This document shows, piece after piece, positions 1 to 64,000 of a stretch of DNA of 64,000 bases. The DNA is from Microcella flavibacter (GTDB lineage Bacteria > Actinomycetota > Actinomycetes > Actinomycetales > Microbacteriaceae), in NCBI RefSeq assembly GCF_012530535.1, contig NZ_CP051299.1:1736001-1800000 (forward strand), in the 5' to 3' direction. Below the pieces are notes generated by a model. That model was not told the DNA's origin and ran no database searches. It worked only from the letters and a program-made list of their open reading frames with translations. The position numbers and the translations under genes are program-made. How positions within the stretch are numbered: the stretch's first letter is position 1; the number at the start of each line of letters is the position of its first letter.

Positions 1-67
1 CCTTCGCGGCCGAGTGGATGTTGCCGGAGCCGTAATCGAGCACGACGACGGTGGGGAGGGCGCTCAC
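1..67 (-). CDS. hisH: imidazole glycerol phosphate synthase subunit HisH (5' end only)
   Basis: Only the first 22 codons are in the window. They read from a GTG at 67 and include DYGSGNIHSA, the start of the class I glutamine amidotransferase fold of HisH. HisH makes ammonia from glutamine for HisF in histidine synthesis. The GTG lies 2 nt after the hisB stop codon, so the gene is probably translated with hisB. The catalytic Cys and His are outside the window. The assignment rests on this N-terminal motif and the hisC–hisB–hisH order. Confidence 0.85.
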   Translation of the reverse strand, partial: MSALPTVVVLDYGSGNIHSAAK

Positions 68-69
68 GG

Positions 70-675
70 TCAGAGCGCGCCCTTGGTCGAGGGGATGCCC
101 GAGACGCGGTCGTCGCGCTGCACCGCCTGGCGCAGCGCGCGCGCGAAGGCCTTGAACTCGGCCTCGGCGATGTGGTGCGGGTCGCGGCCGGCGAGCACCG
201 TGAGGTGCACCGTGAGCCCGGCGTGCATCGTGATGGCCTCGAAGACGTGGCGCACCATGGATCCGGTGAAGTGACCGCCGATGAGGTGGAACTCGAAACC
301 GGCGGGCTCGCCGGAGTGCACGAGGTACGGGCGGCCCGAGACGTCGACGACGGCCTGCGCGAGCGCGTCGTCGAGCGGCACGAGCGCGTCGCCGAAGCGG
401 GCGATGCCGGACTTGTCGCCGAGGGCCTTCGCGATGGCCTGGCCGAGCACGATGCCGGTGTCCTCCACCGTGTGGTGCACGTCGATCTGCGTGTCGCCGT
501 GCGCCTCGACCTCGAGGTCGATGAGGGAGTGCTTGGCGAGGGCCGTGAGCATGTGGTCGAAGAAGGGCACCGTCGTCGAGATCGACGAGCGGCCCGTGCC
601 GTCGAGCTCGACGGAGAGGCGGATGCTGGACTCGCTCGTCTCGCGACGGAGCTCGGCGGTGCGCGGGGAGGTCAC
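70..675 (-). CDS. hisB: imidazoleglycerol-phosphate dehydratase HisB
   Basis: This 201-residue protein has the usual length of monofunctional HisB. It catalyses the Mn-dependent dehydration of imidazoleglycerol phosphate to imidazoleacetol phosphate, the sixth step of cytoplasmic histidine synthesis. Metal-binding signatures are visible: FFDHML near residue 40, DVHHTVED near 66, and [10 protein letters not shown] near 168. The start is a GTG overlapping the hisC stop as GTGA, which suggests coupled translation. There is no fused phosphatase domain, as expected outside the enterobacteria. Confidence 0.97.
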
Positions 676-1748
676 CGGCCCATCCTACCGAGCACCTCGA
701 GGAACTCCGTGGTCTCGGCCTCGGTGCCCGCCGTGACCCGGAGATGGTTCGGGATCGCAAGATCGCGGATGAGGATGTCGTGCTCGAGGAGGTGCTCGAA
801 CACGCCCCGGGGATCGTCGACGCCCCCGAACAGCACGAAGTTCGCCCAGCTCTCGTGCGGGTCGTAGCCGAGCCGCGCGAGCTCGACGACGAGGCGGTCG
901 CGCTGCTCGCGGATCGCCCCCACCGTGGCGAGCATCGCCGGGGCGTGCTGCAGGGCGGCCACGGCCGCCGCCTGGGTCAGCGCCGACAGGTGGTACGGCA
1001 GCCGCACCAGCCGCAGCGCGTCAATCACCGCGGGGTCGGCGGCGAGGTAGCCGAGCCGGCCGCCGGCGAAGGCGAAGGCCTTGCTCATGGTGCGGGAGAC
1101 GACGAGCCGGGGCCGCCCCTCGAGCAGGCTCAGCGCGCTCGGCTCGCCCTCGGGCATGAACTCGGCGTAGGCCTCGTCGACCATGACGATGCCGCGGCTC
1201 GCGTCGTGCACCGCCTCGATGACGTCGAGCCCGAGCGGCGTGCCCGTCGGGTTGTTGGGGGCGCAGAGGAAGACGAGGTCGGGGTCGTGGCGCTCGATCG
1301 CGGCGACGGCGGTGCGCGTCGTGATGCGGAAGTCGTCGTCGCGGTCCGCGGCGATCCACCGCGTGCCCGTGCCGGAGGCGATGATCGAGTGCATCGAGTA
1401 CGTGGGCGGGAAGCCGAGCACGCTGCGGCCGGGCCCGCCGAAGGCCTGCAGGATGTGCTGGATGACCTCGTTGGACCCGTTCGCCGCCCAGACCCGCTCG
1501 GGCCCGATGCCGGCGCCGAGGTAGTCCGCGAGGTGCTCGCGCAGGGCGGTGAACTCGCGATCCGGGTAGCGGTTGATGCTGCGCAGCTCGCGCTCGATCG
1601 CGCTCGTCACGTGCGCGATGACCTCGGGCGGCACGGGGTGCGTGTTCTCGTTGACGTTGAGGGCGATGCGCACGGGCTTCTGCGGAGCGCCGTAGGGCGT
1701 CTGACCCCGCAGGTCGTCGCGGATGGGGAGGTCGGCGAGGGAGGTCAC
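672..1748 (-). CDS. hisC: histidinol-phosphate aminotransferase HisC
   Basis: A 358-residue PLP-dependent aminotransferase of fold type I. It converts imidazoleacetol phosphate to histidinol phosphate with glutamate as amino donor. Visible motifs are the substrate loop NVNENTHP near the N terminus, [17 protein letters not shown], and RTMSKAFAF with the PLP lysine. The reading frame stays open about 50 codons further upstream, but that stretch is Pro/Arg-rich and lacks family similarity. The GTG at 1748 is chosen because family sequence begins there and a -10 box (TACGAT) lies 6 nt upstream. It is the first gene of a hisC–hisB–hisH operon. Confidence 0.95.
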
Positions 1749-1754
1749 CGCCTC

Positions 1755-1760
1755 ATCGTA
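1755..1760 (-). promoter_or_regulatory. leaderless -10 box of hisC
   Basis: TACGAT on the minus strand ends 6 nt before the hisC GTG, so the mRNA would start at or next to the start codon. The same spacing recurs at many genes in this window. No clear -35 box is seen. Confidence 0.5.
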
Positions 1761-1848
1761 GAGGCGGCCGGCCGGGGGCCCGGTGGAGGGACGAGGGCCT
1801 GGCCGGCGGCGCGGGCGACGGCCGGGTCGGTGGTCGGGGCCGGTCGGC

Positions 1849-2274
1849 TCAGTCGACGTAGGCGGCGGGCAGGACCAGCGTCTGGCCGGCCTGCACGGCA
1901 CCGCCGTCGAGGGCGTTGACCGCGACGATGTCGGCGACGACGTCGGCCGGGTTCGCCTCCGGCGCGATCGCCTCGGCGAGCGACCAGAGGGTCTGCCCCG
2001 CGGACACCGTGACCGTGACGGTGCTGCCGCCCTGGTCGGCGGCGGCCACGCCCCCGTTCAGCACCGCGAGGAGGATCGCGACGATGAACGGGAGCGCGAC
2101 GAGGACGGAGAGCACGGCACGACCGCGGGGGGTGATCCGGAGCCGCGTGCGGGGAGCAGGCGCGGCGGCGAGCGATGCGGCAGGACGGCGCGCAGGGGTG
2201 CGGGGCGCCGGGCTGCTCGGATCGATCGCACGGATGTCGATCGCACGGATGGTGGTGACGGTTGCGGTGCTCAT
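1849..2274 (-). CDS. LysM-domain membrane protein, candidate SOS cell-division inhibitor
   Basis: This is a 141-residue protein. A basic, Pro/Ala-rich cytoplasmic part (residues 1–55) is followed by one membrane segment near 62–85 and a C-terminal LysM domain (VSAGQTLWSLAEAI and following, about 95–141) that would bind peptidoglycan outside the membrane. The ATG at 2274 is preceded by GGGAGG. The architecture and the divergent position next to lexA match Rv2719c of Mycobacterium, DivS of Corynebacterium and YneA of Bacillus, which delay division during DNA damage. Two SOS-like boxes over its promoter support that role. The function is inferred from context and architecture; sequence identity in this group is low. 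Confidence 0.75.
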   Translation of the reverse strand: MSTATVTTIRAIDIRAIDPSSPAPRTPARRPAASLAAAPAPRTRLRITPRGRAVLSVLVALPFIVAILLAVLNGGVAAADQGGSTVTVTVSAGQTLWSLAEAIAPEANPADVVADIVAVNALDGGAVQAGQTLVLPAAYVD

Positions 2275-2360
2275 GGTGTCCTCCCGGGGGAAGTAGTGAC
2301 AGGCCCCCGGCGACGGACGCCGCCGGGGTTGCACCGCCTCTCGGCCGGGAGAGAGCGGTG

Positions 2361-2404
2361 CGAACCTGTGTTCCGAACATACATTCGATCGGTCACGGAT
2401 TCAA
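2361..2404 (-). promoter_or_regulatory. SOS-controlled promoter of the LysM gene (two LexA boxes)
   Basis: A promoter on the minus strand has -35 TTGAAT (2399–2404) and -10 TATGTT (2376–2381), 17 bp apart. Two SOS-type boxes abut each other: CGAACCTGTGTTCC at 2361–2374 and CGAACATACATTCG at 2374–2387. Each has one mismatch to CGAAC-N4-GTTCG. The second covers the -10 box, so LexA binding would block the promoter. Confidence 0.75.
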
Positions 2405-2445
2405 GCCCGTACTCGGAACTCGTCCCCCTGGGCGGTGCGACACAC

Positions 2446-2486
2446 TCGAACAGGTGTTTGAGCGGAGGCGCCGCACTGGATAGAGT
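2446..2486 (+). promoter_or_regulatory. SOS-controlled promoter of lexA
   Basis: The sequence TCGAACAGGTGTTTGA (2446–2461) matches the gram-positive LexA box with one mismatch. It overlaps -35 TTGAGC (2458–2463), which is 17 bp from -10 TAGAGT (2481–2486). The layout indicates autorepression of lexA. The transcript would begin near 2493 and carry a short leader. Confidence 0.8.
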
Positions 2487-2550
2487 TTCGAAGACTCACG
2501 GGCAGTCCATCGGGGACCACCGACATTCGTGAGGATGGGATGGAGCGGCC

Positions 2551-3267
2551 ATGGCGTCGAACAGCGGAGCGAGCGGGCGCAGCGGCGCGGACCGCACGGC
2601 GTACGAGCCCACCGGCCCGGGCACCCGGCGGCGGACCACCCTCAGCGACAAGCAGCGCTCGATCCTCGGCGTGATCCAGGCCTCCGTTGCGCAGCGGGGC
2701 TACCCGCCGAGCCTCCGCGAGATCGGCGAGGCCGTGGGGCTCTCCTCCCTCTCGAGCGTCTCCCACCAGCTCGGGCAGCTCGAGCTCAGCGGGTACCTGC
2801 GGCGCGATCCGAATCGCCCGCGCGCGCTCGAGGTGCTCATCGACATCGAGGCGCCCTCGGCACCGGACTCCCCCACCAGCCCCTCCGTCGGCGACGCCGC
2901 CATGGTGCCGCTGGTCGGACGCATCGCCGCCGGCATCCCGATCACGGCGGATCAGCAGGTCGAGGAGGTGTTCCCGCTGCCGCGGCAGCTCGTCGGCAAG
3001 GGCGAGCTCTTCATGCTCAAGGTCGTCGGCGACTCGATGATCGACGCCGCCATCTGCGACGGGGACTGGGTCGTCGTGCGACAGCAGAGCACCGCCGAGA
3101 ACGGCGAGATCGTCGCCGCCATGCTCGACGACGAGGCGACCGTCAAGGTGTTCCGCCAGCGCGACGGCCACACCTGGCTGCTGCCGCGCAACTCGGCGTT
3201 CGAGCCGATCGTGGGCGACTACGCCACCATCCTCGGCAAGATCGTCGCGGTGCTGCGCTCGGTCTGA
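2551..3267 (+). CDS. lexA: SOS repressor LexA
   Basis: A 238-residue repressor and self-cleaving serine protease. A disordered N-terminal tail of about 28 residues is followed by a winged helix-turn-helix DNA-binding domain ([20 protein letters not shown], near 55–75) and an S24 peptidase domain. The cleavage site is Ala127–Gly128 in GRIAAGIPI. The catalytic pair is Ser162 (GDSMIDAAI) and Lys199 (EATVKVF). Activated RecA triggers cleavage and derepresses the SOS genes. GGAG precedes the ATG. Its promoter carries a LexA box, and the divergent LysM gene is probably in the same regulon. Confidence 0.98.
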
Positions 3268-3362
3268 GCCGCGACCGCCCGCACCGCAGCCGCTCGAGCC
3301 GATGCGGGGCGCACGGGGGCCGTTTGCGCGGCCGCCGGTCGCCCGGCGTCAGGCGGGCGCGC

Positions 3363-4961
3363 TCAGGCGCCGACGACGGCGAACTCGGCGTACTGCGCCG
3401 CGAACTGCGGGTTCGCGAACGCCCGCACCCGGGTGCCCGCCTCCTCGTACTCGGTCGAGATGATGCGCCCGCGCTCGTGCAGCAGCGCCACGAGGTCGCC
3501 CCGGTCGAACGGGATGAGCACGTCGAGCTCGACGTCGGGGTTCGGCAGCAGCTCGGCGATGCGCTGGCGCAGCTCGTCGACGCCCTCGCCCGTGCGCGCC
3601 GAGACGAAGACTGCGGTCGGCTCGAGGCCGCGCAGCAGCAGACGCGCGTCGTCGTCGATGAGGTCGGCCTTGTTGAAGGCGATGATCTCGGGGATGTCGC
3701 GCGCGCCGACCTCGCCGATGACGTCGCGCACGGTCGCGATCTGACCCGCCGGGTCGGGGTGGGCGCCGTCGACGACGTGCACGATGACGTCGGACTCGCC
3801 GACCTCCTCCAGCGTCGAGCGGAAGGCCTCGACGAGCTGGTGCGGCAGGTTGCGCACGAAGCCGACGGTGTCGGCGAGCGTGTACGGGCGGCCGTCCGGC
3901 GTGGAGGACTTGCGCACCGTCGCGTCGAGCGTCGCGAACAGCGCGTTCTCGACGAGCACGCCCGCGCGCGTGATGCGGTTCAGCAGGCTCGACTTGCCGG
4001 CGTTGGTGTAGCCGGCGATCGCGACGCTCGGCACCGCGAAGCGGTCGCGGTTGGCGCGCTTGGCCTGCCGGGCGGGCGCGAAGCCCTTGATCTGGCGGCG
4101 CAGCTTCGCCATGCGGGTGTGGATGCGGCGGCGGTCGAGCTCCATCTTGGTCTCACCCGGACCGCGGCTGCCCATACCGGCGCCGGCGCCGCCGACCTGG
4201 CCGCCGGCCTGGCGCGACATCGACTCGCCCCAGCCGCGCAGGCGCGGCAGGAGGTACTCGAGCTGCGCGAGCTCGACCTGGGCCTTGCCCTCGCGGCTCG
4301 TCGCGTGCTGGCTGAAGATGTCGAGGATGACCGCGGTGCGGTCGATGACCTTGACCTTGACGACGTCCTCGAGGGCGCGCCGCTGGCTGGGCGCGAGCTC
4401 GGTGTCGGCGATGACGGTGTCGGCGCCGAGCTCGGCGACGATGAGCGCGAGCTCCTGCGCCTTGCCCTTGCCGAGGTAGGTGGAGGGATCGGGGTGCGGT
4501 CGGCGCTGGAGGAGTCCGTCGAGCACGACGGCGCCGGCGGTCTCGGCGAGGGCCGCGAGCTCGCGCAGCGAGTTCTCGGCATCGGTGACGCCGCCCTGCG
4601 GGTGCACGCCGATGAGCACGACGTTCTCGAGCCGCAGCTGCCGGTACTCGACTTCCGTGACGTCCTCGAGCTCGGTCGAGAGACCGCGGACGCGGCGCAG
4701 CGCAGCCCGATCCTCGCGGTCGAACTGGTCGCTGTCGCGGTCGTCGAGGTAGGCGTTGTCGGTCTGCAGCGCGCTCGCGCGGGAGTCGTCGAGACCGTGC
4801 CGGCGGGCGCGCACATCGGCGGTGGCGAGCACTCGCGCGACCGCGGCGGCCCCGGCGTCCTCGCCGCTCGTGCCACCCTGCCCCGCACCGCCCCGCGTCG
4901 GGTCGTGCTGCGCGGCGTCGGCGTCGTGCTCTGAGCTTCGGTCGGTCATCCCGTTCACCAT
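3363..4961 (-). CDS. hflX: GTPase HflX
   Basis: A 532-residue ribosome-associated GTPase that splits stalled or heat-damaged 70S ribosomes. The order is a variable acidic N terminus, the HflX domain (HPDPSTYLGKGKAQEL near 160), a Gly-rich linker (GGAGAGMGSRGPGETKMELDR), and the G domain with G1 GYTNAGKSSLLN, G3 DTVGFVRNLP and G4 FNKADL. The start is taken as the ATG at 4961 preceded by GAGAG; the ATG at 4949 is a second possibility. It sits between lexA and the miaA block, the usual actinobacterial location, and is divergent from a methyltransferase gene. Confidence 0.95.
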   Translation of the reverse strand: MVNGMTDRSSEHDADAAQHDPTRGGAGQGGTSGEDAGAAAVARVLATADVRARRHGLDDSRASALQTDNAYLDDRDSDQFDREDRAALRRVRGLSTELEDVTEVEYRQLRLENVVLIGVHPQGGVTDAENSLRELAALAETAGAVVLDGLLQRRPHPDPSTYLGKGKAQELALIVAELGADTVIADTELAPSQRRALEDVVKVKVIDRTAVILDIFSQHATSREGKAQVELAQLEYLLPRLRGWGESMSRQAGGQVGGAGAGMGSRGPGETKMELDRRRIHTRMAKLRRQIKGFAPARQAKRANRDRFAVPSVAIAGYTNAGKSSLLNRITRAGVLVENALFATLDATVRKSSTPDGRPYTLADTVGFVRNLPHQLVEAFRSTLEEVGESDVIVHVVDGAHPDPAGQIATVRDVIGEVGARDIPEIIAFNKADLIDDDARLLLRGLEPTAVFVSARTGEGVDELRQRIAELLPNPDVELDVLIPFDRGDLVALLHERGRIISTEYEEAGTRVRAFANPQFAAQYAEFAVVGA

Positions 4962-4978
4962 ACTCTCTCGGTATTCGC

Positions 4979-4984
4979 TAGATT
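4979..4984 (+). promoter_or_regulatory. leaderless -10 box of the RsmC-like gene
   Basis: TAGATT ends 6 nt before the ATG at 4991 and no ribosome-binding site is present, so a leaderless transcript is likely. A TTCACC at 4954–4959 could be a poor -35. Confidence 0.5.
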
Positions 4985-4990
4985 CTGCCT

Positions 4991-5632
4991 ATGCCCCAGG
5001 AGCACTACTTCAGCGCGTCCCCGGGGGGCGAGCTGGTGCTCAAGCCGCTCACCGTGACCCTCGCCGGTCAGCAGCGCGAGGTCGTCACCGCGGGCGGGGT
5101 CTTCAGTCCGGGCGGCGTCGACATCGGCACGCAGGTGCTGCTCTCGCACGTGCCGCCGCCGGCCCCGGGAGGCGATCTTCTCGACCTCGGCTGCGGATGG
5201 GGCCCGATCGCGCTGAGCCTCGCCCTCGAATCACCCCGCGCGACCGTGTGGGCGGTCGACGTCAACGAGCGCTCCCTCGAGCTCACGCGCCGCAACGCCG
5301 AGGCCCTCGGCCTCACCAACGTCAACGCCGTGCGGCCGGAGGATGTTCCCGACGGCGTGCGCTTCACGACGATCTGGTCGAACCCGCCGATCCGCGTCGG
5401 CAAGGACGAGCTGCACGGCATGCTCGACCGCTGGCTGCCGCGGCTCGACGAGGGCAGCGACGCCTGGCTCGTCGTCTCGCGCAACCTCGGCTCGGACTCG
5501 CTGCAGCGCTGGCTCGAGGGGCGCTACTCCCCCGGGCTGCAGGTGGGGCGTGCGGCGACGCACAAGGGCTTCCGCGTGCTGCGGGTGCGCAATCGTCGCG
5601 GGACGACCGGGCCGGTCGACGTCATCCGCTGA
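4991..5632 (+). CDS. RsmC-like class I SAM-dependent methyltransferase
   Basis: A 213-residue single-domain methyltransferase. The SAM-binding motif I is DLGCGWGPIA (near 61–70) and the acceptor motif is SNPPI (near 133), the N-P-P-[FYI] signature of N6/N2-amino methyltransferases that act on RNA, DNA or protein. THKGFRVLRVR near the C terminus is typical of the RsmC/RlmG (MTS domain) group. E. coli RsmC methylates G1207 of 16S rRNA, but this protein lacks the duplicated N-terminal half, so the exact target is uncertain. It is transcribed divergently from hflX. Confidence 0.85.
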   Translation: MPQEHYFSASPGGELVLKPLTVTLAGQQREVVTAGGVFSPGGVDIGTQVLLSHVPPPAPGGDLLDLGCGWGPIALSLALESPRATVWAVDVNERSLELTRRNAEALGLTNVNAVRPEDVPDGVRFTTIWSNPPIRVGKDELHGMLDRWLPRLDEGSDAWLVVSRNLGSDSLQRWLEGRYSPGLQVGRAATHKGFRVLRVRNRRGTTGPVDVIR

Positions 5633-5686
5633 GCCGCGGTCGGCGTGCGGTCCGCGGCGGGCATCCCTCGAAGCGGGCGGATGCTC

Positions 5687-6565
5687 TCAGACCTGCAGCT
5701 CGCCCTCGAAGACGAGCACGGCGGGGCCGCTGAGCACCGCGTGCTCGCCGTCCTCCTCCGCGACGACGCGCACGCCGAGCACGCCCCCGGGCACCTCGAC
5801 GCGCCACTCCTCGGGCGCTCCCGCGCCCGCCCAGTGGCGCACGGCCATGGCGGCGGCGACCGCGCCGGTTCCGCAGGAGAGCGTCTCGCCGCTGCCGCGC
5901 TCGTGCACGCGCATCCGGATGCGCCCGACGCCGTCGACGACGAGCGGATCGCCGGGCACGACGAACTCGACGTTCGCGCCCTCGGGCGCCGCGGGCTCGA
6001 GCAGGGGGGCGGCCCCGAGGTCGATCGCGTCGAGCTCCTCGTCGCTCGCGACGGCGACGACGACGTGCGGATTGCCGACCGAGATGCCGAGCCCGGGGCG
6101 GGCGACGGGGAGCTCGCGGGCACGGACGAGCGGCTCGCCGCCCTGCAGGCGCCAGAGGCCCATGTCGACGGCGTAGCCCTCGGGCGTGCGCAGCACGTCG
6201 CGGACGCCCGCGCGCGTGCCGATGGGCAGGCTCGCGCCGACGGGCAGCTCGACGAGCCCGGCGGCGATGAGGTACTCGGTGAAGACGCGCACCCCGTTGC
6301 CGCACATCTCGCTCACGCTGCCGTCGCTGTTGACGTAGTCCATGAACCACTCGGCGCGCGGATCCTCCGCGAGCGCGGCAGCGCCGTCGGGGAGGCTGTC
6401 GGAGCGGACGGCGCGGATGACCCCGTCGCCGCCGACGCCGACGTGCCGGTCGGCGATGGCCGCGAGCTGCTCACGCGCGAGGCCGTGCTCGCCCTCCGGA
6501 TCGGCGTAGAGCACGAAGTCGTTGCCGGTGCCGTGGCCCTTGGTGAAGCGGATGCTCGTCGCCAT
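5687..6565 (-). CDS. dapF: diaminopimelate epimerase DapF
   Basis: A 292-residue PLP-independent epimerase. It interconverts LL- and meso-diaminopimelate for peptidoglycan and lysine synthesis. The two catalytic cysteines are Cys88 in [11 protein letters not shown] and Cys231 in LSCGTGA. The N-terminal signature [10 protein letters not shown] is intact. The gene follows miaA after a 9-nt gap but has its own -10 box overlapping the miaA stop, so it may be transcribed both ways. DapA and DapB are also in this window but not in this operon. Confidence 0.97.
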
Positions 6566-6571
6566 GGCTCG

Positions 6572-6577
6572 ATCCTA
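6572..6577 (-). promoter_or_regulatory. leaderless -10 box of dapF, overlapping the miaA stop codon
   Basis: TAGGAT ends 6 nt before the dapF ATG. Its first three bases are the TAG stop codon of miaA. This suggests an internal promoter at the gene junction. Confidence 0.45.
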
Positions 6578-7510
6578 CGGGCGGGGGATGCGCGGAGGGT
6601 CGGTCGCGAGGAGGGCGTCGACCCGCTCACCGAGATGCTCGTCGAGGGCGTCGACCCACTCGGTCGCCGCATCCCGGCCGAACCAGCCGACCTGCCGGCG
6701 CGCGTAGCGGCGGGTGAGCGCCGCTGTCTCGGCGATCGCCTGCGCCTCGGTCATCTCGCCCGCGAGCTGCGCGAGGGCCTGGGCGTAGCCGATGGCGCGG
6801 CGGGCCGTGATCCCGCGCTCGAGGCCGTGCTCGCGCAGGGCCTCGACCTCGGCGACCATGCCCGCCTCCCACATGCCCTCGACGCGCGCGTCCAGCCGCG
6901 GCACGAGCTGCTCGCGCGGCACGCGAAGTGCGATCTGGCGGTAGGGCCGCCAGGGGGTGTCGCGGGCCGCGAGGCCGGCGCTGAAGGGCTCTCCGGTGAG
7001 GTCGATGACCTCGAGGGCGCGCACGACGCGGCGGCCGTTCCGGGCGTCGATGGCTTCGGCGGCGCGCGGGTCGCGCTGCGCCAGCTCCCGGTGCAGGGCG
7101 TCGGCGCCGAGCCGGTCGAGCTCGGCCTCCCAGTGCGAGCGCAGGCGGGCATCCGTGCCGGGGAATCGGAAGTCGGTGAGGAGCGCGGCGACGTACAGGC
7201 CGGAGCCGCCGACGACGATCGGCACCGCCCCGCGCTGCTGGATGCCCTCGATGATCGCGCGCGCCTCGCGCTGGTAGCGCGCGGCCGAGGCCTCCTCGAC
7301 GACGTCGAGCACGTCGATGAGGTGGTGCGGAACGCCGCGCCGCTCGCACTCGGGCAGCTTGGCGGTGCCGATGTCCATGCCGCGGTAGAGCTGCATCGCG
7401 TCGGCGTTGACGATCTCGGCGGCGATGCCACGGGCAGCCCAGCGCTCGGCGAGGTCGAGTCCCAGCGCGCTCTTGCCGGTGCCGGTCGCTCCGACGAGCG
7501 CAACGATCAC
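6575..7510 (-). CDS. miaA: tRNA dimethylallyltransferase MiaA
   Basis: A 311-residue enzyme that transfers a dimethylallyl group to the N6 of A37 in tRNAs reading UNN codons. The P-loop GATGTGKS is at residues 7–14. [17 protein letters not shown] follows, and [11 protein letters not shown] lies near residue 100. The start is the GTG at 7510, which overlaps the miaB stop as GTGA; an upstream extension lacks family similarity. The neighbouring miaB product acts next on the same base by adding methylthio, so the overlap links consecutive steps. Confidence 0.96.
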
Positions 7511-9123
7511 GAGGGAACGCGCTGGCCGTCGGCGGGGTCGTAGATTGGCGAGGTGGCGACCCGCAGCGTCGGGAGGCCGAGCGAGACGCGCGGTGCATCG
7601 CCTGTGGCGGCCGGCGTGGGCGCGCCGCAACTCTCGGCCTGCGCGCGGTCCCACGCATCGCCCGCGCGGGTGCGACGGATGCGGGGCGCCTCGCCGGCGT
7701 CGGCCAGGAGGTGGAAGGGCGCGGCGCTCGTGATCGTCGCGGTCACGACGTCGCCCGGGCGGGGACGCGCGCCGAGGCTCTCGGGGACGGCGACGTGCAC
7801 GAGGCGGCTGTCCTCCGCCCGGCCCGTGAGGCGGTGGTTCTCGGCGTCCTTGCGGCCGTCGCCCGCCCCGACGAGCACCTCGACCTCGCGGCCGATCTGC
7901 GCCTGGTTCTCCTCCAGACTGATGCGGTCCTGCAGGGCCACGAGGCGCTCGTAGCGCTCCTGCACGACGGCCTTCGGCACCTGGTCGGGCATCGTCGCCG
8001 CGGGCGTGCCGGCGCGGATCGAGTACTGGAAGGTGAAGGCGCTCGCGAACCGGGCCTGTTCGACGACCCGCAGGGTCTCGGCGAAGTCCTCCTCCGTCTC
8101 GCCGGGGAAGCCCACGATGATGTCCGTGCTGATCGCGGCGTTCGGGATGCGCGCCCGCACGCGGTCGAGGATGCCGAGGAAGCGGTCGGAGCGGTAGGAG
8201 CGCCGCATCGCCTTGAGCACCCGGTCGGACCCGGACTGCAGCGGCATGTGCAGCTGCGGCATGACGGCAGGCGTCTCGGCCATCGCGTCGATGACGTCGT
8301 CGGTGAAGGCGGCGGGGTGCGGGCTCGTGAAGCGGATGCGCTCGAGACCCTCGATGCGGCCGGCGGCGCGCAGCAGCTTGCCGAAGGCGAGACGGTCGCC
8401 GAACTCGACGCCGTAGGAGTTGACGTTCTGGCCGAGGAGCGTGACCTCGATCGCGCCGTCGTCGACGAGGGCCTGCACCTCGGCGAGGATCTCGCCGGGC
8501 CGACGATCCTTCTCCTTGCCGCGGAGGCTCGGCACGATGCAGAAGGTGCAGGTGTTGTTGCAGCCCACCGAGATGCTGACCCAGCCGCTGTAGCTCGACT
8601 CGCGACGGGTCGGCAGCGTCGAGGGGAACACCTCGAGCGACTCGAGGATCTCGAGCTGCGCCACGCCGTTGTGGCGGGCGCGCTCGAGGAGCGCCGGCAG
8701 CGAGCCCATGTTGTGGGTGCCGAAGACGACGTCGACCCAGGGCGCCTTCTCGAGGATCGTCGTGGTGTCCTTCTGCGCGAGGCAGCCGCCGACGGCGATC
8801 TGCAGGTCGCCGTCGCGCTTGCGCTTGACGCTCGCGAGGTGTCCGAGGTTGCCGTAGAGCTTGTTGTCGGCGTTCTCGCGCACGGCGCAGGTGTTGATGA
8901 CGACGACGTCGGCGATCTCCCCGCCCGCCGCCTTGACGTAGCCGGCCGCGTCGAGGGATCCGCTGAGGCGCTCGGAGTCGTGCACGTTCATCTGGCAGCC
9001 GTAGGTGCGCACCTCGTAGGTGCGCTGCCGGCCCTCCGCGGTGCGCGCCGCCGGGGACGGCGCGATCGCCGTCCCCCCGGAGGCGGACGAGCGGACGGAG
9101 GGCGCGGGCAACATGGTGCTCAT
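7507..9123 (-). CDS. miaB: tRNA-2-methylthio-N6-dimethylallyladenosine synthase MiaB
   Basis: A 538-residue radical-SAM methylthiotransferase that converts i6A37 to ms2i6A37 in tRNA. The UPF0004 domain has three cluster cysteines ([24 protein letters not shown]). The radical-SAM motif CNNTCTFC follows, then a TRAM RNA-binding domain. A Pro/Ala-rich tail of about 50 residues after TRAM is longer than usual and has no recognisable domain. The ATG at 9123 is chosen because it has an AGG about 10 nt upstream and the sequence beyond it is low complexity. It overlaps miaA by 4 nt. Confidence 0.95.
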
Positions 9124-9163
9124 GATGCCTGCCAGTGTACGGCGGGCCGTGCGGGGCGGAGGG

Positions 9164-10063
9164 CTACTCGAACTCGACGGCGCGAGGGCCGCTCGCAGGC
9201 CCGTCGTCACGGCGCGAGGACGCCGCCGAGGGCCGCCGACCGAAGCCGTTGCCGCCGCCGCCCGAGCGGCCGAAACCGCCGGACCCGCGCTGGCCGAAGC
9301 CGCCGCCCGCCCCGCGCTGACCGAATCCCGTGCGCGGTGCGGATTCGAGCCCCGCCGCGTCGAGAGCGCGCCGCACGGAGTCGCGCGCCGCGCCCCCGCC
9401 GTGACCCTTGCGGGCGAGGAAGGCGAGCAGGCGGCGCTCGGCGGTCTCGCGGTCGAGGGAGCCCATGCGTCGCAGGCGGTCGTCGACGAGACCGTCGAGC
9501 AGGGCGCCCTCGTCGTCGACCTCGCGCTCGGCGAGCGCGATCTCGATCGTCGCCGCGGTGAGGCGGCGGCGCTGCAGCTCGGCGCGCAGGGCGCTCGGCC
9601 CGAGCTTCTTGCGCTCGGTGAGCCGCTCGACGAGCGTGCGCGCGAGCGCCTCGTCGTCGATGAGCCCGGACCCCTCGAGGCGGGCGATCTCGGCCTCGGC
9701 GACGATCGGATCGATCTCGCGCCGCTGCAGGAGGTCGAGCACCTCGGCCCGGGACATGCCGCGCCGGGCGAGACCGTGCATGCTGACGTTCTCGGCGCGC
9801 CGCTCGTCGGCCTCGCGCACCCCGGGGAGGAAGGCGACCGCGCCGGAGTCGGACGGGGAGTCGGCGATCGCGGGGACGACGACGTCGGCTGCGGTGACCT
9901 CCGCGTCGGACTCAGCGCGCGCGCTCAGCGAGCCGCCCGCCGCGGAGGCGCCGCCCCGGCCGCGCCGGGCGGTGAGGGGGATCACCGGAGCGATCCCCTC
10001 CCGCTCGCCCGACGCGGCACCGGAGGCGGTGCCGTCGACGTCATCGCCGCGGCCGTCGACCAC
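9164..10063 (-). CDS. recX: recombination regulator RecX with a Gly/Arg-rich tail
   Basis: This 299-residue protein modulates RecA filaments. The RecX core (three helical repeats, [19 protein letters not shown] to the [16 protein letters not shown] region) covers about residues 95–240. It has a 90-residue disordered N-terminal extension and an unusual tail from residue 242 rich in GFGxRG units. Typical RecX proteins are 150–220 residues. The GTG start at 10063 is 2 nt after the recA stop, so expression should follow recA. The family call is firm; the function of the tail is unknown. Confidence 0.92.
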
Positions 10064-10065
10064 GA

Positions 10066-11136
<1,071 letters not shown>

Positions 11137-11331
11137 TGCGGTCTCCTTGGAATCGTGACGGGCTGCCTATCGGCTGTCGCTCCGCACCCCGCCGATGGAG
11201 CCGGGCGGTGCACCTTGCGACAAGGCGGTGACGACGTTCGCCGACGAGGAGGACGGTACGCAGGACCTCCGACACGCGGGGGTCGCACGCGGGTTCCGTG
11301 CACTAATCGTGTTCGAGTGCCGCTGGGGAGG

Positions 11332-11361
11332 AGTCTATGCCCGCATCGGAACAATGTTCGA
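11332..11361 (-). promoter_or_regulatory. candidate recA promoter with SOS-like site
   Basis: On the minus strand -10 TAGACT (11332–11337) lies 18 bp from TCGAAC (11356–11361), which could act as -35. The surrounding sequence CGAAC-ATT-GTTCC resembles a LexA box but its spacer is 3 nt instead of 4. A second TCGAAC half-site lies at 11311–11316. LexA control of recA is expected, but this site is weaker than the two at lexA. Confidence 0.4.
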
Positions 11362-11429
11362 AGGATCGCGCGGCGGCGTGTCGCGGGATGCGCAGCCCCT
11401 GCCGCCCGCAGCGGCCCGCGCCGCGCGGC

Positions 11430-11654
11430 TCAGCGCTTCGGCTGGGGGCGCCCGGCGCCGTGCCAGCGCTCGCGCGGGACATCCATCGCCGCGCAGAGCG
11501 CGAACCACACGTCGCGGGGCGCGGTGCCCGAGGCGAGCGCCTGGTCGGCCGTGCGCTGGCCGAGGGGGTCGAGCACGAGATCCCGCACCAGGGTGCGGCC
11601 GTAGGCCTCGCCGAATTCGTCGGCGACGGCGCGGGAGAACTCGCTGCGGGTCAC
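11430..11654 (-). CDS. DUF3046 family protein
   Basis: A 74-residue soluble protein beginning MTRSEFSRAVADEFGEAYGR. The pattern (FGEAYGRTLVRDLVL, ADQALASGTAPRDVWFALC) is that of DUF3046, a family found upstream of recA in most Actinobacteria (Rv2738c type). Its function is not known. The start is a GTG with TAGCGT 6 nt upstream, so it is probably a leaderless message of its own. It reads toward recA. Confidence 0.88.
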   Translation of the reverse strand: MTRSEFSRAVADEFGEAYGRTLVRDLVLDPLGQRTADQALASGTAPRDVWFALCAAMDVPRERWHGAGRPQPKR

Positions 11655-11660
11655 GCGGCC

Positions 11661-11666
11661 ACGCTA
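11661..11666 (-). promoter_or_regulatory. leaderless -10 box of the DUF3046 gene
   Basis: TAGCGT ends 6 nt before the GTG start at 11654. No ribosome-binding site is visible, which fits a leaderless mRNA. Confidence 0.45.
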
Positions 11667-11718
11667 GCAAGCCCGAGCCGGGCATCCCCTCACCGCGGCG
11701 GAGCGGCCGGGAACGGAG

Positions 11719-11750
11719 CGGCCCCCGCCTGCCGGAGCAGACGGGGGCCG
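11719..11750 (-). terminator. hairpin terminator after clgR
   Basis: CGGCCCCCG pairs with CGGGGGCCG, and CTGC with GCAG inside it, closing a 4-nt loop (CGGA). It begins 19 nt past the clgR stop codon. There is no T-run, as is usual in high-GC genomes. Confidence 0.7.
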
Positions 11751-11768
11751 GACGGTCGGGGCGACGCG

Positions 11769-12074
11769 CTAGCGGACCGCGAGGTCGTCGAACTCGGCGA
11801 CGAGGTCGTCGGGCAGCGTGTCGGGGACGGTGGTGATGCCCTCGATCACGGCGAGACGATCGCCGACCTCGCGCATGATGGTCGAGATGGGGGTGTCGAG
11901 GGCCTCGGCCACCGAGGCGAGGATCTCGCTCGACGCCTCCTTCTGGCCGCGCTCGACCTCGCTGAGGTAGCCGAGGGCGACGCTGGCGCGGCTGGCGACC
12001 TGTCGCAGGGTGCGGCCCTTCTGCAGCCGCACATCGCGAAGGACGTCACCGATCTCCTGTCGGACGAGAATCAT
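11769..12074 (-). CDS. clgR: ClgR-type helix-turn-helix regulator
   Basis: A 101-residue protein with an XRE-type helix-turn-helix at residues 8–62 (GRTLRQVASRASVALGYLSEVERG). Sequence and position between cinA and DUF3046 match ClgR, the actinobacterial activator of clp protease and other proteostasis genes. ClgR is itself degraded by Clp in several species. AAGGAGG precedes the ATG with good spacing. A strong hairpin follows the gene, so it appears to be transcribed alone or with upstream cinA. Confidence 0.88.
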   Translation of the reverse strand: MILVRQEIGDVLRDVRLQKGRTLRQVASRASVALGYLSEVERGQKEASSEILASVAEALDTPISTIMREVGDRLAVIEGITTVPDTLPDDLVAEFDDLAVR

Positions 12075-12180
12075 GGGTGCCTCCTTCTGGGTGGTGCGAC
12101 GACTACTGGATTGAACTGTAACCGTCGGCGGCTGTGGGAGCCGTGTCAGTCAGCTGTCTGTAACACGACCGTCACCACGG

Positions 12181-12699
12181 CTATTCCCGTGAGCCGTCGA
12201 GCCGCTCGACCAGCAGCGCGAGCGCCGCCTCGACCGACTGCGCGCGGATCGCCGCGCGGTCGCCGTGCAGCCGCAGCTCGCGCACCGCCTCGCCCTCCGC
12301 ATCGGCGACGGCGACGAAGACCAGGCCCACCGGCGCCGCGCCCTGCGGCTCGGGCCCTGCGACGCCCGTGGTCGCCAGACCCAGATCCGCGGGGGCTCCG
12401 TCGACGGCGGCGGCCGCGCGCACCCCGCGCGCCATGGCGGCCGCGACCTCGGGATGCACCGGCCCGTGCTCGGCGAGCAGGCCGGCGTCGACCCCGAGCA
12501 GCGAGTGCTTGAGCGCGGTGTCGTAGGCGACGACGCCGCCGCGGAGGACGGCGGAGGCTCCGGGCACGGCGACGAGGGCGGCGAGCAGCGCTCCCCCCGT
12601 GAGCGACTCGGCGACGGCGAGGGTGCGGTGCGCGCGGGTCAGGCGGGCGATGAGGTCGGCAGCGGCATCCCGATCGGACGGCGACGAGGGGATGCTCAT
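12181..12699 (-). CDS. CinA C-terminal domain protein (nicotinamide-nucleotide amidase)
   Basis: This 172-residue protein corresponds to the C-terminal half of CinA only. Signatures are LAVAESLTGGAL (near 30–41), VVAYDTALKHSLLGV, and TTGVAGPEPQG. Members such as E. coli PncC deamidate NMN to NaMN for NAD recycling. The N-terminal MoaB-like domain of full CinA is absent, which is common in Actinobacteria. It starts 7 nt after the pgsA stop, so the two genes are probably co-transcribed. Confidence 0.9.
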   Translation of the reverse strand: MSIPSSPSDRDAAADLIARLTRAHRTLAVAESLTGGALLAALVAVPGASAVLRGGVVAYDTALKHSLLGVDAGLLAEHGPVHPEVAAAMARGVRAAAAVDGAPADLGLATTGVAGPEPQGAAPVGLVFVAVADAEGEAVRELRLHGDRAAIRAQSVEAALALLVERLDGSRE

Positions 12700-12706
12700 C
12701 GCGTGC

Positions 12707-13327
12707 TCAGCGGACGACGCGGTTCTGGCGCCACGCCTGCCACAGGTAGTCGAGCCCTGTGACGACCGTCAGCACGACCGCGGCCGTCATGAGCCCGCCA
12801 TTGAGCCAGTGCACCCACTCTCCCCACCACTGCGCGAGCGGCACGAGCGCGAAGCCGATAGCGACCGACTGGACGACCGTCTTGAGCTTGCCGCCGCGGG
12901 AGGCGGGGATGACGCGATCGCGCAGCATCGCGAAGCGGAACAGCGTGATGCCGAACTCGCGCACGAGGATGACGGCGACGACCCACCACGGCAGCTCGGC
13001 GAGCACCGCGAGCATGACGAGCGCGCTGCCCGTGAGCACCTTGTCGGCGATCGGATCGAGCAGGATTCCGAGGTCGGTCACGAGGTTGCGGCTGCGCGCG
13101 AGGTGGCCGTCGAGGCTGTCGGTCGCGATCGCGAGGACGAAGAGCACCGCCGCGGCGATGCGGAACGGGCCGTCGGCGCCGGCGTCGAGCACGAGCAGGA
13201 GGATGAAGACCGGGGCGAGCAGGATGCGCACCACGGTGATGATGTTGGCGAGGTTGCCCGTGCTCGCGGGCGACTCGCCCGCGCGGATGACGCGGCCCCG
13301 CATCGGGAACGAGCGCTGATCGGCCAT
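12707..13327 (-). CDS. pgsA: CDP-diacylglycerol–glycerol-3-phosphate 3-phosphatidyltransferase
   Basis: A 206-residue integral membrane enzyme of the CDP-alcohol phosphatidyltransferase family. It forms phosphatidylglycerol phosphate, the precursor of phosphatidylglycerol and cardiolipin. The catalytic motif D-x2-D-G-x2-A-R-x8-G-x3-D-x3-D is complete (DSLDGHLARSRN to DPIAD, near residues 69–91). Five to six membrane segments are visible. GGGAGGG precedes the ATG. Position between ftsK and cinA is conserved in the family; paralogs for phosphatidylinositol synthesis usually sit elsewhere. Confidence 0.93.
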   Translation of the reverse strand: MADQRSFPMRGRVIRAGESPASTGNLANIITVVRILLAPVFILLLVLDAGADGPFRIAAAVLFVLAIATDSLDGHLARSRNLVTDLGILLDPIADKVLTGSALVMLAVLAELPWWVVAVILVREFGITLFRFAMLRDRVIPASRGGKLKTVVQSVAIGFALVPLAQWWGEWVHWLNGGLMTAAVVLTVVTGLDYLWQAWRQNRVVR

Positions 13328-13407
13328 GCTGCCCTCCCCCGGGTCGTGTCGTGCGGTGCGTGGTCGAACGCGGTCGGGCCGCCCTGCTCGGACGGCCGGA
13401 GCGGACG

Positions 13408-16182
13408 TCAGTCGCGCCCCGTGAGCCCCCAGGCGTCCTCGTCGGACGACTCGGCCTCGACCTCAGGATAGCCCCGGGTCATGTCGTCGACCGGGTCGTC
13501 CGAGTAGCGGTCGCCCGCCCCTGCCGGCGCCGCGGCCCCCGCGGTGGTGGCGCCCCCGCCCACGGGCGCGCCGCCGGAGGATGCCGCGTCGGAGCCGCGC
13601 AGGCGCGCGAGCACTTCGGGCAGCTGGTCGGGCAGCGCGAGCACGTCGCGCGCCTTCGAGCCCTCCGAGGGGCCGACGATCTCGCGCGACTCGAGCAGAT
13701 CCATGAGTCGCCCTGCCTTGGCGAACCCGACCCGCAGCTTGCGCTGCAGCATCGAGGTCGAGCCGAACTGCGTGCTGACGATGAGCTCGGCGGCGGCGAG
13801 CAGCAGCTCGAGGTCGTCGCCGATGTCGGCGTCGATCTGCTTCTTCTCGGCCTCGACCGCGACGTCCTGCCGGTACTCGGGCCGGGCCTGCTTCTTGACG
13901 TGCTCGACGACCGCGGCGATCTCGGGCTCGGTGACCCAGGCGCCCTGGGCGCGCACGGCCTTGCTCGCGCCCATCGGCAGGAACAGCCCGTCGCCCTGGC
14001 CGATGAGCTTCTCGGCGCCCGGCTGGTCGAGGATGACGCGGCTGTCAGTCATGCTCGACACGGCGAAAGCGAGACGGCTCGGCACGTTCGCCTTGATGAG
14101 GCCCGTGACGACGTCGACGCTCGGGCGCTGCGTGGCGAGGACGAGGTGGATGCCCGAGGCGCGCGCCAGCTGCGTGATGCGCACGATCGAATCCTCGACG
14201 TCGCGGGGCGCGACCATCATGAGGTCGGCGAGCTCGTCGACGACGACGAGCAGGTACGGGTACGGCTGCAGCTGCCGCTTGCTGCCCTCGGGCAGCTCGA
14301 TCTCCTCCGCCAGCACGGCGCGGTTGAAGTCATCGATGTGGCGGAATCCGAACGACGCGAGGTCGTCGTACCGCATGTCCATCTCCTTCACGACCCACTG
14401 CAGCGCCTCGGCCGCCTTCTTCGGGCTCGTGATGATCGGGGTGATGAGGTGCGGCACGCCCTGGTACGCGGCGAGCTCGACCCGCTTGGGGTCGATGAGC
14501 ACCATGCGCACCTCGGCGGGCTTGGCCCGCATGAGCAGGCTCGTGATCATGGAGTTGATGAAGCTCGACTTGCCCGAGCCGGTGGAGCCCGCGACGAGCA
14601 GGTGGGGCATCTTGGCGAGGTTGGCGACGACGAAGCCGCCCTCGACGTCCTTGCCGACGCCGATCGTCATGGGATGCAGCGCCTTCGCGGCCGCGCTCGA
14701 GCGCAGCACGTCGCCGAGGGAGACGACCTCGCGGTCGACGTTGGGGATCTCGACGCCGATCGCGCTCTTGCCGGGGATGGGCGAGAGGATGCTGACCTCG
14801 TTGCTCGCGACGGCGTACGAGATGTTCTTGGTGAGCGCGGTGAACCGCTCGACCTTCACGCCGGGCCCGAGCTCGACCTCGTAGCGCGTGACGCTCGGAC
14901 CGCGGCTGAAGCCCGTCACCCGCGCATCCACCTGGAACTGCGTCAGCACCTCGGTGATCGCGGCGACGACGGCGTCGTTCGCGGCGCTGCGCGACTTCGG
15001 CGGCGTGCCCGGCGCGAGCACGGCCTGGTTCGGCAGGCGGTACGGCGGGGCGGTGCGCGCGATCGGCGGCGGCGCGTCGAACTCGCCCGCCTCGCCCTTC
15101 TCGCGCGCAGTCGTGGGGAATCCGGGCAGCACGGCGGGCTCCGCGTCGTCGCGCACGGCGCCGGGGTGCGAGGGCGCCTCGCCGGTGAAGCGCTCGACGG
15201 CCTGCTCGGCCTGATCGAGCACGGCCGCGAGGTCGCCGGTGACCCGGTCGCGGGCATCCCGATCGATGACGCCCGTCTCGGCCTCGCGCTCGACGGGGGT
15301 GTCGAAGGCGGGCACCTCGGCGCGGGGCTTGCCCTTGCGCCACCACGGCATCGAGGACTCGTCCTGCAGGTCGAGCCCGAGGTCGCTGAAGGTGCCGAGC
15401 TCGATGGGGGCGTCGTCGCCCTTCTCGTCGGCGGTGCGCGGCTCGCGCGGGGCGAGCTCGGCGCCGAACAGGTAGGCGTACAGCTCGCGCAGGCGGGCGC
15501 CGATGCGGTTCGGCGGCGTCTTCGTCATGATCAGCACCGACAGGAACGCGATGACGGCGAGCGCGGGCACGGCGACCCAGACGGTCGCGAGCAGCAGCAC
15601 GCCGCCGAGCAGCCAGCCGAGCACGCCGCCGGCCTGCGCGAGGCCCAGCGCCCCGTCGACGGTGGGCTGGGGCGCGCCCAGAGCGATGTGGCACAGGCCG
15701 CTGACGCTCGCGATGAGCAGGCCCAGCCCGATGCCGATGCGGGTGTTGTCGTGCACGCTCGCCGGATGGCGGAACAGCCATGCGGCGAACACGATCATGA
15801 TGACCGGCAGCGCGTAGGCGACGCGGCCGACGAGCCCGCCGAAGGTGTACGCGTCGAGCGCGACGGCGACCGGGTCGGAGGCGGCGAACCACTCCACGAC
15901 CGCACCGATGAGCGCGAGCACGACGATGAGGAAGGGGACGCCGTCGCGGCGCTCCTCCTTCGCGAGGGTCTCCTTGCCGAGCACGCGGAAGGCGCCGCCG
16001 GTCGCGTGGGCGAGCCCCAGCCAGGCCTTCGTCAGGATGCCGGGGCCGGGCTCGGGGGCGACGGGCAGCTTCTTCGTCGCCGCCGTGCGGGTGCTCGCGG
16101 GCTTCTTGGCCGCGGCGCCGGAGCGCCCGGCGCTCGCGGAGGTGCCGCGCGGGCGCGCCGGGGTGCGACTGGTCGAGGCCAT
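13408..16182 (-). CDS. ftsK: DNA translocase FtsK
   Basis: A 924-residue septal DNA pump. The basic N terminus is followed by four to five membrane segments (about 45–230), a linker with acidic and Pro-rich parts, the RecA-like motor with Walker [12 protein letters not shown], Walker [14 protein letters not shown], and a C-terminal gamma winged helix ([21 protein letters not shown]) that reads polarity sequences. A 45-residue C-terminal tail follows. The ATG at 16182 is chosen since TACCGT lies 6 nt upstream and the alternative start at 16227 adds no conserved sequence. Confidence 0.97.
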
Positions 16183-16188
16183 GGGGCC

Positions 16189-16194
16189 ACGGTA
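16189..16194 (-). promoter_or_regulatory. leaderless -10 box of ftsK
   Basis: TACCGT ends 6 nt before the ATG at 16182. It is one of a series of identical spacings in this window. Confidence 0.4.
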
Positions 16195-16263
16195 CCCGCG
16201 AGGGGCGACGCCGGCCGGGATCGACACTCGCGGGCGGGCGAGCGGCGCCCTGGAGCGCGCGGG

Positions 16264-16995
16264 TCAGACCGGGCATCCCCCGACACCGCCGTCGGTCGCG
16301 GCGACCGCGAACGGCGCGGCCCCCGTCGGCAGCGCCGTCATGGCGAAGACGCGGTCGAGCTCGGCGGGGCTCCAGTAGCCGGAGGGGTTCGCCGGGTCCT
16401 CCCACGCGACCTCGAAGACGAGGATGCCGTGGGGACCGTCGAGCACGTACAGCCGCGTCAGCACGGCGTCGAGGGGCGCGGAGAGCGTCGGGTACAGAGA
16501 CTGCAGGTGCGCGAGCGGCGTGCCCGCGATGACGCCCTCCGCGGTCGGGATCGGCGAGGGCGCGAGGACCTGGAGGGCGCCGATCGTGCCGTCGGGCTCG
16601 ACCCCCGTGCCGAAGGCGAGCCCGCCGTACGAGAAGCGGTAGGGCTCGGCCACGACCCAGCGCTCGGCGTCGGGCGACCCGGCCGGGATGCCCGCCGATC
16701 CCCCGGCGCAGTAGTCGGGCTCCCGCACGATGATCGCGGCATCCGCCGCCGGCGGGACGGCATCGCCGACCCGCAGCGGGCCCAGAGAGCCCGGACCGAT
16801 GACGAGATCGACCAGCGCGGGCAGCGCGGGAGGCTCCGGGCTCGGCGAGGCGCTGGGGGTCGCGCTCGGCGAGGACGAGTCGCTCGGTGATGCGGTCGGG
16901 CTCGGGGTCGCCGCCGGCTGCTCGGGCGAGCATCCCGCGAGCATGAGCAGCGGCACGAACGAGACGGCGACCAGCACCCGAGCGGGAGTCCTCAT
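16264..16995 (-). CDS. lipoprotein of unknown function
   Basis: A 243-residue exported protein. The signal peptide ends in the lipobox LAGC (Cys near residue 22), so it should be lipid-anchored outside the membrane. A Ser/Thr/Pro linker of about 40 residues follows (ATPSPTASPSDS and onward), then a globular domain of about 180 residues beginning LPALVDLVIGPGSLGPLRVG. Two cysteines in that domain (DYCAGG and the terminal GGCPV) may form a disulfide. I do not recognise the domain. The start at 16995 has TACGCT 6 nt upstream. Confidence 0.85.
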   Translation of the reverse strand: MRTPARVLVAVSFVPLLMLAGCSPEQPAATPSPTASPSDSSSPSATPSASPSPEPPALPALVDLVIGPGSLGPLRVGDAVPPAADAAIIVREPDYCAGGSAGIPAGSPDAERWVVAEPYRFSYGGLAFGTGVEPDGTIGALQVLAPSPIPTAEGVIAGTPLAHLQSLYPTLSAPLDAVLTRLYVLDGPHGILVFEVAWEDPANPSGYWSPAELDRVFAMTALPTGAAPFAVAATDGGVGGCPV

Positions 16996-17001
16996 GCGGG
17001 G

Positions 17002-17007
17002 AGCGTA
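17002..17007 (-). promoter_or_regulatory. leaderless -10 box of the lipoprotein gene
   Basis: TACGCT ends 6 nt before the ATG at 16995, consistent with a leaderless mRNA. Confidence 0.4.
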
Positions 17008-17082
17008 GACCCCGCCCCCACCCCCGCGCACGAGCGATCCGCGGCGGGAGCGCCGCCGCGTGGGCAGCGCTCCTGCCCGCGC

Positions 17083-18759
17083 CTACGCGGTGATGACCAC
17101 CGGCACGATCATCGGGCGGCGGCGGTGCTTCGTGTTGACCCAGCGTCCGACCGTGCGGCGTACGACCTGGCTGAAGCCGTGCGCGTCGCGCGTGCCGTTC
17201 TCCGCCGCCTCGCGCAGGGCCTTCACGACCTGCGGGACGACCTCGTCGAAGATGCTCTCGTCGGGGGCGAACCCGCGGGCGTGGATCTCGGGGCCGACGA
17301 CGGGGCGGCCGGTCTGAGCATCCACCGCCACGAAGATGGAGATGAATCCCTCCTCGGCGAGCACACGGCGGTCCTTGAGGTCGGCGTCGGTGATCGTGCC
17401 CACCGAGGAGCCGTCGACGTAGACCTCGCCAAGGTCGAGCTGGCCGACGATGCGCGCGACGCCGTCCTGCAGGTCGACGACCGTGCCGTTGCCGGCGATG
17501 ATCGTGTTGCGCTCGGGCACGCCCGTCTCGATCGCGAGCTGCTGGTTCGCGTAGAGGTGGCGGGCCTCGCCGTGCACGGGCATGACGTTCTTCGGGCGCA
17601 CGATGTTGTAGCAGTAGACGAGCTCGCCGGCCGAGGCGTGGCCCGAGACGTGCACCTTCGCGTTGCCCTTGTGCACGACGTTCGCACCGAGGGCGATGAG
17701 GCCGTTGATGACGCGGTAGACGGCGTTCTCGTTGCCCGGGATGAGGCTCGAGGCGAGGATGACGGTGTCGCCCTCGCCGACCTCGACCTGGTGGTCCATG
17801 TTCGCCATTCGGGCGAGGACGGCCATCGGCTCGCCCTGCGACCCCGTCGACATGTAGACGATGCGGTCGTCCGGCAGATCCTTCGCCTTGCGGTGGTCGA
17901 TGAGGATGCCCTCCGGCACCGTCAGGTACCCGAGCTCGGCGGCGATCGTCATGTTGCGCACCATCGAGCGGCCCATGAAGGCGACCTTGCGGCCGTTCGC
18001 CGCGGCCGCGTCGATGACCTGCTGCACGCGGTGCACGTGGCTCGAGAAGCTCGCGACGATGACGCGGCGGGGCGCCTTGGCGATGACGCTCTCGAGCACG
18101 GGGCCGATGTCGCGCTCGCGGGCGGTGAAGCCCGGCACGTCGGCGTTCGTCGAGTCGGTCATGAAGAGGTCGACGCCGCGCTCGCCCAGCCGGGCGAAGG
18201 CGCGCAGGTCGGTGATGCGGCGGTCGAGCGGCAGCTGATCCATCTTGAAGTCGCCCGTGTGCAGCACCGTGCCGGCGACCGTGTGGATCGCGACGGCGAG
18301 CGCATCGGGGATGGAGTGGTTGACCGCGACGAACTCGAGGTCGAAGGGCCCGAGCTTCTCGGTCTGCCCCTCCTTCACCGCGAGCGTGTACGGCTGGATG
18401 CGGTGCTCCTTGAGCTTCGCCTCGATGAGCGCGAGCGTCAGGGTCGACCCGATGAGGGGGATGTCGCTGCGCAGGCGCAGCAGGTACGGCACGGCGCCGA
18501 TGTGGTCCTCGTGCCCGTGCGTCAGCACGACGGCGACGATGTCGTCGAGGCGGTCCTTGATCGGCGTGAAGTCGGGCAGGATCAGGTCGACGCCGGGCTG
18601 GTGCTCCTCGGGGAAGAGCACGCCGCAGTCGACGATGAGCAGCTTGCCGTCGAGCTCGAAGACGGCCATGTTGCGGCCGATCTCGCCGAGCCCGCCGAGC
18701 GGGATGACGCGGAGCGCTCCGGGCGCGAGGGCAGGGGCGTCTTCGATGGCATGGGGCAT
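17083..18759 (-). CDS. rnj: ribonuclease J
   Basis: A 558-residue metallo-beta-lactamase/beta-CASP nuclease with 5'-3' exonuclease and endonuclease activity in mRNA decay and rRNA processing. The N terminus LGGLGEIGRN and the Zn-binding THGHEDHIGA are present, as are beta-CASP motifs (TDSTNAD, ASFSSHVHR, GHAS, and PVHGEARH). An RNase J C-terminal domain follows. AGGAA precedes the ATG at 18759. It lies 76 nt after dapA in the same direction, a neighbour pair typical of Actinobacteria. Confidence 0.96.
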   Translation of the reverse strand: MPHAIEDAPALAPGALRVIPLGGLGEIGRNMAVFELDGKLLIVDCGVLFPEEHQPGVDLILPDFTPIKDRLDDIVAVVLTHGHEDHIGAVPYLLRLRSDIPLIGSTLTLALIEAKLKEHRIQPYTLAVKEGQTEKLGPFDLEFVAVNHSIPDALAVAIHTVAGTVLHTGDFKMDQLPLDRRITDLRAFARLGERGVDLFMTDSTNADVPGFTARERDIGPVLESVIAKAPRRVIVASFSSHVHRVQQVIDAAAANGRKVAFMGRSMVRNMTIAAELGYLTVPEGILIDHRKAKDLPDDRIVYMSTGSQGEPMAVLARMANMDHQVEVGEGDTVILASSLIPGNENAVYRVINGLIALGANVVHKGNAKVHVSGHASAGELVYCYNIVRPKNVMPVHGEARHLYANQQLAIETGVPERNTIIAGNGTVVDLQDGVARIVGQLDLGEVYVDGSSVGTITDADLKDRRVLAEEGFISIFVAVDAQTGRPVVGPEIHARGFAPDESIFDEVVPQVVKALREAAENGTRDAHGFSQVVRRTVGRWVNTKHRRRPMIVPVVITA

Positions 18760-18835
18760 ACGGGGGTTCCTCGTGTTCTTCGTCGGTCGGCCGCCGTGCG
18801 GCCGGGATGGTCGGGGCTCGTGCCCCGGTAATCGT

Positions 18836-19813
18836 CTAGCGGGTGGTGCCGGCCACCTTCGGCAGGGCACCGCCGGCCGCCGCATTGCGGTCGGGCCGGA
18901 AGCGGGAGAGGTCGACGCCGTCGATGTCGCGCACGAGCGCCATCTCGTCCTCGATGATCGCCGCCTCGGCGTCCTCGGGGCCGACGAGCGGCAGGCGCAC
19001 GCGCGGGGAGTCGATCCGGCCGAGGCCGTGCAGCACGTACTTGGCGGCGACGGTGCCCGGCACGTGCGTCATGATGGCGCGCACGAGGGGCTCCAGGGCG
19101 CGGTGGGCGGCCGTCGCGGTGGCGAGGTCGTTGGCGTTCACCGCGTCCACCATCGTCCGGTACGGCGCGGGGGCGATGTTCGCCGTCACGCCGATGAGGC
19201 CCGTGCCGCCGATCGCGAGCGTCGGCAGCGCGTTCGCGTCGTCGCCGGCGAAGTACAGCAGATCGGTCTGGTTCATGACCCGGCTGACCTCGCTGAGATC
19301 GCCCTTGGCGTCCTTCACGGCGAGGATGTTCGGGTGCTTCGCGGCGCGCAGGATCGTCTCGTAGCGGATCTCGATGCCCGCCCGGCCGGGGATGTCGTAC
19401 AGGATCACCGGCAGGTCGGTCGCGTCGGCCACCATGCGGAAGTGCGTCAGCACCCCGGCCTGCGTCGGCTTGTTGTAGTACGGCGTGACGACCATGACGC
19501 CGTCGGCGCCGGCCTTCTCGCTCGCCTTGTACAGCTCGATCGCGTGCGCCGTCTCGTTCGAGCCGCCGCCCGTGATGATGGATGCCCGGCCCGCGCTCAC
19601 GGACTTGCCGACCTCGACGAGCCGCAGCTTCTCCGCGTCGGTGAGCGTGCTCGTCTCGCCCGTCGTGCCGGTGACGACGATGCCGTCGGCGCCGTTCGAG
19701 ATGAGGTGGTCGATGTGCTTCTCGACGCCCGGCCAGTCGACCTCACCGTCGGCCGTCATCGGGGTCACGAGCGCGACCAGCACCTGGCCGAAGGGGTTCA
19801 GAGTCGCGGACAC
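18836..19813 (-). CDS. dapA: 4-hydroxy-tetrahydrodipicolinate synthase DapA
   Basis: A 325-residue class I aldolase-type TIM barrel that condenses pyruvate with aspartate semialdehyde, the first step of the lysine/diaminopimelate branch. TGTTGETSTL (substrate loop), the catalytic Tyr in VTPYYNKP, ILYDIPGRAG and the Schiff-base Lys in LAVKDAKGD are all visible. The start is a GTG with TAGCCT 7 nt upstream. The C-terminal tail of about 30 residues is typical of high-GC Gram-positives. Confidence 0.96.
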   Translation of the reverse strand: MSATLNPFGQVLVALVTPMTADGEVDWPGVEKHIDHLISNGADGIVVTGTTGETSTLTDAEKLRLVEVGKSVSAGRASIITGGGSNETAHAIELYKASEKAGADGVMVVTPYYNKPTQAGVLTHFRMVADATDLPVILYDIPGRAGIEIRYETILRAAKHPNILAVKDAKGDLSEVSRVMNQTDLLYFAGDDANALPTLAIGGTGLIGVTANIAPAPYRTMVDAVNANDLATATAAHRALEPLVRAIMTHVPGTVAAKYVLHGLGRIDSPRVRLPLVGPEDAEAAIIEDEMALVRDIDGVDLSRFRPDRNAAAGGALPKVAGTTR

Positions 19814-19820
19814 GTGCTTC

Positions 19821-19826
19821 AGGCTA
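19821..19826 (-). promoter_or_regulatory. leaderless -10 box of dapA
   Basis: TAGCCT ends 7 nt before the dapA GTG; no ribosome-binding site is seen. Confidence 0.45.
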
Positions 19827-19945
19827 CCGCGCGCGGGGGCGCGGCGGGTGGGCGGGGTGCGGGGCGGGGGTCGTGCGGGGGTGCGCGAGGACGCCCGGTC
19901 GGCGCGCCTCGCATGGGCGGCGTTCGAGTGTCCGGCTCGCGCGGT

Positions 19946-20863
19946 TCACTGACCGACTCGCCGCCGTAGAGGTGCGGCACGCCGTGCATCCCTCGATTGA
20001 CCGCGCCAGCCGGACAGGTGATCGCCCCGCTGGACGATGGCAGCGACCTCCGCGACCACCTGGTCTGGATGGCGGAGCACCCTCCGGTAGTCCACCCGCA
20101 GCACGATGAAGCCGAGCGACATGAGCAGCGCATCCCGCAGGAGATCCGCCCGACGGCTCGCGGGGTCGGAATGATGCGCGTCGCTGTCGCACTCGATGAC
20201 GAGGCGATCGCCGACCAGGAGATCGGCGCGGGCGAGGTCGCCAATGGGCAGGCGGACCTGCGGGGTGGCGCGTATACCCGCGTCGAGGAGCAGGACCCGC
20301 ATGATGCTCTCCGTCCCGGACTCCGCGCGGCCGTCGGCGAGCGCCGCCGCGGCCCGGGCGCGGGGACGCCAGTGCTGCGCGAGGAAGCGGAGGTCGATCG
20401 GGGTGAGCGGACTGCGGCGGAGAGCCGAGTCCAGGACGGCGACAGCGTGCGGACGAGGGAGATCGGCAGCAGCCCGTGCGAGGGCTGCGTCGAGCGGTGC
20501 GACGCAGAAACGCGGGCGGGCGATGGCGGGCATCCAGTGGACGATGACCGGCATGTCGTGCACTGCGTCGCGGATCCTCATCGACTCCCCTACTTCGATG
20601 TGGAGCGCCGCCGCGGCACGAGGCGGGACCCAGAGCCCGTGATGCTCGAGCGCGGAGATGCCGGCGACGCGTCCACCGACGCGAGCCGCGTGCAGAACAT
20701 CAGCGGAGAGATCGGGCAGCGCGTACACGCCGGTGCGCACCCGGAGGACGAGATCCCGCTGGGCGGCTCGGACGAGGGCGCGATGCTCGCTCGCACTCAG
20801 GGCCAGGTCACCGACCAGGGCGATTCCTCCTGCGGGCCGCAGCAGCCCCTCGATGTCGATCAT
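19946..20863 (-). CDS. DUF559 (Vsr-like) domain protein with AbiEi-like N terminus
   Basis: A 305-residue protein. The first 90 residues look like the winged-helix region of AbiEi-type proteins (ALVRAAQRDLVLRVRTGVYALP). The C-terminal 100 residues form a DUF559/Vsr-like PD-(D/E)XK nuclease fold, with candidate metal residues in SGTESIMRV, ARADLLV and VIECDSDAHHSD. Such genes are abundant in Microbacteriaceae and their role is unproved; anti-phage or DNA-repair roles have been suggested for the fold. An 18-bp repeat links its 3' end to the region upstream. Confidence 0.75.
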   Translation of the reverse strand: MIDIEGLLRPAGGIALVGDLALSASEHRALVRAAQRDLVLRVRTGVYALPDLSADVLHAARVGGRVAGISALEHHGLWVPPRAAAALHIEVGESMRIRDAVHDMPVIVHWMPAIARPRFCVAPLDAALARAAADLPRPHAVAVLDSALRRSPLTPIDLRFLAQHWRPRARAAAALADGRAESGTESIMRVLLLDAGIRATPQVRLPIGDLARADLLVGDRLVIECDSDAHHSDPASRRADLLRDALLMSLGFIVLRVDYRRVLRHPDQVVAEVAAIVQRGDHLSGWRGQSRDARRAAPLRRRVGQ

Positions 20864-21225
20864 GCCGAGAAGCGTCGGGCAGTGGGGCGTCCCGAAGGCC
20901 CGGCGTGGCGTCGTCGGTGGACGCGCCGTCCGGGGCACGCGCGGGGAGGACCCGCGCGGGACCAACTCGGTGCGACGAGCGCATGCGGCCCGGTCGCCGG
21001 TTGTCCGGCGTGCGCGGTGAACGTCTGCTGCGGCGCGCGCCCGCGGCCCTCCGGCGGCGTGTCGCGGCATCGACCGCGCCAGCCGGACACGGCGCCCACT
21101 CCTGCGGCACGCTCAAGTCGCTCGGGCACGACGGACGGAGAGGGCGCGGCGCGGGCGGGGCAGCGCCGTGCGGGTGCCGCGAGCCGAGCGGAGGAGGGCG
21201 TCCGCGCCGAGCGCTCGGGGAGGGC
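20864..21225 (-). other. gene-free stretch with a possible DUF559 gene remnant
   Basis: No credible intact gene is present. The 18-bp sequence GACCGCGCCAGCCGGACA at 21071–21088 repeats the one at 19998–20015 inside the DUF559 gene. In the minus-strand frame it gives SGWRGRCRD, close to SGWRGQSRD near the end of the intact protein. This may be the decayed 3' end of a second copy. Confidence 0.35.
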
Positions 21226-21960
21226 CTAGGGCGCCACGCGACCGTTCGCGTCGAAGGTCTCGGCGGTGAGGGGCATCAGCTCGGCGAAGTGCTGCTCCAT
21301 CTTCTCGGCGACCATCTCGATCTCGCGCTGCGGGAAGGAAGGGAAGGTCGTGCCCTCGCGCTTCGTGCGCAGGCTGAGGAAGTTCATGAGCGAGCGGGCG
21401 TTCATCGTGACGTACATCGAGCTGTAAATAGTCACGGGGAGGACCGCGCGGGCCACCTCGCGCGCGATGCCCGCGTCGAGCATCCGCTGGTAGGAGGCGT
21501 AGGCCGTCTCGCAGACGCCGCGCACCTCCGCGTCGACGAGGGCGGTCTGCTCGGGGGTGCCGGGCAGGAACTCGTAGGCGCCGGGCTTGCCCACCTGCAC
21601 GAGGTTGCGCTCGGGGCCGGGCACGTAGAACACGGGGTTGAGCTCGCGGTAGCGGCCCGACTCCTCGTTGTAGGAGGCGATGCGATGCCGCATGAACTCG
21701 CGGAAGACGAAGATCGGCGCCTGCACGTAGAAGGTCATCGAGTTGTGCTCGAAGGGCGAGCCGTGGCGGTCGCGCATGAGGTAGTTGATGAGCCCGCGGT
21801 CGCGCGCCGTGGCGTCGTCACCCGCCGCGGCGGCGTCGAGGGTCTTCTCGCCCTGCGTCGACACCCGGGCCGCGAACAGCACGTCGGAGTCGTGGGCGCT
21901 GGCCCGGACGAGCTCGACGGTCACGTCGGAGCGGAACTGGATCTGCTGCGGTTCGGCCAC
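21226..21960 (-). CDS. thyX: flavin-dependent thymidylate synthase ThyX
   Basis: A 244-residue FAD enzyme that methylates dUMP to dTMP using methylenetetrahydrofolate and NADPH. The ThyX signature RHRIASYNEESGRY is at residues 91–104, and RSLMNFLSLR with the conserved Arg is near 190. It replaces ThyA, which is not in this window. The start is a GTG with TAGGGT 7 nt upstream. ThyX next to dapA/dapB is a frequent actinobacterial arrangement. Confidence 0.97.
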   Translation of the reverse strand: MAEPQQIQFRSDVTVELVRASAHDSDVLFAARVSTQGEKTLDAAAAGDDATARDRGLINYLMRDRHGSPFEHNSMTFYVQAPIFVFREFMRHRIASYNEESGRYRELNPVFYVPGPERNLVQVGKPGAYEFLPGTPEQTALVDAEVRGVCETAYASYQRMLDAGIAREVARAVLPVTIYSSMYVTMNARSLMNFLSLRTKREGTTFPSFPQREIEMVAEKMEQHFAELMPLTAETFDANGRVAP

Positions 21961-21967
21961 GCTCGAA

Positions 21968-21973
21968 ACCCTA
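21968..21973 (-). promoter_or_regulatory. leaderless -10 box of thyX
   Basis: TAGGGT ends 7 nt before the thyX GTG at 21960. Confidence 0.45.
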
Positions 21974-22055
21974 CCCGTGCCGCCTGCTCATGCGAGCACC
22001 GGGCCGCCGCCCGTCACGCGAGGACGCATTCGGGGAATATCCGGGCGCCCCCGCG

Positions 22056-22061
22056 TATTTT
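22056..22061 (+). promoter_or_regulatory. leaderless -10 box of the thioredoxin-like gene
   Basis: TATTTT ends 7 nt before the ATG at 22069. A GGGAAT 17 bp upstream is a weak -35 candidate. Confidence 0.45.
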
Positions 22062-22068
22062 CCCCAGC

Positions 22069-22497
22069 ATGGACCCGACCTCCGTTCTGCTCGTGCTCGT
22101 CGCGATCGTCGCCGCCGCGATGGCCGCCGGCCTCGTCATCCGCGCACGTCGCGGTCGCGTGACGGCCGTCTCCGACGGGCGGCGGGATGCCCGGCTCGTC
22201 GTGCCCGGGAGCGACCTCACCCTCGTGCAGCTCTCGAGCCCCGTGTGCTCCGCGTGCGGCGTGATGCGGCGGGTGACCGAGGAGATCGCCGCCGGCGACG
22301 CGGCGCTCGGCCGCCGCGAGCTCGACGTCACCGAGCACCCCGACCTCGCGCGGGATCACGCGGTGATGAGCACCCCGACCATCCTGCTCGTCGACGCCGC
22401 GGGCGCGGTTCGCTCGCGCATCATCGGCGCCGCCAAGCCCGCCGACGTGCGCACGGCGATCGCCGAGGCGCGCGCGGCCGTGGAGGTCGCCGCGTGA
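22069..22497 (+). CDS. membrane-anchored thioredoxin-like protein
   Basis: A 142-residue protein with one N-terminal membrane segment (residues 4–24) and a thioredoxin-like domain. The redox motif is Cys60-Ser-Ala-Cys63, and the cis-Pro loop is MSTPTILLVD near 100. The next gene encodes a DUF4395 membrane protein and overlaps it as GTGA, a pairing seen in many Actinobacteria. The pair probably handles thiols at the membrane, but substrate and topology are inferred. Confidence 0.85.
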   Translation: MDPTSVLLVLVAIVAAAMAAGLVIRARRGRVTAVSDGRRDARLVVPGSDLTLVQLSSPVCSACGVMRRVTEEIAAGDAALGRRELDVTEHPDLARDHAVMSTPTILLVDAAGAVRSRIIGAAKPADVRTAIAEARAAVEVAA

Positions 22498-22994
22498 GCG
22501 CGGCGACCGGCGGCGCTCCGGCGGGGACGGCGCCCGCCGCGCAGGGCATCGATCCGCGCGGCCCGCGCTTCGGCGCAGCGATCACGGCGGTGCTGCTGCT
22601 CGTCGTGCTCGCGCTCGGCCTGAGCGGGGCATCCCTCGCCGCCGGCGGCCTGCTCGCCGTGCTCGTCGCGATCTTCGCCTGGGGCGCCTTCGCGGGCATC
22701 CGCCGGCACCCGTGGGGCGCGCTCTACAAGGCTGTGGTGGCCCCGCGCCTGGCGCCGCCGACCGACCGTGAGGACCCGGCCGCGCCGACGTTCGCGCAGC
22801 TCGTGGGCTTCATCATCACGGGCATCGGCCTCGTGCTGCACCTGCTGGGCGTGCCCGGCGCGCTCGTCGTCGCTGCGGGCATGGCCTTCGTCGCCGCGTT
22901 CCTCAACGCGGTCTTCGACTACTGCCTCGGCTGCCAGCTGTACGTGCTGCTCGTCCGCGCCGGGCTCATCCGACCGCGCCGCGCCGTCGCCTGA
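22494..22994 (+). CDS. DUF4395 membrane protein
   Basis: A 166-residue protein with four membrane segments in two pairs (about 27–65 and 103–140). The family signatures are IDPRGPRFGAAITA at the start and the conserved Cys pair in FDYCLGCQLYVLL. The start is a GTG overlapping the stop of the thioredoxin-like gene, so the two are co-translated. The cysteines face the membrane surface and could be the thioredoxin partner; that is inference. Confidence 0.85.
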   Translation: MSAATGGAPAGTAPAAQGIDPRGPRFGAAITAVLLLVVLALGLSGASLAAGGLLAVLVAIFAWGAFAGIRRHPWGALYKAVVAPRLAPPTDREDPAAPTFAQLVGFIITGIGLVLHLLGVPGALVVAAGMAFVAAFLNAVFDYCLGCQLYVLLVRAGLIRPRRAVA

Positions 22995-23090
22995 GCACTC
23001 CCCCGGCAGGTCGCCCGCGCGCCTACCGCCCGTCCAGGGGCCCGGCCTAGGCTGGGGCTCCCCCGTCGGGCGACTGCAAGGAGACGCATC

Positions 23091-23516
23091 ATGGCTGTGA
23101 CCAGCGAATCGACCACCCTCTGGTTCGGATCCCTCATGGAGGGCAAGGGCACCACGAGCCTCGACTCCTCCGACGCGGCGGAGTTCCCCGTCACCTGGGC
23201 CGCCCGCGCCGAGGGCGAGGCCGGGCGCACCAACCCCGAGGAGCTGCTCGGGGCCGCCCACTCCTCCTGCTTCTCGATGCAGCTCGCGCACAACCTCAGC
23301 GAGGCCGGGCACACGCCCGAGAGCCTGCAGGTCACGGCCGCCGTCACCTTCGTGCCCGGCGAGGGCGTCACCGGCAGCCACCTGCTCGTCAGCGCGAAGG
23401 TGCCCGGCATCAGCGCCGAGGAGTTCCAGACCTTCGCCGAGGAGGCGAAGGCCACCTGCCCCATCTCGAAGGCGCTCGGCGGCACGTCGATCACCCTCGA
23501 AGCCTCGCTCGCCTAG
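23091..23516 (+). CDS. OsmC family peroxiredoxin
   Basis: A 141-residue OsmC-type thiol peroxidase that reduces organic hydroperoxides. The two reactive cysteines are Cys60 (HSSCFSM) and Cys123 (ATCPISKAL), and Arg/Glu residues of the active site are in the family pattern. AAGGAG lies 8 nt before the ATG. The TAG stop overlaps the start of the next gene by one base. Confidence 0.92.
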   Translation: MAVTSESTTLWFGSLMEGKGTTSLDSSDAAEFPVTWAARAEGEAGRTNPEELLGAAHSSCFSMQLAHNLSEAGHTPESLQVTAAVTFVPGEGVTGSHLLVSAKVPGISAEEFQTFAEEAKATCPISKALGGTSITLEASLA

Positions 23517-24544
23517 TGGCCGAGCCGCGCGAGCCCCGCACGCCCCGCACCCCGAAGAAGCCCGCCGCGGCGCCTCGCGCCCCCGCGACGAAGCGGGCGA
23601 AGCCCGCGGTCGCCCCCGCGCCGGTGCCCGCTGAGCCGGCGTCGCAGCGCGTGCTCATCGCCGGCGCCTCCGGGATGATCGGCACCGAGCTGCAGCGCCA
23701 GCTGCGGGAGGCCGGGCACACGGTGCTGACGCTCGTGCGGCGCGCCCCGCGCTCCGAGACCGAGTTCGCCTGGTCGCCCGAGTCGCGCGTGCTCGATGCC
23801 CGCGTGCTGGACGACGTCGACGCGGTCATCAACCTCTCGGGGGCATCCATCAGCCGCATCCCGTGGACGGCGGGCTGGAAGAAGCAGATCCTCGACTCGC
23901 GCATCTCGTCGACGCGCGCGCTCGCGGAGGCGATGGGGATGGCGGCCTCGCCGCCCGCAACCTTCATCAGCGGCTCCGCGGTCGGCTTCTACGGCGACCG
24001 CCCGGCCGAGCGGCTGACCGAGTCGGCGCCGCGAGGCGAGGGGTTCCTCGCCGACGTGGTGGAGGCGTGGGAGCAGGCGGCGGGGCTCGCGCCCGAGGGC
24101 GTGCGCACCGTGCTCGCCCGCACCGGGCTCGTGATCGGCGAGGGCGGTGCGATGGCCCCGCTGCGCCTGCTCACGCGCTTCGGGCTCGCCGCCCGCGTGG
24201 GCACCGGAGGCCAGCACTGGCCCTGGATCAGCCTGCACGACGAGGCGGCGGCGCTCGTGCACCTGCTCGCCTCCTCGCTGCGCGGGCCGGTGAACCTCGC
24301 GGGGCCCACCCCGGCCACGGCCGACCGGGTCACCCGGTCGCTCGCGCGGGCGATGCACCGGCCGCACGCCTTCGTGCTGCCCGAGCCGCTCATCCGCCTC
24401 GGCATGGGCGAGGCCGGCGAGCAGCTGCTGCTGCCGAGCCAGAAGGTGCTGCCGACGGCGCTCGAGCAGGACGGATTCCGGTTCCGGCATGAGACGGTCG
24501 AGCAGGCCATCGCCGCACTCGTCGAGGGGCGCGCGGCCGCGTAG
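23516..24544 (+). CDS. TIGR01777-type NAD(P)-dependent epimerase
   Basis: A 342-residue extended SDR. A Lys/Ala/Pro-rich N-terminal tail of about 43 residues precedes the Rossmann motif VLIAGASGMIGTEL. VINLSGASI, SGSAVGFYGDR and the C-terminal DUF1731-like portion (LPEPLIRLGMGEAGEQLLL) identify the TIGR01777/SDR39U1 family. The substrate is unknown. The GTG start overlaps the last base of the OsmC stop codon. The basic tail may be unstructured. Confidence 0.88.
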   Translation: MAEPREPRTPRTPKKPAAAPRAPATKRAKPAVAPAPVPAEPASQRVLIAGASGMIGTELQRQLREAGHTVLTLVRRAPRSETEFAWSPESRVLDARVLDDVDAVINLSGASISRIPWTAGWKKQILDSRISSTRALAEAMGMAASPPATFISGSAVGFYGDRPAERLTESAPRGEGFLADVVEAWEQAAGLAPEGVRTVLARTGLVIGEGGAMAPLRLLTRFGLAARVGTGGQHWPWISLHDEAAALVHLLASSLRGPVNLAGPTPATADRVTRSLARAMHRPHAFVLPEPLIRLGMGEAGEQLLLPSQKVLPTALEQDGFRFRHETVEQAIAALVEGRAAA

Positions 24545-24590
24545 CGAGGGGCGACGCCGGGCCGGCGGCACGCGCATCCCGCACCGGCGG

Positions 24591-25046
24591 CTACAGGGCG
24601 GAGGACGCCTTCGCGAACGCGATCGACTGCCGCATCGCCCAGCGCGCCCGTCGGCGGTCGCGCGCGGCGTCGTAGGCGAGCGCGAGCCGGAACCAGTGCG
24701 CCCACGACTCGGGGTTCTCGGCCACCTCGGCCGCGTACCGGTCGAAGACGGCGTCGGCGGCCTCGCGCTCGAGGCGCCCGCTGGTCTTCGCGGGCAGCGC
24801 ATCCTGCGGGATGCCCCCCTCGGCCTCGAGCCGGCCCGCGAGCTTCTCGACCCGGTAGCCGAACAGCAGCTCCGCCCCGAGCGCCCAGCCGCCGATGAGC
24901 GGCAGCACGATGAGCGCCCAGCCCATCGCCTGCACGATGGGCTGCGGATCCTGCAGCAGTCGGACGGCGTAGACGGCGCTGAAGACGAGGTACAGGGCGA
25001 GCAGCAGCGCCATGCCGAGTGCGGCGAGGCGGGGGCGGCCGCGCAT
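24591..25046 (-). CDS. small membrane protein with a C-terminal helical domain
   Basis: A 151-residue protein with two membrane segments (about 8–28 and 41–62) followed by a soluble helical domain containing one TPR-like pair (ENPESWAHWFRLALAYDAARDRRRARWAMRQ). It overlaps the dapB stop as TGATG and is probably translated with it. Homologs beside dapB are common in Microbacteriaceae, but no function is known. Confidence 0.8.
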   Translation of the reverse strand: MRGRPRLAALGMALLLALYLVFSAVYAVRLLQDPQPIVQAMGWALIVLPLIGGWALGAELLFGYRVEKLAGRLEAEGGIPQDALPAKTSGRLEREAADAVFDRYAAEVAENPESWAHWFRLALAYDAARDRRRARWAMRQSIAFAKASSAL

Positions 25047-25831
25047 CAGGCGGCGCCGTCGGCGGTCGCCGCGGGTGCGGCGGGCGCGCCGGCTCCCGGC
25101 AGTTCGAGCCCGATGAGCGAGTCGAGGCCGACGATGAGGCCGGTCGCCTCGGCGGCGGCGCGCAGACCGAGCAGGATGCCCTGCTCGTAGGCGGCGGAGG
25201 ACAGCGTCTCGTGCCGCAGGGTGAGCACCTCGCCCGTGCCGCCGAAGTGGACGTCCTGCTGGGCGACGACGCCCTGCAGCCGCAGCGAGTGGATCGGGAC
25301 GCTCGAGACCTGCTGGCCCCGCGCCCGCTGATCGATGTGCGGGGCGACGACCGGCCCGAGCTCGGCGCGGGCGTGCCCGATGAGCTCGGCGGTGCGCACG
25401 GCCGTGCCGCTCGGCGAGTCGACCTTCGCCGCGTGGTGGGCCTCGACGATCTCGATCGACTCGAAGAAGCGCGCGGCGATCGTGGCGAGGTGGGTGGCGA
25501 CGACGGAGCCGACGGAGAAGTTCGGCACGACGACGACGGCCGCGCCCTCATGAGCGGCGAGCAGGGTGCGCACCCCGCGCAGGCGCTGCTCGCTCCAGCC
25601 GCTCGTGCCGACGAGCACCTTGAGGCCCGAGCGCACGGCGTGGTCGACGACGGTCGGGGAGACGCCGGGCGTCGTGACGTCGAGGACGACGTCGGCCCCC
25701 AGCATCTCGTCGAGGTCGCTGCGCGAGTCGAGGCGCGCGACGAGCTCGAGTTCGGACTGCTGCTCGATGATGCGGCAGGCGACGCCGCCGAGGCGGCCGC
25801 TCGCGCCGACGACGGCGACCCTGATGACCAT
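25046..25831 (-). CDS. dapB: 4-hydroxy-tetrahydrodipicolinate reductase DapB
   Basis: A 261-residue NAD(P)H-dependent reductase, the second step of the diaminopimelate branch. The nucleotide-binding motif is VAVVGASGRLGG, and the catalytic signature VEAHHAAKVDSPSGTA is near residue 133. The Ala/Pro-rich tail after residue 245 is dispensable in related enzymes. TAGGCT lies 6 nt before the ATG, facing the equally placed -10 box of the divergent acetyltransferase gene. Confidence 0.96.
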   Translation of the reverse strand: MVIRVAVVGASGRLGGVACRIIEQQSELELVARLDSRSDLDEMLGADVVLDVTTPGVSPTVVDHAVRSGLKVLVGTSGWSEQRLRGVRTLLAAHEGAAVVVVPNFSVGSVVATHLATIAARFFESIEIVEAHHAAKVDSPSGTAVRTAELIGHARAELGPVVAPHIDQRARGQQVSSVPIHSLRLQGVVAQQDVHFGGTGEVLTLRHETLSSAAYEQGILLGLRAAAEATGLIVGLDSLIGLELPGAGAPAAPAATADGAA

Positions 25832-25837
25832 GGGCTC

Positions 25838-25843
25838 AGCCTA
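25838..25843 (-). promoter_or_regulatory. leaderless -10 box of dapB
   Basis: TAGGCT ends 6 nt before the dapB ATG at 25831. Confidence 0.5.
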
Positions 25844-25895
25844 CCGGCGGCATCCCGGGCGCTCGGCGGCCGCCGGGCCCGGTCGATCGGGGTCG

Positions 25896-25901
25896 TAGGC
25901 T
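25896..25901 (+). promoter_or_regulatory. leaderless -10 box of the acetyltransferase gene
   Basis: TAGGCT ends 6 nt before the ATG at 25908. It is identical to the divergent dapB box. Confidence 0.5.
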
Positions 25902-25907
25902 GGCGGG

Positions 25908-26396
25908 ATGGTGACGTTCCGCCCCGCGCGCACGACCGACCCCGCCGCCGCCGCGCTGCTCGAGCAGTACTTCGACGCCCGCGCCGAGGGCTTCCCCGTC
26001 GAGCAGGGGCCGTATCGCCGCCCCGTGCCCGCCGAGCAGGACTTCGTGGAGCCGCACGGCGTGCTGCTCATCGTCGAGGGCGAGAACCTCGCCGGCGAGC
26101 CCGCCGATGTGGGATGCGGCGGCATCCGCTCGGTGCCCGACGGTCCGCTCGGCCCGCGCCGGGAGCTCAAGCACCTGTGGGTGCAGCCGCACACGCGGCG
26201 GCTGGGCTACGGCCGCGCCCTCGTCGACGAGCTGGAGCGCCGCGCCCGCGCCATGGGCGCGGCCGAGCTCGTGCTCGACACCCACACGACGCAGGCCGCG
26301 GCGGGCGCGCTGTACGCGCGGCTCGGCTTCGTGAGCATCCCGGCCTACAACGACAACCCGAACGCGAGCGTCTGGCTCGGCAAGCCGCTCGACTGA
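25908..26396 (+). CDS. GNAT family N-acetyltransferase
   Basis: A 162-residue protein with the GNAT fold. The acetyl-CoA loop reads VQPHTRRLGYGRALV (near 98–112), a variant of Q-x2-R-x-G-x-G/A, and strand/helix 5 is LYARLGFVSIPAYND. YNDNPNASVWL near the end is common in this subfamily. The acceptor is unknown. It is divergent from dapB with a leaderless start. Confidence 0.88.
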   Translation: MVTFRPARTTDPAAAALLEQYFDARAEGFPVEQGPYRRPVPAEQDFVEPHGVLLIVEGENLAGEPADVGCGGIRSVPDGPLGPRRELKHLWVQPHTRRLGYGRALVDELERRARAMGAAELVLDTHTTQAAAGALYARLGFVSIPAYNDNPNASVWLGKPLD

Positions 26397-26399
26397 GCC

Positions 26400-26415
26400 G
26401 GCTGCCGCGGCAGCC
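26400..26415. terminator. hairpin between convergent genes
   Basis: GGCTGCCGCGGCAGCC is a perfect 16-bp palindrome starting 4 nt after the acetyltransferase stop codon. It lies before the end of the oppositely oriented repressor gene and could stop transcription both ways. Confidence 0.4.
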
Positions 26416-26450
26416 CGGGCCTCCGCCGCCCGATCCTCCGCCGCCGGGCC

Positions 26451-26750
26451 TCAGGCCAGGCTGAGGAACATCTTCTCCAGGTCGGCCATGCGCACCGCGC
26501 GATCGGCCGAGCTCTCGGCCTCCTCGCCCGCGGCGACGTCGTCCTCGCGCAGGCAATCGCGCATCGCCGAGGCGATGATCGCGAAGCCCGCGCGGTCGAT
26601 GGCGCTCGAGACGGCGGAGAGCTGCGTGATGACGTCGCGGCAGTCCCGCCCCTCCTCCACCATGGTCAGCACGGCGGCGAGCTGCCCCTGCGCGCGGCGC
26701 AGGCGGTTGGCGATGCGCTTGGCCTCGTCGGCCGGCACGGCGGCGCTCAT
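26451..26750 (-). CDS. CsoR/CstR family repressor, CstR (persulfide-sensing) type
   Basis: A 99-residue all-helical DUF156 repressor. RLRRAQGQLAAVLTMVEEGRDC carries the first conserved Cys (Cys37), and MRDC the second (Cys66). In copper-sensing CsoR a His sits four residues before the second Cys; here that position is Ala62. A Cys pair without the His is the pattern of persulfide-sensing CstR. The upstream genes encode a rhodanese and a CoA-disulfide reductase–rhodanese fusion, and a perfect CstR-type palindrome lies at the operon promoter, so autoregulation is likely. It overlaps the rhodanese gene by 4 nt. Confidence 0.88.
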   Translation of the reverse strand: MSAAVPADEAKRIANRLRRAQGQLAAVLTMVEEGRDCRDVITQLSAVSSAIDRAGFAIIASAMRDCLREDDVAAGEEAESSADRAVRMADLEKMFLSLA

Positions 26751-27082
26751 GCGCCGGGCTCCGTCGCGACCGGCCCGCTCTCGTACTCGAGCCCGCGCTG
26801 CACCCAGGCCGAGGTGCCGCCCGCGACCGAGATGGCGTTGCGCCCGTGCGCGAGCAGGTAGTCGGCCGCCCGCTGCGAGCGCGCCCCCGAGTGGCAGATG
26901 ACGTAGATCGTGCCGTCATCGGGGATGGAGTCGACCGAGTCGGGCACGGTGCCGAGCGGCACGAGCCGCGCCCCGGGCACGCGCGCGGCGGCGAACTCGT
27001 CCGCCTCCCGTACGTCGATGAGCGTGATGGGGCCGACCGACTGCTCGAGCACGAGCTGGTCCACGGTGATCTCGTCCGCCAT
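26747..27082 (-). CDS. rhodanese-like sulfurtransferase
   Basis: A 111-residue single-domain rhodanese. The active-site loop is Cys63-His-Ser-Gly-Ala-Arg-Ser, typical of persulfide or thiosulfate sulfurtransferases. LIDVREADEFAAARVPGA is the family N-terminal signature. It lies 3 nt after the CoA-disulfide reductase gene and overlaps the repressor gene, so the three form one operon. The sulfur donor and acceptor cannot be told from sequence. Confidence 0.93.
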   Translation of the reverse strand: MADEITVDQLVLEQSVGPITLIDVREADEFAAARVPGARLVPLGTVPDSVDSIPDDGTIYVICHSGARSQRAADYLLAHGRNAISVAGGTSAWVQRGLEYESGPVATEPGA

Positions 27083-27085
27083 GAT

Positions 27086-28747
27086 CTAGTCCTCCTTGTT
27101 CGGAACCGCTTCGGCGGTCGCGGCGCGACCGGCCTGCCAGGTGAGCCATCCGCCGTCGAGGTTCGCCGCGGTGACACCGTACTGCTGCAGCAGGCGCGTC
27201 GCGGTGTGCCCGCGCTGACCGACCTTGCAGTGCACGATGAGGCGCTCGCCGCGCAGCTGCTCGGCGCGCGTGCGCAGCTCGTCGAGCGGCATGAGCTCGG
27301 CGCCCTCGATGGCGCCGGCCTCGTGCTCGGCCGCGGTGCGCACGTCGACGAGCCGCCAGCCCTCCGCCCGCCGAGCCTCGAGCTCGTGCCACTGCACGCT
27401 GAGCTCGCCGTCGAGCAGGTTGTCGTCGACGTAGCCGAGCAGGTTGATCGGGTCCTTCGCCGAGCCGTACTGCGGCGCGTAGGCGAGCTCGAGGTCGGCG
27501 AGCCCGCGGCCCGTGATGCCGCCGGCCATGGCCGTCGCGATGACGTCGATGCGCTTCTCGGCGCCGTTCTCGCCGACGGCCTGCGCACCGAGGATGGCGT
27601 CGGTCTCGGCGTCGAGGATGAGCTTGAGGGCGAGCATCGTCGCGCCCGGGTAGTAGCCGGCGTGGTCCATCGGGTGGGTGTGGATCACGCGGAGGGCCCG
27701 GCCCTCGGCGCGCAGCGCGCGCTCGGTGCGGCCGACGCTCGCAGCCGTGAGCCCGAGGAACCCGATGACGGCGGTGCCGAGGGCGGGGGCGGCGGGATGC
27801 GCGACGCCGGCGATCGCGTCGGCCGCGAGCCGCCCGTGCCGGTTCGCCAGGCCCGCGAGCGGCACGAGCGCGTCGTCCCCGTCGAGCAGCGGCTTCGCGA
27901 CCGCGTCGCCCACGGCCCACACGGCCGGGTCGGAGGTGCGCTGGAACTCGTCCACCACGATGCCGCCCCGGGCGTCGACCGCCAGGCCCGCCGCGACGGC
28001 GAGCGAGCTCTCGGGCTCGACGCCGACGGCGAGCACCACGAGGTCGGCGGGCAGCCGCTGCCCGTCGGCGAGCACGACCTCGGTCTCGTCGATCGCGGCG
28101 AGCCGCTGCGAGAGCCGCACGTCGAGGCCGCGCTCCCGAGCCCGCTGCGCGAGCGGGTGGGCCATCTCGAGGTCGAGCGAGCCCAGCAGCTGCGGGCCCG
28201 ACTGCACGATGGTGACGGCGAGGCCCGCGGCGTGCAGGTTCTCGGCGAGCTCGAGGCCGATGTAGCCGCCGCCCGCGATGACGGCGGTGCGGGCATCCCG
28301 AGCGGCGTCGATGATGGCGTCGGTGTCGGCGAGGTCGCGCAGCACGAGGCCCCGCTCGGCACCGGGGATGGCGGGGCGCTTCGGGGCGGCGCCGGGGCTC
28401 AGGACCAGGGCGTCGTAGGCGATGCGCTCCTCCTCCCCCGTGGCGAGGTCGCGGGCGGTCACGGTGCGCCCCGCCGTGTCGATGGCGATGGCCTCGGTGC
28501 GCACTCGCACGTCGAGCCCGAAGCGGGCGCCGAGGGCCGCCGGGGTCTGCAGCACGAGGGCGTCGCGCCGCTCGATGACGCCGCCGACGTGGTACGGCAG
28601 GCCGCAGTTGGCGAAGGAGACGTCGGCGCCGCGCTCGAGGACGAGGATGCGGGCGCGCTCGTCGAGGCGGCGCAGCCGCGTGGCGGCCGACATGCCGCCG
28701 GCGACGCCGCCGATGATGAGGTAGGTCTTCGCGGGAGTCGTGGTCAC
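27086..28747 (-). CDS. CoA-disulfide reductase with C-terminal rhodanese domain
   Basis: A 553-residue flavoprotein of the CoADR-RHD type. The FAD motif is IIGGVAGGMSAATRLRR, the single redox Cys is Cys48 in SFANCGLPYH, the NAD(P)H motif is VIAGGGYIGLELAE, and the dimerisation domain follows. Residues about 465–545 form a rhodanese domain with Cys507 (VHCKVGQRG). Characterised relatives reduce CoA persulfide or polysulfide and CoA disulfide. The start is a GTG with TAGGAT 6 nt upstream, embedded next to the palindromic operator. First gene of a sulfur-stress operon. Confidence 0.92.
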   Translation of the reverse strand: MTTTPAKTYLIIGGVAGGMSAATRLRRLDERARILVLERGADVSFANCGLPYHVGGVIERRDALVLQTPAALGARFGLDVRVRTEAIAIDTAGRTVTARDLATGEEERIAYDALVLSPGAAPKRPAIPGAERGLVLRDLADTDAIIDAARDARTAVIAGGGYIGLELAENLHAAGLAVTIVQSGPQLLGSLDLEMAHPLAQRARERGLDVRLSQRLAAIDETEVVLADGQRLPADLVVLAVGVEPESSLAVAAGLAVDARGGIVVDEFQRTSDPAVWAVGDAVAKPLLDGDDALVPLAGLANRHGRLAADAIAGVAHPAAPALGTAVIGFLGLTAASVGRTERALRAEGRALRVIHTHPMDHAGYYPGATMLALKLILDAETDAILGAQAVGENGAEKRIDVIATAMAGGITGRGLADLELAYAPQYGSAKDPINLLGYVDDNLLDGELSVQWHELEARRAEGWRLVDVRTAAEHEAGAIEGAELMPLDELRTRAEQLRGERLIVHCKVGQRGHTATRLLQQYGVTAANLDGGWLTWQAGRAATAEAVPNKED

Positions 28748-28753
28748 GTCGAT

Positions 28754-28774
28754 ATCCTATACCCCTAGGGGTAT
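28754..28774 (-). promoter_or_regulatory. CsoR/CstR operator and leaderless promoter of the sulfur operon
   Basis: ATACCCCTAGGGGTAT (28759–28774) is a perfect 16-bp palindrome of the kind bound by CsoR/CstR repressors. It abuts -10 TAGGAT (28754–28759), which ends 6 nt before the GTG of the CoA-disulfide reductase gene. Binding there would block RNA polymerase. Confidence 0.8.
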
Positions 28775-28871
28775 CGCTCGCATCCCGGATCGGGTCGCCA
28801 TCGCGCCCGCGCCGCGCCCGCTCCCAGCCGGTTCACCCGGCGCCCCCAGAGCGGTGTGGCACAGTCCTCGC

Positions 28872-29837
28872 ATGCCCCGTCCCGCCGTCGTCGCCCGCGC
28901 GCGCGGGCGCATCCTCACGATGTTCTCCGGCGACCCCGACGGCGTGCCGGGCTGGGTGCGCGCCCTCGAGACCGGCGAGGACGAGGGCTGGTTCGGCCCC
29001 GGCTCGGCCGTCTGGGCCGTGCACAACGGCACCCCGACGATCGTCGCGGGCGTGCGCGCCCTGCTGATGCAGACCCTGCACCCCGGCGCCATGGCCGGCG
29101 TGCACGACCACTCGCGCTACCAGCAGGACCCGCTCGGTCGGCTCTCGGGCACCGTGCGCTGGGTGCTCACCACGACCTTCGCCGATCGGGCGCAGGCCGA
29201 GGCGGGATGCGCCTGGGTCAGCCGCCTGCACGAGCGCGTGCGCGGCGAGTACACGGGGGCCGACGGCTCGGCCGTGGCGTACGAGGCCCGCGACGCCGAC
29301 CTCATCGGCTGGGTGCACTGCGTGTTCGCCGACGCCTTCATCGGATCGCACGAGACCTGGGGCGGCCCCGTGCCGGGCGGCTCCGACCGGTACGTGCGGG
29401 AGTGGGCGACCGCCGGCGAGCTCATGGGCATGGTCGATCCGCCGCGCTCGCGGCAGGAGCTCGACGACGCCCTCGCCTCCTACCTGCCCGTGCTGCGCCG
29501 CGACGCCCGCGTCGACGAGGCCGTGCGCTGGCTGCGGAACCCGCCGCTCGGCCGCGGCGTCGGGCCCGTGTACCGCATCCTGTTCGCCGGCGCCGTGGCC
29601 TCGCTGCCCGCCCGCTACCGGGCGCTGCTCGGCCTGCGCCGCCCGTGGTGGCCGGCGATCACCGCGACCCGCCTCGTGCTCTGGGGGATGCGCACCGTGC
29701 TCGGTCCGGAATCCTCGAGCATGCGCTACACCCGTGCGCGGCTCGACCGCCTCGCCGCCGCCGGCACCGCCGCGGACACCGGCCTCGGCGCGGAGACCGG
29801 GCACGTCGCGGAGACCGACGCGACCGCGGACCGCTAG
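28872..29837 (+). CDS. DUF2236 (oxygenase MpaB family) protein
   Basis: A 321-residue mostly helical protein of the DUF2236 family, related to latex-clearing protein and fungal MpaB oxygenases. RALLMQTLHPGAMAGVHDHSRYQQDPLGRL holds the likely haem or metal-ligand histidines, and WVHCVFADAFI is also conserved. The family fits a haem-binding oxygenase, but no substrate is known here. The ATG at 28872 is preferred over upstream in-frame codons because family similarity begins there and CACAGT (28860–28865) lies 6 nt upstream. Confidence 0.8.
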   Translation: MPRPAVVARARGRILTMFSGDPDGVPGWVRALETGEDEGWFGPGSAVWAVHNGTPTIVAGVRALLMQTLHPGAMAGVHDHSRYQQDPLGRLSGTVRWVLTTTFADRAQAEAGCAWVSRLHERVRGEYTGADGSAVAYEARDADLIGWVHCVFADAFIGSHETWGGPVPGGSDRYVREWATAGELMGMVDPPRSRQELDDALASYLPVLRRDARVDEAVRWLRNPPLGRGVGPVYRILFAGAVASLPARYRALLGLRRPWWPAITATRLVLWGMRTVLGPESSSMRYTRARLDRLAAAGTAADTGLGAETGHVAETDATADR

Positions 29838-30436
29838 AAGGGCTGCTCCACCGGCAGCCCGGTGCGCAGCTCCACGGGCAGGTGCCCGAGATCGTTGTGC
29901 ACGACGAGCACCGGGGGCTTCGCCGTGCGCACGCGCAGGATGGTGAGCCCGCAGTTGGCCTGGTTGAGGCCCATCCAGCGCCAGGACGGCGCGTCGAGCA
30001 CCTCGCGCACGAACCAGGCGATGACGAAGTTGTGCGTGATGAGGAGGTCGTGCCGATCATCCCGAGACGGGGAGAGCCATTCGGCGGTCGCGTCGGCCAT
30101 CTGCGCCTCACCCGCCGCGATCTCCTCCTCGGTGATGCCGCCGTAGAACGATTCGAAGGCGTGCGGCATCGCCGGGCTGGGCCCCGAGGGGATGCAGTCC
30201 ATCAGCAGGGAGGACCGCTGCGGCTCCATCGAGGGCATCCGGTCGGTCATCTGCGTCGCGGTCTCGACCGCCCGCTGCAGCGGCGAGGTGTGCACGCTCG
30301 CGAAGGGAACCCCGCTCAGCCGCTCGGCGATCGCGCGGGCCTGGCGCTGGCCCCGCCCGCTCAAGGGTCCGTCGGGGAGCCCGTGCTCGGCGTCCTGCTG
30401 CTCGCCGTGCCGGACCAGGTACACGTACCGAGACAC
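29834..30436 (-). CDS. histidine phosphatase family protein
   Basis: A 200-residue phosphoglycerate-mutase-like phosphatase. The phosphorylated His is in LVRHGEQ near the N terminus, and the second catalytic His is in LLITHNFVIAWF; TSPLQRAVETA supplies the Arg. The substrate is unknown. GTG at 30436 is chosen because AAGGAG is 10 nt upstream; a GTG at 30445 is only one base from it. The stop overlaps the convergent DUF2236 gene by 4 nt. Confidence 0.9.
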   Translation of the reverse strand: MSRYVYLVRHGEQQDAEHGLPDGPLSGRGQRQARAIAERLSGVPFASVHTSPLQRAVETATQMTDRMPSMEPQRSSLLMDCIPSGPSPAMPHAFESFYGGITEEEIAAGEAQMADATAEWLSPSRDDRHDLLITHNFVIAWFVREVLDAPSWRWMGLNQANCGLTILRVRTAKPPVLVVHNDLGHLPVELRTGLPVEQPF

Positions 30437-30540
30437 GAGATCCACGCTCCTTCGTCACCGTCGAGCCTAGGCCAGGCCCTCGCGACGGCGACCGGCCCCG
30501 ACGGGGTTCACAGGTCGCACCGGGGATCCTGCCCGTGTGA

Positions 30541-30572
30541 GGACAGACAAAGCTGTCTGTCCCTGCTACAGT
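30541..30572 (+). promoter_or_regulatory. TetR-type operator and promoter upstream of the TetR gene
   Basis: GGACAGACA-AAGC-TGTCTGTCC (30541–30562) is a perfect inverted repeat with 9-bp arms. TACAGT at 30567–30572 is a likely -10 box just downstream. The layout indicates autorepression of the TetR gene at 30657. The repeat is also upstream of the divergent phosphatase gene. Confidence 0.7.
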
Positions 30573-30656
30573 CGGGCTATCGGACCCCTCCGAAGCCCCC
30601 GTGATCCATCCCGAAGAGGACGCGTCGGCGACCCGCGCCAGCGAAAGGCCCTCTCC

Positions 30657-31298
30657 GTGTCGGCGATCACCACCGCAGCCTCCCCCACTGCGACCCCCTC
30701 CCCCTCGAGCTCGCCCGCGGTCGACGCCCCGCCGGCGCCCCGTGTCGCGCCCGCGAAGGGCCGCATCCTCGCGACTGCCATGCGCCGCTTCTACGACGAC
30801 GGCATCCGGCCCGTCGGCGTCGACCTGCTCATCTCCGAGTCGCAGGTGACGAAGGCCACCTTCTACAAGCACTTCGGCTCGAAGGAGCGGCTGGTGCTCG
30901 ACTACATCAGCGCCCGCCGCGACGCGACCATCGAGTCGCTCACGAGCCTGCTCGCCGCTCACGAGGACGCGGCGGTCGGGCTGCGGCTCGTCGGCGACGC
31001 CGTCGTCGCGCAGATCCAGGCGCCCGGCTACCGCGGCTGCCCCTTCGTCAACGCGGCCGCGGAGTTCGCCGACCCCGCCCACCCGGTGCGCGGCGTCGTC
31101 ACGAGCTTCCACGAGGCGATCCACGAGCTGTTCGAGGGGGCCCTCGTGCGCCTGGGCCACCCCATGCCGGGCGAGGCCGCCGATCGTCTCGTGCTCGCCT
31201 ACGTGGGCGCGATGACCTGGGCCTACGTCGGCGACGTCGTCGCCGCGAGCTCGGCCGTGCGCGGCACGATCGAGCGGGTCACGAACGAGGCGCGCTGA
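30657..31298 (+). CDS. TetR family transcriptional regulator
   Basis: A 213-residue regulator with a Ser/Thr/Pro-rich N-terminal tail of about 35 residues, a TetR helix-turn-helix (ISESQVTKATFYKHFGSKERLVLDYI) and a ligand domain with GCPFVNAAAEF, seen in regulators responding to electrophiles or aromatic compounds. The start is uncertain; the GTG at 30657 has AAAGG nearby. A perfect inverted repeat 95 nt upstream is its probable operator. The target genes besides itself are not clear. Confidence 0.87.
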   Translation: MSAITTAASPTATPSPSSSPAVDAPPAPRVAPAKGRILATAMRRFYDDGIRPVGVDLLISESQVTKATFYKHFGSKERLVLDYISARRDATIESLTSLLAAHEDAAVGLRLVGDAVVAQIQAPGYRGCPFVNAAAEFADPAHPVRGVVTSFHEAIHELFEGALVRLGHPMPGEAADRLVLAYVGAMTWAYVGDVVAASSAVRGTIERVTNEAR

Positions 31299-31334
31299 GC
31301 CGCTCCCCCGCCCCGCGGGCGAGCGGTCGCGACG

Positions 31335-32402
31335 CTAGGAGCTGACGCGATCGAGCTCGGTGAGCTGCTGCCGCGTGAGCGGCGTCCTCGGCGCGGCCAT
31401 CACGGCGTCGAGCTGATCGGGCTCGCTCACCGAGACGACGGGCGCGACGACGCGCGGGCGGCTCAGCAGCCACGCGAGCGAGGCCGTGGTCACCGAGGTG
31501 CCGGTCTCGGCCGCGACGCGGTCGAGCGCGGCGAGCGTGCGCAGCCCGGAACGGGTGAGGTAGCGCGTGGCCTCGCCGCCGCGCCGCAGCCGCTCGACGT
31601 CGCCGCGCGAGCGGTACTTGCCGGTGAGGAACCCGCCCGCGAGCGCGAAGCGGGGCATGACGCCGAGGTCGAGCTGGGCCGCGACGCGGGCGAGATCGCC
31701 CTCGTACTCGGTGCGGTGCACGAGGTTGTAGTGGTTCTGCACGGCCACCATGGGGGCGACGCCGAGCACGCCGACCGCGATGCGCGCCTCGATCAGTCGG
31801 TTGCCGGTGTGGTGACTGCCCCCGAACCAGCGCACCTTGCCGTCGCGGATGAGATCGTCGACGGCCGCGAGCGTCTCCTCGAAGGGCACGGCGTCATCGT
31901 CGATGTGGAGGTAGAGCAGGTCGATGCGGTCGACCCGCAGGCGCCGCAGGGAGGCCTCGACGGCCTGATCGATCGCGCGCGCCGAGAGGCCGGGGTTGTC
32001 GGGCCCCTTGCCGATCTTCGTCGCGATCGTCATCGGGTGCCGACGCCGGGTCGCGCGCATCCAGTTGCCGATCATGATCTCGCTGCGCCCGCCGGCGTAG
32101 GAGTCGGCGGTGTCGATGAACGTGCCGCCCAGCTCGGCGTAGCGATCGAGGATCGCGGTCGTCGTCGGGGCGTCGGCCGTCCATCCGAAGACGTTGCCGC
32201 TCAGGGCGATGGGGAACACGCGCAGATCGCTCGGGCCGATGCGGCGCTCGAGGGTGCGGGCGGGCAGCAGCGGCGCCGGAGGCGGCGCGGCGGGGCTCGC
32301 GGCCTGCGCGGCTTCCGGGCTCACGGCCGTCGGGGCGGCCGCCCCCGAAGGCGTCGCCATCACGGCGGTGCCGGGGTCGGGGAGCCCCGTCGGGTCGTTC
32401 AC
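31335..32402 (-). CDS. aldo/keto reductase
   Basis: A 355-residue NADPH-dependent oxidoreductase with a TIM-barrel fold. The catalytic tetrad is visible: Asp and Tyr in FIDTADSYAGGRSE, Lys in IATKIGKG, His in FGGSHHTG. An Ala/Pro-rich N-terminal tail of about 50 residues is unusual. The GTG at 32402 is favoured because GAGAGG lies 9–14 nt upstream; the ATG at 32360 has no ribosome-binding site. It lies downstream of the rhodopsin gene, separated by a strong terminator, so it is probably transcribed independently. Confidence 0.9.
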   Translation of the reverse strand: MNDPTGLPDPGTAVMATPSGAAAPTAVSPEAAQAASPAAPPPAPLLPARTLERRIGPSDLRVFPIALSGNVFGWTADAPTTTAILDRYAELGGTFIDTADSYAGGRSEIMIGNWMRATRRRHPMTIATKIGKGPDNPGLSARAIDQAVEASLRRLRVDRIDLLYLHIDDDAVPFEETLAAVDDLIRDGKVRWFGGSHHTGNRLIEARIAVGVLGVAPMVAVQNHYNLVHRTEYEGDLARVAAQLDLGVMPRFALAGGFLTGKYRSRGDVERLRRGGEATRYLTRSGLRTLAALDRVAAETGTSVTTASLAWLLSRPRVVAPVVSVSEPDQLDAVMAAPRTPLTRQQLTELDRVSS

Positions 32403-32561
32403 GGTCGTGCCTCTCGCGCGTCGGGTGGGAAGCCCGGTGGATCGATGAGGCACACGGTATCGCCGCCCGGAGCGCCGAGCGCGCCGCCGTGCGCAATCGT
32501 TATGCGAACGACGAGCGCCGTGCGCGGGACGGCCCGCGCACGGCGCTGATGGTGCTGACCA

Positions 32562-32597
32562 CGGCGCGGTCGCTCCCCCACAGGAGCGACCGCGCCG
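32562..32597 (-). terminator. strong terminator after the rhodopsin gene
   Basis: CGGCGCGGTCGCTCC and GGAGCGACCGCGCCG form a perfect 15-bp stem with a 6-nt loop, 14 nt past the rhodopsin stop codon. No T-run follows on the minus strand. Confidence 0.85.
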
Positions 32598-32611
32598 GGG
32601 GTCTGTGGGCC

Positions 32612-33346
32612 CTACGCGGTGGGCTCGAGCTGACGCGCCACCGACGACTTCTTCGCGGCGTTGACCGCGATGATGCCGAAGCCGACCTTGTTCACCACGT
32701 CGGCGACGACGTAGATGCAGGCCGCGACGCTCGCGGCGACCGCGATGTCCGCGCCGCCCAGCTCGAGGAACTCCTGCAGGGCGGTGCCGATGGGGTAGAT
32801 CGCCCAGCCGATGATCACGAACAGGCGCATGATGCGCACCGCGCTCTGCACGTGGTCCGGGGCGCCGGAGACGTTGATCTTCAGGATGACGAAGATGATG
32901 TAGATCCACGCGGCCGAGGAGATGACGAAGAAGATGACGTTCGAGAACGAGCCGGGCTCGCCCATCTCACCCAGGTAGCCGGTGACGATCATGATGATGT
33001 CGGCGATGACGATCTTCGTCAGCAGGCCCTTCTTGACCGCGCCGGCGAGCGCGACGATCAGCACGAACTCCACGAGCAGCAGCGGCGTGGTGATGAGCCA
33101 GTCGATGTACCGCAGCGGCGCGGTGGCCTCGACGTCGTCAGCGGTGATGGAGCCGCCCGGGAACTGCACGACATCCTTCATCACGTAGTACAGGATCGCG
33201 GCGACGAAGGTGATGACCGCGGCGTAGGTCGCGACCGACCGCAGCTCCGGCTTCAGGTCGTTGCGCTCGAGCACGAACCAGACGGTGCCCGCGCCCATCG
33301 CCACGAACCCCAGCATGAAGAAGGCCTGCACGATCTGGAAATCCAT
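32612..33346 (-). CDS. proton-pump-type microbial rhodopsin
   Basis: A 244-residue seven-helix retinal protein. Lys220 in ADVVNKVGFG is the Schiff-base lysine, with Asp216 as second counterion. Helix C reads RYIDWLITTPLLLVEF with Asp82, Thr86 and Glu93, the DTE triad of light-driven proton pumps. Leu90 matches the green-tuning position 105 of proteorhodopsin. Tyr53 seems to replace the conserved helix-B His75, and Phe140 sits where xanthorhodopsin has the Gly that lets a carotenoid dock. The ATG at 33346 has CAGGAC upstream. No retinal or carotene gene lies nearby, so retinal must come from elsewhere. Confidence 0.96.
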   Translation of the reverse strand: MDFQIVQAFFMLGFVAMGAGTVWFVLERNDLKPELRSVATYAAVITFVAAILYYVMKDVVQFPGGSITADDVEATAPLRYIDWLITTPLLLVEFVLIVALAGAVKKGLLTKIVIADIIMIVTGYLGEMGEPGSFSNVIFFVISSAAWIYIIFVILKINVSGAPDHVQSAVRIMRLFVIIGWAIYPIGTALQEFLELGGADIAVAASVAACIYVVADVVNKVGFGIIAVNAAKKSSVARQLEPTA

Positions 33347-33607
33347 GATTGTCCTGTGAATCGGAGGACGACGCGCGATCGGCATGCGTCCGGGTGATCC
33401 ATCGGGTCGTGGGCCCCTTTGGCCATGTTTTGACTGTCCGCAGAAGACCGGGCGGATGATCCAGGTTCGATGTCGAGTCGCTGGGGATCACCTGCCGACT
33501 GGCTGAATGCATTTCGCCCCCGCCGCGCGCACCCTCCGAACGCCGCGGGATGCTCGCAGAGAGGCGTGCCACGGTGGCAGTCCACCGATTCCCCCTGGAG
33601 GAGATCC

Positions 33608-34138
33608 ATGACGAACGATCCGACGTGGCGCATGCCCGAGGTGCCCGCCTTCTCGCTCACGAGCCCCGACTTCGCCGAGGGCGAGCGGCTGCCCGACTGG
33701 GCGCGATCGGGCATCGCCGGCGCGGGCGGCGACGACCGTTCCCCCGCCCTCGAGTGGAGCGGCGCCCCCGAGGGCACGCAGAGCTACGTCGTCACGATGT
33801 ACGACCCGGACGCGCCGACCGGCAGCGGCTGGTGGCACTGGACGGTCTACAACCTGCCGGCGAGCACGACCTCGCTCGCCGCGAACGCCGGCGACCCCGA
33901 GGCCGGTCTGCTGCCCGAGGGCGCCGTGACCGTCGCGAACGAGCTGCGCCTCGAGCGCTTCCTTGGTGCGGCCCCGCCCTCGGGCCACGGCGAGCACCGC
34001 TACGTCTTCGCGGTGAGCGCGCTCGACGTGCCGAGCATCGAGGCCCCGGAGGGCGCGACGCCCGCCCTCGTCGGCTTCATCCTGCGCGACCACATCATCG
34101 GCCGCGCGCTGCTGACGGGCATCCAGAGCACCGACTGA
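33608..34138 (+). CDS. YbhB/YbcL family Raf-kinase-inhibitor-like protein
   Basis: A 176-residue PEBP-fold protein. MYDPDAPTGSGWWHWTVYNLP carries the ligand-site D-P-D-x-P and the conserved His, and GEHRYVFAVSALDV is the second family block. Bacterial members are cytoplasmic and their ligand is unknown. GGAGGAG lies 6 nt before the ATG. The 261-bp gap to the divergent rhodopsin gene has TTGACT (33430–33435) and GATGAT (33454–33459), a possible promoter for this gene. Confidence 0.92.
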   Translation: MTNDPTWRMPEVPAFSLTSPDFAEGERLPDWARSGIAGAGGDDRSPALEWSGAPEGTQSYVVTMYDPDAPTGSGWWHWTVYNLPASTTSLAANAGDPEAGLLPEGAVTVANELRLERFLGAAPPSGHGEHRYVFAVSALDVPSIEAPEGATPALVGFILRDHIIGRALLTGIQSTD

Positions 34139-34220
34139 TCGGATCGTGATCGACGCGAGGGCGGGGCCGGCGGCTCCCGCCCTCGCTCACGTCCGGCGGG
34201 ATCACCCTCGACCGCGGCTG

Positions 34221-34236
34221 AACGATCGTTTAGACT
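34221..34236 (+). promoter_or_regulatory. TetR operator and leaderless promoter of the ABC operon
   Basis: The palindrome AACGATCGTT (34221–34230) directly precedes -10 TAGACT (34231–34236), which ends 6 nt before the ATG of the TetR gene. The arrangement predicts autorepression of a TetR–ABC operon with a leaderless message. Confidence 0.65.
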
Positions 34237-34242
34237 GCGCGC

Positions 34243-34893
34243 ATGACCGCGCCCGCGACCGATCTCGGCACCGATGACGACGCCCGCGACCGCATCCGGG
34301 ATGCCGCGCTCGCGCTCATCGGACGCCACGGCTACGCCGGCGCGAGCGTGCGGGCCATCGCCGAGGCGGCCGGGGTCAGCCCCGCGCTCGTGCTGCACCA
34401 CTTCGGATCGAAGGAGGGCCTGCGCGCGGCCTGCGACGCGCACATCCTCGACGCGCTGCTCGGCGACGACGCGCTCGCCCCCGGCGCGGACGTCATCGGG
34501 CTCGCGCGGCGCTGGCTCGCCGAGCTGCCCCGCACCCGCCCCTCCTTCGACTACCTCGCGCGCATGATCACCGACGGCGGCCCGGCGGGTGACCGGCTGT
34601 TCGACGCGATCGTCGACCGCACGGCCGCGATGCTCGCGGAGGGCGAGCGCTCCGGCGCCGTGCGGCCGTCGAGCGACCCGCGCACGACCGCGGTGGTCGT
34701 CGCCGCGCATGGGCTCGTCCCGCTGCTGCTGCAGCGCCACATCGGGCGCGCGCTCGGCGAGGACGGGCTCAGCGCGAGCGCCGTCGAGCGGCTCACCCTG
34801 CCGACGCTCGAGCTCTACACGCACGGCCTCTACGCCGACGGATCGATGCTCGAGGGCGCGCGGGCGGCCCTCGAGCCGGAGGGGGCGGCATGA
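34243..34893 (+). CDS. TetR family regulator of an ABC exporter operon
   Basis: A 216-residue regulator with the helix-turn-helix VRAIAEAAGVSPALVLHHFGSKEGLRAACD near residues 37–65. The C-terminal domain is helical with no recognised ligand signature. It is the first gene of a three-gene operon: its TGA overlaps the ATPase start as ATGA. A palindrome at its promoter is the likely binding site. Such TetR–ABC units usually respond to a toxic compound exported by the transporter. Confidence 0.9.
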   Translation: MTAPATDLGTDDDARDRIRDAALALIGRHGYAGASVRAIAEAAGVSPALVLHHFGSKEGLRAACDAHILDALLGDDALAPGADVIGLARRWLAELPRTRPSFDYLARMITDGGPAGDRLFDAIVDRTAAMLAEGERSGAVRPSSDPRTTAVVVAAHGLVPLLLQRHIGRALGEDGLSASAVERLTLPTLELYTHGLYADGSMLEGARAALEPEGAA

Positions 34894-35831
34894 CCGGCGC
34901 GGCGATCGAGATCAGCGGGCTGGTGAAGCGGTTCGGGCGGCGCGAGGTGCTACACGGCATCGACCTCGAGGTGCCCGCGGGCCGCATCATCGGTCTCATC
35001 GGACCGAACGGCGCCGGCAAGACCACGACCATGCGCACCCTCGTCGACATCGTGCGGCCGACGAGCGGCTCGGTGCGCATGCTCGGCCGCGACCCGCGCA
35101 CCGGCGGCGCCGCGCAGCGCCGCCGCATCGGCTACCTGCCCGGCGAGCTCGCGATGGACTCGCGGCAGTCGGCCCGCCGCGTGCTCGCCCACTACGCCGC
35201 GCTCGACGGCGCGCGCGGCGCCCCGGCCCGCGTCGATGCGCTCGCCGACCGGCTCGGGCTCGACCTCGACCGGCCCGTGCGGGCGCTGAGCAAGGGCAAC
35301 AAGCAGAAGGTCGGGGTGATCCAGGCCTTCGCGCACGACCCCGAGCTGCTGGTGCTCGACGAGCCGACGAGCGGGCTCGACCCGCTCGTGCAGCAGGAGT
35401 TCCTGACCCTCGTGCGCGACGCGCGCGAGGCCGGCCGCACCGTGCTGCTGAGCTCGCACGTCATCAGCGAGATCGCGCACGTCGCCGACGAGGTGGCCGT
35501 GCTGCGCGAGGGGCGGGTCGTGGCGCGCAGCGACGTGGCCGCCCTGCGGGCCGCGGCGCCCCGCGAGGTGCGCGTGCGGGTCGGCTCCGGGCAGCGGGAC
35601 GAGCTGCTGCGGCGCATCGCGGCCCTGCCCGGGCTCGCGCTGCGCACGGGCGCGCCCGATGATCCCGACCCCGGCGTGATCGGCGCTCTCACCGGGGAGG
35701 TCGGCGCCTTCGTCGCGGCCCTCGCCGCGCTCGACGTGCGCGACCTCGTCGTGCAGGAGCCCGATCTCGAGCGCGCGGTGCTCGACCTGTACGGCCCCGA
35801 GCGGGTCGCGGCGGCGGGGAGCGCGTCGTGA
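34890..35831 (+). CDS. ABC transporter ATP-binding protein (drug/exporter type)
   Basis: A 313-residue ATPase. Walker A is GPNGAGKTTTM, the signature is ALSKGNKQKVGVIQAF, Walker B is LLVLDEPTSGLD and the switch His is in LLSSHVISE. The C-terminal 90 residues resemble the extension of ABC-2 type exporters (DrrA/CcmA-like). It overlaps the TetR gene before it and the permease gene after it by 4 nt each, so the three are coupled. The substrate is unknown. Confidence 0.93.
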   Translation: MTGAAIEISGLVKRFGRREVLHGIDLEVPAGRIIGLIGPNGAGKTTTMRTLVDIVRPTSGSVRMLGRDPRTGGAAQRRRIGYLPGELAMDSRQSARRVLAHYAALDGARGAPARVDALADRLGLDLDRPVRALSKGNKQKVGVIQAFAHDPELLVLDEPTSGLDPLVQQEFLTLVRDAREAGRTVLLSSHVISEIAHVADEVAVLREGRVVARSDVAALRAAAPREVRVRVGSGQRDELLRRIAALPGLALRTGAPDDPDPGVIGALTGEVGAFVAALAALDVRDLVVQEPDLERAVLDLYGPERVAAAGSAS

Positions 35832-36625
35832 GCATCCTGCCCCTCGCCCGCCGCGATCTCGTCGAGGGCCGCCGCGGCCTGCTCGGCTGGGCGCTCGGCC
35901 TCACCGCCGTGACCTCGCTCTACCTGCCGCTCTACCCGTCGATCGGCGGCAACCCCGAGTTCGCCGCCGTCATCGAGGGGCTGCCGCCCGAGCTCGTGCA
36001 GACGCTCAACTACGACGACATCCTCTCCGGCGCCGGCTACACCCAGGGCACGGTCTACGGGCTGCTGGGGTTCCTGCTGCTCGTCATCGCCGCGACCGCC
36101 TGGGGCTCGGCCGCCATCGCGGGCGACGAGGAGCGCGGCGGGCTCGAGCTCGTGCTCGCGCACGGCGTGAGCCGCGAGCGCGTGCTGCTCGAGCGCGGGC
36201 TCGTCGTGCTGCTGAAGCTCGTGCTGCTCGTGGCGCTCGTCACGGCGCTCGTCGCCGTGTACTCGAGCGCGTTCGACCTCGGGGTCGCGGTGGAGGGGCT
36301 CGTCGGCGGCGGACTCGCGCTGCTGCTGCTCAGCGCCCTCAGCGGGGCGGCGGCGCTCGGCGTCGGGGCGGCGACCGGGCGGCGGATGCTCGCCATCGCG
36401 GGCGGCGCGGGGGTCGCCGTCGTCGGCTACGCGCTCAACGCGCTCGGCAATCAGAGCGCCGACCTGGAGTGGGTCGGCGCGCTCTCCCCCTACTCCTGGG
36501 CCTTCGGCGAGGAGCCGTTGCGGAACGGCGTCGACGCGGGCGGGCTCGCGCTGCTGCTCGCGCTCTCCGTACTCGCGGTCGTGATCGGGATGCTCGCGCT
36601 GCGCCGCCGCGACATCGGCCGCTGA
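35828..36625 (+). CDS. ABC-2 type transporter permease
   Basis: A 265-residue membrane protein with six predicted segments. Features of ABC-2 exporters are the N-terminal LARRDLVEGRRGLLGWALGL, an extracellular loop with PPELVQTLNYDDILSG, and the cytoplasmic AIAGDEERGGLELVLAHGVSRERVLLER coupling element. It starts with a GTG overlapping the ATPase stop. It pairs with the preceding ATPase; two copies of each would form the exporter. Confidence 0.9.
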   Translation: MSILPLARRDLVEGRRGLLGWALGLTAVTSLYLPLYPSIGGNPEFAAVIEGLPPELVQTLNYDDILSGAGYTQGTVYGLLGFLLLVIAATAWGSAAIAGDEERGGLELVLAHGVSRERVLLERGLVVLLKLVLLVALVTALVAVYSSAFDLGVAVEGLVGGGLALLLLSALSGAAALGVGAATGRRMLAIAGGAGVAVVGYALNALGNQSADLEWVGALSPYSWAFGEEPLRNGVDAGGLALLLALSVLAVVIGMLALRRRDIGR

Positions 36626-36675
36626 GCGGGCGGTCGCGCCGGGACCGGACGCGGGCGCGGGCGCGGGCGCGAACG

Positions 36676-36714
36676 ACGGATGCCCGCCCCGAACGAGTCG
36701 GGACGGGCATCCGT
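36676..36714. terminator. bidirectional terminator between the ABC operon and pnp
   Basis: ACGGATGCCCG pairs with CGGGCATCCGT, and inside it CCCGA with TCGGG, around a 5-nt loop. It lies between the permease stop (36625) and the pnp stop (36740), serving both converging units. Confidence 0.8.
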
Positions 36715-36739
36715 TCGCGCGATGCGCGGGAGCGGGAGG

Positions 36740-39019
<2,280 letters not shown>

Positions 39020-39276
39020 TGAGGTCTGTCTCCTTACACGTCTGCGCGCCGGGCATCCCGTATGGATGCGCGGCGCAACGCGCGGAGCAGGAGCGGGCAG
39101 GAAGGGACGCGGCGTTCTATGCCGCCGGGTCTGCTCTGGCCAACAGTAGACATCCACCGTTCCGCTCGCGCTCGTGCGCTGCGTGACGGGAGATCACCAC
39201 CGGTGACCAGCTTCGCGCCGGCCTGCTCCATGCGGTTTTCATTTGATGGCGCGAGGTCGCGCCGGGGTTCAGGGTA
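39020..39276 (-). promoter_or_regulatory. pnp leader with two candidate promoters
   Basis: The gap from pnp to the next gene is 361 bp. A proximal promoter has -35 TTGGCC (39138–39143) and -10 TAGAAC (39114–39119), 18 bp apart. A distal extended -10 TGATACCCT ends at 39271. The leader from the distal site has small hairpins (GTGA with TCAC; GCGC-ACGA-GCGC; GGCGCGA with TCGCGCC at 39248–39263). An Actino-pnp RNA element is known upstream of pnp in Actinobacteria; a match here is plausible but not tested. Nothing else is seen in 39277–39380. Confidence 0.4.
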
Positions 39277-39380
39277 TCAGCACGGCGTGTCGCGGCCTAG
39301 GGGCGGCGCGGCGGCGCGTCGGGTGAACACCGGGCGACGCGGGGATGGACGCGGCGGGCGGGCGGCGCGGGATGCCCGGC

Positions 39381-39875
39381 TCAGGCCCCGTGCTGCACGC
39401 TCGGCGGATCGCCCGGGATGTCGATGACGGGCACGCCGAGGCGCGCGGCGAAGGCCTCGATGCGCACGGGGTCGAGCTCGTCCCCGATGGGCGTCGCGAT
39501 GCGCCCGTTCTCGATGACCCAGTGCTCGGGCCGGGGGCGGCGCTCGTGCAGCCACCGCCCGATGACGAGGTTCGCGCCGAGCGGGTGCACCGCGACGGCG
39601 AAGGGCGCGCGCACGACGAGCGCCTCGCCGTCGAAGCGAAGACTCGTGCGCCACCGGGTCGTGATCTGCATCATCGAGGCCGCGAGCAGACCGAATCCGC
39701 CGAGACTGCCGATGACGGCGAGCGCCGTCGGGATGCCCGGCGGCGCGATCTCGGTCAGCAGAGCCGCGCAGTCCGCCACCATGACGATGAACCCGACGAC
39801 GAGCCGGGGTCCCCAGCGCCCGGCGCCCGCACGGGTGACGAGCTGCGGCGGCGCGGCGTCGGGCGGGGCATCCAT
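39381..39875 (-). CDS. membrane protein of unknown function (PH-domain-like)
   Basis: A 164-residue protein with two membrane segments (about 27–45 and 50–68) followed by a soluble beta-rich region (TTRWRTSLRFDGEALVVRAPFA) that resembles bacterial PH domains. Pro-rich ends flank it. The ATG at 39875 is preferred because CAGAAT lies 7 nt upstream; an ATG at 39884 is the alternative. No function is known. Confidence 0.72.
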   Translation of the reverse strand: MDAPPDAAPPQLVTRAGAGRWGPRLVVGFIVMVADCAALLTEIAPPGIPTALAVIGSLGGFGLLAASMMQITTRWRTSLRFDGEALVVRAPFAVAVHPLGANLVIGRWLHERRPRPEHWVIENGRIATPIGDELDPVRIEAFAARLGVPVIDIPGDPPSVQHGA

Positions 39876-40067
39876 AGCGGTCATTCTGCGTCGGTCGGCC
39901 GCGACCCGGCTGACAGCCGGCGACCCGCGGACGAGAGAGGAGGACGACCCCGGGCGGAGCGGGAACCATGCGTGGAGCGCTCCGCCGGGGCCGCGACTGA
40001 CGAGTCCGCTTCGGGTTCGGACTCGTGCTGGTGCTTCGGAGCAGCGCGCGCCCCGGATTGCCCGCGG

Positions 40068-40505
40068 TCAGAAGTCGGCGACGGGCGCGTCGAGGCGGGT
40101 GAGCGGGCGCGGCTCGCGCTCGCGGGCGGCCTCGCCGCGCCGCGGCGCACCGGCGAGCAGCACCTCCCCGGGCGGGCAGAGCGCGGCGGCGCGGGCGCGG
40201 GTCGAGGGGTCGAGACCGGCGAGCGGATCCCACGGCCGCCCCTCGGCGGCGCGCTCGGCGAGTCGCGCGGGCGGCGCGGCGGCACCGGGGCCCGCGCCCG
40301 CGCGGCGCAGGCAGGGCAGCAGGCGCGTGAGCGCGTCATCCCGCCACCACGCCCGCTCGACGTCGTCGATGCCCCCGAGGGCGGGCACCGCGGGCAGGTG
40401 GCGCACGGCGCAGACGCGCACGGCGAGACCGAGTCGCTCGAACGCGGTCGCGGCGGCGACGGCGGCGGCCACGACGATCGAGGCGACGCGCGGCGCCGTT
40501 CTCAT
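40068..40505 (-). CDS. exported Cys-rich protein, third of a coupled paralog trio
   Basis: A 145-residue protein with a hydrophobic N terminus but no lipobox Cys. It shares with its two upstream neighbours the pattern V-C-x-V, then W and LPCL, then a short DP-rich loop and RAxAALCP. It lacks the N-terminal third of the others and the first of their four cysteines. ATG overlaps the preceding stop as ATGA. Function unknown; its truncated form suggests degeneration or a different location. Confidence 0.65.
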   Translation of the reverse strand: MRTAPRVASIVVAAAVAAATAFERLGLAVRVCAVRHLPAVPALGGIDDVERAWWRDDALTRLLPCLRRAGAGPGAAAPPARLAERAAEGRPWDPLAGLDPSTRARAAALCPPGEVLLAGAPRRGEAAREREPRPLTRLDAPVADF

Positions 40506-41128
40506 CGTCGACCCGCCGGCGGGATGCCCTCGAGCGCCTGCAGCGGATCGGGGCAGAGCGCCTCGGCGCGGGCGAGCGCGGCCGGGTCGCTGCGCACGCG
40601 CGCGAAGGGGTCGTCCACCGTGCCCGGCGGCACGCCCTGGCGCAGCAGGCACCGCGGCAGGTCGACCTCGACCGCGCGCTGCCGCCACGCGGTCTCGATC
40701 GGGCCCGGGGTGCCGCGCGCGATCGAGGGCGGCGGCAGGATGCTCTCGCACACGTAGATCGCCCGCTCGAGCACGCGCGTCTCCTCATCCGAGGTCGGTC
40801 GTCCGAGGGTGACCGATCCGGTCGCGCCGTCGGGCACCACCGGCACCGCGGTGCGCACCGAGAGGCAGGCGGCGTAGGCGCTCGGCCAGGAGGTCGCGTC
40901 GAGCCACTCCGGCGGGCCCGCATCCGGCACCTCGATGCCGGGCCAGCGGCCGCGCAGGTAGCCGGCGTGGGCCTCGAGCAGCACGGCGAGGCGCTCCTCG
41001 GCGCGCTCCGCCCGCTCGAGCGCGACGTCGTCGAGCCCGGGCGCGCTCTCCGCGGGCGCGGCGGCGCAGCCCGCGAGCAGCGCGGCAGCGGCGAGCACCG
41101 CCGCCGCGCGCGCGGGTCGCGGGGTCAT
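40502..41128 (-). CDS. lipoprotein of a coupled Cys-rich paralog trio (second)
   Basis: A 208-residue lipoprotein; signal peptide and lipobox LAGC (Cys21). The mature part starts with a helical region (ALERAERAEERLAVLLEAHAGYLRGRWPGIEVP), then holds four spaced cysteines in AACLSV, YVCESI, PRCLLR and EALCPDP. The same pattern occurs in the next gene upstream. No domain is recognised. It is joined to both neighbours by 4-nt ATGA overlaps, so the three products are probably made together at the cell surface. Confidence 0.75.
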   Translation of the reverse strand: MTPRPARAAAVLAAAALLAGCAAAPAESAPGLDDVALERAERAEERLAVLLEAHAGYLRGRWPGIEVPDAGPPEWLDATSWPSAYAACLSVRTAVPVVPDGATGSVTLGRPTSDEETRVLERAIYVCESILPPPSIARGTPGPIETAWRQRAVEVDLPRCLLRQGVPPGTVDDPFARVRSDPAALARAEALCPDPLQALEGIPPAGRR

Positions 41129-41817
41129 GGCGCCGCGTCGAGGACGGTCTCGGGGGCGGGGCAGCGGGCCTTCGCCGCCGAGCGCTCGAGGGGCGAGGGG
41201 CCGACGAAGCGGTACGGGTCGGGCGCGTCCTCGGTGCGCCAGGTCGCGGCGAACTCCGCCCGCTCGGGCGCGGGCGCCGCCCGGAAGCCGTTCGATCGCA
41301 GGCAGGGCGCGAGCACCTCCTGCCAGTAGTCGAGCGCCCACGGCGTCTCGACGTCGAGCAGCTCGGCCGCGTACCACTCGCGCACCGGGTGCTCGGCCTG
41401 GCAGCCGAAGGCGGCGACGTCGAGCTCGTAGAGGTCGCGGGTGCTCGCGACGTCGACGCGCCCGTAGTCGATGCGGTCGCCCTCGGGCGTCGGCCGGGCG
41501 CCGGGGAACCCGCGGTCGTCGAGGCAGCGCGAGACCTCCGCGGCCCAGTCCTCGGCCGCGACCCACTCGTACGACACCGTCTCGGGCACCGAGATCGGCC
41601 CCCACCGGTCGCGCAGGTAGATGCCGAAGCGCGCCGTCTCGTCCTCGTGCGCGGCGAGGGCCACCGCGTCGCGCTCGGCGTTGAGCTCGGCGAGCCGGGC
41701 GTCGGGCGCCGTCGCGGGCTGCGCGGCGCATCCGGCCATGACCGTCACCGCGACGGCGAGGGCGGCCGCGACCGCGCGCGCCGCCGCGACGGAGCGGGCG
41801 CGGCGACGGGCGGGCAT
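41125..41817 (-). CDS. lipoprotein of a coupled Cys-rich paralog trio (first)
   Basis: A 230-residue lipoprotein with a long basic signal peptide and lipobox MAGC (Cys30). The mature domain has YLRDRWGPISVPETVSYEW, aligned with YLRGRWPGIEVPDAGPPEW of its neighbour, and four cysteines (SRCLDD, FGCQAE, APCLRS, ARCPAP). Family and function are unknown. It is the first gene of the trio and overlaps the second as ATGA. Confidence 0.75.
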   Translation of the reverse strand: MPARRRARSVAAARAVAAALAVAVTVMAGCAAQPATAPDARLAELNAERDAVALAAHEDETARFGIYLRDRWGPISVPETVSYEWVAAEDWAAEVSRCLDDRGFPGARPTPEGDRIDYGRVDVASTRDLYELDVAAFGCQAEHPVREWYAAELLDVETPWALDYWQEVLAPCLRSNGFRAAPAPERAEFAATWRTEDAPDPYRFVGPSPLERSAAKARCPAPETVLDAAP

Positions 41818-41893
41818 GGGCCGAGGGTCGCACCGCTGCCGGGGGAATCGCTGGACGCGCGCGGGAGGCGGCGCCGATCGGGGGATGCCCCGC

Positions 41894-42484
41894 TCAGGCC
41901 GTGGCGAAGCCCGCGCCGAGGCGCCGCAGCGCGGCGTCGATCGCGTCACCGGGCTGCCCCTCGCCGTGGCGGGCCCACCACACCGCGGCGTTGTGCGCGC
42001 AGAGCACGACGGCGCCGCCGACGACAGCCGCGTCGAGCGAGTCGGGTGCGACGCCCTCGCGCTCGACGATCGCCTGGGCGATGATGCCGTCGACGCCGTG
42101 GAAGCGCTCGACGCCGTCGGCGAGGAGCGCCGGGTTGGCGCCGATGAGGCGCAGGCGCCGGCGCGCGAGATCCCAGTGCTCCTCGGGCACGGAGGAAGCC
42201 CGGGCGTACGCCTCACGCACGGCGTCCATGGCGGGCAGGGCGGGGTCGACGCTGTCGAGCTGCGCGCGGAGAGCATCCACGAAGCCGTCGGCGGAGGCCC
42301 AGACCAGCGAGCTCTTCGTCGGGAAGTGGCGGAAGACCGTGCGGCGGCTGTGGCCGGAGGCGCGCGCGACGTCGTCCATCGTGACGGCGTCGTAGCCGTG
42401 CTCGAGGAAGAGGTCGAGGGCCACCGCGCTGACCCGCGCGGTGTCGAGCTCCACGGGACGCCCGCGCCGTCGGGGTTCGGTCAT
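41894..42484 (-). CDS. TetR family transcriptional regulator
   Basis: A 196-residue regulator starting MTEPRRRGRPVELDTARVSA, a common TetR N terminus. The helix-turn-helix is MDDVARASGHSRRTVFRHFPTKSSLVWA (near 42–68). The C-terminal domain is of the MftR/AcrR-like C-terminal type (ARRRLRLIGANPALL). It lies 76 nt upstream of the lipoprotein trio in the same direction and might regulate it. TAGGGT is 6 nt before the ATG, so it is probably leaderless. Confidence 0.9.
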   Translation of the reverse strand: MTEPRRRGRPVELDTARVSAVALDLFLEHGYDAVTMDDVARASGHSRRTVFRHFPTKSSLVWASADGFVDALRAQLDSVDPALPAMDAVREAYARASSVPEEHWDLARRRLRLIGANPALLADGVERFHGVDGIIAQAIVEREGVAPDSLDAAVVGGAVVLCAHNAAVWWARHGEGQPGDAIDAALRRLGAGFATA

Positions 42485-42490
42485 GGCGTC

Positions 42491-42496
42491 ACCCTA
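42491..42496 (-). promoter_or_regulatory. leaderless -10 box of the TetR gene at 42484
   Basis: TAGGGT ends 6 nt before the ATG at 42484. Confidence 0.45.
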
Positions 42497-42584
42497 ACGG
42501 CGGCGCGGCGCGCAAGCGCTCTCGCAGTGCCAGAATTTCACAGCCCGCACTCAGCAGGCGGCGGCCGCTGCGGCGCGGCAACGA

Positions 42585-42620
42585 CGAAGGCCGCCTCCCG
42601 CAGTGCGGGGGCGGCCTTCG
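42585..42620 (-). terminator. terminator after rpsO
   Basis: CGAAGGCCGCC pairs with GGCGGCCTTCG and CCCGC with GCGGG around an AGT loop, with one bulged T. It begins 49 nt past the rpsO stop. Confidence 0.85.
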
Positions 42621-42669
42621 CGAACGTTCGAAGCGCGTGTCTCTCGACGCGGCGCCGGGCGGGCGACGA

Positions 42670-42939
42670 CTAGCGGCGCAGGCCCAGACGCTCGATCAGC
42701 GAGCGGTAGCGCGTGATGTCGATGTTCTGGAGGTACCCCAGAAGACGACGTCGCTGACCCACGAGCAGCAGGAGGCCACGACGCGAGTGGTGGTCGTGCT
42801 TGTGCTCCTTGAGGTGCTCGGTGAGGTCCTTGATGCGCTGCGTCAGCATCGCCACCTGGACCTCGGGGGATCCCGTGTCACCGGGGTGGGTCGCGTACTC
42901 GTCGATGATCGCCTTCTTGACGTCTGCTTCCAGTGCCAT
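42670..42939 (-). CDS. rpsO: 30S ribosomal protein S15
   Basis: An 89-residue primary 16S rRNA-binding protein of the 30S platform. The S15 signature [25 protein letters not shown] is intact (residues 46–72) and the length is standard. AGAGGGG precedes the ATG. In many bacteria pnp follows directly; here the strong terminator and 3.6 kb of other genes separate them. S15 represses its own translation in some bacteria through its leader; no such fold was verified here. Confidence 0.99.
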
Positions 42940-43126
42940 AGGTGATCCCCTCTCTGCTCGTTGCGCGGCGCCGGCTCCAGGGGTGGAGCGGCTCTCTTGA
43001 TCCGCGGCCGTTGGACGGCAACCTTCAGATACTACCAGCCGCGCGGACCCGGGGTGCCGGGGTCTCATCCGCGCGTGCCAGGATCGTGGCGGGCACGGTT
43101 CGCGCCCGTCACGAGAGGGGCCCGGG

Positions 43127-44305
43127 ATGCTGCTGCCGCTGATCCTCGACGTGCTCCTGCTGCTCGCCGTCGTCGCCGCCGTCGCCCGGGGCGCGAGCCA
43201 GGGGCTGCTGTCGACGGCCGGCTCCACCCTCGGCGCCGTCGCCGGAGCGATCGCCGCGCTCCTCCTCCTCCCCCTCGTCACCCAGTGGGTGCCGCAGGCC
43301 GAGTGGCGGACGCCCGCCGTGTTCCTCACGCTCATCATCCTCATCGGCGGCGGGCTGACCCTCGGCGAGCGCCTCGGCCACGCCGGCCGCCGTGCGGTGC
43401 CGAAGAAGGCGCGGCCGCTCGACCGCCTCGGCGGCGCCCTCGCGGGCGGCGTCGTGGCCCTGCTCGTCATGAGCCTCATCGGATCGACCGTCACGGCCCT
43501 CGGCATCCCGATCGCCTCGCCGACGACGGCGAGCTCGACGGTGCTGCGCACGATCGACCGGTTCACGCCCGTGCCCGTGGCCCGCGCGCTCGGGCAGGTG
43601 CGCGGTCTCGTGGTGGCGGAGGGCATCCCGCGCATCGCCGACGCCTTCGGGGGCGGCGCCCCTCCCCCGCCGCCCATCGTCGACGCGGCCACCCCCGCCC
43701 TGCAGTCCGCGGCGACCCGCGTCGGCCGCGTCACGGGCGCCGCCTACGCCTGCGGGCAGGTGCAGTCGGGCACCGCCTTCGTCATCGGCGAGGACCGCCT
43801 GCTGACCAACGCGCACGTCGTGCAGGGCGTCACCGAGCCGACCGTCGAGCTGCCCGGCATCGGCGGCCGCGCCGGCCGGGTCGTCTACTTCGACGCGCAG
43901 CAGGACGTCGCCGTCATCGCCGTCGACGGGCTCGGCATCGAGCCGCTCGGCCTCACCGCCACGCAGCCGGCGGGCACGGTCGGCGCCGTGCAGGGCTACC
44001 CCTTCGGCGGGCCCTTCGTGAGCGCCGGCGCCGAGGTCGTCGACGCGGGCACGATCCTCGCGGATGACATCACCGGATCCTCGCGCGCGCCGCGCGACAC
44101 CTACACGCTCGCCGCCGACGTGAACCCCGGCAACTCGGGCGGGCCCGTGCTCACCCTCGACGGCGCGGTCATGGGCATGGTCTTCGCCCGCAGCGAGAGC
44201 ACCGACGACGTGGGCTACGCGCACACGATGGCCGAGCTCGACCCCGTCATCGCGGGCGCCGGCGCGCTGAGCGCCCCCGTCGCGACGGGGAACTGCCAGC
44301 GCTGA
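43127..44305 (+). CDS. MarP-like membrane serine protease (CvpA plus trypsin domains)
   Basis: A 392-residue protein. An N-terminal CvpA-type region with four membrane segments (residues 1–125) is followed by a periplasmic chymotrypsin-like protease. The triad is His230 (TNAHVV), Asp260 (DVAVI) and Ser337 (GNSGGP). Cys209 and Cys390 are placed like the disulfide of M. tuberculosis MarP (Rv3671c), which protects cells from acid and oxidative stress. GGGGCCCGGG precedes the ATG. The family call is firm; the substrate here is unknown. Confidence 0.93.
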
Positions 44306-44306
44306 G

Positions 44307-44318
44307 GCGGCCGGCCGC
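44307..44318. terminator. palindrome between convergent genes
   Basis: GCGGCCGGCCGC fills the 13-bp gap between the protease stop and the oxidoreductase stop, flanked by TGAG and CTCA that can extend the stem. It may terminate both transcripts. Confidence 0.35.
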
Positions 44319-45254
44319 TCAGCGGTCGGCGGTGAGCACGATCTTGCCGCGCACGTGCCCGGTCTCGAGGCGCTCGAAGGCGGCGCGGGCCTCGGCGAGG
44401 GGGAACTCCGCGGCGATCGGGATGCGCACGGTGCCGTCGGCGACGAGCCCGGCCAGGGCATCCAGCGTCTCCGGCCGCACCGCGCCGCGCCCGACCGCCT
44501 GGATGCCGAAGGGCGAGGGATCGGTCGCGTTGGTGTTGATGCGCTCCGCGGGCACGCCCCACGCGAGCGCCGCGCGGATGGTGTCGGGGCCGTGCAGGTC
44601 GAAGACGGCGGTGACGGGATGCTCGCGCAGAGCCCGCAGGCGCTCGAGCAGCCCGTCCCCGTAGAGCACGGGCTCGACGCCGATCGAGCGCAGCCACTCG
44701 TGGTTGCCCTCCCCCGCCGTGCCGATCACCTCGATGCCGCGCGCGACGGCGAGCTGGCAGAGGATGCCGCCCACCCCGCCCGCGGCGGCGCTGACGAGGA
44801 TGCTGTCGCCGGCCCGCAGGTGCTGCGACTCGAGGGCGTCCCAGGCCGTCTGGCCGGCGAGCGCGAGACCGCCCGCCACCGGCAGCGGCACCGCATCGGG
44901 CACGTCGGCGATCACGTCGGCGCAGACGAGGATGAGCTCGCTGAAGGCGCCCTGCGGGGTGGAGCCGAAGACGCGGTCGCCGACGGCGAACTCCTCCACC
45001 GCCTCGCCGACGGCGTCGACGACGCCCGCGAACTCGCGGCCGGCTGTGATCGGCAGCGGGAAGGTGTAGGAGGAGGTGCCGCGGCGGATCTTGTAATCGA
45101 CCGGGTTGAGGGCCGCGGCGCGCAGCCTCACGCGCACCTGCTCGGGGGCGGGCCGGCCGACCTCGCGCTCGACGATCTGCAGCACCTCGGGGCCGCCGAA
45201 GGCCTCGTAGACGACGGCGGCGGCGCGCTCGGGCTGCACGGCGGCGGCGCTCAC
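44319..45254 (-). CDS. NADP-dependent oxidoreductase (quinone-oxidoreductase type MDR)
   Basis: A 311-residue zinc-free medium-chain dehydrogenase. The N-terminal half has LRAAALNPVDYKIRRG and ITAGREFAGVVDAVG, and the Rossmann motif is ILVSAAAGGVGGILCQLA. Structural and catalytic zinc cysteines are missing, which fits the quinone oxidoreductase branch. Its GTG start overlaps the stop of the small membrane protein gene as GTGA. Substrate unknown. Confidence 0.9.
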   Translation of the reverse strand: MSAAAVQPERAAAVVYEAFGGPEVLQIVEREVGRPAPEQVRVRLRAAALNPVDYKIRRGTSSYTFPLPITAGREFAGVVDAVGEAVEEFAVGDRVFGSTPQGAFSELILVCADVIADVPDAVPLPVAGGLALAGQTAWDALESQHLRAGDSILVSAAAGGVGGILCQLAVARGIEVIGTAGEGNHEWLRSIGVEPVLYGDGLLERLRALREHPVTAVFDLHGPDTIRAALAWGVPAERINTNATDPSPFGIQAVGRGAVRPETLDALAGLVADGTVRIPIAAEFPLAEARAAFERLETGHVRGKIVLTADR

Positions 45255-45436
45255 GACGAGCGGCGGCGGCGCAGGAAGCCCCACGCCAGCCCGACGAGGA
45301 CGACGGCGAGCACCACGGCGAGCGCGAGCTTCACGAGGAGGAAGACCGCCTCGAGGACCAGCTCGATCACCGCCCATGCGATGAGGAAGGCGACGACGCC
45401 CAGCACGATCAGAAGGATTCGGGCGCCCCAGCTCAT
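45251..45436 (-). CDS. small hydrophobic membrane protein
   Basis: A 61-residue protein made almost entirely of two adjacent membrane helices (about 5–27 and 30–52) ending in a basic RRRRSS tail. CAGCCT lies 6 nt before the ATG. It is coupled to the downstream oxidoreductase gene by a 4-nt overlap. No family can be named. Confidence 0.65.
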   Translation of the reverse strand: MSWGARILLIVLGVVAFLIAWAVIELVLEAVFLLVKLALAVVLAVVLVGLAWGFLRRRRSS

Positions 45437-45558
45437 GACCCCAGGCTGTCACAGCACGGCGGGCCGCGCACCCCCGCTCGGGACCTTCGGCCCTGTCGCG
45501 CGCCGCCCGCGCAGGAGTTCACTGGGCTCGACCCGCCGACGTCGGGAGAGGAGCCGCG

Positions 45559-46023
45559 ATGACGCGCACGCAGGACGAGCACGATCTCGAGCCCGGCCGC
45601 GACGCGGGCCTGGGCGCCGGCCTCGACCCCGTCGAGTGCTGGCGGCTGCTGCGCGGCGCGCAGTGCGGACGCATCGCCGTCGCGGCGGGCGGATCCATCG
45701 ACATCGTGTGCGTCGACGTCGTCGTCGACGGCGCGGCCCTCGCCTTCCCCAGCGCCCCTGGCGCCGCCCCGCTCGAGCTCGCCCTCGACGACCGCATCGC
45801 GCTCGAGGCCGACGGCGACGACGCCCACGGGCACTGGAGCGTCGTCGCCACCGGCCGGGCCACGCCGCTCGAGCGCCGCAGCGACATCGAGCGCGTCGAG
45901 GCGCTGGGCGGGCGCCGCTGGCCCGCGGCACCGCCCCGGCGGTGGATGCGCATCGCCGTGGACGGGGTGCGCGGGCGCCGCGCGCCCTCCCCCGACCGAG
46001 CGACCGGCCTCCGGCAGGAGTAA
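45559..46023 (+). CDS. pyridoxamine 5'-phosphate oxidase family protein
   Basis: A 154-residue split-barrel protein of the flavin-nucleotide-binding PPOX class. DPVECWRLLRGAQCGRIAVAAGGSIDIVCVDVVVDG is the usual N-terminal pattern, and the VVATGRATPLE strand is conserved. The typical C-terminal GRR motif is replaced by a Pro/Arg-rich tail. The cofactor may be FMN or F420; sequence alone does not decide. GGAG precedes the ATG. Confidence 0.82.
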   Translation: MTRTQDEHDLEPGRDAGLGAGLDPVECWRLLRGAQCGRIAVAAGGSIDIVCVDVVVDGAALAFPSAPGAAPLELALDDRIALEADGDDAHGHWSVVATGRATPLERRSDIERVEALGGRRWPAAPPRRWMRIAVDGVRGRRAPSPDRATGLRQE

Positions 46024-46095
46024 CGTCGCGGCCCCGTGCCGCCGGCGCGGAGCATCCCATCGACGGCACCGCCGCCGGAAGAGAAGGAGAGCACC

Positions 46096-47136
46096 ATGAA
46101 GGCCCTGCAGTACCGCACCATCGGATCGGCCCCCGAGGTCGTCGAGATCGACACGCCCGAGCCCGGCCCCGGCCAGGTGCTGCTCACGGTGACCGCCGCG
46201 GGCGTGTGCCACTCGGACGAGTTCATCATGAGCCTGCCCGAGGAGCAGTACGTCTACGGTCTGCCGCTCACCCTCGGGCACGAGGGCGCGGGCATCGTGC
46301 ACGCCGTCGGCGCGGGCGTCACCGAGGTCGCCGTGGGCGATGCCGTCGCAGTCTACGGTCCGTGGGGCTGCGGCACGTGCCGCAATTGCGCCGAGGGCAA
46401 GGAGAACTACTGCACGCGCGCCGTCGAGCTGGGCATCCAGCCCCCCGGGCTCGGCAGCCCCGGATCGATGGCGGAGTACATGATCGTCGACAGCCCCCGG
46501 CACCTCGTGCCCCTCGGCGACCTCGACCCGGTGCAGAACGTCTCGCTGACGGATGCCGGGCTCACGCCGTACCACGCGGTCAAGCGCGCGCTGCCGAAGC
46601 TCGGCGCGGGGTCGACCGCCGTCGTCATCGGAGCCGGCGGCCTCGGCCACGTCGGCATCCAGCTCATCCGGGCGCTCAGCGGCGCCACCGTGATCGCGCT
46701 CGACATCTCCGAGGAGAAGCGGGCGCTCGCCCTCGAGGTGGGGGCGCACCACGCGCTGCACTCCGACGCCGACGCCGTCGCGCGCATCCGCGAGCTCACC
46801 GGCGGGCTCGGCGCCGACGCCGTCTTCGACTTCGTCGGGGCCCAGCCGACCGTCGAGATCGCCGGAGCCTGCGCGGCGATCGAGGGCGACGTGCAGATCA
46901 TCGGCATCGCGGGCGGCGCGCTGCCCGTCGGCATCATGACGACCGCGTGGGACGTCTCGGTGCGGGCGCCCTACTGGGGCTCGCGCTCGGAGCTCATGGA
47001 GGTGCTCGACCTCGCGCGGGCCGGCCTCATCCACGTCGAGACGGAAGTGTTCACCCTCGACGAGGGGCCGTCGGCGTACGCGCGGCTGCACGAGGGCAGC
47101 ATCCGCGGGCGCGCCGTGATCGTGCCGGGCGCCTGA
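46096..47136 (+). CDS. zinc-dependent alcohol dehydrogenase
   Basis: A 346-residue medium-chain dehydrogenase. Catalytic zinc ligands are Cys38 (GVCHSD) and His62-Glu63 (GHEGAG); structural zinc is held by Cys92, Cys95, Cys98 and Cys106. The Rossmann motif is VVIGAGGLGHVGIQLI. It resembles AdhA-type NAD(P)-dependent alcohol dehydrogenases of Actinobacteria; the alcohol is unknown. AAGGAG lies 7 nt before the ATG at 46096. Confidence 0.94.
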   Translation: MKALQYRTIGSAPEVVEIDTPEPGPGQVLLTVTAAGVCHSDEFIMSLPEEQYVYGLPLTLGHEGAGIVHAVGAGVTEVAVGDAVAVYGPWGCGTCRNCAEGKENYCTRAVELGIQPPGLGSPGSMAEYMIVDSPRHLVPLGDLDPVQNVSLTDAGLTPYHAVKRALPKLGAGSTAVVIGAGGLGHVGIQLIRALSGATVIALDISEEKRALALEVGAHHALHSDADAVARIRELTGGLGADAVFDFVGAQPTVEIAGACAAIEGDVQIIGIAGGALPVGIMTTAWDVSVRAPYWGSRSELMEVLDLARAGLIHVETEVFTLDEGPSAYARLHEGSIRGRAVIVPGA

Positions 47137-47198
47137 CCCGGCGGCGCGGGCGGAGCGGGCGGCCACGGCAGGGGCGCCGGGCGCGGCAGACTGGAGTC

Positions 47199-47741
47199 AT
47201 GACCGACGCCGCCGCCCCCGCTCGCACCGCCCGCCCCTCGCTGCTGCTCAGCGGGATCGTCGCCGTCGTGCTCGGCCTCGCCGCGCTCGTCTGGCCCGAG
47301 CGATCGCTGCTCGTCGTCGGCGTGCTGTTCGGCGTCTTCCTCATCCTCTCGGGCGCGCTGCGGCTCGTCACCGCCCTCCGCACGCCGCTGCCGACCGTGC
47401 TGCGCGTCTTCGTCGCCGTCCTCGGCGCCCTCGTGCTCGCCGCGGGCGTGCTGACGCTCGTGGTTCCCTTCGACGGGCTCGAAGTGCTCGCCTACGTGAT
47501 CGGCATCGCCTGGATCGCCGACGGCGTCGCCGGACTCTTCGGCGGGATGCCCGATGCCGAGCTCGTGCCCCGCGGCCTCGCCGTCGCGAGCTGCGCCGTG
47601 GCGATCCTCGGCGGCATCGCCATCCTGCTGCTGCCGGGCATCGCGATCGCGAGCTTCCTGCTGCTCGGAGCGGTGCTGCTGCTCATCACGGGCGTGCTGC
47701 TCGTGCTCGTGTGGGTGCTCATGCGGCGCCGCGCGCGCTGA
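47199..47741 (+). CDS. HdeD family (DUF308) membrane protein
   Basis: A 180-residue membrane protein with six segments in three repeated pairs, the DUF308/HdeD layout (GIVAVVLGLAALVWPERSLLVVGVLFGVFLILSG is the first pair). The E. coli relative is linked to acid resistance; here the function is unknown. CAGACT at 47187–47192 ends 6 nt before the ATG, so a leaderless transcript is possible, although GGAG is also present. Confidence 0.87.
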   Translation: MTDAAAPARTARPSLLLSGIVAVVLGLAALVWPERSLLVVGVLFGVFLILSGALRLVTALRTPLPTVLRVFVAVLGALVLAAGVLTLVVPFDGLEVLAYVIGIAWIADGVAGLFGGMPDAELVPRGLAVASCAVAILGGIAILLLPGIAIASFLLLGAVLLLITGVLLVLVWVLMRRRAR

Positions 47742-47757
47742 GCCGACCGCGGTCGGC
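47742..47757. terminator. palindromic terminator between convergent genes
   Basis: GCCGACCGCGGTCGGC, a perfect 16-bp palindrome, starts at the HdeD-like gene stop and precedes the anti-sigma stop at 47769. Confidence 0.4.
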
Positions 47758-47768
47758 GAGGGGACGGG

Positions 47769-48578
47769 TCAGGCCTCGAGCGTGCCGCGCACGACCGAGT
47801 CGCCCGAGTGCGCGGGGTCTCCGTCCAGGGGCTCCTGGCTGACGTCGACGATCGGGTACTCGGCGAGATCCACCCCGGCGGGGATGACGAACTCGTCCGA
47901 GGAGCCCTCGAGATAGCCGAGGCTGATGAGCCCGTCGACCTCGGGGGTGAGCAGCCAGACCTCGCGCAGCGCGCCGTCGGGGGCGGGGGCATCCACCGTC
48001 ACGGTGACGACGCGATCGTCGCCGCGCTGCAGCACGAGGGCGGAGCCGGCGGCCCCCTGCCAGGCGGGCAGGGCGTCGAGGTCGGCGGAGGCGACGGTGA
48101 CCGCGGGGTCGACCGGCTCGGCGGCGCCCCACCACAGGATGCCGCCGGCGACGAGCGCGGCCGCAGCGGCCGAGGCGGCGACGGGCACGATGAACGAGCG
48201 CAGTGCGCCGCGGCGACGGCGGGCGTCGGCGAGGGGGACGACGGGAGCCGACCGCGACTGGTCGGCACGGGCGCGCTCGGCGGGCGCCGACTCGGCGGGT
48301 GCGGGCAGCGGCCGGACGGCGGCCGCGGGAGTCTCGATCGGCGGTCGGATGCCGGGAGCGAGGCCGAGCTCGCGGTGGATGGCCGACCACACGGCGCCGC
48401 TCGGCGTGCTCAGCGCGCCCTCGCCGAGGGTGGAGCGCGCCACGGAGACAGTCTGGCGCAGCGCGTCGAGCTCGGCGCGGCAGACGGCGCAGGAGTCGAG
48501 GTGCGCGCGCTCGGCGGGGTCGATCGGGGCCTCGCCCATCGCGGCGAGGGCGAGGGTCTCGGCATCAGAGTGCTCCAT
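47769..48578 (-). CDS. RskA-type anti-sigma factor
   Basis: A 269-residue membrane regulator. The cytoplasmic anti-sigma domain has the zinc motif His26-x3-Cys30-x2-Cys33 (HLDSCAVC). One membrane segment follows near residues 129–150, then an extracellular RskA domain (VTVTVDAPAPDGALREVWLLTP). It should hold the partner sigma factor until a signal at the cell surface leads to cleavage. Its ATG lies inside the sigma gene, a 14-nt overlap that fixes the ratio of the two proteins. Confidence 0.93.
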   Translation of the reverse strand: MEHSDAETLALAAMGEAPIDPAERAHLDSCAVCRAELDALRQTVSVARSTLGEGALSTPSGAVWSAIHRELGLAPGIRPPIETPAAAVRPLPAPAESAPAERARADQSRSAPVVPLADARRRRGALRSFIVPVAASAAAAALVAGGILWWGAAEPVDPAVTVASADLDALPAWQGAAGSALVLQRGDDRVVTVTVDAPAPDGALREVWLLTPEVDGLISLGYLEGSSDEFVIPAGVDLAEYPIVDVSQEPLDGDPAHSGDSVVRGTLEA

Positions 48579-49125
48579 GGTTCACCTCCAGTCGGTCTCT
48601 CAGGCGGGTCAGGCTGCGGCGGATGTGGGACTTGACGGTGCCGATCGGCATGTCGAGCCGCTCGGCGATCTGCGTGTGGGTCAGGTCGTCGAAGAAGGCG
48701 AGCTGCACGACCTGCCGGGGCACGGGGTCGAGCTTGGCCATCTCGTCGGCGATGACGAGCCGCTCGGCCAGCACCGACTCGTGGCCGGGGACGGCCTCGT
48801 CGGGTGTGTGGATGGCGGAGTGCTGCGCGATCGCGCGGTCGCGAGCACGAGCTGCGTGGGCGTCGGCGGTGACGTTGCGGGTGATGCCGACCAGCCAGGC
48901 CGAGAGGGATGCCCGCTCGGCGTCGTAGCGGTGGCGGCTCTGCCACGCGGAGACGAAGACCCGCTGCGTCGCATCCTCCGCGTCGGTGACATCGCCGAGC
49001 GAGCGCAGGGCGAGCGAGTAGACGAGCGAGGACCAGCGCGCGTAGATCTCGGCGAGCGCCCGCTCGTCGCCGGCGACGAAGCGACGGGCGACCTCGATGG
49101 CGCCGTCGTCGATCACTGCCGTCAC
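48565..49125 (-). CDS. ECF sigma factor (SigK/SigL-like)
   Basis: A 186-residue ECF sigma factor. Region 2 is ALAEIYARWSSLVYSLALRSLGDVTDAEDATQRVFVSAW; region 4 is RQVVQLAFFDDLTHTQIAERLDMPIGTVKSHIRRSL. It pairs with the RskA-type anti-sigma downstream, as SigK–RskA do in mycobacteria. The GTG at 49125 is chosen because GGAGG lies 10 nt upstream; an ATG at 49187 is possible. The sortase and surface-protein genes just upstream are likely members of the same unit or regulon. Confidence 0.92.
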   Translation of the reverse strand: MTAVIDDGAIEVARRFVAGDERALAEIYARWSSLVYSLALRSLGDVTDAEDATQRVFVSAWQSRHRYDAERASLSAWLVGITRNVTADAHAARARDRAIAQHSAIHTPDEAVPGHESVLAERLVIADEMAKLDPVPRQVVQLAFFDDLTHTQIAERLDMPIGTVKSHIRRSLTRLRDRLEVNHGAL

Positions 49126-49202
49126 TGCGGGGTAGCCTCCACGGTCGTCCGACCGGCGACCATCACCGGCGACTGCTCGCGCCATGGTACCGGTCGCGCC
49201 TG

Positions 49203-49844
49203 TCACGCGATTTTCTCCGCCGTCACGATGTAGTTGTCGGTGTAGCTGCGGGCCGCGCGGTCGAAATCGCCGCCGCAGGTGACGAGCACGAGGTGCGGCG
49301 CGCCGGCCTGGGTGAAGACACGGTCGAGCGGCACCTCGGCCTTCTCGATGCGCTCGACGGTCGTCACGCGGTAGACGTGGGTCGTGCCGTCCGCGTCGAC
49401 CACGGTGGCCTCGGCACCCACCTGCGCCTCGCGCAGCCGGGCGAAGGGGCCGATGCCCTGCACGGGATCGTCCACGTGCGCGGCGATCACGGTGGATCCC
49501 TCCGCGCTCGCGGGGCCGGCGCCGTACTGGTACCAGCCCGCGATGTCGATGTCCTCGGGGATGGACATGTACCCGTCCGGCTCCACGCCCTCCGGCTCCA
49601 CCGGCACCTCGATGCCGAGCGAGGGAACCGAGAGCAGGCCCGGGGCGACGACCGGGGTGGCCTGCTGCTGCGCGGGGTCGCCCGGCGCGGTCTGCGCCGA
49701 GAACGGCGCCGTCGCGACCGGTGCGGGCGTCGGGGTGGTGCTCGGCACCGCCGCCGGAGGGGCGGGCGGTGCCGAGCACGACGCGAGGAGGAGAGCTCCT
49801 GCCGTCGTCAGGGCGATGGTGGCGGGAACCCTCCGCCTCGTCAT
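49203..49844 (-). CDS. class F sortase with lipoprotein signal
   Basis: A 213-residue sortase. The signal peptide ends in LASC (Cys23), so it may be a lipoprotein, which is unusual for sortases. A Pro/Thr-rich linker is followed by the class F domain: IDIAGWYQYGAGP, catalytic His122 (IAAHVDD), Cys189 (LVTCGGDFD) and Arg198 (ARSYTDNYIV). Class F enzymes join proteins with sorting signals to the envelope. It starts 17 nt after the DUF4397 gene, so that product is the obvious candidate partner. Confidence 0.92.
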   Translation of the reverse strand: MTRRRVPATIALTTAGALLLASCSAPPAPPAAVPSTTPTPAPVATAPFSAQTAPGDPAQQQATPVVAPGLLSVPSLGIEVPVEPEGVEPDGYMSIPEDIDIAGWYQYGAGPASAEGSTVIAAHVDDPVQGIGPFARLREAQVGAEATVVDADGTTHVYRVTTVERIEKAEVPLDRVFTQAGAPHLVLVTCGGDFDRAARSYTDNYIVTAEKIA

Positions 49845-49861
49845 CTCTACTACCTCGTGTC

Positions 49862-50710
49862 TCAGCGCTCGGCGGAGACGGTCTTGCGACGGACCACGAT
49901 GCCGACCGCGGCGAGCGCGGCGAGCATCAGGGCGACACCGGCACCGATGAGGCCGGCGTTGCCGCCCTCGGCGACGAGGCCGGCGCTACCGGCGGGGATG
50001 CCCTCCGGAGCGGCACCGAGACCGTCGATGGTGATGACGGCGAACTGCAGGCTGTCGCCCTCGAGGCTGCCGATGGCGTGGACCAGCGTGTTCGTGCCGG
50101 CGGCCAGGGGGAGCGCTGCCGGGCCGATCACGGGGTCGGTGGTGCCCGCAGCGGCGACCGCGGCCTGCACCTCACCCGCGGCGAGGTCGATGTTGCCCTG
50201 GTTCGGGTTGGTCACGCCGGCGAAGGCCTCGACCGAGGTGCCGTTGGCGAGCACGTCGACCGCGGGAGCGGCGGCGGTGTGACGCACGGTCAGGCGAGCC
50301 TGGCCGGCGGCGATGTCGCTGACGTTGTTCTCGAAGGCCGTGAGCGCGGGGGTCTCGTCGGCGTTGAGGTGGGCGACCACCGTGACGCTGGCACCGGCGG
50401 TGAGGGTGGCGTCGAGCGTCAGGGCGGGCTCGCCCGTGCCGTCGGCCGCGTCGCCGGGGAAGACGTCGATGTTGTACTCGCCGGCCGGGAGCGCGAGCGG
50501 CTCGGCGGTGACGGTGCCGAAGGTCACGTCCTGCAGACCGGCGACGGCCTCGCCGTTCGCGTAGATGTCGACCGGGAAGTCACCCTCGCCGGGGACGCCG
50601 TGGACGACGTAGAGGTCGGCGGTGCCGGCCGTCGAGGCGGCGGCGGGGGCGGCGATGCCCACGGTGGCGAGAGCGGCGACGCCGACTCCCGCGAGAATAC
50701 GGTTGCGCAT
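49862..50710 (-). CDS. DUF4397 surface protein
   Basis: A 282-residue exported protein. The signal peptide ends near AAPAAAS (residue 26). Two DUF4397 beta-sandwich repeats follow (ADLYVVHGVPGEGDFPVDIYANG near 32, and ARLTVRHTAAAPAVDVLANG near 138). The C terminus has a Gly-rich stretch, one membrane helix (about 252–272) and a basic RRKTVSAER tail, the layout of a cell-wall sorting region but without an LPXTG. AAGGAGG precedes the ATG. The upstream 150 bp show no clear housekeeping promoter, so the neighbouring ECF sigma factor may drive it. Confidence 0.9.
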   Translation of the reverse strand: MRNRILAGVGVAALATVGIAAPAAASTAGTADLYVVHGVPGEGDFPVDIYANGEAVAGLQDVTFGTVTAEPLALPAGEYNIDVFPGDAADGTGEPALTLDATLTAGASVTVVAHLNADETPALTAFENNVSDIAAGQARLTVRHTAAAPAVDVLANGTSVEAFAGVTNPNQGNIDLAAGEVQAAVAAAGTTDPVIGPAALPLAAGTNTLVHAIGSLEGDSLQFAVITIDGLGAAPEGIPAGSAGLVAEGGNAGLIGAGVALMLAALAAVGIVVRRKTVSAER

Positions 50711-50868
50711 GGTTCCTCCTTGTAGACGCCCGCCCGGCGGGTGCCGAGATCGGGTTCGTGCGGAATGCCTTACATGGATCACTTCCGCGCGGAGGACGCG
50801 TTCGGATGCGCTGGAGGCTGGCAGAATCCTGGGGGTGGAGCGAGCGGCGCCGGGGAGCGGGGACCGCG

Positions 50869-51633
50869 TCAGCCGAGCGCGGCGGAGAGCGTCGTCAGCG
50901 TGACGACGAGGCCGGCGAGCCAGAGCAGCAGATTGAGCCCGCCGACGACGAGGCCCGCGACGGCGAGGCCGCGGCCCCGCGTGATGCCGTTCGCCGTCTC
51001 GCGCATCCCGCGGCCCGCGGTGATGACGCACACCGTCAGCAGGGCGGCGTTGATGACGAAGATGAGGGCGAGGGTGACGAAGACCGGCGTCCACGCCCCG
51101 CTCGCGGCGCCGCCGGCGGCCTGCGCTGCCGCATCGGTGGTGAGCGCCGCGGCGAGGGTGTTGCCGAGCAGCGAGACCAGCAGCGGCAGCAGGCCGGTGA
51201 CGAACGCGGCGGTCGCGGCGTGACTGCGCACGGGCGGCGCCGTCCAGCGACGCCCCTTGGCCAACGGCGGCACCTCGGGCGCGATCGTCAGCACCGTGCC
51301 GCTCGCGGACTCGCCCTCGAGGGCGCCCGCGTCGTCCGCGGCGGCGGTCGGTTCCGGCGCGGCTGCCGGCGAGGCTGCGGGGGGCGGTCCGATCGCGAGA
51401 CTCGACCGCGGCGGATCCGCGTCGTCGGCGACGATCGGCTCGTGCTCCGCCGCGGGCTCGTGCTCCGCCGCGGGCGACTCGACGGCCGCCGACGCCTCGG
51501 TGACCGCCGGCGTCCCGACGACGTTCGGAGCCTCGGCGGGCTCGGGCGACTCGACCACCGCGGGGGCCCCGCACCGCGTGCAGAAGCGTGCGCCGTCGCG
51601 CATGGCGGCGGCGCACCGGATGCACGTCGCCAT
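50869..51633 (-). CDS. zinc-ribbon membrane protein
   Basis: A 254-residue protein. The N-terminal zinc ribbon has Cys4, Cys7, Cys18 and Cys21 (ATCIRC and FCTRCGAP). A disordered acidic, repetitive linker (two copies of AAEHEP) spans about residues 30–130. Two blocks of membrane helices follow (four segments), of the DUF4190 type. The function is unknown. GAAGGG lies upstream of the ATG. Confidence 0.8.
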   Translation of the reverse strand: MATCIRCAAAMRDGARFCTRCGAPAVVESPEPAEAPNVVGTPAVTEASAAVESPAAEHEPAAEHEPIVADDADPPRSSLAIGPPPAASPAAAPEPTAAADDAGALEGESASGTVLTIAPEVPPLAKGRRWTAPPVRSHAATAAFVTGLLPLLVSLLGNTLAAALTTDAAAQAAGGAASGAWTPVFVTLALIFVINAALLTVCVITAGRGMRETANGITRGRGLAVAGLVVGGLNLLLWLAGLVVTLTTLSAALG

Positions 51634-51774
51634 CGCCCCGCCCTTCCGCCCGCGACCGATTCCGAGCGTTTCGGGGCCTGCCCCAGGGTAGTGAGCGGAG
51701 GGTCGGATGCCCTTCCCCCCGTCATGGGGAGGACGCGCCCGCTCGGCGGCGCCGCACCGGTGCGCGACGGGGTC

Positions 51775-51803
51775 TTGACGGCGCCCCCGCGCGGGAGCAG
51801 TAT
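51775..51803 (+). promoter_or_regulatory. strong promoter for the structured intergenic RNA
   Basis: TTGACG (51775–51780) is 17 bp from CAGTAT (51798–51803), the best -35/-10 pair in the window outside the SOS promoters. It points into a 280-nt region full of hairpins and is not followed by a plausible coding gene on the plus strand for over 1.5 kb. Confidence 0.65.
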
Positions 51804-51809
51804 GGCCGC

Positions 51810-52088
51810 AGATCAACTCACCGCCCAGACGCGCCGGAGGCATCGCCCCGCCGCTGGGCGGTGAGTCTGTTAACGGGGCCGCCCACGATGAGCCCGCCCA
51901 CCCCCGAAGTGGGGGCCCGAACCACCCCAACCGCTGGGGCCGGGGTGCCGAACCCCACCAGCAAGGGGAACCGCATCACCCCGTGCAGCAGGGGGACTGC
52001 TGGACGGGATCCACTCCGCCGAACGGGTCGGCGGAGCGCGGAAACGCTGTGGTCCGGTCGTCGCGCTGGGGAGCCTGACGACCGGACC
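51810..52088 (+). ncRNA. candidate structured non-coding RNA of unknown class
   Basis: A chain of stems fills this stretch: a 12-bp stem at 51817–51828/51854–51865 (CTCACCGCCCAG), 5-bp stems at 51901–51915, 51925–51939 and 51942–51956, a 4-bp stem at 51965–51982, CAGCAG/CTGCTG at 51986–52002, a 9-bp stem at 52014–52036 (CTCCGCCGA), and a 12-bp terminal stem at 52051–52088. A promoter sits just upstream. No open frame here looks coding. RNase P, tmRNA and SRP signature sequences are absent. I see nothing in 51634–51774 other than the promoter. Confidence 0.6.
52051..52088. terminator. 12-bp hairpin ending the RNA region
   Basis: GGTCCGGTCGTC and GACGACCGGACC form a perfect 12-bp stem with a 14-nt loop. 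It ends 10 nt before the stop of the convergent PrsW-like gene, so it can terminate both units. Confidence 0.7.
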
Positions 52089-52098
52089 CGCACTCCGC

Positions 52099-53301
52099 TC
52101 AGCCCCGCGGAGCGTTCGCCCGCAGCGCGTGCCGCGCGGCGGAGACCCGCTCGAGCAGCTGCGCCTCGTCGACGCGGGCCCCGATGCGATCGCGGCCGGT
52201 CAGGATGCGCTGCCGGGCGTGCGCGAGCCGGGTCGCGTCGCGGATGAAAGCGGCCATGAGGCGGGATGCCCCCGCGCGGGCCGCCCATGCGGTGGCCGCG
52301 CGCCGCCCCGCCGGTGTGGCGAGCATCCCCACCTCGTCGGCGTGCAGCCAGCCCGCCTGCGCGTACTCGCCGAGCCGCGCCCGGGTGAGGCGCATCTCCT
52401 GCCGGCGCAGCATCGTGACGAGCGCGATCGCGATGAGGAACAGCGGCACCTGCACGAGCAGGTAGTAGCCGTAGAAGTCGCCGACGAAGAACAGGGCGCC
52501 GTTCCAGAAGGCGTGCAGCAGCACGGCGGGCACGAGGCCCAGCAGGAACGCGCCGAGCCCGACGCGGGCGCCGCGCTGCGCCGCCGCGCCGAGGGCCGCG
52601 CCGATGAGGGCCGTGAACATGACGTGCGCGAAGGGCGACATGAGCCCGCGGATGACGAAGATCTCGATGGTGCCCGCGGTCAGCACCCCCTCCTCGGTGA
52701 GCTGCAGGCCGAAGTAGAGGATGTTCTCGGTGAAGGCGAAGCCGCCGGCGACCCAGGCGGCGTAGACGATGCCGTCGACCGGACCGTCGAAGTGGCGGCG
52801 GGCGCCCCACAGGATGAGCAGCACGCCGATTCCCTTCGCCACCTCCTCGACGATGGGCGCCTGCACGGCGGCGCCGAGGAACTCGGTCGCGGCGGCCGGC
52901 GTGCCCGTCGCGGCGAGCGCGCCCTGCACCTGCACGTCGACGAGCAGCGCGATGAGCACGCTCGCCCCGGCGCCCCAGAGGAAGGCGAAGACGAGGGCGC
53001 CGCGCGGCTCGGGCTCCCAGCGGTCGATCCAGCGCACCCCGAGGAAGACGATCGTGAGCGGCACGAGCGCCATGACGGCGGCGATGACGACGCCGATCTC
53101 GCCGAGCCCCGAGACGAGGTACGCGAGCACGGCGAGGGCCAGCAGCGAGACGAGGACGAGGCCGACGACGGCGAGCAGCGTCGACCCGGCGCCGCGGGCG
53201 CGGCGTCCCGTCAGGGCCGGGGGCTGCGCGGGGTGCGAGGTCTCCGCGCGCACCGCGTCGGGGGCGGCGGCGAGCGGAGTCGGGCGGGGCTGCTCGGTCA
53301 T
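52099..53301 (-). CDS. PrsW family intramembrane metalloprotease
   Basis: A 400-residue membrane protein with eight or nine predicted segments. The PrsW motifs are EEVAKGIG (catalytic Glu pair), GGFAFTENILYF, SPFAHVMFTALIG and LLHAFWNG, in the right order. In Bacillus PrsW cleaves the anti-sigma factor RsiW; an anti-sigma gene is close by here, but a link is only a guess. The C-terminal 90 residues are cytoplasmic and helical. The ATG at 53301 is chosen since TAGAGT lies 7 nt upstream. Confidence 0.9.
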   Translation of the reverse strand: MTEQPRPTPLAAAPDAVRAETSHPAQPPALTGRRARGAGSTLLAVVGLVLVSLLALAVLAYLVSGLGEIGVVIAAVMALVPLTIVFLGVRWIDRWEPEPRGALVFAFLWGAGASVLIALLVDVQVQGALAATGTPAAATEFLGAAVQAPIVEEVAKGIGVLLILWGARRHFDGPVDGIVYAAWVAGGFAFTENILYFGLQLTEEGVLTAGTIEIFVIRGLMSPFAHVMFTALIGAALGAAAQRGARVGLGAFLLGLVPAVLLHAFWNGALFFVGDFYGYYLLVQVPLFLIAIALVTMLRRQEMRLTRARLGEYAQAGWLHADEVGMLATPAGRRAATAWAARAGASRLMAAFIRDATRLAHARQRILTGRDRIGARVDEAQLLERVSAARHALRANAPRG

Positions 53302-53308
53302 GCTGTGC

Positions 53309-53314
53309 ACTCTA
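53309..53314 (-). promoter_or_regulatory. leaderless -10 box of the PrsW-like gene
   Basis: TAGAGT ends 7 nt before the ATG at 53301. Confidence 0.45.
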
Positions 53315-53378
53315 CTGTCGCCGTCGCGGTGTCCGATTCCCGCTGGTAGGGCCCAGCATCCCGTGCCAGGGTGAGGGC

Positions 53379-54929
53379 GTGCCCGCCCTCGATCACGACC
53401 GCTGCTACCGCGCGCTCGCCTCGCGCGACGCCCGCTTCGACGGGCAGTTCATCGCCGGCGTGCGCACCACGGGCATCTACTGCCGCCCCTCCTGCCCGGC
53501 CATGACGCCGAAGCCGGGCAACGTCGACTTCTTCCGCACCGCCGCCGCCGCGCACGAGGCCGGGCTGCGCGCCTGCAAGCGCTGCCAGCCCGACGCCGTG
53601 CCGGGCAACCCCGACTGGAACCGCCGCGACGACCTCGCCGGCCGGGCCATGCGCCTCATCCTCGACGGCGCGATCGAGCGCGATGGGGTACCGGGGCTCG
53701 CGGCGCGGCTCGGCTACTCGAGCCGGCAGCTGACGCGCGTGCTCACTGCCGAGCTCGGCGCCGGTCCGCTCGCCCTGGCGCGGGCGCACCGGGCCGAGAG
53801 TGCACGGGCGCTGCTCGCCGGCACCGGGCTGCCGGTCGCGCAGGTCGCGTTCGCCGCGGGGTTCGCGAGCATCCGCCAGTTCAACGACACGGTGCGCGAG
53901 TTCTACGGCCTCTCCCCCACCGAGCTGCGGCAGCTCGCCCGTCGCGGACGCGAGGGCGTGCGTCCCGCGGGCGCCGAGACCCCGGACGCGGCGAGCACGA
54001 CGGTCACGCTGCGGCTCGCCGCCCGGCCGCCCTTCGACGGCGAGGCCATCATGGGCTACCTGGCCGATCACGCCGTTGCGGGCGTCGAGCGCATGAGCGG
54101 CGCGGGCGCCGAGGCGAGCATCGAGCGGCTCGTGCGCCTGCCCCACGGCCTCGCGCGCACGCATGTGCAGCTCGACCCCGAGCGCGCGGGCGTCATCGCC
54201 ACGGCCTCGCTCGCAGCGATCGCCGATCTCGCTCCGCTCGTCTCCCGCCTGCGGCGCTGGTTCGATCTCGACGCCGACGCGGTCGCGATCGACGCGGCAC
54301 TGGGGGCGGATGCCCTGCTCGGCCCGCTCGTCGCCCGGGCGCCCGGCCTGCGCATCCCCGGAGCCGTCGACGCCGAGGAGGCGCTGCTGCGCACCATCAT
54401 CGGGCAGCAGATCTCGCTGCCCGCGGCGAAGAGCATGCTGGGGCGCCTCGCCGCCGACCTCGACGAGGCCGAGGGGCTGACGCCCACGACGGAGCTGCGC
54501 CCGTTCCCGACCGCCCAGCGCATCGCGGCCGACGACGGCGCGGTGCTGCGCGGCCCGGCCACCCGGCAGCGCACCGTGCTCACCACCGCCCGCGCCCTCG
54601 CGAGCGGCGAGCTCGTGCTCGACATCGGCCTGCCCGCGGCCGAGCTGCGCGCCCGCCTGCTCGCCCTGCCGGGCATCGGCCCGTGGACGGCCGACTACGT
54701 CACCATGCGCGTGCTCGGCAACCCCGATGTGCTGCTCGCCGAGGATCTCGTGCTGCAGCGGACGCTGGGATCCCTCGGCGCCGGGGGCACCGCGCGCGCG
54801 ACCCGGGCGCTCGGCGAGCGGTGGGCGCCGTGGCGCAGCTACGCCACCCTGCACCTGTGGCGGGCCGCCCCGCCGATCGTGCGCCGGGCGCGGCGTAGCG
54901 CCGCGGAGACGCCCGCGTCAACCCCGTGA
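53379..54929 (+). CDS. Ada–AraC–AlkA fusion: DNA-3-methyladenine glycosylase and regulator
   Basis: A 516-residue three-part repair protein. Residues 1–80 are an Ada methyl-phosphotriester domain with zinc cysteines Cys35, Cys39, Cys66 and Cys69. Residues 90–190 hold an AraC-type DNA-binding domain (VPGLAARLGYSSRQLTRVL, VAQVAFAAGFASIRQFND). The rest is an AlkA N-domain and HhH-GPD glycosylase (IGQQISLPAAK, LPGIGPWTADYVTMRVLG, catalytic Asp in LLAEDLVLQ). It should sense alkylated DNA backbone and excise 3-methyladenine. The methyltransferase (Ogt) part of Ada is missing. The GTG start has CAGGGT 6 nt upstream. Confidence 0.94.
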   Translation: MPALDHDRCYRALASRDARFDGQFIAGVRTTGIYCRPSCPAMTPKPGNVDFFRTAAAAHEAGLRACKRCQPDAVPGNPDWNRRDDLAGRAMRLILDGAIERDGVPGLAARLGYSSRQLTRVLTAELGAGPLALARAHRAESARALLAGTGLPVAQVAFAAGFASIRQFNDTVREFYGLSPTELRQLARRGREGVRPAGAETPDAASTTVTLRLAARPPFDGEAIMGYLADHAVAGVERMSGAGAEASIERLVRLPHGLARTHVQLDPERAGVIATASLAAIADLAPLVSRLRRWFDLDADAVAIDAALGADALLGPLVARAPGLRIPGAVDAEEALLRTIIGQQISLPAAKSMLGRLAADLDEAEGLTPTTELRPFPTAQRIAADDGAVLRGPATRQRTVLTTARALASGELVLDIGLPAAELRARLLALPGIGPWTADYVTMRVLGNPDVLLAEDLVLQRTLGSLGAGGTARATRALGERWAPWRSYATLHLWRAAPPIVRRARRSAAETPASTP

Positions 54930-55012
54930 TGGCGGCGGACGGCCGCTCCTAGCCTGGGGCTCCCGCCGGCGGCGCTCCGCGCCCGACCGGCCCCGAGGAG
55001 AGGACGCGCACC

Positions 55013-55894
55013 ATGACCGGACCCACCACCGACCCCCGCACCGCCCACCGTTCCGAGGGCTTCCCCGAGCAGGATCAGCAGCAGCCCGGGCTCACCGAGG
55101 AGATGGACCCGCGCCCCGACCACGGCGAGGAGAGCTACCGCGGCGCCGGCCGGCTCGTCGGACGCCGCGCGCTCATCACCGGCGGCGACAGCGGCATCGG
55201 CCGCGCCGTCGCGATCGCCTTCGCCCGCGAGGGCGCCGACGTCGCCATCGCCTACCTGCCCGAGGAGGAGGACGACGCCGTCGCCACGCTCGACCTCGTG
55301 CGCGCGGAGGGCCGCGCCGCGCTCGCCCTGCCCGGCGACCTGCGCGAGGAGGGCCGCCCGACCGCGATCGTCGAGCGCACCATCGCCGAGTTCGGCGGCC
55401 TCGACCTGCTCGTGCTCAACGCCGCCCACCAGCGCGCGCGCGAGAGCATCGAGGAGCTGCCGATGGACGGCTTCGACCGGGTCATGCGCACGAACCTCTA
55501 CGCCGTGGTCGAGTCGGTGAAGGCCGCCGTGCCGCACCTCGAGGCGGGAGCGTCGATCATCGTGACCGCCTCCATCCAGGGCTTCGACCCGAAGGCGGCG
55601 CTCGTCGACTACGCCATGACGAAGGCGGCGCAGGTGGCGTTCGTCGAGGCCATGGCCTCCGAGCTGGGTGAGAAGGGCATCCGCGTCAACGCCGTCGCCC
55701 CCGGCCCCATCTGGACCCCGCTCATCCCGGCGACCGGATGGCCGGACAAGCTGCCGTCGTTCGGGCAGGACACCCCGCTCGGCCGCGCCGGCCAGCCCGC
55801 CGAGGTCGCCCCGGCCTACGTGTACCTCGCGAGCGACGCCGCGAGCTACGTCTCGGGCGCGGTGCTGCCCGTCACCGGCGGCAAGGCCCTCTGA
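55013..55894 (+). CDS. SDR family oxidoreductase (YhxD/YhdF-like)
   Basis: A 293-residue short-chain dehydrogenase with a polar N-terminal extension of about 45 residues (SEGFPEQDQQQPGLTEEMDPRPDHGEESY), the hallmark of the YhxD/general-stress group. The cofactor motif is ITGGDSGIGRAV. Catalytic Ser is in VTASIQG and Tyr-Lys in DYAMTKAA. These proteins are often stress-induced; the substrate is unknown. Its TGA overlaps the start of the next gene (TGATG). Confidence 0.93.
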   Translation: MTGPTTDPRTAHRSEGFPEQDQQQPGLTEEMDPRPDHGEESYRGAGRLVGRRALITGGDSGIGRAVAIAFAREGADVAIAYLPEEEDDAVATLDLVRAEGRAALALPGDLREEGRPTAIVERTIAEFGGLDLLVLNAAHQRARESIEELPMDGFDRVMRTNLYAVVESVKAAVPHLEAGASIIVTASIQGFDPKAALVDYAMTKAAQVAFVEAMASELGEKGIRVNAVAPGPIWTPLIPATGWPDKLPSFGQDTPLGRAGQPAEVAPAYVYLASDAASYVSGAVLPVTGGKAL

Positions 55895-56157
55895 TGGCGC
55901 CGCGGAATCCGAGCCTCAAGGATCCGGAGCTGTACGAGAAGCTCGTCGAGGACGGCAGCAGCCCCGAGAAGGCGGCACGCATCAGCAACGCCGCCGCGCG
56001 TGACGGCCGGTCCTCGGTCGGGCGGCGCGGCGGCGCGGCCGAGGACTACGAGAGCCGCACCGTCGCCGAGCTGCGGGAGCGCGCGAAGCAGCTCGGGCTG
56101 CGCGGCTACTCGGGCAAGCGCAAGAGCGAGCTGATCGGGATGCTGCGCGAGCACTGA
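55894..56157 (+). CDS. small protein with Rho N-terminal/SAP-like domain (DUF7218)
   Basis: An 87-residue soluble basic protein. The N-terminal half (NPSLKDPELYEKLVEDGSSPEKAARISNAAA) is the DUF7218 pattern, and the C-terminal TVAELRERAKQLGLRGYSGKRKSELIGMLR is a Rho-N/SAP-like helix pair that may bind nucleic acid. It is coupled to the SDR gene by TGATG. The role is unknown; similar small proteins accompany stress genes in Actinobacteria. Confidence 0.82.
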   Translation: MAPRNPSLKDPELYEKLVEDGSSPEKAARISNAAARDGRSSVGRRGGAAEDYESRTVAELRERAKQLGLRGYSGKRKSELIGMLREH

Positions 56158-56166
56158 TCCCGTGGG

Positions 56167-56198
56167 CTGAGGCCGCGCGGCCCGCCCTCGGGCCTCAG
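56167..56198. terminator. hairpin between convergent genes
   Basis: CTGAGGCC and GGCCTCAG form an 8-bp stem overlapping the end of the ammonia-lyase gene and following the small Rho-N gene. Confidence 0.45.
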
Positions 56199-57727
56199 TC
56201 CTCCGGCGGCACCATCGGCAGGGCGATCGCGCCCGTCGCCGGCACGACCCCCGAGAGCCGCTCGGGCGAGAGCACGCGGGCGACCATCTCGGCCTCCATG
56301 AGCCCGCGCTCGACGACGAGCTGCCGGATCGACGCCGTGCCGCTGAGCGCCTCGTAGGCGAGCGCCGCCGAGGCCTGGTAGCCGATGTACGGGGTGAGGG
56401 CCGTCACGATGCCGACGCTCGAGTCGACCATCGCGGCGAGCCGCTCGGTATTGGCGGTGATGCCGTCGACGCAGTTGAGCCGCAGCGTGCGGCAGGCGTT
56501 CGACATCCAGGCGAGCGACTGCAGGATGCTCGTGGCGATGACCGGCTCGAAGGCGTTGAGCTGCAGCTGCCCGCCCTCGGCGGCCGCGGTCACGGTCGCG
56601 TCGGCGCCGATGATGGAGAACGCCACCTGGTTGACGACCTCGGGGATCACGGGATTGACCTTGCCCGGCATGATCGACGAGCCCGCCTGCCGCGGCGGCA
56701 GGTTGATCTCGCCAAGCCCCGCCTGCGGACCGGAGGAGAGCAGCCGCAGGTCGTTGCAGATCTTCGACAGCTTGACCGCGGCGCGCTTGAGCGTGCCGGA
56801 GAGGGTCATGAAGATGCCCGCGTCGCTCGTGGCCTCGATGAGGTCGGGGGCGGTGATCATCTCGTAGCCGGAGATCTCGCTGAGGTGGCGGCGCACCGAC
56901 TCGGCGTAGCGCGGGTCGGCGGTGATACCCGTGCCGATCGCGGTCGCGCCCATGTTGATCTCGTTGAGCCACGGGATCGTCTCGGAGAGCCGGTCGTGAT
57001 CCTCGCGCAGGGTCGTGGCGAAGCCGCGGAACTCCTGCCCCAGCGTCATCGGCACGGCGTCCTGCAGCTGCGTGCGGCCCACCTTGAGCACGTGGGCGAA
57101 CTCCTGGGCCTTCGCGGCGAAGGCGTCGCTGAGCTGCGCGTGCTCGACGAGCAGGCTGCGCGTGCTGAACACCATCGCGAGCTTGATGGCCGTCGGGTAG
57201 ACGTCGTTGGTCGACTGGCTGCGGTTGACGTCGTCGATGGGGTGCAGGTGCTCGTAGTCGCCCTTCGCGCGGCCCATGAGCTCGAGGCCGCGGTTGGCGA
57301 TGATCTCGTTGGCCGACATGTTGGTGCTCGTGCCGGCGCCGCCCTGCAGCACGCCGAGCACGAACTGCTCGTGCAGGCGCCCGCCGATGATCTCCTGGCA
57401 GACCTCGTCGATGATCTCGGCCTTGACGGGGTCGAGCACGCCGATCTCGCGGTTGGCGCGGGCGGCGGCCTGCTTCACCATCGCGAGGGCGATGACGAGG
57501 TTCGGGTGGTTCGAGAGCGCGCGACGCGTGATGGGGAAGTTCTCAAGCGCGCGGGCCGTGTGGATGCCCCAGTAGGCATCGGCGGGGATGGGCATCGAGC
57601 CGAGCGAATCGCGCTCCTGGCGCATCTCGCGGGCGGCGTCGCCGTCCTCCGCGAGGCCGGGGCGGTAGACGGGCACGCCGTCGTCGCTGGTGCTGAAACT
57701 GGGGGCGGGTCCGGTGGTTCGCACCAT
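56195..57727 (-). CDS. aspartate ammonia-lyase
   Basis: A 510-residue enzyme of the fumarase/aspartase superfamily. The signature GSSIMPGKVNP with the catalytic Ser is near residue 356. QGGAGTSTNMSANEI and HPIDDVNRSQSTND are the other two active-site regions. SSTND/PN-type variants separate it from fumarase C, and MPIPADAYWGIHTARALENFPI is typical of aspartase. It releases ammonia and fumarate from aspartate. A 40-residue N-terminal extension is present. AAGGAAGAGG precedes the ATG. Confidence 0.92.
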   Translation of the reverse strand: MVRTTGPAPSFSTSDDGVPVYRPGLAEDGDAAREMRQERDSLGSMPIPADAYWGIHTARALENFPITRRALSNHPNLVIALAMVKQAAARANREIGVLDPVKAEIIDEVCQEIIGGRLHEQFVLGVLQGGAGTSTNMSANEIIANRGLELMGRAKGDYEHLHPIDDVNRSQSTNDVYPTAIKLAMVFSTRSLLVEHAQLSDAFAAKAQEFAHVLKVGRTQLQDAVPMTLGQEFRGFATTLREDHDRLSETIPWLNEINMGATAIGTGITADPRYAESVRRHLSEISGYEMITAPDLIEATSDAGIFMTLSGTLKRAAVKLSKICNDLRLLSSGPQAGLGEINLPPRQAGSSIMPGKVNPVIPEVVNQVAFSIIGADATVTAAAEGGQLQLNAFEPVIATSILQSLAWMSNACRTLRLNCVDGITANTERLAAMVDSSVGIVTALTPYIGYQASAALAYEALSGTASIRQLVVERGLMEAEMVARVLSPERLSGVVPATGAIALPMVPPED

Positions 57728-57866
57728 GGCGATACGTGCCTCTTCCTTGTGGGTTCCGACGTCGACGGCGGTGGCGGGGCCACTCTAGCGGTTCGGGATG
57801 CCCCGGCCGGCGGCGAGCGGACGTGCTCACTCGAGCAGACGAACGCGCCGGTGAGCATCCCGCCGG

Positions 57867-57872
57867 TAGACT
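57867..57872 (+). promoter_or_regulatory. leaderless -10 box of the deaminase gene
   Basis: TAGACT ends 6 nt before the GTG at 57879. Confidence 0.5.
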
Positions 57873-57878
57873 CCCCCG

Positions 57879-58346
57879 GTGCCCCAGCAGACCCCCCTCG
57901 ACCAGGCCGTGGCCCTCGCGACCGCCAACGTCGCCGCGGGCGGCGGCCCCTTCGGCGCCGTCGTCGTGACCGCCGACGGACGGGTGTTCGAGGGCGTCAA
58001 CCGCGTCACCCGCGACAACGACCCGACGGCGCACGCCGAGGTCGTCGCCATCCGCACGGCCGCGCGCGAGCTCGGCGTCTTCGACCTCTCCGGGGCCGTG
58101 CTCTACTCCAGCTGCGAGCCCTGCCCGCTCTGCCTCAGCGCCGCGCTCTGGGCGCGCCTCGACCGCGTCGTCTTCGCCGCCGACCGGCACGACGCCGCCG
58201 AGGCCGGCTTCGACGACGCCGCCTTCTACGACCTCTTCGACACGCCCCGCGAGGCATGGACGACCCCCGTCGTGCACGAGCGCACGCCGGGGGCCGTCGC
58301 GCCGTTCGACGCCTGGCGCGCCGACGCGGCCCGCGTCGACTACTAG
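57879..58346 (+). CDS. nucleoside/guanine deaminase (CDA superfamily)
   Basis: A 155-residue zinc-dependent deaminase. His52-Ala-Glu54 and Cys82-x2-Cys85 (HAEVVAI, SCEPCPLC) bind zinc and activate water. Length, NDPTAHAE and the C-terminal YDLFDTP-type region fit guanine deaminases of the GuaD type better than tRNA adenosine deaminases. It probably converts guanine to xanthine. The GTG start is leaderless by position. Confidence 0.88.
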   Translation: MPQQTPLDQAVALATANVAAGGGPFGAVVVTADGRVFEGVNRVTRDNDPTAHAEVVAIRTAARELGVFDLSGAVLYSSCEPCPLCLSAALWARLDRVVFAADRHDAAEAGFDDAAFYDLFDTPREAWTTPVVHERTPGAVAPFDAWRADAARVDY

Positions 58347-58373
58347 CCGCCGCGGGCCGGTGCGCGCGGAGCG

Positions 58374-59366
58374 CTAGGCGGCCGCGCCCTCGCTCGGCGT
58401 CAGGGCGCGGATGCGCTCGAACAGCTCGCCCGCGACCTCGTCGAGGAACCGCTGCTGGCCCTCGTCGCCGATCTGCACGAGCGCCAGGTCGGTGAAGCCC
58501 GCGTCGACGAAGGGCTGGGCGCTGCGCGCGATCGCGTCGAGGTCGGGGCCGCAGGCGATCGCCTCGGCGACGTCCTCCGGCCGCACGAACTGCGTCGCCG
58601 CCGCGAAGGACGCGGGCGTCGGCAGGTCGGCGTTGACGAGCCAGCCGCCGCCGAACCAGCGGAACTGCTCGTGGGCCCGGGCGATCGCGCGATCCCGGTC
58701 GGGATCCCACGAGATCGGCAGCTGCCCGACGACGCGACGCGGCGCTCCGGCGACGGCCGTCCAGAGCTCCACGGCGTCGCCGTCGGGCTGCACGGCGACG
58801 AGGTCGTCGCCGAGGGGCGCGAGCGCCTCGATCGACTTCTCGCCGGAGATCGCCAAGCCGATCGGCACGCGGTGCTCGGGCGTGCCCCACAGGCGTGCGG
58901 CATCCACCTGGAAGTGCTCGCCGTGGAAGGAGGCCGTCTCACCGTCGAGCAGGGTGCGGATGATGCGCACGGCCTCCTCGAGCATGGCGTGGCGGGTCGC
59001 CACGCGCGGCCACGGCACCCCCGCGGCGTGCTCGTTGAGGTTCTCGCCCGAGCCGAGGCCGAGGGTGAAGCGGCCGCCGGAGAGATCCTGCAGCGTCGCC
59101 GCGAACTGGGCCACGACGCTCGGGTGGTAGCGCATGGTCGGGCAGGTGACGTAGGTCATGAGGTCGACGCGCGAGGTCGCCTGCGCGACCGCGCCGAGCA
59201 TCGTCCAGGCCTGCGGGGCATGGCCCTGCTCCGCGAGCCAGGGGCTGAAGTGGTCGCTCGAGACGAGCAGCTCGGCCCCCGCCTCCTCGGCGGCAACGGC
59301 GTACTCGACGAGCGAGCGCGCGGGGCTCTGCTCGGTCATCAGGGTCGCGCCGACGCGCAGGCTCAC
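58374..59366 (-). CDS. LLM-class F420-dependent oxidoreductase
   Basis: A 330-residue luciferase-like TIM-barrel enzyme. LVSSDHFSPWLAEQGHAPQAWTMLGA is the F420-binding N-terminal block, with TYVTCPTMRYHPSVVAQ and LGLGSGENLNEH as the other conserved blocks, as in F420-dependent glucose-6-phosphate dehydrogenase relatives (TIGR03557). The substrate is unknown. Its GTG start overlaps the stop of the upstream acidic-protein gene as GTGA. Confidence 0.92.
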   Translation of the reverse strand: MSLRVGATLMTEQSPARSLVEYAVAAEEAGAELLVSSDHFSPWLAEQGHAPQAWTMLGAVAQATSRVDLMTYVTCPTMRYHPSVVAQFAATLQDLSGGRFTLGLGSGENLNEHAAGVPWPRVATRHAMLEEAVRIIRTLLDGETASFHGEHFQVDAARLWGTPEHRVPIGLAISGEKSIEALAPLGDDLVAVQPDGDAVELWTAVAGAPRRVVGQLPISWDPDRDRAIARAHEQFRWFGGGWLVNADLPTPASFAAATQFVRPEDVAEAIACGPDLDAIARSAQPFVDAGFTDLALVQIGDEGQQRFLDEVAGELFERIRALTPSEGAAA

Positions 59367-59896
59367 GGGCGCGCGCCCAGGTCGGTGCCGGGCGCGATGC
59401 CGTCGCCGGGGTCGCCCGGGCCGCTGCCGTGGTGGAGGGTCTCGGTGAGACCGATGCCGTGGGGCTCGAGCGGGTCGGTCTCGACCGGGCCCCGGTCGAG
59501 CGGGTCGACGTCGTCCTGCGCAGAGCCGTCCTGCTCGTCGGCCTCGCCGCGCTCCGCGGCTGCGGCGGGCTCGGCCTCGTGGCCCTGGCGCAGCGCCTGC
59601 GCGACGCTGAGGTCGTCGGCGCGCTCGACGTCGCCCGTGTCGTCGGGGCCGCCGGTGCCGGGCAGCACGTCGTCGCCCTCGAGCGCGACATCGGTCTCGC
59701 TGCCGTGCGGGTCGTCCTGGCGGGCGGCGGTCTCGCGCTCGCTCGACGGCGAGTACGCCGTGTCGGGGGCGGCGCCGGCGTCGCCGGACTCGCGCGCGCC
59801 CTCCTGCCCGGTGATGGGGTCGGTGGGGGCGAGGTCGGGGTCGATGCCCGTCGTGCCGTCGTGGCGGTCGTGGTCGTCGTGCGCGTGAGTGGTCAT
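59363..59896 (-). CDS. acidic, disordered protein of unknown function
   Basis: A 177-residue protein rich in Asp, Glu, Gly and Thr with few hydrophobic residues and no Cys; it should be unstructured. No domain is recognised. Evidence that it is real: TAGCGT 6 nt before the ATG, and a 4-nt overlap with the oxidoreductase gene downstream. Confidence 0.6.
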   Translation of the reverse strand: MTTHAHDDHDRHDGTTGIDPDLAPTDPITGQEGARESGDAGAAPDTAYSPSSERETAARQDDPHGSETDVALEGDDVLPGTGGPDDTGDVERADDLSVAQALRQGHEAEPAAAAERGEADEQDGSAQDDVDPLDRGPVETDPLEPHGIGLTETLHHGSGPGDPGDGIAPGTDLGARP

Positions 59897-59902
59897 GCGG
59901 CG

Positions 59903-59908
59903 ACGCTA
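59903..59908 (-). promoter_or_regulatory. leaderless -10 box of the acidic-protein gene
   Basis: TAGCGT ends 6 nt before the ATG at 59896. Confidence 0.4.
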
Positions 59909-59984
59909 CGGCCGAGCATCCGATCGCGGCAGGGCCTTGACGCGGGGCGCTCGATGCGTCAGGGGCGTCGGTTCAGTGGCGGTC

Positions 59985-61634
59985 TCAGGGCGCCGCGAGC
60001 CGCAGCCGGCCCGTCACGAGGCGGTCGGCGACGGGCGTGTGCGAGATGACGATGACGGCGCGGTCGGGCGCCGCGGCCGCGTCGAGCAGCTCGTCGAGCA
60101 GCGAGGCGGCGCGGTCGGCGTCGACGTTGGCCGTGGGCTCGTCGAGCACGAGCACGGGCGCCTCGCTCAGCAGCGCCCGGGCGAGAGCGAGGCGCTGCGC
60201 CTGCCCGCCCGAGACGAGGGCGCCGCGCTCGCCGACGGGGACGTCGAGCCCGCCGCGCGCGGCCGCCCAGTCGGCGAGGCCCACGCGCGCGAGCACGGCG
60301 AGCAGCGCCGCGTCGTCGGCCGTGTCGCGGGCGAAGAGCAGGTTCTGCCGGATCGACTCGTCGAACAGGTGCGGCTGCTGCTCGCACAGCACGATGCGCT
60401 CGCGCACCGCGTCGGGGTGCAGGGCGCGCACGTCGACGCCGCCGAGCGTGAACGAGCCCTCGTGGTCGAGGAACCGCACGAGCACGTGCGCGAGCGTCGT
60501 CTTGCCGGCCCCGCTCTCCCCCTCCACGAGCAGACGGTCGCCCGGGTGCAGCTCGAGGTCGAGCGGCGCGAGGGCCGGCGCCGCCTGCCCGGGCCAGCGC
60601 GCGGTCACACCGCGCAGCACGAGGGCGCTGCTGTCCGGCAGCCGGGCGGCGGTCCGCACGGGGGGCGGGGTCGGGATGCCCTCCGGCCGCTCCTCGGGCA
60701 CCACGGCCGCGATGCGCGCCGCGCTCGCCCGCACGCGCCACCAGGCGGCGAGGGCGAGGGGCAGCACGGCGACCGCGTCGACGACCGCGAGGGGCACGAG
60801 GGCGAGCAGCACGAACTGGGGCCCCGAGAGGTCGCCCGCGGCGAGCTCGGGAGCGGCGGTGAGGGCCGAGGCGAGCAGGAGCGAGCCTCCGGCGAGCGTG
60901 AACAGCGCGGCCACCGAGCCGGCGGCGAGCGACTGGCGGGTCTGCTCGTGGCGCAGCCGGGCATCCAGCGCATCGATGCCGGCACGGGCGGGCGCGTCGG
61001 CGCCGTAGGCCCGCAGCACGTCGAGGCGGCCGAGGTAGTCGAGCACGGCGTCGGCGAGGTCGGCGCGCAGCGGGGCGATGCGGCGCTCGGCCCCGCGCCC
61101 GAGGGCCGTGACGAGCGCGGTCGCGGCGGCGAGGGCGAGAACGAGCCCCAGCCCGAGCACCCCGGCCGCGGCGGGCGACAGCCAGGCGACGCCGACGACC
61201 GCGAGCCCGGCGACGACGAGGCCCGAGACGAGCGGCTGCACGACGCGCAGCGGAAGATCCTGCAGCGTGTCGACGTCGCGCACGAGCGTCGTCAGCACGT
61301 CGCCGCGGCGGGTGGCGCGCAGTCCGTCGGGCGCGACCGGCAGGAGCCGGCGGAAGACGGCGACCCGCAGGCGGGCCAGCGCGCGGAAGGCGCCGTCGTG
61401 CCCGACGAGCCGCTCGAGGTAGCGGAACACCGCGCGGCCGAGCGCGAAGGCCCGCACCCCCACGATCGCGAAGCCGAGGAAGAGGATGGGCGGCTGCTCG
61501 GCCGCGCGCGCGATGAGCCAGGCGCTGGTGGCGAGCAGCGCCACCGCCGAACCGGCCGCGAGCACGCCGAGCGCGAGCGCGGCGGCCGAGTCGCGCGGGG
61601 CCGGCTGCGCCTCCCGCAGCACCGCGCGGATCAC
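59985..61634 (-). CDS. cydC: thiol reductant ABC exporter subunit CydC
   Basis: A 549-residue ABC half-transporter with six membrane segments and a C-terminal ATPase: Walker A GESGAGKTTL, signature LVSGGQAQRLALARALL, Walker B VLVLDEPTANVD. CydC pairs with CydD to export glutathione/cysteine or move haem, and is needed to assemble cytochrome bd. The GTG start overlaps the cydD stop as GTGA, so the two subunits are co-translated. Confidence 0.94.
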   Translation of the reverse strand: MIRAVLREAQPAPRDSAAALALGVLAAGSAVALLATSAWLIARAAEQPPILFLGFAIVGVRAFALGRAVFRYLERLVGHDGAFRALARLRVAVFRRLLPVAPDGLRATRRGDVLTTLVRDVDTLQDLPLRVVQPLVSGLVVAGLAVVGVAWLSPAAAGVLGLGLVLALAAATALVTALGRGAERRIAPLRADLADAVLDYLGRLDVLRAYGADAPARAGIDALDARLRHEQTRQSLAAGSVAALFTLAGGSLLLASALTAAPELAAGDLSGPQFVLLALVPLAVVDAVAVLPLALAAWWRVRASAARIAAVVPEERPEGIPTPPPVRTAARLPDSSALVLRGVTARWPGQAAPALAPLDLELHPGDRLLVEGESGAGKTTLAHVLVRFLDHEGSFTLGGVDVRALHPDAVRERIVLCEQQPHLFDESIRQNLLFARDTADDAALLAVLARVGLADWAAARGGLDVPVGERGALVSGGQAQRLALARALLSEAPVLVLDEPTANVDADRAASLLDELLDAAAAPDRAVIVISHTPVADRLVTGRLRLAAP

Positions 61635-63313
61635 GCGGGCACCCCCGCCGGCACGAGCGCGAGCCGCTCGTCGGCCGCCGCGATGACCGCCGGCCGGTGG
61701 GTGACGACGACGACGAGCACGCCCTCGTCCGCGAGCGCGCGCAGGCCCGCGATCACCCGCCGCTCGGCCGCCGCGTCGAGCGCCGAGGTCGGCTCGTCGA
61801 GCAGCACGAGCGGGCTGCGGCGATCGAGCGCGCGGTAGATCGCCCGGGCGATCGCGACGCGCTGCGCCTGGCCGCCCGAGAGGCCGTCGCCGCCCGGCCC
61901 GAGCACGAGGCCGGCGGGCACGTCGTCGACGGCGGCGAGCTGCAGCGCGCGGCGCATGAGCGCGGCATCGGGATGCGCGGCCCCGAGCGCGACGACCGCC
62001 TCGAGCGGCCCCGCCGTGAGGTCGGGGCGCTGCCCGGCCCAGGCGACCTGCGCGGCGAGCTGCTCGGCCGCCGCCGGGCGGCCCGCGACCGCGATCCGGC
62101 CCTCGGCGGGCAGGGCGCCGCGGAGCGCCGCGAGCAGGCTCGACTTGCCGACGCCGCTCTCGCCGGTGACGGCGAGCAGGAGCCCCGCGGGCCAGGCGCC
62201 CGAGAGGCCGTCGACGACGGGGCGCCCGGCGCGGCGCACGACGAGGTCGGTCAGGCGCAGGGCGGGCGGCGGGGCATCCCGCACCGGGTCGGCGTCGGCG
62301 GGTGCCATGATCGCCGCCGGAGCGGACTCGGGCGAGGGCGCCAAGGCGGGCGCCGATGCGGGGGCGCGCTCGAGCAGCGCGAGCACCTCCTCCGCCGCCG
62401 CGAGGCCCTCGGCCGCCGCGTGGTACTGCGCGCCGACCTGCCGCAGCGGCAGGTACGCCTCGGGCACGAGGACGAGCACGAAGAGCCCGAGCGCGAGGGC
62501 GATGACGCCGTCGATGAGCCGCACGCCGACCGAGACGGCGACGATCGCGACGGAGAGGCTCGCGGCGAGCTCGAGCGCGAAGCTCGACAGGAACGACACC
62601 CGCAGCACCCGCATCGTGCGGCGGCGGTACTGCTCGGTGACGGCCGCGATGCGCTCGGTCTGCCGGTGCTGCCGCCCGAAGATCATGAGCGTCGAGAGGC
62701 CCTGCACGACCTCGAGGAACCCGCGCGAGAGCGTCGTGAGCGCCTGCCACTGCCGGCGCTGCACGGCCTGCGTCGCCCAGCCGATGAGCACCATGAACAG
62801 CGGGATGAGCGGCAGCGTCAGCACGACCGCGATGCCCGTGGGTGCGTCCGCGATCAGCAGGGCGCCGACGACGACCGGGGTGGCGACGGCGGTGAGCACG
62901 AGCTGCGGCAGGTACCGCCCGATGTAGCCGTCGAGCGCGTCGAGGCCCGGCCCGATGAGGGTGGCGATGTCGGCGCTCGGCCGGTCGCGGTCGCCGGATG
63001 CTCCGCGCGCGTCGACCGCGTCGAGCACCCGGCGCCGCAGCTGGCTCTTGACCCGCGCGGCCCCGCGCACCGCGAGCGCGTCGAGCGCGGCCTGGGTCAG
63101 CGCGCGGGCGAGCACGCTCGCGGCCGTGGCGATGACGGGCCCGCCCAGATCGTCGAGGCCGCGCCCCTCGACGAGCCCCGCGATGAGCTGCGCCGCCGAG
63201 AAGCAGAAGGCGACGATGGCGCCGACGTGCGCGAGCGCGACGAGGCCGCCGGCCGCCAGCAGCACGCGGGCGGCCGACGCCGCGCGCAGCAGTCGGGGGT
63301 CGAGGGGCTTCAG
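61631..63313 (-). CDS. cydD: thiol reductant ABC exporter subunit CydD
   Basis: An ABC half-transporter (560 residues from the start chosen). It has six membrane segments, then an ATPase with Walker A GESGVGKSSL, signature LSGGQAQRVAIARAIY and Walker B LVLLDEPTSALD. The first ATG/GTG is at 63265, but it would cut the usual N terminus. From CTG at 63313 the protein begins (M)KPLDPRLLR, the start typical of CydD, with GGAGG 7 nt upstream and the codon overlapping the cydB stop as CTGA. A CTG start is therefore proposed; 63265 is the conservative choice. Confidence 0.9.
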   Translation of the reverse strand: MKPLDPRLLRAASAARVLLAAGGLVALAHVGAIVAFCFSAAQLIAGLVEGRGLDDLGGPVIATAASVLARALTQAALDALAVRGAARVKSQLRRRVLDAVDARGASGDRDRPSADIATLIGPGLDALDGYIGRYLPQLVLTAVATPVVVGALLIADAPTGIAVVLTLPLIPLFMVLIGWATQAVQRRQWQALTTLSRGFLEVVQGLSTLMIFGRQHRQTERIAAVTEQYRRRTMRVLRVSFLSSFALELAASLSVAIVAVSVGVRLIDGVIALALGLFVLVLVPEAYLPLRQVGAQYHAAAEGLAAAEEVLALLERAPASAPALAPSPESAPAAIMAPADADPVRDAPPPALRLTDLVVRRAGRPVVDGLSGAWPAGLLLAVTGESGVGKSSLLAALRGALPAEGRIAVAGRPAAAEQLAAQVAWAGQRPDLTAGPLEAVVALGAAHPDAALMRRALQLAAVDDVPAGLVLGPGGDGLSGGQAQRVAIARAIYRALDRRSPLVLLDEPTSALDAAAERRVIAGLRALADEGVLVVVVTHRPAVIAAADERLALVPAGVPA

Positions 63314-64000
63314 TGCGAGGCCTCCGCGAGCTCGATCGTCGACCGGGTGATGCGCTTGCGGAACACCCAGTACGTCCAGCCCTGGTAGAGCAGCACGAGC
63401 GGCACCATCACGAGCGCGACCCAGCTCATCACCTGCAGCGTGTAGTCGCTGCTCGAGGCGTTCTCGATTGTGAGGCTGAAGGCCGGGTCGGTGGTCGAGG
63501 GCATCACGTTCGGGAACAGCGCCGCGAGGATCGCGACCACGGCGAGCGCCGTGGTGAGCGCGGTGAGGCCGAAGGCCCAGCCGTCGTTGCCGGCCCGGTT
63601 GGCGAGCCAGGAGGCGATGAGCGCGACCGCGGCCCCGCCCGCCGCGGCGAGCAGCACGGGCAGGTGGGCGATGTCGAGGTGCTGCAGCACCGTCCAGACG
63701 AGGAAGGTCGCCGCGACGGCGATCGTCACGAGCCCCGCGCGCGTGGCGAGGGCGCGCGCCCGCTCGCGCAGCTCGCCGTCGGTCTTCAGGGCGACGAACT
63801 GCACCCCGTGAGTGAAGAACAGCAGCAGCGTCGTCGCCCCGCCGAGTAGTCCGTAGGGGTTGAGCAGCGTCAGCAGCGTGCCGGTGAACTCGAAGTCGGC
63901 GTCGATGGGCGTGCCCTGGATGATGTTCGCGAAGGCGACCCCCCAGAGGAAGGCGGGCACCGCGCTGCCGATGACGATCATCCGGTCGAAGGCGGCCGCC
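63310..64000 (-). CDS. cydB: cytochrome bd ubiquinol oxidase subunit II (5' end beyond window)
   Basis: The C-terminal 230 residues of CydB are present and the reading frame continues past the window edge. At least six membrane segments, with the IVIGSAVPAFLWGVAFANIIQG and LLNPYGLLGGATTLLLFFTHG blocks of the family, are visible. CydB forms the quinol oxidase core with CydA for respiration at low oxygen. cydD follows with an overlapping start, giving the order cydB–cydD–cydC. Confidence 0.94.
   Translation of the reverse strand, partial: AAAFDRMIVIGSAVPAFLWGVAFANIIQGTPIDADFEFTGTLLTLLNPYGLLGGATTLLLFFTHGVQFVALKTDGELRERARALATRAGLVTIAVAATFLVWTVLQHLDIAHLPVLLAAAGGAAVALIASWLANRAGNDGWAFGLTALTTALAVVAILAALFPNVMPSTTDPAFSLTIENASSSDYTLQVMSWVALVMVPLVLLYQGWTYWVFRKRITRSTIELAEASH

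What the first reader, a model, noticed from the sequence alone, without database searches (positions are those of the whole stretch)
51775..52088. Unidentified structured RNA with its own promoter and terminator
Seen: TTGACG-N17-CAGTAT, then about 280 nt with at least eight stems, two of 12 bp and one of 9 bp, all perfect, in a gap without a coding frame. The last stem can terminate transcription. Known RNAs I could check by signature (RNase P, tmRNA, SRP) do not match. Inference: an abundant small RNA or a large cis-acting element of a new or poorly known class. It is the least explained item in the window.
Basis: partly seen in the sequence, partly recalled or inferred. Interest (0 to 1): 0.75.

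Follow-up and report, generated by a model that had tools for sequence, protein, structure and literature searches.

The report
Family-wide hairpin RNA beside prsW
The stretch holds a small hairpin RNA gene with its own promoter that is kept across much of a large bacterial family but matched no catalogued RNA family, joined here to a longer folded tail found only in close relatives; its job is unknown.

Summary

(1) P1 (51810-51874): a promoter plus one long hairpin. It is in 24 of 26 Microcella genomes and, with a covariance model, in 139 of 249 Microbacteriaceae genomes (47 of 85 genera). In 56 aligned sequences 15 of 20 pairs show compensatory changes (0 of 500 shuffles reach this). A TTG/xAxxxT promoter is present in 47 of 56, against 0-3 of 56 at control offsets. 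No Rfam family reaches threshold. In 40 of 101 loci the next thing downstream is the convergent end of prsW, so P1 is not mainly a leader of a downstream gene. I read it as a standalone, trans-acting small RNA whose serially bulged inner helix binds a protein (protein binding is inferred).

(2) A 3' structured domain (about 51900-52088), in 7 of 26 Microcella genomes, all 7 lacking the MDRT gene that follows P1 in the sister group. Between the window and its nearest relative 5 of 42 named pairs changed on both sides and none broke. The last stem has no U-run; neither termination there nor a single 280-nt transcript is shown.

Not Ms1 by synteny; Scr6106 only below threshold. No expression data.

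The parts
51775..51780 (+). -35 element TTGACG
   Evidence: TTG at this place in 22 of 22 Microcella loci and 51 of 56 family sequences
51798..51803 (+). -10 element CAGTAT (xAxxxT)
   Evidence: A2 and T6 kept in 22 of 22 Microcella loci, 48 of 56 in the family; spacer 17
51810..51874 (+). P1: family-wide hairpin RNA; inferred start at A51810
   Evidence: R2 and R3 matches; fold z -6.70; covariation
51816..51828 (+). P1 outer stem, 5' arm (13 nt)
   Evidence: perfect arm; helix 1 has changes on both sides at 11 of 13 pairs in A8
51829..51853 (+). P1 inner helix with single-nucleotide bulges and triloop
   Evidence: fold; helix 2 has changes on both sides at 4 of 7 pairs
51854..51866 (+). P1 outer stem, 3' arm
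   Evidence: perfect arm
51867..51874 (+). tail CTGTTAAC after P1, only weakly U-rich here
   Evidence: sequence; below the terminator scan's threshold
51901..51915 (+). P2 hairpin CCCCC-GAAGT-GGGGG of the 3' domain
   Evidence: present in 7 of 7 sequences, 4-5 bp, no covariation
51945..52091 (+). 3' domain as aligned (P5, P6, GNRA-type hairpin, P7)
   Evidence: G018 81% identical; model R1, built without G000 and G018, finds G018 at E 0.0011 but not G000 at E 0.1
51980..52008 (+). P5: two 5-bp segments around a G.G mismatch, loop GGGGGAC
   Evidence: 2 compensatory pairs against G018
52014..52036 (+). P6: 9-bp hairpin
   Evidence: 3 compensatory pairs against G018; arms re-paired in 7 of 7
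52038..52047 (+). GCG-GAAA-CGC small hairpin
   Evidence: also in G018; not seen in the other five
52051..52088 (+). P7: 12-bp last stem, inner GCT-GGGG-AGC, no U-run after it

Best explanation
P1 is an independent small RNA gene of Microbacteriaceae. SHOWN by comparison: a conserved promoter directly upstream, a conserved 12-13-bp outer stem, an inner helix broken by single unpaired nucleotides about every two base pairs on the 5' side, and a moderately U-rich tail. INFERRED: transcription starts at 51810, the RNA is about 60-66 nt, the hairpin itself (helped by the tail) ends the transcript, and the RNA acts in trans. Because the apical triloop and the 5' tail vary while bulged or unpaired nucleotides inside the helix are kept, I think it most likely works by being bound by a protein (as a cofactor, decoy or regulator of it) rather than by base-pairing with mRNAs. 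In the window's clade RNA polymerase probably reads through P1 part of the time into a lineage-specific 3' domain, giving a longer RNA of about 285 nt (inferred).
For: R2, built from Microcella only, finds P1 at E <= 1e-4 in 102 of 249 family genomes by my count of the listing, 97 outside Microcella; R3 in 139 of 249 (most of its 56 training sequences come from those genomes). Covariation: 96.8% of cells paired, 15 of 20 pairs changed on both sides, 141 such cells, 0 of 500 shuffles; slid controls at most 58.1% paired. Promoter 47 of 56 against 0-3 of 56 at seven offsets and 4 of 56 antisense. G-U 34 against A-C 11 cells favours the + strand (cells not independent). In 40 of 101 loci prsW converges within 450 nt with no MDRT gene between, 30 of them outside Microcella at about -1 to 166 nt (six repeats removed by hand). 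Neighbours differ between loci. Kept unpaired bases: G28 51/56, A35 51/56, A41 52/56, C52 54/56; variable triloop positions 42-43. Eight members folded alone have z -3.2 to -6.7.
Against: No transcript data. U content next to the stem is the same on both strands (4.6 of 9 each), so the hairpin could as well end transcripts of the converging gene. In the window the tail is too poor in U for the terminator scan. In 26 of 101 loci the MDRT gene follows on the same strand, so a leader role there is not excluded. 110 of 249 family genomes gave no match at E 0.001 (strict filters). No protein partner is known. The loose serial-bulge pattern fits 39 of 56 sequences, not all. R1 does not recover G000 itself.
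Confidence: 0.66

Rival explanations
1. P1 is only an intrinsic, perhaps bidirectional terminator for prsW and whatever converges on it; the RNA has no function of its own.
For: U-rich flanks on both strands; prsW converges on it in 40 of 101 loci.
Against: A promoter sits directly in front of it in 47 of 56. The inner helix with its kept unpaired bases is not needed for termination. In 26 of 101 loci MDRT lies between P1 and prsW, and in 33 of 101 neither prsW, MDRT nor HelR was found close by in the order scored.
Confidence: 0.13
2. P1 is a cis-acting 5' leader or attenuator of a downstream gene (ancestrally MDRT).
For: MDRT starts 14-360 nt (alignment start) after P1 in 26 of 101 loci, including 14 outside Microcella; 14 of 24 Microcella loci have it.
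Against: P1 and its promoter are kept where no co-directional gene follows (40 of 101), with the same loop sequence.
Confidence: 0.12
3. The whole 280 nt is one RNA class and the 3' domain is its working part; P1 is the 5' domain.
For: Same orientation and order in 7 of 7; compensatory changes in P5 and P6; no separate conserved promoter seen by eye before the 3' domain.
Against: P1 exists without it in 17 of 24 Microcella loci; the sister group G013, G014, G006 has P1 but only 61-77 nt up to the prsW end.
Confidence: 0.07
4. A DNA-level inverted repeat (operator or mobile repeat) without RNA function.
For: Long palindrome; G126 carries tandem copies.
Against: G-U bias to one strand, fixed promoter, mostly one match per genome.
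Confidence: 0.02

Closest known systems
Ms1 RNA (6S-related RNA of Actinobacteria, binds RNA polymerase core)
   Same: Actinobacterial, structured, intergenic, strongly diverged between genera (PMC9130861, abstract and found passages)
   Different: Ms1 is recognised by HAD-hydrolase synteny and is longer than 200 nt; here the neighbours are prsW and others, and P1 is ~65 nt. PrsW and Microbacteri* occur nowhere in that main text.
Rfam RF02827 Scr6106 (Streptomyces sRNA)
   Same: Window 52016-52091 and G018 match in the same register: hairpin, short hairpin, long last hairpin (32.0 and 32.1 bits)
   Different: Gathering score is 52.5; E 0.049 and 0.045; the two matches are homologous, so not independent. 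The match concerns the 3' domain only.
Intrinsic terminators
   Same: GC-rich hairpin followed by some U
   Different: Own promoter, conserved inner bulged helix
ANTAR-target RNAs of Actinobacteria (PMC8164766, listing and start of abstract only)
   Same: Protein-recruiting structured RNA
   Different: Recalled definition is two stem-loops with hexanucleotide loops; P1 is one hairpin with a 3-nt loop

Membership tests
Any Rfam 15 family | score at or above the gathering cut-off | tested here: not met
   0 matches in the whole window and in 20 family loci, 140,020 bases; E <= 10 scans of window 51700-52130, L002 and L127 give only sub-threshold matches
Ms1 RNA | flanking HAD hydrolase synteny | tested here: not met
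   flanks are zinc-ribbon protein, prsW, Ada/AlkA; definition from PMC9130861 passages
Ms1 RNA | binding to the RNA polymerase core | not testable with these tools
   needs immunoprecipitation
Scr6106 (RF02827) | gathering score 52.5 bits | tested here: not met
   32.0 and 32.1 bits
Small RNA gene (standalone) | own conserved promoter | tested here: met
Small RNA gene (standalone) | conserved structure with compensatory changes | tested here: met
Small RNA gene (standalone) | own terminator | tested here: inconclusive
   mean 4.6 T in 9 nt after the stem over 56 sequences, equal on the other strand; no scan hit in the window
Small RNA gene (standalone) | detected transcript | not testable with these tools
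   no expression data
tRNA/tmRNA | ARAGORN model | tested here: not met
   0 genes in the window
ANTAR-target RNA | two hexaloop stem-loops (recalled) | tested here: not met
   P1 is a single hairpin with triloop

The most novel reading that the evidence does not exclude
P1 founds a new, unannotated RNA family of Microbacteriaceae: a standalone protein-binding RNA whose recognition element is a helix with single-nucleotide bulges about every two base pairs; in one Microcella lineage the RNA was enlarged to ~285 nt by a new multi-hairpin domain that took the place of a protein gene (MDRT).
Probability: 0.35. Interest if true: 0.8.

Novelty: new variant of a known kind. Interest (0 to 1): 0.62.

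Why it matters
An RNA with this much covariation, a fixed promoter and presence in more than half of the sampled genomes of a family, yet absent from Rfam, is an easily testable unknown. Actinobacteria lack the usual RNA chaperones (recalled), so a strongly structured, probably protein-bound small RNA would be a handle on how small RNAs work there. The Microcella locus also offers a dated case of an RNA gaining a 3' domain where a coding gene was lost.

Tried and rejected
Ms1: rejected on synteny. Scr6106: sub-threshold. Spread outside the family: 10 genomes outside Microbacteriaceae matched R3 at E <= 0.01 among the 297 of the order sample, best 1.4e-5; I looked at six of these ten: none keeps the inner bulged helix, several lie in apparent coding DNA or are plain palindromes, so I count them as chance; the other four were not looked at. 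3' domain outside its clade: R1 finds nothing at E 0.1 in the other 19 genomes of the genus; R1 was not run outside the genus. MAFFT alignments A1 and A4 of the seven long sequences are not in structural register for G000 and G018, so pairs were counted on named helices, which were chosen because they pair. RNAalifold on A1 gives a covariation term of +1.08, i.e. no support on that alignment, with 9 of 73 predicted pairs changed on both sides. MDRT was matched to no family above cut-off. Literature: seven searches listed no paper on this RNA; only PMC9130861 was opened (abstract, outline, found passages); all others were seen as listings with the start of the abstract.

Full report
WHERE. The window lies in a Microbacteriaceae genome; the exact P1 loop pattern in named genomes gives 11 loci, among them Microcella pacifica, M. 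putealis and M. alkaliphila, the others MAGs or strains named to family, genus or class, and the window genome shares a genus with the handles holding those contigs. The gap is between a zinc-ribbon protein gene and prsW, both on the minus strand; Ada/AlkA follows on the plus strand.

THE OBSERVATION. Promoter hexamers, stems and fold stability are as described. Rfam at gathering threshold: nothing in the window. tRNA/tmRNA: none.

WITHIN THE GENUS. BLAST with 51790-52110 finds the 5' part in 21 of 25 other Microcella genomes; G007 and G009 have it too, so 24 of 26; G008 and G011 (82% and 71% complete) gave neither it nor prsW. prsW follows P1 in all 24 (partial at contig ends in G020 and G025). 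On the other side DUF4397 and sortase genes were found in 18 of the 21 loci. After P1 there are three arrangements: 14 genomes have a plus-strand gene that I call MDRT (about 354 aa, two predicted membrane stretches by weak Pfam matches; a remnant in G020); 7 (G000, G018, G019, G023, G024, G002, G003) have no MDRT and a gap of about 280-380 nt; 3 (G013, G014, G006) have only 61-77 nt. The promoter is kept in 22 of 22 loci scored: TTG at -35, xAxxxT at -10, spacer 17 or 18, 10-11 nt before the stem's CA(A/G)CTC.

THE 3' DOMAIN. The seven gaps share an order of hairpins: P2 in 7 of 7, P6 with quite different arms re-paired in 7 of 7, P7 in 7 of 7. Between G000 and G018, 42 pairs of the named helices compare as 36 unchanged, 5 changed on both sides, 1 changed to G-U, 0 broken. 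Model R1, built from five sequences without G000 and G018, finds G018 at E 0.0011 and no other place in the genus at E 0.1 besides its own five; it does not find G000, which shows only a partial 21-bit match. So G000 is tied to the rest through G018 (81% identity over 172 nt). Alone, the 3' domain of G000 has z -2.88. RNAalifold on the raw alignment gives no covariation support. In a tree of four neighbouring proteins the 14 MDRT genomes group together (support 79-83), the seven plus three others group together only weakly (62), and the three short ones join G000 and G018 (97): the simplest reading is one gain of the 3' domain and one later loss.

THE FAMILY-WIDE PART. Near prsW in other genera I saw a similar hairpin with other stem letters (G031, G027). 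R2, built from 22 Microcella sequences, matched 133 of 249 family genomes at E <= 1, 102 of them at E <= 1e-4 by my count. From 63 loci I aligned 56 (seven left out without a selection rule beyond reducing near repeats). Pair counts: 96.8% of 1105 cells paired (shuffles 85.3), 15 of 20 pairs changed on both sides (6.5), covariation score 0.360 (0.144), 0 of 500 shuffles reaching any of the five measures; slid controls pair 30-58%. R3 finds 139 of 249 family genomes at E <= 0.001, 47 of 85 genera (strict filters, training sequences included). In 297 genomes of the order, 21 of the 31 matching genomes are Microbacteriaceae; the ten others are weak.

STRAND AND PROMOTER. One scan, applied alike to site and controls: TTG plus xAxxxT at 47 of 56 sites, 0-3 of 56 at seven offsets, 4 of 56 on the other strand. 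G-U 34 against A-C 11. U content after the stem is equal on both strands, a result against a strand-specific terminator.

NEIGHBOURS. One search scored 107 entries; six repeat a genome (L082, L084, L085, L086, L162, L163), leaving 101: 40 prsW convergent within 450 nt without MDRT, 26 MDRT next downstream, 2 a HelR/HelD-like gene convergent, 33 other. prsW is somewhere in the fetched stretch in 73 of 101 (many stretches reach only 1.5 kb). A HelR/HelD-like gene lies just upstream, divergent, in 6. That protein scores 585 bits against NF041258, below its cut-off of 1100, so the name is approximate.

HOW IT MAY WORK. The order of unpaired bases on the 5' side of the inner helix, with two base pairs between them, recurs in most members (39 of 56 by a loose pattern; folds). 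Kept unpaired bases inside the helix with a variable loop and tail suggest recognition by a protein. This is inference. The presence of HelR-like genes next to it is a lead only.

VERDICT.

Noticed in passing
L053:4166-5227 (+) and equivalents: MDRT: a ~354-aa protein with no Pfam or NCBIfam match above cut-off, between P1 and prsW in 14 of 24 Microcella loci and 14 of 79 scored loci outside the genus; lost in the window's clade.
   Followed up: partly
L132:1284-3500 (+); upstream of P1 in L092, G264, G077, G191, G112, G129: HelR/HelD-like RNA polymerase motor gene beside P1 in several genera.
   Followed up: partly
L169:1501-1690: Tandem copies of the hairpin: two model matches, a third visible by eye.
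   Followed up: partly
L143:2509-2573: A second, weaker hairpin match (40 bits) about 1 kb before the main one, without the usual inner helix.
   Followed up: no
window 52016-52091: Sub-threshold resemblance of the 3' domain to Streptomyces Scr6106, kept in G018.
   Followed up: partly
window 49203-50713: Sortase-like and DUF4397 genes kept beside this locus in the genus.
   Followed up: no
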